Positions 1 to 32,075 of a DNA stretch of 32,075 nucleotides are shown here, piece after piece. The notes below the pieces were generated by a model. The model was not told the DNA's origin. It searched no databases and worked only from the letters and a program-made list of their open reading frames with translations. Source of the DNA: Parvularculaceae bacterium (GTDB lineage Bacteria > Pseudomonadota > Alphaproteobacteria > Caulobacterales > Parvularculaceae); NCBI GenBank assembly GCA_015487305.1, contig WFQB01000104.1, forward strand, positions 1 to 32,075, given 5' to 3'. Each line of letters opens with the position of its first letter. The first letter of the stretch is position 1. Both the position numbers and the translations under genes were made by a program.

Positions 1-68
1 GTTCTTGACACCTCGCCCCATCTCCCCCTAGGCTTTTCCCTCACAAAAAGCAGTATCGGGAGGCTGGC

Positions 69-1661
69 ATGGTTGCAGAGGTAACGACTTTTGCCTTTGA
101 GGGCGTTGAGGCCAAACCTGTCAGGGTACAGGTCCAACTCATTGGCGGGCAGAATAATTTTGTCATTGTCGGCCTTCCGGACAAGGCTGTTTCCGAGGCC
201 CGCGAGCGGGTCCGCGCCGCCTTTAGTGCCATCGGCCTTGGCATGCCGCCAAAGCGCGTCATCTGTAATCTCGCCCCGGCGGACCTGCCCAAAGAAGGCA
301 GCCATTTTGATCTGCCCATCGCCCTTGCCCTGCTCGCAGAAATGGGCGCCATGCCCAAAGATGCCGTTGAAGGCTATGCAATTATGGGCGAGCTTGGCCT
401 TGATGGCTCAATATTGCCAAGCGCTGGCGCCTTGCCCGCCGCCGTCGGTGCCAATAGCCGCACACTTGGCCTTATCTGCCCCGCCGCCAATGGCCCCGAA
501 GCCGCATGGGCCGGTGCCGATGTAGATATCCTCGCCCCGGCCAGCCTCATTCAACTGGTCAATCATTTCAAAGGCACCCAAATTTTATCGCGACCCAAAA
601 CCGGTGCCTTAAAACCATCACCAGAAATCGCCGACCTCAAAGATGTCAAAGGTCAAGAAACCGCCAAGCGCGCTTTGGAAATTGCCGCCGCCGGTGGCCA
701 CAATCTTCTAATGCTCGGCCCCCCGGGCTCCGGCAAATCCATGCTCGCCGCCCGCCTACCCGGCCTATTGCCCCCTTTAACCCCGGAAGAAATGCTCGAA
801 GTTTCCATGATTCAATCCATGGCCGGATTGATCGAAGGCGGCACGCTTACCCGCGCCCGCCCCTTTCGTGCGCCCCATCATTCGGCCTCCATGGCGGCCA
901 TGGTCGGCGGCGGCATGCGCGCCAAACCCGGCGAAGCCTCCCTTGCCCATCACGGTATTTTATTTCTCGACGAGCTTCCCGAATTTACCCCGCAAGTCTT
1001 GGACAGCCTGCGCCAGCCTTTGGAAACCGGCGATGTGATGATCGCCCGCGCCAATGCCCATGTGCGCTATCCGGCCCGATTCCAACTGGTCGCCGCCATG
1101 AATCCCTGCCGCTGTGGTCACGGCAAAGCCAGTGGCCGCGCTTGCGGGCGTGGCCCCAATTGCGAGCAGGTCTATCAATCCCGTGTCTCAGGGCCGTTTC
1201 TTGATCGCATGGATCTGGCCATCGAAACCCCGCCGGTCTCCGCTCTTGATATGACCGCCCCGGCCACAGGAGAAACCACCGCCATTGTCGCCAGCCGTGT
1301 GGCCAAAGCCCGCGACATTCAAACCGCCCGCGCCCAAGAACTTCAAAACACCAAAGCCACAAATACGGAGGCCATGTTCTCTTACCCTCGCACCAATGCA
1401 AAACTGCCCGACAGCATTTTAGAAAAAATTGCCACCCCCGATAAAAAAGGTGCCGCCCTGCTCACCCGCGCCGCCGAAAGCCTCAACCTCTCGGCCCGCG
1501 CCTATACCAGAACCCTGCGCGTCGCCCGCACCCTTGCCGATCTTGAAGGCGAAACCGGCATAAAGCGCCACCATATTGCCGAAGCCATCTCCTATCGCCG
1601 CCGCGAAGATGATAGCAAACAGATTTCCTTAAAAACCCAAAGCCCCCCTTCGCCCGCCTAA
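69..1661 (+). CDS. comM: YifB/ComM family Mg-chelatase-like AAA+ ATPase
   Basis: 530-aa ORF; Walker A GPPGSGKS, FRAPHHSAS, FLDELPEF, AAMNPCRCGH and a C-terminal SARAYTRTLRVARTLADL block typical of the family. Confidence 0.95.
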   Translation: MVAEVTTFAFEGVEAKPVRVQVQLIGGQNNFVIVGLPDKAVSEARERVRAAFSAIGLGMPPKRVICNLAPADLPKEGSHFDLPIALALLAEMGAMPKDAVEGYAIMGELGLDGSILPSAGALPAAVGANSRTLGLICPAANGPEAAWAGADVDILAPASLIQLVNHFKGTQILSRPKTGALKPSPEIADLKDVKGQETAKRALEIAAAGGHNLLMLGPPGSGKSMLAARLPGLLPPLTPEEMLEVSMIQSMAGLIEGGTLTRARPFRAPHHSASMAAMVGGGMRAKPGEASLAHHGILFLDELPEFTPQVLDSLRQPLETGDVMIARANAHVRYPARFQLVAAMNPCRCGHGKASGRACGRGPNCEQVYQSRVSGPFLDRMDLAIETPPVSALDMTAPATGETTAIVASRVAKARDIQTARAQELQNTKATNTEAMFSYPRTNAKLPDSILEKIATPDKKGAALLTRAAESLNLSARAYTRTLRVARTLADLEGETGIKRHHIAEAISYRRREDDSKQISLKTQSPPSPA

Positions 1662-1791
1662 ACTCCCCGCCTAGCTCTTTGCCTAAAAAACAAACCTTAA
1701 ACGCAATCAAATATTAACCAGCTTCCCTAACCAAAAATCAAACCCCTCATGCCAATATGCAACATTCTAGTTGTGTATGGGGTAGTGGGTC

Positions 1792-3705
1792 GTGAGCCGA
1801 ACAGACAATCAAAACTTGTTACATGTCTTATCCGAGGCAGCAATATTAACCGATGCGCGCGGCTTTGTGCGCTATGTTAACCCTACCTATTGCCGCATCT
1901 TTCATGCACCGGCAGAAGAATGGCAACAGCGCCACGCTTTTTTCGGCGAGTTTGAAACCGAGCAAAGCGACAAATCCCACTTTACCAGCTTTGTAAAGTC
2001 GCAACGCGGCGATGACGCAAAAGTCTATCTGGACTGGCAGGCCTCATGGATGCCCGATGGCGGCGCCCTTTATCTTGGCCGCGATGTCACATCAAATCGC
2101 AAACAGGATGAAGCCTTGCGCGAAATGGCCGCCACCGCCGAAGAAGCCAGCCTGTCGAAAATGCGCTTCCTCGCCACCATGTCCCATGAAATGCGCACAC
2201 CTTTAAACGGCATTCTCGGCATGACCGGCCTATTGCTCGATTCAGACCTTGATGCCAGCCAGCGCACCCATGCCGAGGCCGTCCACGATTCCGGCACTGC
2301 CCTTTTGGCCCTGATCAATGACATTCTTGACTATTCCAAAATCGAGGCGGGCAAGCTCGACCTTGAAGAAACTGCCTTCGACCCGCAATCTCTGGTGCAA
2401 AGCGTTTGTGAGCTGCTATCGCCTCGCGCTGTTCATAAAGATCTGGAAATCACCTCCTATGTGGACCCATCCGTGCCAGCCCGCCTGCTCGGTGATGAAG
2501 CGCGCTTGCGGCAAATCCTGCTTAATCTGGCGGGCAATGGCGTAAAGTTTACAGAAACAGGCGGCGTCTCCGTTACCGTTTCTGCCGAGCCCACAAAGGT
2601 TCCCGGTCAGGTCTTTGCCAAATTTGAAGTTCGCGATACCGGCATTGGTATTCCCGCCGAAGCCCAACGGCAAATCTTTGAAGAATTTGCCCAAGCCGAT
2701 TCCAGCCATGCCAGAAAATTTGAGGGTACCGGCCTTGGACTATCCATCGCCCAACATATTGTCGAGGCCATGGGCGGCGAAATCAGTGTTGAAAGCGTTG
2801 AAGGCGAAGGGTCCTGTTTTTCTTTCCGGGTTCCATTAAACACCATGACTTCGCGCCATGAGGATTCAACCCCACGAGAAATCAACCAAACCGTCATCGC
2901 GCTGGTCGCATCCAGCGTGCTGCACGAATCTCTAGAGCGTCAATTAACTGCCGCCAATGTTCGCAAAGTTGAAATTACCGATAATGCGGAAACCGCCATG
3001 CGCTTTTTGAAACGCAATAGCGGCGCAACCTTTTTATGCGATCTTGCCTTTGCGGCCCAGTTCGGAACCCGCCTTGCCCCGCAAGCCGCAAACGCAATTG
3101 TTCTTTTATCTCCCGTTGCCAGGGGCCGCCTCGAAGCCTTTCGCCGGGCCGGCTTTCATGGTTATCTGATTAAACCGATCCGCCAATCAAGCCTTGTCGA
3201 GCGCATCACCAATCGCTCCATGCCCAATCGCAATGTGCAACGCCTTGACAGCCTTACCAATAAACCGGCCCCCGGCCCGCGCAAATTGCGAATATTATTG
3301 GCGGAAGACAATCAGATTAACGCCGTACTGGCCACCGCCATTGTCAAGCGCGCAGGGCATCACATTGATGTCGCGGGCAATGGCAAGGAGGCCGTCGAAA
3401 ATATCGCCAATGCGCCTTATGATGTTATCCTCATGGATATGCACATGCCGGAAATGGACGGCCTTGATGCCACCCGCAAAATACGCTCCATGGGCGGGGC
3501 CGCCAGCGAAACACCCATTATTGCGCTGACCGCCAATGCCATGCGCAGTGACCGCGAAAACTGCATGAATGCTGGGATGGATGATTTTATCACCAAACCC
3601 TTTGAGCCAGGGGATTTGCTGACGCTAATCCATCGCTGGGCTGATGGCCGCGAAGGGGCCGAGGCGGAACCGGCGGTCGGCCTTGCCCAAGAGGTCAGCA
3701 GCTAA
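1792..3705 (+). CDS. Hybrid sensor histidine kinase/response regulator (PAS - HisKA - HATPase - degenerate REC - REC)
   Basis: GTG start; H-box FLATMSHEMRTPLNGILGM, N-box LRQILLNLAGNGVKFT, G-boxes DTGIGIP and GTGLGLSI, terminal REC with DVILMDMHMPEMDG and TKPF. No obvious transmembrane segment. Confidence 0.93.
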   Translation: MSRTDNQNLLHVLSEAAILTDARGFVRYVNPTYCRIFHAPAEEWQQRHAFFGEFETEQSDKSHFTSFVKSQRGDDAKVYLDWQASWMPDGGALYLGRDVTSNRKQDEALREMAATAEEASLSKMRFLATMSHEMRTPLNGILGMTGLLLDSDLDASQRTHAEAVHDSGTALLALINDILDYSKIEAGKLDLEETAFDPQSLVQSVCELLSPRAVHKDLEITSYVDPSVPARLLGDEARLRQILLNLAGNGVKFTETGGVSVTVSAEPTKVPGQVFAKFEVRDTGIGIPAEAQRQIFEEFAQADSSHARKFEGTGLGLSIAQHIVEAMGGEISVESVEGEGSCFSFRVPLNTMTSRHEDSTPREINQTVIALVASSVLHESLERQLTAANVRKVEITDNAETAMRFLKRNSGATFLCDLAFAAQFGTRLAPQAANAIVLLSPVARGRLEAFRRAGFHGYLIKPIRQSSLVERITNRSMPNRNVQRLDSLTNKPAPGPRKLRILLAEDNQINAVLATAIVKRAGHHIDVAGNGKEAVENIANAPYDVILMDMHMPEMDGLDATRKIRSMGGAASETPIIALTANAMRSDRENCMNAGMDDFITKPFEPGDLLTLIHRWADGREGAEAEPAVGLAQEVSS

Positions 3706-3813
3706 AGCCTGTTTCGTCAAAAATTTTGCGGCCTTTCATCTGCCACAAATTACCCTAGGGTAACTGTTAGCACCCGCTCAAAAAAGGGTGCCGTTTTCGC
3801 GTGACGGAGAAAA

Positions 3814-5517
3814 TTGATGACAGCCCCCACCCCAGCCAGCAAAGCCGCACCGGCAAAAGCACGCAAAGCTTTGTTACCAAAAATTGTCGCCATGTTCCTG
3901 CTCGGTTTTGCCTCGGGGCTTCCCTATGCGGCCCTCATCGGCACTTTGAACGCATGGCTTGCCGCCGCTGGCATTAAAACCGCAACCATTGGCGTTTTAA
4001 GCTGGATCGGCCTTGCCTATGCTTTTAAATTTTTATGGTCACCCTTATTTGGCGTCTTCATGCCCCCCATGTTCAAACCCGGTGGCAAAATTGGCCGCTG
4101 GCGCGCCTGGATTTTGGTGGCACAAGGCGTCATTGTCGGCGCATTATTTCTCATCACCCGCACAGACCCAGCCAATTCTGTCGGCTGGCTGGCGCTAATG
4201 GCATTTACTGCTTCGTTGGCCTCCGCTTCGCAAGATGTCGTTATTGACGCATGGCGCATAAAAATCGCCGAAACCTCTAAGGAGCTGGACCGGCTTTCAA
4301 CCATGTACCAATTTGGCTATCGAGTCTCCGCCTTTTTTGCTGGCTTTGCCGCCTTGCTTGTGGCGGGCCGTGTCGGTTGGGAAATCACCTATACAGCCAT
4401 CAGCATGCTGATGTTTATATCTTTCCTGTCCACCTTCCTCATGCCCGATGCGCCAGAAAGCAATACCGGTCGCATTGGCCGAACATTGCGCCTTGGCTCG
4501 CATCTTTCCGCAGAACGCAGAAACCGGCTATTCTATCCTGTCATGATCGCATGGGCGCTTGCAGGCACCGCCATCATCACTTTCATGGTTGCTTATCTGG
4601 GCATGGAAAATCCGCCCTCCATCCGCACCTTCACAACCTTTGGCGGACCGCTGATCATCATTGCCACTGTTATTTTTCCGGCGGTGGTTGCCGCCATGGT
4701 GTTGCGCGATAAAACTTTATTGGAACAAAAATCCTCCGGCATCCCGGTTCAAACATGGAGCGACCATCTCTATATCGCCATTTTAGAACCGATGATTGAC
4801 CTTGTCGGGCGCTTGCGCTGGGCGGCCTTGCTGGTTCTCATCATTGTTTTATTTTATCGCTACACCGATGCGGTGTGGGGCTCTTTTGCCTATCCCTTTT
4901 ATATGGGGCTTGATACTTCTATTGGCGCGCAGGGCTTCACCTATGACGAGGTCGCCGTTGCGTCAAAACTGTTTGGGGTTGGCATGACCATTGTCGGCAT
5001 TGCCTCTGCCGGTTTTTTCATGGCCGCTTTTGGCCGTATGCCGTGCATGTTGGCCGGGGCAATTCTCGCGGCGCTGACCAATCTTTTATTTGCCGATCTG
5101 GCCAATGGCGGCGCGACCATGGACGCGATTACCCATGCCATTGGCTTTCCCTATCTTTACGAACCCCTGAACGCGTTTATCAATTGGACCGGCCTTGACG
5201 CCACCATGAATGATCGCCTTGCCCGATTAATGCTAGCCATTGCCGGAGAAAATTTGGTTGGCGGTTTTGCCGGGGTCGTCTTTGTCGCCTTCTTGTCCTC
5301 GATTGTGAACAAGGAATATGCCGCTGTGCAATATGCCCTATTGCTGTCCATGACCATGCTTATTGGCAATCTCGGCAAACCCTTTCTCGGCGAGCTCATT
5401 GACGAGCGCGGCTTTGCCTGGGTCTTTGTTCTCACTGCCGTTTTGGGGCTGATAGCGGTTTTTGCGTCTATCGCAGAATGGGTGCGGGAAGCCAAAAACA
5501 AAAAAGCAAACAGCTAG
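3814..5517 (+). CDS. ampG: AmpG-like MFS permease (muropeptide transporter family)
   Basis: 567-aa multi-TM protein; N-terminal MFLLGFASGLPYAALIGTLNAWL...IGLAYAFKFLWSPL resembles AmpG. Confidence 0.8.
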   Translation: MMTAPTPASKAAPAKARKALLPKIVAMFLLGFASGLPYAALIGTLNAWLAAAGIKTATIGVLSWIGLAYAFKFLWSPLFGVFMPPMFKPGGKIGRWRAWILVAQGVIVGALFLITRTDPANSVGWLALMAFTASLASASQDVVIDAWRIKIAETSKELDRLSTMYQFGYRVSAFFAGFAALLVAGRVGWEITYTAISMLMFISFLSTFLMPDAPESNTGRIGRTLRLGSHLSAERRNRLFYPVMIAWALAGTAIITFMVAYLGMENPPSIRTFTTFGGPLIIIATVIFPAVVAAMVLRDKTLLEQKSSGIPVQTWSDHLYIAILEPMIDLVGRLRWAALLVLIIVLFYRYTDAVWGSFAYPFYMGLDTSIGAQGFTYDEVAVASKLFGVGMTIVGIASAGFFMAAFGRMPCMLAGAILAALTNLLFADLANGGATMDAITHAIGFPYLYEPLNAFINWTGLDATMNDRLARLMLAIAGENLVGGFAGVVFVAFLSSIVNKEYAAVQYALLLSMTMLIGNLGKPFLGELIDERGFAWVFVLTAVLGLIAVFASIAEWVREAKNKKANS

Positions 5518-5520
5518 GGA

Positions 5521-5919
5521 TCAGACCTGCAGGCAATCATTGATATCGGGTTCAGGGTCGCCTTGCCGCGATGGTCCCAGTTTGATGGTTGCTATTATTT
5601 CTTCACCCTCTTCATAACGGGTAGCGGCCCAGATGCGGCACTCCCCAATATCAAAACGCAAGAAATTCCCTTTGCCTTCAGAGCGGGTCAAAGCCGGAAG
5701 CCCGAGCAAGCCCTCAAGGCGCTGGCGGGATTGGCCACGATAGTCATCAAGCTGAATGACCGGGCCGTCCATAACAGCCCCCTTCGCTTCGCCGTTGATA
5801 ATCACTGGAACAGCCTCACCGCCACCCTCTTTAGAGGGTAAATCCTGAACGCTGGCACAGGCCCCAAAGGTCACGCCAATCGCCATCATCAAATATGCGC
5901 TCGCTGCTCGCCCTGCCAT
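5521..5919 (-). CDS. Small putative lipoprotein of unknown function
   Basis: 132 aa; hydrophobic signal with lipobox-like TFGAC; ends 3 bp from the convergent ampG-like stop. Confidence 0.75.
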   Translation of the reverse strand: MAGRAASAYLMMAIGVTFGACASVQDLPSKEGGGEAVPVIINGEAKGAVMDGPVIQLDDYRGQSRQRLEGLLGLPALTRSEGKGNFLRFDIGECRIWAATRYEEGEEIIATIKLGPSRQGDPEPDINDCLQV

Positions 5920-6046
5920 AGATTTATCCTTCTTTGCTCAAACCGAAATGCTTGTATCTTGCGCTTAAACCGCATAGTAGAGTTTGACTTTGGCAGGGCC
6001 AACTAAATTCACCCCTGTTTGCCTATTATTTTTTTAAGGAGCCTCC

Positions 6047-7057
6047 ATGTCTGCGAACCCTGCTAAATATGATGTTACCGGTATTGGTAACGCCATTGTT
6101 GATGTCCTTGCCAATACCGATCAGGATTTTCTGGACACCCACAATATCCCTCGGGGCGGCATGCGGCTTATTGACCAGAATGATGCCCGCAGCATTCTTG
6201 AAGCCATGAAGCAAACAACCATGGTCTCTGGCGGCTCGGCGGCCAATTCCATTGCCGCCCTTGCCTCCCTTGAAGGCCGCGGTGGCTTTATCGGCAAAGT
6301 TGCCGGCGATGCTCTTGGTGATGTGTTTCGCAATTCCTTGCAGGAAATGGGCATTCACTTCCCCACAAACCCTTTGCGCGATGGTACCGAAACAGGCCGC
6401 TGCCTTGTCGCCGTCACCCCCGATGCCGAGCGCTCCATGGCCACTTTCATTGGCGCTGCTGAACATGTCAGCATTAGCGATGTAGATAGTGACCTTATTG
6501 CCGATAGTGCCGTCACCTATTTTGAAGGCTATCTTTTTGAACAGGAAAAGCCCCGGGCCGCTTTTGTAAAGGCATGCGAGATTGCCAAACAGGCCGGGCG
6601 TAAAACCGCCATCACCTTGTCCGATCGCGATCTAGCCGTGCGCCAACGCGCCGATCTGCTGGCCTTTATCAGCGCCCATACGGATATTGTTTTTGCCAAT
6701 GAGGGCGAAGCCATGGCGCTCATGGATAAAGATAATTTTGACGATGCCCTGCGCGAGATTGGCGCGCTTGCGCCTTATGTCATTGTCACCCGCTCCGGGG
6801 ACGGGTCTTTGATTGTAGATCCGGAAATGTCCGTACACGAAGTAGCAGCGATTGCCCCGGAAATTCTCGCCGACACAACCGGCGCTGGCGACGCTTATGC
6901 TGGTGGGTTTTTGTTTGGCCTGTCAAAAGATATGTCGCCAGAACAATGCGCCATCATTGGCGGTATTTGCGCCGCAGAGGTCATTTCCCATATCGGCCCA
7001 AGACCAGAACAAAGCCTCAGACAATTGGTAAAAGCTGCGGGGCTTATCGAAGCTTAG
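6047..7057 (+). CDS. PfkB-family carbohydrate/nucleoside kinase (adenosine kinase-like)
   Basis: Signature ADTTGAGDAYAGGFLFGL near the C-terminus; N-terminal DVTGIGNAIVDVLA and GGSAANSIAALASL. Confidence 0.92.
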   Translation: MSANPAKYDVTGIGNAIVDVLANTDQDFLDTHNIPRGGMRLIDQNDARSILEAMKQTTMVSGGSAANSIAALASLEGRGGFIGKVAGDALGDVFRNSLQEMGIHFPTNPLRDGTETGRCLVAVTPDAERSMATFIGAAEHVSISDVDSDLIADSAVTYFEGYLFEQEKPRAAFVKACEIAKQAGRKTAITLSDRDLAVRQRADLLAFISAHTDIVFANEGEAMALMDKDNFDDALREIGALAPYVIVTRSGDGSLIVDPEMSVHEVAAIAPEILADTTGAGDAYAGGFLFGLSKDMSPEQCAIIGGICAAEVISHIGPRPEQSLRQLVKAAGLIEA

Positions 7058-7415
7058 GCGGTAATTTCACCGCCGCCATATCCGTAAATTTGCCGCCCCG
7101 CGCCCGCAAAGGATTATCCGCCTCACCGGCAGCTCGTTGCAAGGCGACGAGTTCTGCGGCTAGCTGATCAAAAGGAACCCCGTTCGCGGCCATGAGATCA
7201 AGCAATTTATAAAGCAATTGCGCTCCATTGCGGGCAATGCCCTGCCCCTTGCCGCCGTCTTGCGCTATGAAAACCGAAAATCCGGCAGCGGCACTGGCAA
7301 AATCCGTCGCCGCAATATGACAAGCTCCCCTCTCACCATCAGATTTCTCAAACAAATTCTGACAAAGGGTTTTTAGCGCTTCCGCCAAATCATCTTCATG
7401 CCTAACCATAATCAT
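7044..7415 (-). CDS. Hypothetical protein
   Basis: 123-aa ORF whose 3' end overlaps the convergent PfkB gene by 14 bp; fills an otherwise empty gap. No family recognised. Confidence 0.55.
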   Translation of the reverse strand: MIMVRHEDDLAEALKTLCQNLFEKSDGERGACHIAATDFASAAAGFSVFIAQDGGKGQGIARNGAQLLYKLLDLMAANGVPFDQLAAELVALQRAAGEADNPLRARGGKFTDMAAVKLPPKLR

Positions 7416-7658
7416 TCCTCACCATTGGCAAGCAAGATTACAGAGCAGATACTGACATTGCCCTAAAATTTTCTGCTTTGGGACCAAAATCACCAAAAAA
7501 CCAAAAGCCGGCCCCCCTCATCCAGCAAACCCCAGCACTTTAATTGATTGTTTGAGAGCCAAAACATTTTAGCCTAAAGCATTTCAAGCCATTTTTCCCA
7601 AACCCCAAGCCCGCAAAACAAAAAACGCGACCCAAAGGCCGCGCTTTTCGCTATCCTT

Positions 7659-7686
7659 AAAAAGGCTTGGCAGATGGGCCAAGCCT
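7659..7686 (-). terminator. Rho-independent terminator for the 7695-7982 gene
   Basis: Perfect 9-bp stem AGGCTTGGC/GCCAAGCCT (7663-7671/7678-7686), 6-nt loop, followed by a T run when read on the minus strand. Confidence 0.8.
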
Positions 7687-7694
7687 ATCAAAAC

Positions 7695-7982
7695 TTAATG
7701 GTCATGCTCGCCATGATCATCGCCTGAGCACTCCATAACAGCGCCTTGGGCATCATCATTCAGCAGTTCAACATCTTCCGGCTTGGTCACCTTGTTAAAC
7801 TCGTCAAGCAAAGACGGATCTTCGCTCACCTTTCCGGCGAGACAAGAGCAATCAAGCTCGGTGCGGTCAAAGTCTTCCACATATTGATTGCAATTGGCTT
7901 CAAACTCTTCATTGGCTGAAGCACTAACCGTCACTCCAAGGCCAAGCGCGGCCATACCAGCAATAATCAAACTCTTTTTCAT
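7695..7982 (-). CDS. Small secreted Cys-containing acidic protein with a His-rich tail
   Basis: 95 aa; Sec-type signal MKKSLIIAGMAALGLGVTVSASA, four Cys in the mature part, C-terminus CSGDDHGEHDH; followed by a clear terminator. Confidence 0.75.
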   Translation of the reverse strand: MKKSLIIAGMAALGLGVTVSASANEEFEANCNQYVEDFDRTELDCSCLAGKVSEDPSLLDEFNKVTKPEDVELLNDDAQGAVMECSGDDHGEHDH

Positions 7983-8244
7983 TTTGAGGTTTCCTCCATT
8001 AGTAACACCCCCACCCGACCTTTTTGGCCATACCGGCTAGTCATACTGGAATTGCCAATGATGATAAACCCCTTTTTGCACCCGCCAGATTGAAGGGTTG
8101 ATGCGCCTGCGCAACGGGAATTTTCTTGCCTTTTTCGCAATAATGCTTTTTGTGACCTAGGAAAGCGCCAAAGTAAAACCATCCAAATGCGCCAGACGGG
8201 GGGCCATACCCCCTATAGATTTTACATTAAAGGAGCCACCCCCC

Positions 8245-8826
8245 ATGTCACTCTTAGACCAACTAACCCAAGCCATCACCACACAGGCCGCCCCGCAGGC
8301 CGCCCAAAAAACCGGTCTCGACGCCGGTCAGCTAGAAAAACTCATGCCCATGGCCACCGCCATGATGATGAGCCGTCTTGGCAAAAACGCCGAAAACCCG
8401 CAAGCCGCAGAGGCTTTAAATGCCGCCCTTGATCGCCATCAAAGCAATCCCGCCTCGCTTGCCGATGATAATGTCATTGCCGATGGTGAAAAAATCCTCG
8501 GCCATGTCTTTGGCGGTCAAAAAAACAATGCGGCTCAATCGCTGGCCAAAATTGGCGGCATTGATCAAGGTCAGGCCTCTAATCTGATGGCCATGGTTGC
8601 TCCCATGGTGATGGGCGCTCTTGGTCAACAAAAAAAACAACAAGGAGGCTTTGACGTCAATCAGCTTGCAGGCTTGCTTGGCCAGGAACGCAAAAACGCA
8701 CAGGCTGCTATGCCCAATGATTTAAACCCGCTGATGAAAATGCTCGACAGCGATGGCGATGGCAATGTCCAAAACGAAATCATGGGCCTTGGGGCAAAGC
8801 TTATGGGCAATATGTTCAAGCGCTAA
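8245..8826 (+). CDS. DUF937-like (YidB-like) protein
   Basis: 193 aa; Ala/Gln-rich helical repeats and C-terminal LMKMLDSDGDGNVQNEIMGLGAKLMG typical of DUF937 proteins; GGAG upstream of the start. Confidence 0.8.
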   Translation: MSLLDQLTQAITTQAAPQAAQKTGLDAGQLEKLMPMATAMMMSRLGKNAENPQAAEALNAALDRHQSNPASLADDNVIADGEKILGHVFGGQKNNAAQSLAKIGGIDQGQASNLMAMVAPMVMGALGQQKKQQGGFDVNQLAGLLGQERKNAQAAMPNDLNPLMKMLDSDGDGNVQNEIMGLGAKLMGNMFKR

Positions 8827-8851
8827 GAATTTCCCGGAGATATTTGTTAAA

Positions 8852-8886
8852 ACGCCCGGTGCTTATAAAGAGCATCGGGTGTTTTT
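8852..8886 (+). terminator. Rho-independent terminator after the DUF937-like gene
   Basis: ACGCCCGGTGCT (8852-8863) / AGCATCGGGTGT (8871-8882) stem with a 7-nt loop, followed by TTTTT. Confidence 0.8.
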
Positions 8887-8956
8887 CACTGGAAATGGGG
8901 CAGGGGGCATCGTAAAAGCACCCAATGCTTAAGCACAAAACAGGATAACACCCCCT

Positions 8957-9520
8957 ATGACCGACACCCCCCTAATGCATGGCACAACCATTTTATCAGT
9001 GCGACGCAATGGCATTGTGGCCATTGGCGGCGATGGGCAGGTTTCCCTCGGCTCAACGGTCATGAAGGGGGATGCCAAAAAAGTGCGCCCGCTCATTGGC
9101 GGCAAGGTCATCACCGGATTTGCCGGGGCCACCGCCGACGCCTTCACCCTTTTAGAGCGCCTTGAATCCAAGCTGGAGCAATACCCAACCCAGCTAACCC
9201 GCGCTTGTGTAGAGCTGGCAAAAGATTGGCGTACGGATCGTTATTTGCGCCGCCTCGAAGCGATGATGATTGTCGCCGATAAAGATATAACCCTAACCCT
9301 GTCCGGCGTCGGCGATGTATTAGAGCCAGAATCACTGGAGAAGGGCGGCGGCATCACCGCTATTGGCTCTGGCGGAAATTTTGCCTATAGCGCCGCCCTT
9401 GCGCTTTATAATGAAACCGATATGGGCGCTGAAAATATTGTCCGCAAAGCCATGGCCATCGCTGCCAAAGTATGCGTTTACACCAATGACAATTTAACGT
9501 TGGAAAAGCTCGGCTCTTAA
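8957..9520 (+). CDS. hslV: ATP-dependent protease peptidase subunit HslV
   Basis: Propeptide ending MHG before catalytic Thr (TTILSVRR); [38 protein letters not shown]. Confidence 0.97.
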
Positions 9521-9524
9521 AAAC

Positions 9525-10097
9525 TCAAGACCGATGCTGATGAACCCGTCCGAAATTTAAATATTTTGTCGGGTTTACGGACCTTCCATGCTCGCGGGTT
9601 TCAAAATGCAAATTAGGGCCACTGGCATTGCCGGTGCGCCCAACCGTGCCAATCTCGACCCCGGCCGTTAAGCGCGCCCCTTTTTTCACATGAATATGAT
9701 CGAGATGGGCATAATAGGTCTGCAACCCATTTTTGTGATCAATAATAATGATTTTGCCATAGCCGTTTTTCCAACCGGAAAAACTGACAATCCCATTGGC
9801 CGCAGCGCGCACCGGCTCTCCCTTATGGGCCGCCAGATCCACCCCATGATGAAAGGAATTGCGCCGCGGTCCATAGCCGGAGGTCTTGACTTTGAAATTC
9901 ACCGGCATCAGCAAAACCGCCTTGACCCCGCCTGCGGGCGCACCGGTAACCGGACCAGACGGGTAGGGCATGGGGGCAGGGTTTGGCGGCGCTGACGCAC
10001 AGGCCGCAAGACCTGCCAAACCGCCCGCAAGAACCGTCATTTTAAAAAGCTTCAAAGAAGAAAAAGAGGGGGGCAATTTTTTAATCATACAAAACAC
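9525..10097 (-). CDS. M23/LytM-type peptidase, putative lipoprotein
   Basis: Lipobox LAACAS; peptidase motifs HHGVDLAA, YYAHLDHI, GPNLHFE. Confidence 0.92.
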   Translation of the reverse strand: MFCMIKKLPPSFSSLKLFKMTVLAGGLAGLAACASAPPNPAPMPYPSGPVTGAPAGGVKAVLLMPVNFKVKTSGYGPRRNSFHHGVDLAAHKGEPVRAAANGIVSFSGWKNGYGKIIIIDHKNGLQTYYAHLDHIHVKKGARLTAGVEIGTVGRTGNASGPNLHFETREHGRSVNPTKYLNFGRVHQHRS

Positions 10098-10262
10098 CTA
10101 TAGGCCCCCAGCCTATAAAAACCATTAAACACTAAAAAGGAATTTTCGTCAAAATCGACATTCCTGCCTTGACCTTGCAGGGTTAAAACCCTTTAAGCCT
10201 TGCTAAGGTCAGGCCCTGACCCCATCTGTCTTTTTGTTCCATCCCGAAGGTAATCTATCCCC

Positions 10263-11573
10263 ATGACTGAGTTTTCCCCGCGCGAAATCGTCTCCGAGCT
10301 TGATCGCTTTATCATTGGCCAGCAAAAAGCCAAACGCGCCGTGGCCGTGGCCTTGCGTAATCGCTGGCGACGGCGGCAATTGGAAGGCAGCCTGCGCGAT
10401 GAGGTCACCCCAAAAAATATTTTAATGATCGGCCCAACCGGTGTTGGTAAAACCGAAATTTCCCGCCGTCTGGCCAAACTCGCCGGGTCCCCCTTTGTCA
10501 AAGTCGAAGCAACAAAATTTACCGAGCTTGGTTATGTTGGCCGCGATGTAGATTCAATCATTCGCGATCTCATGGAAATTGCCTTGGGCATGGTGCGCGA
10601 AAAAAAACGCGATGAAGTGCGCAGCAAAGCCCATGGCGCTGCCGAAGAACGCGTGCTCGAAGCGCTGGTCGGTGAAAATGCTTCTGCGGCAACCAAAAAC
10701 AGTTTTCGACAAAAATTGCGCGATGGCGATTTGGATGATCGGGAAATCGAACTCGCCCTTGCCGATAATGCTCGCGGCAATATGCCCTTAATGGATATTC
10801 CCGGCATGCCCGGCGCACAAATGGGCATGCTCAACCTGTCTGATATTATGGGCAAAGCCTTTGGCGGGCCAACAAAGACCCGTAAATTAAAGGTCAAAGA
10901 TGCCTATGAACCATTGATTGCCGAAGAAAGCGACAAATTGCTTGATGATGATAATCTCACACAAGAAGCCCTTGCGCTTGTAGAAAATGACGGCATTGTT
11001 TTCCTCGACGAGATTGACAAGGTTGCCCGCTCTTCGGAAAGGGCCGGGGCCGATGTCTCTCGCGAAGGCGTGCAACGCGACCTCTTGCCCTTGATAGAAG
11101 GCTCCACCGTGCCAACCAAATATGGTCCAGTAAAAACCGATCATATTTTGTTTATTGCATCCGGCGCCTTTCACCTCGCCAAACCCTCCGACCTCTTGCC
11201 GGAATTACAAGGCCGCCTGCCCATCCGCGTCGAGCTTGATGCCCTGACCCGCGATGACTTTATCTGTATACTGAAAGATACCGAGGCCAGTCTGGTGCGC
11301 CAATATCAGGCCTTGATGGAAACCGAGGGCCTATCGCTTGACTTTACCGAGGATGGCATTGCCGCCATTGCCGACACGGCGGCGCAGGTCAATGCCAGTG
11401 TCGAAAATATCGGTGCCCGGCGTCTGGCGACAATTTTGGAAAAAGTGCTTGAAGATGTATCCTTCCGGGCCGGAGAAACCAAGGATGAGAAAGTCGTCAT
11501 TGATGAAAAATTTGTCACTGACCATCTTGGCGATCTCGCCAAAAACACCGATCTGTCCAAATTCATCCTCTAA
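10263..11573 (+). CDS. hslU: ATP-dependent protease ATPase subunit HslU
   Basis: [56 protein letters not shown]-terminal DLSKFIL. Confidence 0.98.
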
Positions 11574-11695
11574 AGCCCCAAAACCTCACCTTTTAGCAGA
11601 TTGTGCCAAAGCAGAGGGTCATTTAAGGGGGTGGCGAAATGGTTAATCTCTGGTAAACTCATCGTCCAATTATCAGGGGAAGCGGTGGGTTTGCT

Positions 11696-13081
11696 ATGGC
11701 AGGCGGTTTTATAGCGTATCAGGATGAAGAGCACGGCCTTGGTTTCAAGGTCGCGCAAATATTGGCCAAAGAATACGCCTTAAATGGGAAAAACCAAAGG
11801 GGTGGCTTGTCTGTTTCGGACCAGAAACAACCTGATTCCATACCGCCAAAAGTCTCGCCACGGCGCGATAGCACCTCCACTCTGGCCTCTTTGGTCTCCC
11901 ATCAGGCACAATTTGCCGTTCTTCCCCTTGAGGATGATCGCGGCAAATATAACAAGCTGTCTTTGGAAGCTCTCATTGACTTTAAAGATTATTATATCGA
12001 AGCAGAGATGCGCGATGAAGATGACTATGTCCTCGCCGTGCCTTCGGTTTCGATTTACGAACTTGGCGAAAGCGCTTTTCCATCTTCCCATAAGGGCGCG
12101 TCCCATATAGGAGCCTTACCGCGTAATCTTGAAGCGCAGGATCTATTGCGCCGCCGGGTTGGCGTCATTTATGCTTCCGCCGATGCTCTGGAGCGCTGCC
12201 AGGCAGCCCTGCATGGCTATGAGGCCCAAGGCATTCAGGTCCAGCGCCTTGCCGATAATGAAGACCCTTATCGCACCGTGCTTAATAAAGCGCTTGAAGG
12301 TCTCGATCAGGATAGGATGATTTTCACCGGACTTGATGACGGCGATTCAACCGTCAAACGATTGAGCGGCATGCGCGCCGCCAATCACGCCAAACCACTG
12401 ATCGGCGTTTTGCTGCCCCGTGATGTGGCCACTATGGGCCGCCAAACATCAAGCAATGGGCTTGCCGATCCAAGTTCTTCTGAATATGTGCTTTTGGACG
12501 ACCATCTTGAAGGCAATACCAAATTATCAGAGCGGTTTTTAGTCCTAAGCCGTCTGCAAGAACGCTCTCGGGGGGCCAAACCGGTTATCGGTGTCATTGG
12601 TCAACAAGATGTGTGGATGAAGAAAGTCAACAAAGCCTTCAAACGCTTCCTGCCAAAGAGCCAAGGCAATTATCCTGAGCATAAATTTGCCCGCTTTTTA
12701 ATCAAGCTTGATAGTCGCGGCAAAGGCGTTCTCGACATTGATGAGATTACCAATGAGCTTATCCGCAAGGGCCTTTCCTATACGCCAATCGTATTAAACA
12801 AACGCCCGGAACGCCTGCCGGTTATTTTAGAAGTTGAAGTTCCCAATGAGGAACAGGCGCGCAAGAATTTCAAATATATTTTATCCAAATGCCATCTACC
12901 CGGTCGCAATTGGAACACCCGCTTCCTTGGCGGCTATGGCACCGATGTTAAAATGGATGTCATTATGCCAACCCCATCTCACCGCTGGAGCTGGAAGGCC
13001 TTTACATTGGGCGCCATCGCTTTAACCGCCGCAACCGCCGGTATTTGGCTGCTTCATTATTTTGACAAGCTTCCCTTTTAA
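11696..13081 (+). CDS. Divergent prephenate-dehydratase-like + ACT-like protein with C-terminal TM anchor; probable pseudoenzyme
   Basis: PDT-like landmarks in the right order: FIAYQ (5-9), FAVLPLEDD (73-81), YASADALERC (159-168), NTKLSERFLVLSR (274-286); ACT-like segment ARFLIKLDSRGKGVL...IVLNKRPERLPVILEVEV...RFLGGYG (332-415); C-terminal hydrophobic helix 434-456. The ORF is certain; the family call is by motif reading. Confidence 0.7.
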   Translation: MAGGFIAYQDEEHGLGFKVAQILAKEYALNGKNQRGGLSVSDQKQPDSIPPKVSPRRDSTSTLASLVSHQAQFAVLPLEDDRGKYNKLSLEALIDFKDYYIEAEMRDEDDYVLAVPSVSIYELGESAFPSSHKGASHIGALPRNLEAQDLLRRRVGVIYASADALERCQAALHGYEAQGIQVQRLADNEDPYRTVLNKALEGLDQDRMIFTGLDDGDSTVKRLSGMRAANHAKPLIGVLLPRDVATMGRQTSSNGLADPSSSEYVLLDDHLEGNTKLSERFLVLSRLQERSRGAKPVIGVIGQQDVWMKKVNKAFKRFLPKSQGNYPEHKFARFLIKLDSRGKGVLDIDEITNELIRKGLSYTPIVLNKRPERLPVILEVEVPNEEQARKNFKYILSKCHLPGRNWNTRFLGGYGTDVKMDVIMPTPSHRWSWKAFTLGAIALTAATAGIWLLHYFDKLPF

Positions 13082-13258
13082 ACCATTCCACGCAGCTTAA
13101 AGAAAAAACGCGCCACAGCCTTCTTCCCCCCGCCGGCGAGGGAAGTGCTGATAGGCAAAGGGGCCACGTTTTTTCAAAGGGGAAGTCAGTTGCGGTTTTA
13201 AAACATCGCTTTACCGCGTCAATATGCCCGGGTCTTGAAATCAAAACACCCTTTTTTA

Positions 13259-13873
13259 TTATTTTTGCAAAAACCCCCGCGCGCGGGCAGGTTTATCCTT
13301 GCGCTTTTTCAAGGTCACATAAAAAGCACCACCACCCCCATGGCGCGGTTGCGCCTGACGATAGGCGCTCACAAGATGGGAAAAATCTTCTTCTGCCCAT
13401 TGCACAAAGCGCCGCCGCAAAATTCCCCGTGATGGCGAAAAATGCGATAGCTCGCCCTGTATCGGCGGTCCTTTTCCAGTGATAACCAAAACCGCCCGCA
13501 ACCCGCCTTCAAAACACCGGGCCAAAAACACTCCCAAAGCCTGATGGGCCTGAATTTGCGACATGCCATGCAAATCAAGGCTTGCCTCAATCGGCGTTCT
13601 ATCGCGCCCCATACGGCGAAAGGTTTTAGGGTCCCCGGAAGCCCCAAGCGCTTGATAGGTTTTTGGATGGGTTTTTGCTTTTGAATTATTAGCCGCAAGC
13701 CGCGAAAGCCGATTAGGTTTTTTTACCCCAATCCCGGACCTTTCTTTTTTAGGGCTCTGTTTATCCAGCCCCCCATCACCAGCGTCCAAACCTGTCGGCA
13801 AAGGCCGAACGGTTTTTGCCACCTTCCCCCATAAGGCTCGCTCTTCAGGACTAAGATCACGCTTGCGAGACAT
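13259..13873 (-). CDS. Smr-domain protein
   Basis: LDLHGMSQIQAHQALGVFL, VLVITGKGPPIQGELSHF, PRHGGGGAFYVTLKK. Confidence 0.92.
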   Translation of the reverse strand: MSRKRDLSPEERALWGKVAKTVRPLPTGLDAGDGGLDKQSPKKERSGIGVKKPNRLSRLAANNSKAKTHPKTYQALGASGDPKTFRRMGRDRTPIEASLDLHGMSQIQAHQALGVFLARCFEGGLRAVLVITGKGPPIQGELSHFSPSRGILRRRFVQWAEEDFSHLVSAYRQAQPRHGGGGAFYVTLKKRKDKPARARGFLQK

Positions 13874-15181
13874 TTAAAACCCCACCTGCTTTACAGCATC
13901 TCCTGCAATAGCTTTTGGCAATAACACAAACATAGTGCCGTCACGACGAAACCGCCCGGCTTCCTCCCCGGCCGCATCGCCACTGCCCAAATAAAAATCC
14001 CCTCGTACAGCCCCCTTAATCGCTCCGCCCGTATCTTGCGCAATCATCAACCGCGCTAAGGGTTTTTCTCCCTCACCCTCATCAGTGCGCAAAGCAACAA
14101 AGACCGGCAGCCCCATGGCATAAAATTTTCTATCCACCGCCAAAGAGCGCTGCGGCGTTAGCTGCAAACCGCTCGCCCCAATAGGCCCCAGCCTTGGGTC
14201 CGGCAGATCCTCTAACCAACGAAAAAACACATAGGATTTATTGGCATGGCGCAAATCAGCCGCCTCCTCCTCCGGCGCCGCCTCCAGCCATTGCCTTATG
14301 CTTTGCATGCTCACATCTTCAAGCGCCATAATCTCGCGCACAACCAATTCGCGCCCCACCGCCCGATAGGGGTGGCCATTTTTACCCGCATAACCAACCC
14401 GCCTTTCCCCATCAGGAAAATGCAACCGCCCGGAGCCTTGAATTTGCAAAAACAATAAATCATTGGGATCCACCCACCCCAAAATCGGCGCCTCAATGCC
14501 ATCAACAGAAATCGCTTTATGATCCGCATAAGGAACAAGTTTTTGTCCCTGCAATCGTCCTGACACAGATTTGCCCGCAAAATCTTTTCTAAATCGCCCC
14601 AGATCAACATCAATCAAATCATCCGGCCGCCCATAAATAGCCGCAGAAAATTTCTCGGTTTTTTCATGGGATGCCTGATAAATCGGCTCATAATAGGCCG
14701 TAAACAAGCCATCACTTTTGCGAATAACCTTGTCTCGCCCTTCGGCTTTATCCTCATATAAAACCCGATAGGGCACAAAATTTTGCTCAAAAAACCGCCG
14801 CGCCTCTTCTGGCAAAATCTCTGCCGCCCGCGCGCACACCGCACGCCAATCCCCCGCTTTGCCGGCAAAATTATACCCGCCGGGTAATTGGTTTAAAAAA
14901 TCATCATCCCCCCGCCCCTGCCATTGCCCGCAGGACAATAAAAAAGGCCCAAGCGCCGCCGCAACATCATCCCCCCGCCACCCCGGCAGGTCAGAAAACC
15001 CAACTGGCTCCAATAAAAACTCGGCCAAAACCGGCGGCTCTTCATCCTTTCCGGTTTTAGAAAGAAAAAGCAAAAGAACAGAAAGAAAAATTATCCCGCC
15101 CAGAAACCCGAAAACCGCACCGGCCAAAAGCCCGAACGGTCGCGATAATCCAAAAAATTTATCTTTTCCCGTATCCGGCAT
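13874..15181 (-). CDS. mltA: Membrane-bound lytic murein transglycosylase A
   Basis: FTAYYEP, LFLQIQGSGRLHFPDG, YVFFRW, MIAQDTGGAIKGAVRGDFYLGSGDAAGEEAGR. Confidence 0.95.
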   Translation of the reverse strand: MPDTGKDKFFGLSRPFGLLAGAVFGFLGGIIFLSVLLLFLSKTGKDEEPPVLAEFLLEPVGFSDLPGWRGDDVAAALGPFLLSCGQWQGRGDDDFLNQLPGGYNFAGKAGDWRAVCARAAEILPEEARRFFEQNFVPYRVLYEDKAEGRDKVIRKSDGLFTAYYEPIYQASHEKTEKFSAAIYGRPDDLIDVDLGRFRKDFAGKSVSGRLQGQKLVPYADHKAISVDGIEAPILGWVDPNDLLFLQIQGSGRLHFPDGERRVGYAGKNGHPYRAVGRELVVREIMALEDVSMQSIRQWLEAAPEEEAADLRHANKSYVFFRWLEDLPDPRLGPIGASGLQLTPQRSLAVDRKFYAMGLPVFVALRTDEGEGEKPLARLMIAQDTGGAIKGAVRGDFYLGSGDAAGEEAGRFRRDGTMFVLLPKAIAGDAVKQVGF

Positions 15182-15196
15182 TTTATAAACTCAAAA

Positions 15197-15910
15197 TCAG
15201 GATGCGGCCCCGCCCGTTGCCACCAGCGTCCAGTTCGGATCATGGCTGCCAACGGGCCGCGCAAAGGTCCAACGGTCTTTGACAAGATCAATGCGGTTGG
15301 CATTTCCCTCAATCACATTGCCTTCGGCGTCTTTTAAGACCCGGGTCTGATTGGAAGAAAAATCAACACTCACTTGTATTTTATTGCCAACTTTTCCGGC
15401 GCTAATAATCGCTGCATCATCCAGACCAACAAAGCGCACATCAGAAACCTGCCCGGCTTTTTGCCGCGTTTCGATCACCTGCTGAAAGGCGTTTAAAATC
15501 GAAGGATCAATAAAGTCCTTCACCTCGCTTAAATCCCCGCGTGCAAATCCGGTGACGACCATCTCATAAAATTTAGACGCCCCGCGCAAAAACTCGGTTT
15601 CAGAAAAATCCGGATAAGCCCGGGTCAATGTTGCCAGCCATGCGGGCGCGCCAGCCTCTGTCGCCTCATCCCCGGAGCGCACAAGGCGCGGGCCGGTTTT
15701 GTCCTGATCGGCATTATCGGCCATTTTTTCCGCCGCCGCATTGCGCCGTTCGCGAGGCATGGGCTTGTCCTCCCCCTCTTGGCCATCTTGACCATCCTCG
15801 CGACCAAGCACGGAATATAGTTGAAAACCGATAATAGCGGCCACAATCATCCAAAAAATCAAACCCATATCCATCACAAAATCCAAAAATCCAAGAGACG
15901 CTATCAACAA
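15197..15910 (-). CDS. Tim44-like domain protein (TimA-type)
   Basis: N-terminal membrane helix, Tim44-like C-terminal FLRGASKFYEMVVTGFARGDLSEVKDFIDPSILNAF...DRWTFARPVGSHDPNWTLVATGG. Confidence 0.92.
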   Translation of the reverse strand: MLIASLGFLDFVMDMGLIFWMIVAAIIGFQLYSVLGREDGQDGQEGEDKPMPRERRNAAAEKMADNADQDKTGPRLVRSGDEATEAGAPAWLATLTRAYPDFSETEFLRGASKFYEMVVTGFARGDLSEVKDFIDPSILNAFQQVIETRQKAGQVSDVRFVGLDDAAIISAGKVGNKIQVSVDFSSNQTRVLKDAEGNVIEGNANRIDLVKDRWTFARPVGSHDPNWTLVATGGAAS

Positions 15911-16019
15911 ATCTGCGCGAAAGGCTCGCGAAACACCATAAGGCTACTTATATAGGGTCGGACCTAGAATATACAGCCCTGAAATTCCAGCCCTTTTGGC
16001 TGCGAAGGAGTGATATTTC

Positions 16020-16409
16020 ATGATTGCCCTGATTTTATTTACGCTCTTTATTGTCCTGCCAACGCTGGAAATATGGGTGATTGTCAAAGTGGCCATGGAA
16101 TTTGGCGCTTTTCCAACGGTTTTGGCGACTATTTTCACCGCCATTCTTGGCTCGATCATCATTCGCCTACAGGGCTTTGCCGCCATAAACGAATTACGCG
16201 CCGATCTGCAAAATGGCACCAGCCCGGCCGGGCCCATTATTCACGGGGCTTTTTTGCTCTTTGCCGCGCCCCTATTGATGCTACCCGGCTTTATTACCGA
16301 TGGCATTGGGTTTTTGCTCTTGGTGCCCCCGGTGCGCGTCTTTCTGGGCCGCGCCATTTTGAAATGGGTCAAAAAACAAACTGATGCAGGCCGTATCAAA
16401 ATTTTATAG
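16020..16409 (+). CDS. fxsA: FxsA family membrane protein
   Basis: FIVLPTLEIWVIVKVAMEFGAFPTVLATIFTAILGSIIIRLQG and LMLPGFITDGIGFLLLVPPVR. Confidence 0.92.
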   Translation: MIALILFTLFIVLPTLEIWVIVKVAMEFGAFPTVLATIFTAILGSIIIRLQGFAAINELRADLQNGTSPAGPIIHGAFLLFAAPLLMLPGFITDGIGFLLLVPPVRVFLGRAILKWVKKQTDAGRIKIL

Positions 16410-16499
16410 ATACTGGCCGCCCCCTCAACCCTTGCCGAGGCGGCCCCGCCATGGTAGCAGGCCGCCTCATAACCTTTATAGCGATTAGGACCAAATTCC

Positions 16500-17030
16500 A
16501 TGTCTGAGACCAACACCACGCCAGAAAACAAAGCCGCCACTCCTGAGGCAGATCAGGATCCGGCCACGCAGCCAAGCATTCGCACTCTTGATCGCTATGT
16601 CAAAGACCTGTCATTTGAAAACCCGAACTCTCCCATGAGCCTCAATCCAGCTTTGCCCGCGCCCGCCATGGAAGCGCAAGTTGGCGTCGGCTTTCGCCAG
16701 CTTGGCCCGGAGCAATTTGAAGTAGAACTGTCTTGCACCGTCACCGCCAAACATGGCGATAATATTGCCTTTGTCATTGAGGTAAATTATGGCGGCTTAT
16801 TTGTATTGCAAAACATGACTCAGGAAATGTCAGAGCGCGCTTTGCTGGTTGATTGCCCGCAAATCATGTTCCCCCATATGCGCCACATCATTGCCGAAGC
16901 CACACGCAATGGCGGGTTCACGCCGCTAACCATGCAAGCGGTCAATTTTGTTGAGCTATATGAAAAGCAAAAAGCAGAAGCTGCAGCCAATCCCGCTGCC
17001 GCCCCAGCCGCCGCCCCCGATCAGGCTTAA
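16500..17030 (+). CDS. secB: Protein-export chaperone SecB
   Basis: RYVKDLSFENPNSP, YGGLFVLQNM, CPQIMFPHMRHIIAEATRNGGFTPLTMQAVNFVELY. Confidence 0.97.
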   Translation: MSETNTTPENKAATPEADQDPATQPSIRTLDRYVKDLSFENPNSPMSLNPALPAPAMEAQVGVGFRQLGPEQFEVELSCTVTAKHGDNIAFVIEVNYGGLFVLQNMTQEMSERALLVDCPQIMFPHMRHIIAEATRNGGFTPLTMQAVNFVELYEKQKAEAAANPAAAPAAAPDQA

Positions 17031-17033
17031 AGG

Positions 17034-17738
17034 CTAGCCTTGTTTTTTATTGATCTCATGCCAGACGGCATTGTCCATTTCTGCAATAAATTTTTCATGG
17101 GCGGCTATTTCCTCCGGCTGCAGCAAAGATTTCAGCGGCTTTTGCCGCTGCGGGGTTTCTTGCTGCAAAGCCTTATTGGCGCTGCCCATACCGCTCGGGA
17201 CCAAATCAAGCCCGGCCTGTCGGCCTCCGGTAAGCTCAATATAAACTTCAGCCAAAAGCCGCGAGTCGAGCAATGCCCCATGGCCATCGCGCTCACGCTC
17301 TGCGGTGTTAATTCCAAAGCGCGAACATAAAGCGTCGAGCGAAGCGGGCGATCCGGGAAATTTCCGCCGGGCAATTTGCAAACTATCAATCACTTCATTT
17401 TCAATGGCTGCCAACCCGGCTTTTTCCATTTCAAACTGCATGAATTTCATGTCGAAATCAGCATTATGGGCAATCAAAACCGCATCTTTGATGAACTCAT
17501 GAAACGCCAAACCAACACTGGCATCAGAAAAAACCGGCTTATCCGATAAAAACTCCGTAGACAGACCATGCACCTTATAGGCCCCTTCCGGCATATCCCG
17601 TTCAGGGTTTATATAGACATGAAAATCATTGCCGGTAATTGCCCCATTGATCATTTCAATGGCGCCTATTTCAACAACCCGATCGCCATCTTCCGGCTTA
17701 AAGCCCGTTGTTTCTGTATCAAAGATGATTTGTCGCAT
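17034..17738 (-). CDS. dnaQ: DNA polymerase III subunit epsilon
   Basis: MRQIIFDTETTGFKPEDGDRVVEIGAIE, LIAHNADFDMKFM, ERDGHGALLDSRLLAEVY. Confidence 0.97.
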   Translation of the reverse strand: MRQIIFDTETTGFKPEDGDRVVEIGAIEMINGAITGNDFHVYINPERDMPEGAYKVHGLSTEFLSDKPVFSDASVGLAFHEFIKDAVLIAHNADFDMKFMQFEMEKAGLAAIENEVIDSLQIARRKFPGSPASLDALCSRFGINTAERERDGHGALLDSRLLAEVYIELTGGRQAGLDLVPSGMGSANKALQQETPQRQKPLKSLLQPEEIAAHEKFIAEMDNAVWHEINKKQG

Positions 17739-17753
17739 GAAAGCTTTATGCCC

Positions 17754-19226
17754 TTATTTGCTTGGCTGCGGCCAGTCCAACGCGGCCAATTGTGGATATT
17801 TTGCCGCCAGAGACGCCATGATTTTTGCAACCTGTTGCGCCGCATCCTCAACCCCCTTATCGGTGCGCACTACAAAATCAGCCCCCTTAAGGCGCTCTTC
17901 TTCCCCAAGCTGACGGCTCAAAATCGTCTCCAGCTTCGCCGCGCTCATGCCCTCTCGTTTCAACACCCGCTCGCGGCGTATATCTTCCGCTGCGGTGCAA
18001 ACAATAATCGCATCAAAATCGCGCTTATTGTTCGATTCAAATAATAGCGGAATATCCAATACTATCGCCGCATCCCCCTTATGGGCAGCCATAAATTCCT
18101 GCTGATCTTCATAGACCAGCGGATGAATTTCCTCTTCCAACCATAATAAAAGTGATGGGTTTTCAGACAGCTTGACCGACAGGCAATCCCGATCAACCGC
18201 GCCATCTTTCACACAATCTGCAAAACGCGCCGCAATAACCGGCACGGCACGGCCCCCTTGGCTGTAAAGCCGATGAACAGCACTATCGGCATCCCAAACA
18301 GGAATACCATATTGCGCAAATAATTTTGCCGTTGTGGTTTTGCCCATGCCAATAGAGCCGGTCAGACCAAGCACAATCTGCTTGGGTTTTGCCGCACTCT
18401 TTTGTTGTAAAAACCCCATAGCCTCTTCCACCGGCCCCGGCTCGGCCCCGAACCATTGTTGGAAGCCCGGCATGGCCTGATAGACGAGCATGGCAAGACC
18501 GTTAAAATATTTAAGCCCTTGCGCTTTGGCCTGCTTTAAAAAAGCTGTTTCAGAAGGCTCATAAACAACATCGGCAATAATTGTTTCATCCCTTGCCCCC
18601 TCAAGCGCTACTGGCAGCTCGTCTTGCGGTTTCAAACCAAGCGCTGTTGTGTTGATAATTATATCCGCATAAGGAACAAGTTTTTCTCGCCCCTCCCAAC
18701 CAACAATCTCAACGCTTGAACCAAACCGCGCCGCTAATGTCTCTGCACGGGCGCGGGTACGATTGGTGCAATAGATATAATGACACCCGGCCTCGCGCAG
18801 CGCCCATATAATCGCAGGCGCCGCCCCGCCTGCCCCCAAAACCAAAGCCGCCCCACCAGCAAAATCAGGCGCATGAAATTTCAGCGCCTTTAAAAACCCT
18901 TCCCCATCACTATTATCCGCCGTAATCCGGTCACGCCAAAACCGCAACATATTGGCCGCGCCAATCACTTGCGCCCTCGGGCTTATTTCATTGGCAATTT
19001 GCAAAGCGCGCAGCTTATGGGGCAAAGTTATATTGACCCCGCGATAGCCCGCTTGCAAAAGATTGCTAATGGTTTGGGTAAAAGCCGCATCATCATCGGC
19101 GGTCTCGATCGCTTCATATTCCCCGGCAATCCCGGCCCGCTCGCACCAATAGGCAAATAGACGCGGCGATAAAGAATGGGCAATCGGTGTTCCAATCACA
19201 GCGGCTTTCAGTTTGGTTTTTACCAT
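17754..19226 (-). CDS. aroE-coaE: Fused shikimate dehydrogenase (N-term) - dephospho-CoA kinase (C-term)
   Basis: One 490-aa frame. AroE: GTPIAHSLSP, GVNITLPHK, NSDGEG, VLGAGGAAPAI. CoaE: GLTGSIGMGKTT, VWDADSAVHRLY, DIPLLFE. Reading the reverse complement through the junction (~18375-18410) gives no stop. Confidence 0.92.
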   Translation of the reverse strand: MVKTKLKAAVIGTPIAHSLSPRLFAYWCERAGIAGEYEAIETADDDAAFTQTISNLLQAGYRGVNITLPHKLRALQIANEISPRAQVIGAANMLRFWRDRITADNSDGEGFLKALKFHAPDFAGGAALVLGAGGAAPAIIWALREAGCHYIYCTNRTRARAETLAARFGSSVEIVGWEGREKLVPYADIIINTTALGLKPQDELPVALEGARDETIIADVVYEPSETAFLKQAKAQGLKYFNGLAMLVYQAMPGFQQWFGAEPGPVEEAMGFLQQKSAAKPKQIVLGLTGSIGMGKTTTAKLFAQYGIPVWDADSAVHRLYSQGGRAVPVIAARFADCVKDGAVDRDCLSVKLSENPSLLLWLEEEIHPLVYEDQQEFMAAHKGDAAIVLDIPLLFESNNKRDFDAIIVCTAAEDIRRERVLKREGMSAAKLETILSRQLGEEERLKGADFVVRTDKGVEDAAQQVAKIMASLAAKYPQLAALDWPQPSK

Positions 19227-19813
19227 GGAATAATGCTCCTCTGGCGAAGAACATCCAATAGTGGCAATAAGGGAAGGCCAAGAATGGCAAAATGATCGCC
19301 CTTAATGGCCGAAAATAATCGCACCCCATGCTCTTCAATATAATAAGCGCCAACCGAGCTTAAAACTTTTGGCCCAACCGTTTCAAGATAGGCATCTATT
19401 TCCCCTTCGGTTAAATCGCGCATGGTCATTTCAGAGCTTTCCCCATGGCGCCAAATGATTTTTCCGCCGATTGCAAGAGCGGCTCCGCAATGGAGATAAT
19501 GGCTTTTCCCGGCCAGTGCTTTAAGCCGCTGTTTTGCCGCATGCAGGCTCTCGCATTTTTCATAAGGATGCCCCTCAAAGCCCAAAATTTGATCGGCACC
19601 GATCACCAGCCCGTCTTGCTTTCTTGAAACCGCCAGCGCTTTTTCTTCTGCCAAATGACAGGCAAGATCATTAAATGCAACACCATCCTTAGCGCCCGCT
19701 TCGATCAAAGCGGTCTCGTCAATATCTGCCGGCATAATTTCAAACGCCAGACCAGCACCGGATAAAATTTTTGCCCGGATGAAACTGCCGGACGCCAGAA
19801 CCAGCCTAGCCAT
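19220..19813 (-). CDS. maf: Maf/Ham1-type nucleotide pyrophosphatase
   Basis: LVLASGSFIRAKILSGAGLAFE, LVIGADQILGFEG, KVLSSVGAYYIEEHGVRLFSAIKGDHFAILGLPLLPLL. Confidence 0.93.
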   Translation of the reverse strand: MARLVLASGSFIRAKILSGAGLAFEIMPADIDETALIEAGAKDGVAFNDLACHLAEEKALAVSRKQDGLVIGADQILGFEGHPYEKCESLHAAKQRLKALAGKSHYLHCGAALAIGGKIIWRHGESSEMTMRDLTEGEIDAYLETVGPKVLSSVGAYYIEEHGVRLFSAIKGDHFAILGLPLLPLLDVLRQRSIIPW

Positions 19814-20702
19814 TATGTTGATTTTCTTTTTCTGTCTTCGCTGTCAGCCGCGACAAAATACTGGCTGCGGTTTCTTCTACCGAACGCCGGGTAACATCAA
19901 TGGTCGGCCAGCCCATTTTAGCAAAATAGCGTTTGGCTTTTAGCAATTCCTCGCGAATTTTCTGGGTGTCGGAATAATCATCGAGCTTATCGCTATCAAA
20001 TCCGCGCATTCTGTTTTCGCGAATTTGCGCCAGCCGATCCGGGCTTGCCACCAGCCCGATCATTAAAGGCTTTGAAAGCGCCGCCAATTCTACCGGCGGG
20101 TCCTGACTAGGCACCAGCGGCACATTGGCCGCCTTAATCCCGCGATTGGCCAAATACATACAAGTGGGCGTTTTCGAGGTCCGGCTAATTCCCACCAACA
20201 CCACATCAGCGGTTTCCAAATCCCATAACATCTGCCCGTCATCATGGGCGAGGGTGTAATCAATCGCCGATATGCGCCGGAAATAATCATCATCAAGGCG
20301 ATATTGCGCCCCCGTTTCATGGCTTTGCTGATCGTCGAGATAATCGCCAAAAGCGTTCAGCAAAGGGTCCAAAATTGGTATGGCCGGAACCTGAAGCTCG
20401 GCACATTTCACTTCCAAATGCCGCCGCAGCTCCTCATCAGCCATGGTATAAAGAACAAGACCGGGCGATGCCTCAATTCGCGCTAAAACCTCATTCAGCT
20501 TGGGCAGGGAGCGGACCATGGTTTCAATATGATCAAGGGGCTTGGCGCTATCAAACTGCGCCGCCGTTGCTTTCAACACAGTATTTAGGGTTTCGCCTGT
20601 TGTATCGGATATCAAATGAACATGATAATATGTGGTGTTTTGCCCCTTTTCCAATTTGGGGGGCAGGGCATCACTGGTCTTTTGTAAATTATTACTTGGC
20701 AT
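19806..20702 (-). CDS. ppsR: Pyruvate,phosphate dikinase regulatory protein (DUF299/PPSR family; RP001-type origin-flanking gene)
   Basis: YHVHLISDTTGETLNTV, DVVLVGISRTSKTPTCMYLANRGIKAANVPLVP, GWPTIDVTRRSVEETAA. Confidence 0.93.
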   Translation of the reverse strand: MPSNNLQKTSDALPPKLEKGQNTTYYHVHLISDTTGETLNTVLKATAAQFDSAKPLDHIETMVRSLPKLNEVLARIEASPGLVLYTMADEELRRHLEVKCAELQVPAIPILDPLLNAFGDYLDDQQSHETGAQYRLDDDYFRRISAIDYTLAHDDGQMLWDLETADVVLVGISRTSKTPTCMYLANRGIKAANVPLVPSQDPPVELAALSKPLMIGLVASPDRLAQIRENRMRGFDSDKLDDYSDTQKIREELLKAKRYFAKMGWPTIDVTRRSVEETAASILSRLTAKTEKENQHNG

Positions 20703-21116
20703 ATATCATTTTGGTCTTTGGTTGAAACTTTCGGGGAAAACTCGCTTTTTTCCTGTGGATAAATGTCAGCATGTTCGGTTTTTTGTCGAGGATTGATTGC
20801 CACAAAACAGATTAACAGGATCGCCAAAAACTTTACCGGAGTTTTAGGCATTTTGACCCCCTCTAAAAAGGGGAAAGTTTTTCCACCAGAATTTTTGTGA
20901 AAAACCCCAGTTTTCCCCGGTCATCTTGTCTCGCTTCCGGAACTACCAAGGTATTACCGGCCATACTTTATGGTTTTGTTAACCATTTTTTGTGGAAAAC
21001 TGCGGGGAAAACACCGCCTTTCTCCCAAAACTCAAATCCAGCGACTTTATCCACATTCCCAACAGGCTAATGAGGTCTTTTAGGTTTTCTTTTTTGAAGG
21101 ACAAGATAAAAGGCAA
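20703..21116. promoter_or_regulatory. oriC: Putative chromosomal replication origin (oriC)
   Basis: 414-bp non-coding region between divergent ppsR and hemE, the origin position in Caulobacter/Rickettsia-type genomes. Perfect DnaA boxes TGTGGATAA (20754-20762) and TTATCCACA (21047-21055), near-boxes TGTGGAAAA (20991-20999) and TTTTCCACC (20879-20887), and an AT-rich stretch at 21068-21112. Confidence 0.8.
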
Positions 21117-22163
21117 ATGGAAAGGCCAGACCCCAATATGACAGACCAACCCCTCTTGAAAGCCCTAGCCGGTCAGGCGGTAGAACCGGTTCCATGCTGG
21201 TTCATGCGTCAGGCAGGCCGTTTTCTACCAGAATACAGAAAAATAAGACAAGAGGCAGGCTCCTTTCTCGATCTTTGCTATAATCCAGAGCTAGCCAGCG
21301 AAGTTACCCTTCAACCCTTGCGCCGCTTTGACATGGACGCAGCCATAGTTTTTGCGGATATCCTGCTCATCCCGCAGGCTCTGGGCATGAAAGTCTGGTT
21401 TGAGCAGGGCGAGGGCCCGCGTCTTGCCCCCCCTGTCGAGCAAGCCGGTATGACCGCCCTGTCGGAACCCGCAAATATGAGCCTTTTGCAGCCGGTTTAC
21501 GAAACGGTGAAAAAAACGCGCCAAGCTTTGACCCCGGAAAAATCCCTGATTGGTTTTGCGGGCGCACCATGGACAGTAGCCACCTATATGCTGCGCGGGC
21601 AAGGCTCCAAAGACCCCGCCAGCCTGCGTGCGCTTTACTATCAAAACCCGGAATTGGTTGAAACCTTGCTGGAAAAAATCAGCACCGCGACAATCAACTA
21701 TCTAAGCCAGCAAATCGACCATGGGGCAGATGCGATCCAGCTTTTCGACAGCTGGGCAGGGGGCCTGCCAGAAACCCTGCTGCACCGCTTGTGTTTAGAG
21801 CCAAGCCAAAAAATAGCGGTAGCTTTAAAGAAAAAACACCCCAAGACCCCGATCATCATCTTTCCGCGGGGCGCAGGCCCCAGCCTTACCGATTATGCCG
21901 AAATCCCGGAATTTGACGCCATTGGCATAGACACCAGCACGCCTTGGAATTGGGTCAAAAAACACATATCTCCGAAAAAAACCGTCCAAGGCGGCCTGGA
22001 CCCGCTTTTGGTGGTTAAAGGTGGTGAAGAAATGGTTAGTGCAGCGCGAAAATTAAAGCAGGTTTTTGCCGGAAGCCCTTATATTTTCAATCTCGGCCAT
22101 GGCTTTGTCCCGCATACACCCCCCGAAAATGTAGCCCTGCTTATGCAGGCTATAAGACAATAG
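21117..22163 (+). CDS. hemE: Uroporphyrinogen decarboxylase
   Basis: PCWFMRQAGRFLPEYR, GFAGAPWTVATYM, QLFDSWAG, NLGHGFVPHTPPENV. The true start may be ATG 21138 (MTDQPLLKAL). Confidence 0.97.
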   Translation: MERPDPNMTDQPLLKALAGQAVEPVPCWFMRQAGRFLPEYRKIRQEAGSFLDLCYNPELASEVTLQPLRRFDMDAAIVFADILLIPQALGMKVWFEQGEGPRLAPPVEQAGMTALSEPANMSLLQPVYETVKKTRQALTPEKSLIGFAGAPWTVATYMLRGQGSKDPASLRALYYQNPELVETLLEKISTATINYLSQQIDHGADAIQLFDSWAGGLPETLLHRLCLEPSQKIAVALKKKHPKTPIIIFPRGAGPSLTDYAEIPEFDAIGIDTSTPWNWVKKHISPKKTVQGGLDPLLVVKGGEEMVSAARKLKQVFAGSPYIFNLGHGFVPHTPPENVALLMQAIRQ

Positions 22164-22176
22164 AAAAAAGCCTTAT

Positions 22177-22638
22177 TTGAGAAACGAAATGAAAACCTTT
22201 CTACTTGAAAACTATCAATGGCTAAAATCTCTGCACCTTATTGCGGTTATCGCTTTCATGGCTGGCATGATGTATCTACCGCGCCTGTTCATCTATCACC
22301 ACCAAAGCGAAAAGGGCGGCGAAGCGGAGGGCTATTTCCTGCAAATGGAGCGCCGCCTGCTAAAAGGCATAATAAACCCTTCCATAATTCTCCTATGGGT
22401 GCTGGGCCTGCTCATGGCCTGGATCAACTGGCCGGGCATTAGTGCAGGCTTCTGGTTTGAAACAAAATTCCTGCTGGTTCTGCTCATATCGGCCATTCAT
22501 GGCTATTATGCAGGGGCGGTGAAAAAATTCGCCCGGGGCGAACGGGTGCGCAGCGAGAAATTCTGGCGCATTATCAATGAAATTCCTTTCCTCATCTTGA
22601 TAGCAATCACGATATTGGTGCTGGTAAGGCCTTTTTGA
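22177..22638 (+). CDS. hemJ: HemJ-type protoporphyrinogen oxidase membrane protein
   Basis: WLKSLHLIAVIAFMAGMMYLPRLFIYHHQ and WFETKFLLVLLISAIHGYY. The track start is TTG; ATG 22189 (MKTFLLENYQW) is more likely. Confidence 0.92.
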   Translation: MRNEMKTFLLENYQWLKSLHLIAVIAFMAGMMYLPRLFIYHHQSEKGGEAEGYFLQMERRLLKGIINPSIILLWVLGLLMAWINWPGISAGFWFETKFLLVLLISAIHGYYAGAVKKFARGERVRSEKFWRIINEIPFLILIAITILVLVRPF

Positions 22639-22826
22639 GCCCGCAAAAACACCAAAACAGATGTTTTCAAGGGAAAGATTGACGCTAGCCTTCAAAAACC
22701 CTATGAAAATCAACAAGCGGGTTCTCCGCTAGTTTTTCCCATTTGAAATATGCGCTTAAAGCCCGGTCTTTATCGGGCCGCCGCTCTATCCACATTCACG
22801 CCCTTAAAAACCCTATAGGTATCCCC

Positions 22827-24098
22827 ATGGCGCCAAAGCAAATCCACCTTGATGAACTGAAAGAAAAAAGCCCCACAGATCTTTTGGTCTTTGCCGAAGA
22901 GGTTGGCGTTGAGGGGGCTTCAACCATGCGCAAGCAGGATATGCTGTTTGCCATATTGAAAAACCTTGCCGAAGAAGAATGTGAAATCACCGGCGGCGGG
23001 GTGTTGGAAGTATTGCCAGATGGTTTTGGGTTTTTGCGCTCTGCAGACGCCAACTATCTGGCCGGCCCCGATGACATTTATGTCTCGCCGACCCAGATAA
23101 GAAAACACGCCCTTCGCACAGGCGATACAGTTGCTGGCGAAATCAGAAGCCCAAAAGATGGCGAGCGCTATTTTGCCCTGACCAAGGTCCTTTCTATCAA
23201 CTTTGACGAGCCGGATCAGACCCATCACAAGGTTCACTTCGACAATCTGACCCCGCTTTATCCGGATCAGCGTCTGACCATGGAAATTGACGATAAGGAA
23301 GGCAAAGACCTTTCGGCTCGGGTGATAGATCTCGTGGCTCCCCTTGGTAAGGGACAACGGGCCTTGATTGTCGCGCCCCCGCGCACCGGTAAAACCGTCC
23401 TTCTACAAAATATTGCCCACTCCATCAGCGCCAATCACCCGGAATGCTATCTCATTGTTTTGCTAATCGATGAGCGCCCGGAAGAGGTCACCGATATGAA
23501 GCGCTCGGTTAAGGGCGAGGTCGTCTCCTCAACCTTTGATGAGCCTGCCACCCGCCATGTGCAAGTGGCAGAAATGGTAATTGAAAAAGCAAAGCGTCTC
23601 GTTGAACATGGCCGCGATGTTGTCATCCTGCTCGATTCGATCACCCGTCTTGGCCGCGCCTATAACACGGTGGTACCATCATCGGGCAAGGTCCTGACCG
23701 GCGGTGTTGACGCCAATGCCCTGCAACGACCCAAGCGTTTCTTTGGCGCAGCGCGTAATATTGAAGAGGGTGGGTCTTTAACAATCATCGCCACAGCGCT
23801 CATCGACACCGGATCGAAAATGGATGAGGTCGTGTTTGAAGAATTTAAAGGCACCGGCAATTCGGAAGTTGTGCTTGATAGAAAAGTCGCAGACAAACGC
23901 GTCTTCCCGGCGATTGATATTCAAAAATCCGGCACTCGTAAGGAAGACCTCATCGTGCCCAAAGAAGATCTCTCCAAAGTCTTTGTTCTGCGCCGGATAT
24001 TGTCGCCTATGGGCCCTAATGATGGCATTGAGTTCCTGTTAGACAAATTACGCCAAACCAAATCCAATAAAGCGTTTTTTGAAAACATGAACACCTAA
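22827..24098 (+). CDS. rho: Transcription termination factor Rho
   Basis: [72 protein letters not shown]. Start set at [12 protein letters not shown]; the ORF track extends to 22743. Confidence 0.97.
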
Positions 24099-24145
24099 AA
24101 ATCGCGCAAAAAGAGAAAACTTTGCATACGGAACAACTGCAAGGG

Positions 24146-24172
24146 CTTGTTGCTTAACCATAAAGCAACAAG
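24146..24172. other. Perfect stem-loop between rho and the barrel/OmpA gene
   Basis: CTTGTTGCTT-AACCATA-AAGCAACAAG, 10-bp perfect stem, no T tract on either side. Confidence 0.6.
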
Positions 24173-24260
24173 ATGCTGGACCGCACGCTTTTCCTGTGAT
24201 TGACTAGATGCGAATGGTTCGCTGTGGGGGCGAGCCAAAATATCTTCTGGGGCTTCGTCT

Positions 24261-26639
24261 GTGACAAATGGCGGGGATAGGGTTATGGGGATTTTCACCA
24301 ATAGCGCAGGGCGATCATTTTCTTTTGCGCATATGACTGGCGTCGGGGTTTTTACATTTTTCGCAAGCATATTTTTAGCCCCTGCCGCTTTGGCCGAAAC
24401 GGTGCTTGCACAATCTCCGGGATGTCAGGCGGTCAATAATGGCGACCTCAATCTGGTTATTCCCGGTCTGGCCAAAACAACAACCCCGATGAAAAACAGC
24501 AATGGCTTTCTCGACGCCAATGTAACAGCAGACTTTAATAGCGGGGACAGGCTGATAATCACCTATGATGTGATAGATCATGCCATTGCCAGCGATGATA
24601 CCGCGTCTGTTATTTTTCTCAATGATGAAGATATTGCCGGCCAACCGATCATTCAAAGACAAGCCAATTACACTATTCCCGCGACAGGTAACAGATCCAT
24701 TACCACCCAATTTTCCGTGGCGGGTTATGACTATCCAGACCGGGGCTTAAGCGCTATTTGCGAACCGGTACAAACCGGCAGTATTACCATTATCAGCCAG
24801 ACCGACGGCCCTAATGGCAGCTTTGCCTATAGCGGCACTTTAACGACATTTACCAATGACACTCAAAACGGTTCTGCCAGCACCCTGTTTTCAGACCTTG
24901 CAACAGGTAGCTATTTATTTGTCCAAGAGCCCAATCAGGATTTTGGCCTCACCAATATTAGCTGCTCTGGCCAATCAAGCGTGATTGATCTTGGGGCACA
25001 AAGCGCGGCGGTATTTCTAACCCCCGGTGAAGACATTATTTGCACATTTTTCAATGTGGATTTGTTTGATGAGGAGCGCTTTGCCAAAGACAGCACCGAT
25101 GCCATAAAAGGCTTCACCTATCGCCGGGCCCGAGCCATGCTCAATGCCGAGCCGGACCGTACATTATTTCATCACCGCAATCCAGAAAGCTTGTGGCAAG
25201 ATAGCGCCGCTGCCGCCCCGAAACTTTCTGGCAATATCATCGACAATAATGGCAGCTTAAGCTTTACGGCCAGCACCGGGCGTAAGGACAGCTCCATCTT
25301 TCATGAGGGTTTAGAGCTGTGGGTGGAAGCCAATTACACTACAGCCAAAGATGATTTTACCCTTGGTTCGATTGATAGTGAATTTGGTATTGTCTATGTG
25401 GGCGCCGATATCCAGCCAAGCGAAAACCTCATGGTCGGGCTTTTGGCATCTTTTGACTGGGCCAAGGAAAGCATAAAGGGCGATGAAATGCCATCGCTCG
25501 CCGCGCCTATGGCTTTTGGCAAAAAACAGCAAGGCAATGCTTTGCAGGATTATTTTTCCGAAAATATTATCGACCAGAAAATAAGCGGCACTGGCTGGAT
25601 GGCTGGCCCCTATATGGCAGCTCGGCTCTCAGAAAAACTGTTTTTTTCGGCGAGGATTGCCGCAGGCGGCTCCAATAATGATCTGACCCTTGATAATCGG
25701 GTCACGGATGATCCATTTGAGACCGATCGCTTTTTGGCGCGCACAGCGCTTACCGGCAATCATAATTTTGGTGATTTCCGTTTTACCCCAACCGCCTCGG
25801 TCACATGGTTTAAAGAAACCTCCAAAGCCTATATTTCCAAAACTGGCGTTCCCATCCCGAAGACCGAATTAAAACTTGGTCGGGCGGAATTAAAACCGGA
25901 GATCGCATGGCGTCACGATCTATCCGATGGCGCATGGTGGGAATCTCAATTTGCGGTTTCAGCTATATGGGATTTTGAACGCCCGGAGATTTTGGAAATT
26001 CAGGGCCTTGCCTTGCCGACAGAAGAATTTCGTGGCCGCGCCGAGGGCGGGGTGCAATTTAATTGGAAAAACGGCAATAGCCTGCGGTTTTCAGCCAGCT
26101 ATGACGGTATTGGTGCTGATGGCTATGAAGCCTATGGGGCAGGCATCTGGTTTGACATGCCATTGAGCCGCGCCAAGCCTGCACGCAAAACCAAACCGGC
26201 CCCGGCCATCCCGCCGCCAGCCTATAAATATTGCCCTGATGGGTTGCGCATTCTCGAGGTTGATCCGTGTCCGGAAGAAAAACCAATACTGCCAGCCCCG
26301 GAAGATATGAAGCTGGTGATCTATTTCGACCATGACAAATCCAATCTCTTGCCCGCAGAGCTGGCCAAAATAGATCAGGCCATTGCGGCGATGAAAGAAC
26401 GCGATGTAAAAATCGTCCTTCTGTCCGGCCACACCGACCTTTCGGGCAGTGATGCCTATAATGAGGGCCTGTCCATGCGCCGGGCCTTGGTCGTGCGCGA
26501 CGCGCTAACCGCTCGCGGCGTCATGATCGATAAAATCACTTACGAATTTTTCGGTGAAAGCAGGCCGGCAGTACCAACCAAAGACGGCGTGCGCCTACAA
26601 GCCAATCGCCGCACCGAAGTCGTAATAAAATTCAAATAG
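24261..26639 (+). CDS. Outer-membrane protein: N-terminal surface-type domain(s), autotransporter-like beta-barrel, C-terminal OmpA peptidoglycan-binding domain
   Basis: Signal peptide ending ALA-ET; Thr/Ser/Asn-rich region with SITIISQTDGPNGSFAYSG...GSYLFVQEPNQDFGLTNISCSG; alternating amphipathic strands at about aa 330-635; Pro-rich linker; OmpA domain VIYFDHDKSNLLP...LLSGHTDLSGSDAYNEGLSMRRALVVRDAL...NRRTEVVI. Internal Met9 may be the real start. Confidence 0.85.
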   Translation: MTNGGDRVMGIFTNSAGRSFSFAHMTGVGVFTFFASIFLAPAALAETVLAQSPGCQAVNNGDLNLVIPGLAKTTTPMKNSNGFLDANVTADFNSGDRLIITYDVIDHAIASDDTASVIFLNDEDIAGQPIIQRQANYTIPATGNRSITTQFSVAGYDYPDRGLSAICEPVQTGSITIISQTDGPNGSFAYSGTLTTFTNDTQNGSASTLFSDLATGSYLFVQEPNQDFGLTNISCSGQSSVIDLGAQSAAVFLTPGEDIICTFFNVDLFDEERFAKDSTDAIKGFTYRRARAMLNAEPDRTLFHHRNPESLWQDSAAAAPKLSGNIIDNNGSLSFTASTGRKDSSIFHEGLELWVEANYTTAKDDFTLGSIDSEFGIVYVGADIQPSENLMVGLLASFDWAKESIKGDEMPSLAAPMAFGKKQQGNALQDYFSENIIDQKISGTGWMAGPYMAARLSEKLFFSARIAAGGSNNDLTLDNRVTDDPFETDRFLARTALTGNHNFGDFRFTPTASVTWFKETSKAYISKTGVPIPKTELKLGRAELKPEIAWRHDLSDGAWWESQFAVSAIWDFERPEILEIQGLALPTEEFRGRAEGGVQFNWKNGNSLRFSASYDGIGADGYEAYGAGIWFDMPLSRAKPARKTKPAPAIPPPAYKYCPDGLRILEVDPCPEEKPILPAPEDMKLVIYFDHDKSNLLPAELAKIDQAIAAMKERDVKIVLLSGHTDLSGSDAYNEGLSMRRALVVRDALTARGVMIDKITYEFFGESRPAVPTKDGVRLQANRRTEVVIKFK

Positions 26640-26674
26640 GGACCGAAACGACTAAAAAACCACCAAAAACAAAC

Positions 26675-26715
26675 TCATCCTGAGGTGCTGGCCGAAGGCC
26701 AGCCTCGAAGGATGA
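26675..26715. repeat. REP-like palindromic intergenic element
   Basis: TCATCCTGAGGTGCTGGCCGAAGGCCAGCCTCGAAGGATGA: outer arms TCATCC/GGATGA, inner perfect stem GCTGGCC-GAA-GGCCAGC. Resembles palindromes dispersed in many alphaproteobacterial genomes. Confidence 0.75.
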
Positions 26716-27332
26716 TGGTAGAGAGTACCAAACCCAAAACTTATCCCCATACCCCGCATCCCCCTTATTATCACCAGTAAGACCGCCCACGGGGTCCGTG
26801 GTACCAATCTCGGATGGGTGATCTGGCAAGCCGGTGGGGCGAAAGCTGGCCATCGGTCGGTTATGGGCAAAGCTGTAACAGGCAAAGCCGATAATGTCTG
26901 ACAATGCCGGGCGCGGGTGAACTCACGGGTAAACCCTCCCTCTTTTTTCGGCTCGTGTCATTCGCGCCCACCCCATTTTATTAAACACCGGCGACCATGA
27001 AGGTCTGATCGGACGCCTTGGCTTGAGAACATCAATAGTATGCGCAAGAAAAATTATGCCCTTAGAAAATTAAACCGTATACGGAAAAATAAAGCTTTAC
27101 GCCAAAGCTTGTGGACAAAAATATTGCGTCTGAAATGCAAAACCCTGGCGGTTTTAATAAAAACAACCCCTATGATTGAAAGTTTGAGCGATAAAGCCAT
27201 GATGCAGATCATGGCCAATTATCAAAATCTATCAAAGCTATTGCAAAATTTACGCAAAAAAACCCTCTATCTCAACCTCGCTTACAAACACCCCTTCACG
27301 CGTATAAAAATCCAGCTAACCCAGCTAAAACC

Positions 27333-28292
27333 TCATTTCTTTGCAACCCCGCAAGCAGGCGCAAGCATTTTGTGCCCCGCTTGGCGCAGCGCCGCAAAAG
27401 CTTCAAGCGGTCTGTCCGTACCCAGAATATCAACCCCCATATTAGCAATGGCACTATAGCGCGCCTCATCACCCGAGCGGGCAATTTCCTTGTCAATACT
27501 ATTGCGCCCGCCCAGAGTGCCAAAAATAACTTCAATATCGCGGCTATTGAGCGCGCTAAAAATATTTTGATCCGGCGTATCATTGCCGGTCCAGGCCAAA
27601 ATATTCTGTTCAGGAATGCCGGTTTCAGCAAGGCTTGCAAAATCAGCCATGTCATCAATGGTAAAAGAAATCATTGCATTATTATCAAGCCGATAAAGCG
27701 CTTTGGCTTGGGCCGGGCTATAAGCAATATAAATGACCCGCCCTTCGGCCCCTTGTTTGGCAACCTCATCAATGACATCTGCGTAACGGGTCGATGATTT
27801 AAAATCCACCTGCAAAATAGTGCGCCCATCAGCCCATTGCAAAACCTCGGAAAATTTCGGCAAATGATAGGGCGTAATAGCCCCGCTTTGATCTTTTAAA
27901 AAAAGCTTCGACAGATGATCCCAATCATAATCTGCCGCAAGCCCGCGCCCGGTTGTGGTCCGCTCTAAATCATCATCATGAAGCAAAAACAAAACCCCGT
28001 CGCGAGATGTCGCCACATCAATTTCCATTAGCGCCGGAATCTTTTGCGCCACAAATTGCATGGTCTCTAAAGAATTTTCCGGAAAGCCCGGATAAAACCC
28101 ACCGCGATGGGCAGAAATTAAACTCACCCCCTCTTGCTCCAGACATTCAAAAAACGGGTTTAACCCGCCCGCCCCAATCACAATAGCCGGAACAGGCTGT
28201 TCGCGCTCATGGGGCGCAGGCTCGACCATTTCTTTTTCAGAGCAGCTAAATAAAAACAGAAAAACCCCTAAAACCAGTAACAGTCGATCCAT
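27333..28292 (-). CDS. Glycerophosphodiester phosphodiesterase, putative lipoprotein
   Basis: Lipobox LFLFSCSEKE; GDPD motifs ISAHRGGFYPGFPENSLETM, EIDVATSRDGVLFLLHDDDLERTTTGRG. Confidence 0.93.
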   Translation of the reverse strand: MDRLLLVLGVFLFLFSCSEKEMVEPAPHEREQPVPAIVIGAGGLNPFFECLEQEGVSLISAHRGGFYPGFPENSLETMQFVAQKIPALMEIDVATSRDGVLFLLHDDDLERTTTGRGLAADYDWDHLSKLFLKDQSGAITPYHLPKFSEVLQWADGRTILQVDFKSSTRYADVIDEVAKQGAEGRVIYIAYSPAQAKALYRLDNNAMISFTIDDMADFASLAETGIPEQNILAWTGNDTPDQNIFSALNSRDIEVIFGTLGGRNSIDKEIARSGDEARYSAIANMGVDILGTDRPLEAFAALRQAGHKMLAPACGVAKK

Positions 28293-28446
28293 GGCAAAAT
28301 GTCTCCCAAAAGATAATCGGCAAGATTAACCCGCTTTTTGCCGCCAGCGCAGAACTTTTGCTATAGAAGATGAAAAACAGCCAAATGGACTATATAAACT
28401 AACCACCCAGAGCTTAAGGCCAGAATTTGAGGCCAGAATTTAAGGA

Positions 28447-28710
28447 ATGAAACTGATGAAGTTTACGGTCAATATTGATTGCACCCCCGAAGAAGCCCGC
28501 CGCTTTTTCGGCCTGCCCGATGTCAACAAAGTCAATGATCTGATCATGGAAGGGCTTGAGCAGCGCGCCAACGAAAACCTCGATAGCCTCACCGATCCGC
28601 AAAAGTTCTATGATCGCATGATGAGCGCTGGCATGGGCAATATGGAAGCCATGCAAAAAATCTTTGCTTCCGGTCTGGCTGGAGGTATGGCCGGGAGCGA
28701 CAAAAAATAA
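28447..28710 (+). CDS. Small conserved protein (DUF6489-like)
   Basis: 87 aa; MKFTVNIDCTPEEARRFFGLPDVNKVND. Start may be ATG 28456. Confidence 0.75.
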   Translation: MKLMKFTVNIDCTPEEARRFFGLPDVNKVNDLIMEGLEQRANENLDSLTDPQKFYDRMMSAGMGNMEAMQKIFASGLAGGMAGSDKK

Positions 28711-28729
28711 CGCCTAAAGGAAGCCCATC

Positions 28730-30061
28730 ATGACAGATGTGGAAACCATATACGCGCTATCATCTGGCGCGGGCAGGGCGGGTGTCGCGGTCATACGCCT
28801 ATCCGGCCCCAAAGCCCTTGCTTGCCTTAAAGCCATGACCGGAAAATTGCCGCAAGCGCGCTATGCAGCGCTGCGAAAGATAACCCACCCAAAATCCGGG
28901 GATTTACTGGATGAAGGGCTGATTTTGGCCTTTCCAACCCCCAACAGCTTTACCGGCGAAGATATGGCCGAGCTACAAATTCACGGCTCTAGAGCCAGTA
29001 TTGATGCAACCCTTGCTGCGTTGCAGCATTTTGGCTTGCGCCCCGCCGAGGCCGGTGAGTTTACCTTGCGGGCCTTTCGCAATGGTCGCATGGATTTAGC
29101 GCAGGCAGAAGGGTTGGCAGATCTTATCGACAGCGAAACGGACCAGCAAAGACAACAGGCATTGGGCCAGTTTGGCGGGCGACTTTCACAGGTTTCCGAG
29201 CGCTGGAGGCGGTCGCTTTTGGATATTGCTGCGCCTTTGGCAGCGGCGGTGGATTTTCCCGACGAAGAAGATATTCCGGCGCAAATAGAGACAAAAGCCC
29301 GCCCGGTGATTGAAAACCTGATTACAGATCTGGAAAAATATTTACGCAGCGCCGAGCGTGGTCGCCTCATTCGCGAGGGGTTGAGCGTTATTTTGCTCGG
29401 CCGCCCCAATGCCGGCAAATCAACCTTGCTCAATCATTTGATAGGCAGCGATCACGCCATCGTTTCGCCAATACCCGGTACCACCAGAGATATGATTGAG
29501 GTTCGCCTCGAATTGGCCGGTATGGCCGTGACTCTGGTCGATACCGCAGGGCTTCGCGAGAAAAGCAAAGACCCCATAGAGCAGGAGGGGATGCGCCGGG
29601 CAAGAGACAGGGCCGCAAGAGCGGATATGAAAATCATAATGCTTGATGCCAGCAAGCCGGAGGAGGTTTTAGGTCAGGATTTGCTCGGTATGGCCGGACC
29701 TCAAGACCTGATTGTTTGGAACAAGACCGATCTGGCACCACCACCACAAACCCCAAAGGGTCTCGCTCTTTCCCTTGAAACCGGGTCGGGGTTAGAAACC
29801 TTTTTATCTGCGATTGAGGCAAATATTGAGAAAATTGCTGCCAGCGAAGAAGCGCCTATTTTAACCAGAGAGCGCCACATAAAGGCTGTCAAGGACACAA
29901 TTTCGGAACTCAAACAATCACTTGATTTGTTAGAAGTACAACCAGATATGGCGGCTGAGAATGTGCGCCTTGCCGCCCGCGCCCTAGCCCGCATCACAGG
30001 CGCTATTGATGTTGATGAGGTGTTGGGCGAAATTTTTTCTTCCTTCTGCATAGGTAAGTGA
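28730..30061 (+). CDS. mnmE: tRNA modification GTPase MnmE
   Basis: TIYALSSGAGRAGVAVIRLSGP, GRPNAGKSTLLN, PGTTRDMIEV, DTAGLRE, C-terminal FCIGK. Confidence 0.98.
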   Translation: MTDVETIYALSSGAGRAGVAVIRLSGPKALACLKAMTGKLPQARYAALRKITHPKSGDLLDEGLILAFPTPNSFTGEDMAELQIHGSRASIDATLAALQHFGLRPAEAGEFTLRAFRNGRMDLAQAEGLADLIDSETDQQRQQALGQFGGRLSQVSERWRRSLLDIAAPLAAAVDFPDEEDIPAQIETKARPVIENLITDLEKYLRSAERGRLIREGLSVILLGRPNAGKSTLLNHLIGSDHAIVSPIPGTTRDMIEVRLELAGMAVTLVDTAGLREKSKDPIEQEGMRRARDRAARADMKIIMLDASKPEEVLGQDLLGMAGPQDLIVWNKTDLAPPPQTPKGLALSLETGSGLETFLSAIEANIEKIAASEEAPILTRERHIKAVKDTISELKQSLDLLEVQPDMAAENVRLAARALARITGAIDVDEVLGEIFSSFCIGK

Positions 30062-30104
30062 TTGAGGCGAGTGACTGGGATAGGCCCTTTTTTTGATAAA
30101 TAGC

Positions 30105-30120
30105 TGTTTCACGTGAAACA
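30105..30120. promoter_or_regulatory. parS: parS centromere site 1 (ParB binding site)
   Basis: Perfect 16-bp palindrome TGTTTCACGTGAAACA between mnmE and mnmG, matching the bacterial parS consensus TGTTNCACGTGAAACA. Confidence 0.95.
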
Positions 30121-30177
30121 TAGCCATCAATCATTAGGCTCGCCAAAGCGAGTTTTTTGCGATAGGCAAAGCCGGTA

Positions 30178-32075
30178 ATGGATAGAAAAACCACAAATAA
30201 ACGCTTTGATGTGATTGTCATTGGCGGCGGCCATGCGGGCTGCGAAGCAGCTTCGGCAGCGGCGCGCCTTGGTGCGCGTACTTTGCTGGCGACCCACAGA
30301 CTGGAAACCATTGGCGAGATGTCCTGCAATCCGGCTATTGGCGGCCTCGGTAAGGGGCATTTGGTGCGGGAGATTGACGCCCTTGATGGGGTGATGGGTC
30401 GGGTGATTGACAAAGCGGGCATACAATTTCGCATGCTCAACCTCTCCAAAGGCCCGGCCGTGCGCGGACCCCGGGCCCAAGCCGATCGGGCGCTTTATAA
30501 AAAGCACATGCAGCAGGCCCTTGCTGAACAGGAAAATCTGACCATTTTGGCGCTAACGGTCGAAGACCTATTGGGTGAGAATGGCCATATTAAAGGCATT
30601 ATCGCGGCAGATGGCGAGATTTTCGAGGGCGCGCGGGTCGTTCTAACCACCGGCACTTTCCTGAAAGGCGTCATCCATATAGGTGCCAAAAGAATACCCG
30701 CCGGGCGCGCCGGAGAAGCCCCTTCCATTGGTCTTTCGGACCGGCTCTACCAGGCAGGCCTTAAAATGGGCCGCCTTAAAACCGGCACTCCCGCAAGGCT
30801 CGATGGCCGCAGCATTCATTGGGATAATCTCAAAATGCAGCCCGCCGATAAGCGCCCGGTGCCGTTTTCCTTTCTGACCGAAAAGATAGAAGTGCCGCAA
30901 ATATCCTGCGCTATTACCGAGACAACCCCGCAAACCCACAAAATCATTGCCGATAATCTGTCCCGCTCTGCGGTCTATTCAGGCGGTATTTCCGGCAATG
31001 GGCCGCGCTATTGCCCCTCTATAGAAGACAAAATAGTGCGTTTTGCCGAGCGCGAATCCCACCAGATATTCCTCGAGCCCGAAGGGCTTGATGATCCGAC
31101 CATTTACCCGAATGGCATATCCACATCTTTGCCGGAGGAGGTGCAGGAAGCATTTTTGCGCACTATTCCCGGGCTGGAATCCGTGAAAATCATCCGCCAC
31201 GGCTATGCGATTGAGTATGACTATGTGGATCCACGGGAGTTGAGCTCAACCCTTGCGGTGCGCAAATTGCCGGGCCTCTTTCTGGCTGGCCAAATCAACG
31301 GAACCACTGGCTATGAAGAGGCGGGAGCCCAAGGACTTATAGCCGGGTTTAATGCCGCCCTAGCCGCGCAAGGCCGCGAAGCCTTTATCCTAGACCGTTC
31401 TCAGGCCTATATCGGGGTAATGATTGATGATCTGATCACAAGAGGGGTGAGCGAGCCATACCGCATGTTTACTTCGCGGGCTGAATACCGCCTCACCTTG
31501 CGCGCCGATAATGCCGACCAAAGGCTGACCCCTATGGCGATTGAATTGGGAGCTGCCAGCAAGCGCCGCCGGGATATGTTTCACGTGAAACAGGCAGCCC
31601 TTTTAAAAGCAAGAAATTGGGCAAAAACCACTGGTATGACTCCCAATGAAGCGGCCCGTTATGGGTTGAAAATCAATCAGGATGGCAAGCGCCGAACCGT
31701 GCTCGAATATCTTTCCTATCCGGAGATTAATGCCGAAAAACTGTCAAAAGTATGGCCAGAGCTAAAAACCATGCCAGCGGAAATTATTGAACAATTAGCC
31801 TCAGATGCGGTCTATGCAGGCTATTTGGAGCGACAAAAAACAGACATTGCCGCCTTCCGCCGCGATGAGTCTAAAAGGCTTCCTCCAGAGATAGATTATC
31901 AGGCCATACCGGGCCTTTCCAATGAGGTTCGGCTCAAGCTGGAAGAGGCAAAACCGGAAACTATCGGTCAGGCCGGACGCATAGAGGGAATAACCCCGGC
32001 GGCTTTGGCACTACTTTCCGCTTTTTTGAAAAAATCTGGCCATACCATGCCTGACAATAATGATAGAAGAGATAA
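30178..32075 (+). CDS. mnmG: tRNA uridine-5-carboxymethylaminomethyl(34) synthesis enzyme MnmG (3' truncated by window)
   Basis: Read directly from sequence (absent from the ORF track because no stop is reached): [37 protein letters not shown]..., [53 protein letters not shown]. Confidence 0.97.
31577..31592. promoter_or_regulatory. parS: parS centromere site 2, embedded in the mnmG coding sequence
   Basis: Second perfect copy of TGTTTCACGTGAAACA; spans codons for MFHVKQ in the mnmG frame. Confidence 0.93.

Follow-up and report, generated by a model that had tools for sequence, protein, structure and literature searches.

Canonical PheA proteins, in which a prephenate dehydratase (PDT) domain (PF00800) is followed by an ACT domain (PDB 6vh5, 2qmx, 3mwb), combine a two-lobed domain of the periplasmic-binding-protein (PBP) type with a ferredoxin-like domain, an arrangement shared with the protein described below. 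In the E. coli enzyme, S208, Q215, N160 and T278 are important for catalysis, and the Thr of the TRF motif is considered catalytic in PDTs. Nine positions were scored in this analysis, namely E and N (EN), S and H (SHP), Q (QC), and N, T, R and F (NxTRF). Among 48 canonical PDTs, E, N (EN), Q, N, T, R and F are present in all 48, while H is found in 47 and S in 45.

The PDT scaffold has also been reported to serve a role beyond PDT activity in GqqA of Komagataeibacter europaeus (PDB 7am0, 7alz). GqqA has 281 aa, was purified and crystallised, forms a dimer in solution, and complements E. coli pheA; the same study names four residues as important for catalysis, with E159 and E232 given as important for binding the substrate (PMC8192741). 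GqqA is close to ordinary PDTs, whereas the Parvularculaceae family described here is remote from them and membrane-anchored. A literature search found no description of a membrane-anchored PDT paralogue that lacks the active site. The Parvularculaceae family represents a variant of this scaffold that is new and restricted to one lineage.

One member of this family is encoded in the window (the whole stretch of 32,075 nucleotides that was analysed, part of a 2.4-Mb draft genome whose closest named relatives are Parvularculaceae MAGs and Aquisalinus). The first-pass annotation had read it as a membrane-tethered pseudoenzyme built on the PDT-ACT scaffold, and the reading frame and motifs that it quoted are all present in 11696-13081 (+), which encodes 461 aa (Table 1). 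IAYQ occupies residues 6-9, FAVLPLEDD 73-81, NKRP 368-371 and FLGGYG 410-415. Promoter and terminator scans gave results at chance level.

Table 1. Features of the window gene, its protein and its conserved neighbour, in window positions.
Feature	Position	Strand	Basis or remark
PDT-ACT-like, C-terminally membrane-anchored protein, 461 aa	11696..13081	+	ATG start; ORF bounds exact
PDT-like (PBP-II-type) domain, residues 5-286	11708..12553	+	hhalign, family vs PDT, 97.6-98.2%, E 3e-12 to 4e-14
E79-D80-D81, at the E-N-S motif site of PDTs	11930..11938	+	Residue counts in family vs canonical PDTs
YASADALERC, residues 159-168, at the (Y)SHPQALxQC site; Ser, His and Gln gone	12170..12199	+	Family: S 0/50, H 0/50, Q 1/50
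SERF, residues 278-281, at the TTRF/NxTRF site	12527..12538	+	Thr-to-Glu genus-local; Thr in 43/50 family members
Linker insert, residues 287-330	12554..12685	+	Two predicted transmembrane helices at the same place in ~625-aa relatives
ACT-like ferredoxin-fold domain, residues 331-416, beta-alpha-beta-beta-alpha-beta	12686..12943	+	AlphaFold pLDDT 75; hhalign to PDT ACT domain E 6e-4
C-terminal hydrophobic helix, residues 435-453, predicted tail anchor	12998..13054	+	Hydropathy
hslU, conserved upstream neighbour, outside the protein	10263..11573	+	Immediately upstream in 12/19 loci

Taken alone, the window protein would allow the motif reading to be a product of chance, since it has zero significant matches to Pfam and NCBIfam and its single-sequence profile scores 0.8% against PDTs, which means that the PDT family is not reached. 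However, the family as a whole argues against chance, because its profile aligns collinearly with that of the 48 canonical PDTs over 187 columns (hhalign, 97.6%, E 3e-12), and reversed sequences, run as controls, reach only 0.1-0.3%. The N-terminal domain on its own matches PDTs at 98.2% (E 4e-14). The motifs follow the same order as in canonical PheA, and the motif residues of the window protein sit in columns aligned by the family-versus-PDT comparison. When the whole PDB was searched with the family profile, the four sequences at E<=1 were all prephenate dehydratases. Several orthologues match the Pfam PDT model (PF00800; cut-off 25.2 bits), with L011 (29.4) and L037 (26.3) above the cut-off; most of the family, window protein included, escapes the present Pfam and NCBIfam models. 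In addition, the top 11 Foldseek matches of the full-length structure model are PDTs or the PDT-derived GqqA, at probability 1.00. Because confidence in that model is low (pLDDT 47), these matches serve only as support for the profile evidence. Profile, PDB search and model together uphold the PDT scaffold that had been proposed. A weak phmmer similarity to AcrIE10 (E 0.026) was set aside as chance, because it spans 62 residues inside the PDT-like domain and is absent when the family profile is used.

In contrast to canonical PheA, the family lacks the Ser and His of SHP, the Gln of QC and the Asn of NxTRF, and the genus of the window also lacks the Thr and the Asn of EN. The counts across 50 family members are S 0, H 0, Q 1, N (NxT) 1, E 8, N (EN) 21, T 43, R 41 and F 50. 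At most five of the nine conserved PDT positions are retained in any member, and three are retained in the window protein. The claimed loss of essential active-site residues is thus confirmed for the conserved set across the family, including the Ser and Gln replacements, but the two other replacements singled out in the window protein do not generalise: the Asn of EN is retained in 21 members and is Asp in 9, and the change of Thr to Glu is local to the window's genus, since Thr is retained in 43 of the 50. By its distribution, the Thr-to-Glu change is a late local event in a family already without the rest of the set. The window's genus, along with some sister genera, has lost the Thr but still has the gene. 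No invariant acid, base or nucleophile set was found at the PDT cleft positions of the family. Family-specific invariant polar residues (Q148, R193, R207, S224 and R333) do occur, several of them outside the PDT-aligned columns. To judge from the lost PDT residues, a family member is very likely not a prephenate dehydratase and probably does not catalyse that reaction. Some activity, perhaps of a different kind, is possible because the Thr of TRF is so widely retained.

The assignment of the C-terminal domain to the ACT type is weaker than the PDT assignment. AlphaFold predicts a beta-alpha-beta-beta-alpha-beta ferredoxin-like fold for the C-terminal 104 residues (pLDDT 75.4, pTM 0.72), which agrees with the ACT-like segment noted in the first pass. 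The ligand motif (GALV/ESRP) of Phe-binding ACT domains is not conserved in the family: the GAL of GALV is not conserved among its members, and the ESRP site is RP in short forms, EDS in long forms, and mixed RP, RDG or REG in middle forms. At the level of sequence, comparison with the ACT domain of PDTs gives no more than a suggestive link (hhalign, E 6e-4, 28.7%; reversed control E 0.5). Foldseek searches with the isolated domain retrieve PII-like and generic ferredoxin folds, not specifically the PDT ACT domain, at a TM of ~0.5. The top matches of the predicted model are PII and PII-like proteins (GlnK, SbtB; E 1.5e-3 and up), which would share its ferredoxin-like topology, but the domain belongs to a PDT-like protein and the likeness seen is one of predicted fold. 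Phenylalanine, which had been suggested as the sensed ligand, finds no support here, given that GALV is absent, that ESRP is partly kept in short forms only, and that Foldseek favours PII-like folds.

Extra inserts, a C-terminal membrane helix and coexistence with a genuine PheA further distinguish the family from canonical PheA. Orthologues range from 446 to 648 aa and share 20-86% identity with the window protein (whole-genome searches). They fall into short (~450 aa, to which the window protein belongs), middle (~510-560 aa) and long forms (~540-650 aa), and most long forms have two extra predicted transmembrane helices between the two domains. The hydrophobic tail seen in the window protein, whose best 19-residue stretch (435-453) has a mean Kyte-Doolittle value of 1.79, is nearly universal among its relatives, with hydropathy >1.6 in nearly all members. 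It therefore holds as a family trait, unlike the Asp and Glu substitutions that had been noted with it. The window protein is very likely membrane-bound by this predicted tail anchor. Since it has no signal peptide and a very short C-terminal tail, its soluble part is most likely cytosolic. In the G001 orthologue (L004/L034 near position 1789), an in-frame TAA drops only the last few residues past the membrane helix.

A profile search found the family in 56 of 60 genomes of the Parvularculaceae, a small marine group of bacteria, and in 0 of 239 other genomes of the same order, and in a sample of 395 genomes from the class it was seen in the window genome only. Weak matches in two other alphaproteobacteria (G643, G471) are canonical pheA, with SHP-like and TRF motifs present. 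A scan of viral contigs with the neighbour hslU returned no relatives. Four Parvularculaceae genomes have no detectable copy: G034, G061 (genus g3), G031 and G010. The loss seems real in G034 and G061 because both are 99-100% complete; G010, at 78% completeness, has no detectable pheA either. In 12 of 19 loci the gene immediately follows hslU, and it usually converges with an Smr-domain gene and an mltA-like gene. A functional tie to HslVU, based on position alone, was dropped, as no fusion was found and the gene is displaced a few genes from hslU in genus g3. Within the window, an M23 family peptidase gene at 9525-10097 (-) stands between hslV and hslU, two genes that are usually neighbours.

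Another contig of the window genome encodes an intact PheA of 286 aa that has every motif. This answers the question raised earlier of a separate canonical pheA and means that the cell can make phenylalanine without the window protein. Canonical pheA is present in 40 of 41 genomes of the bacterial family. A phylogenetic tree places the paralogue family as sister to alphaproteobacterial pheA (93%) on a very long stem (1.86), which may make this placement an artefact. A duplication near the base of the Parvularculaceae is likely but not certain on this tree.

In the explanation preferred here, with moderate confidence, the gene encodes a tail-anchored paralogue of PDTs that is specific to this lineage, has been neofunctionalised, does not serve as a prephenate dehydratase and probably acts as a ligand-binding regulator. 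An alphaproteobacterial pheA would have been duplicated in the ancestor of the Parvularculaceae, and the copy would have settled downstream of hslU and become membrane-tethered. It may retain the two-lobed PBP-type cleft of PDTs and the C-terminal ferredoxin-like (ACT-type) domain, and it would make no phenylpyruvate because most of the residues needed by PDTs are lost. The C-terminal helix would anchor the protein in the inner membrane, its soluble part most likely facing the cytosol, and the cleft, the ACT-like domain or both could bind a small molecule. Closure or dimerisation might then alter a partner in the membrane, or a complex formed with some other protein. A regulatory or sensing role is most likely for the paralogue. 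Near-universal in Parvularculaceae, strongly selected and present alongside a normal PheA, it would offer a clean case of the passage from biosynthetic enzyme to sensor or regulator.

The main rival, because Thr-Arg-Phe is kept in most members, is an enzyme of changed specificity that would use the PDT cleft and these residues on another substrate at the membrane. It is possible but doubtful. The retention of TRF (Thr 43/50, Arg 41/50, Phe 50/50), the strong purifying selection and the new family-invariant polar residues speak for it, yet the Thr is missing from the window's genus and some sister genera although the gene persists there, and the cleft shows no invariant set of catalytic residues. 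A precedent exists in GqqA, in which acylase activity has been added to the PDT scaffold (PMC8192741), but GqqA still has PDT activity. The protein could also be a receptor for small molecules at the membrane, its PDT cleft having reverted to the work of a binding protein, while the ferredoxin-like domain would act on a membrane partner in the manner of PII or SbtB. This reading is unlikely; the second copy that two genomes carry next to an ammonium transporter gene would be in keeping with it. A role as a pseudo-subunit is quite improbable. In that case the protein would pair with PheA in mixed dimers, by way of the PDT and ACT interfaces, and so recruit PheA to the membrane or alter its feedback inhibition. 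Canonical PDTs do dimerise through these domains, as in the GqqA structure (PMC8192741), but the two genes are not adjacent and the divergence of the paralogue is extreme. The presence of a canonical pheA in the genomes of that set of 41 that have the paralogue is uninformative on this point, because pheA is near-universal. That the gene is a decaying, functionless pseudo-copy of pheA is hardly credible: the missing active-site residues and the in-frame TAA of the G001 orthologue might suggest decay, but dN/dS within the genus is 0.09-0.16, indicating clear purifying selection, and the occurrence in 56/60 genomes of the bacterial family and the conserved position and tail, together with this selection, refute it.

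The second copies in two genomes (L136:6010-7254, G228:C7; and L137, G347:C137) are shorter, at 404-414 aa, and more diverged. They adjoin a small hydrophobic protein of ~97 aa and are divergent from the ammonium transporter gene (PF00909, 328 bits), and a glnK was not seen in their vicinity. Elsewhere in the window, positions 24261-26639 (+) encode a 792-aa protein that combines an autotransporter beta-domain, an OmpA domain and a SpaA-like (prealbumin fold) segment.
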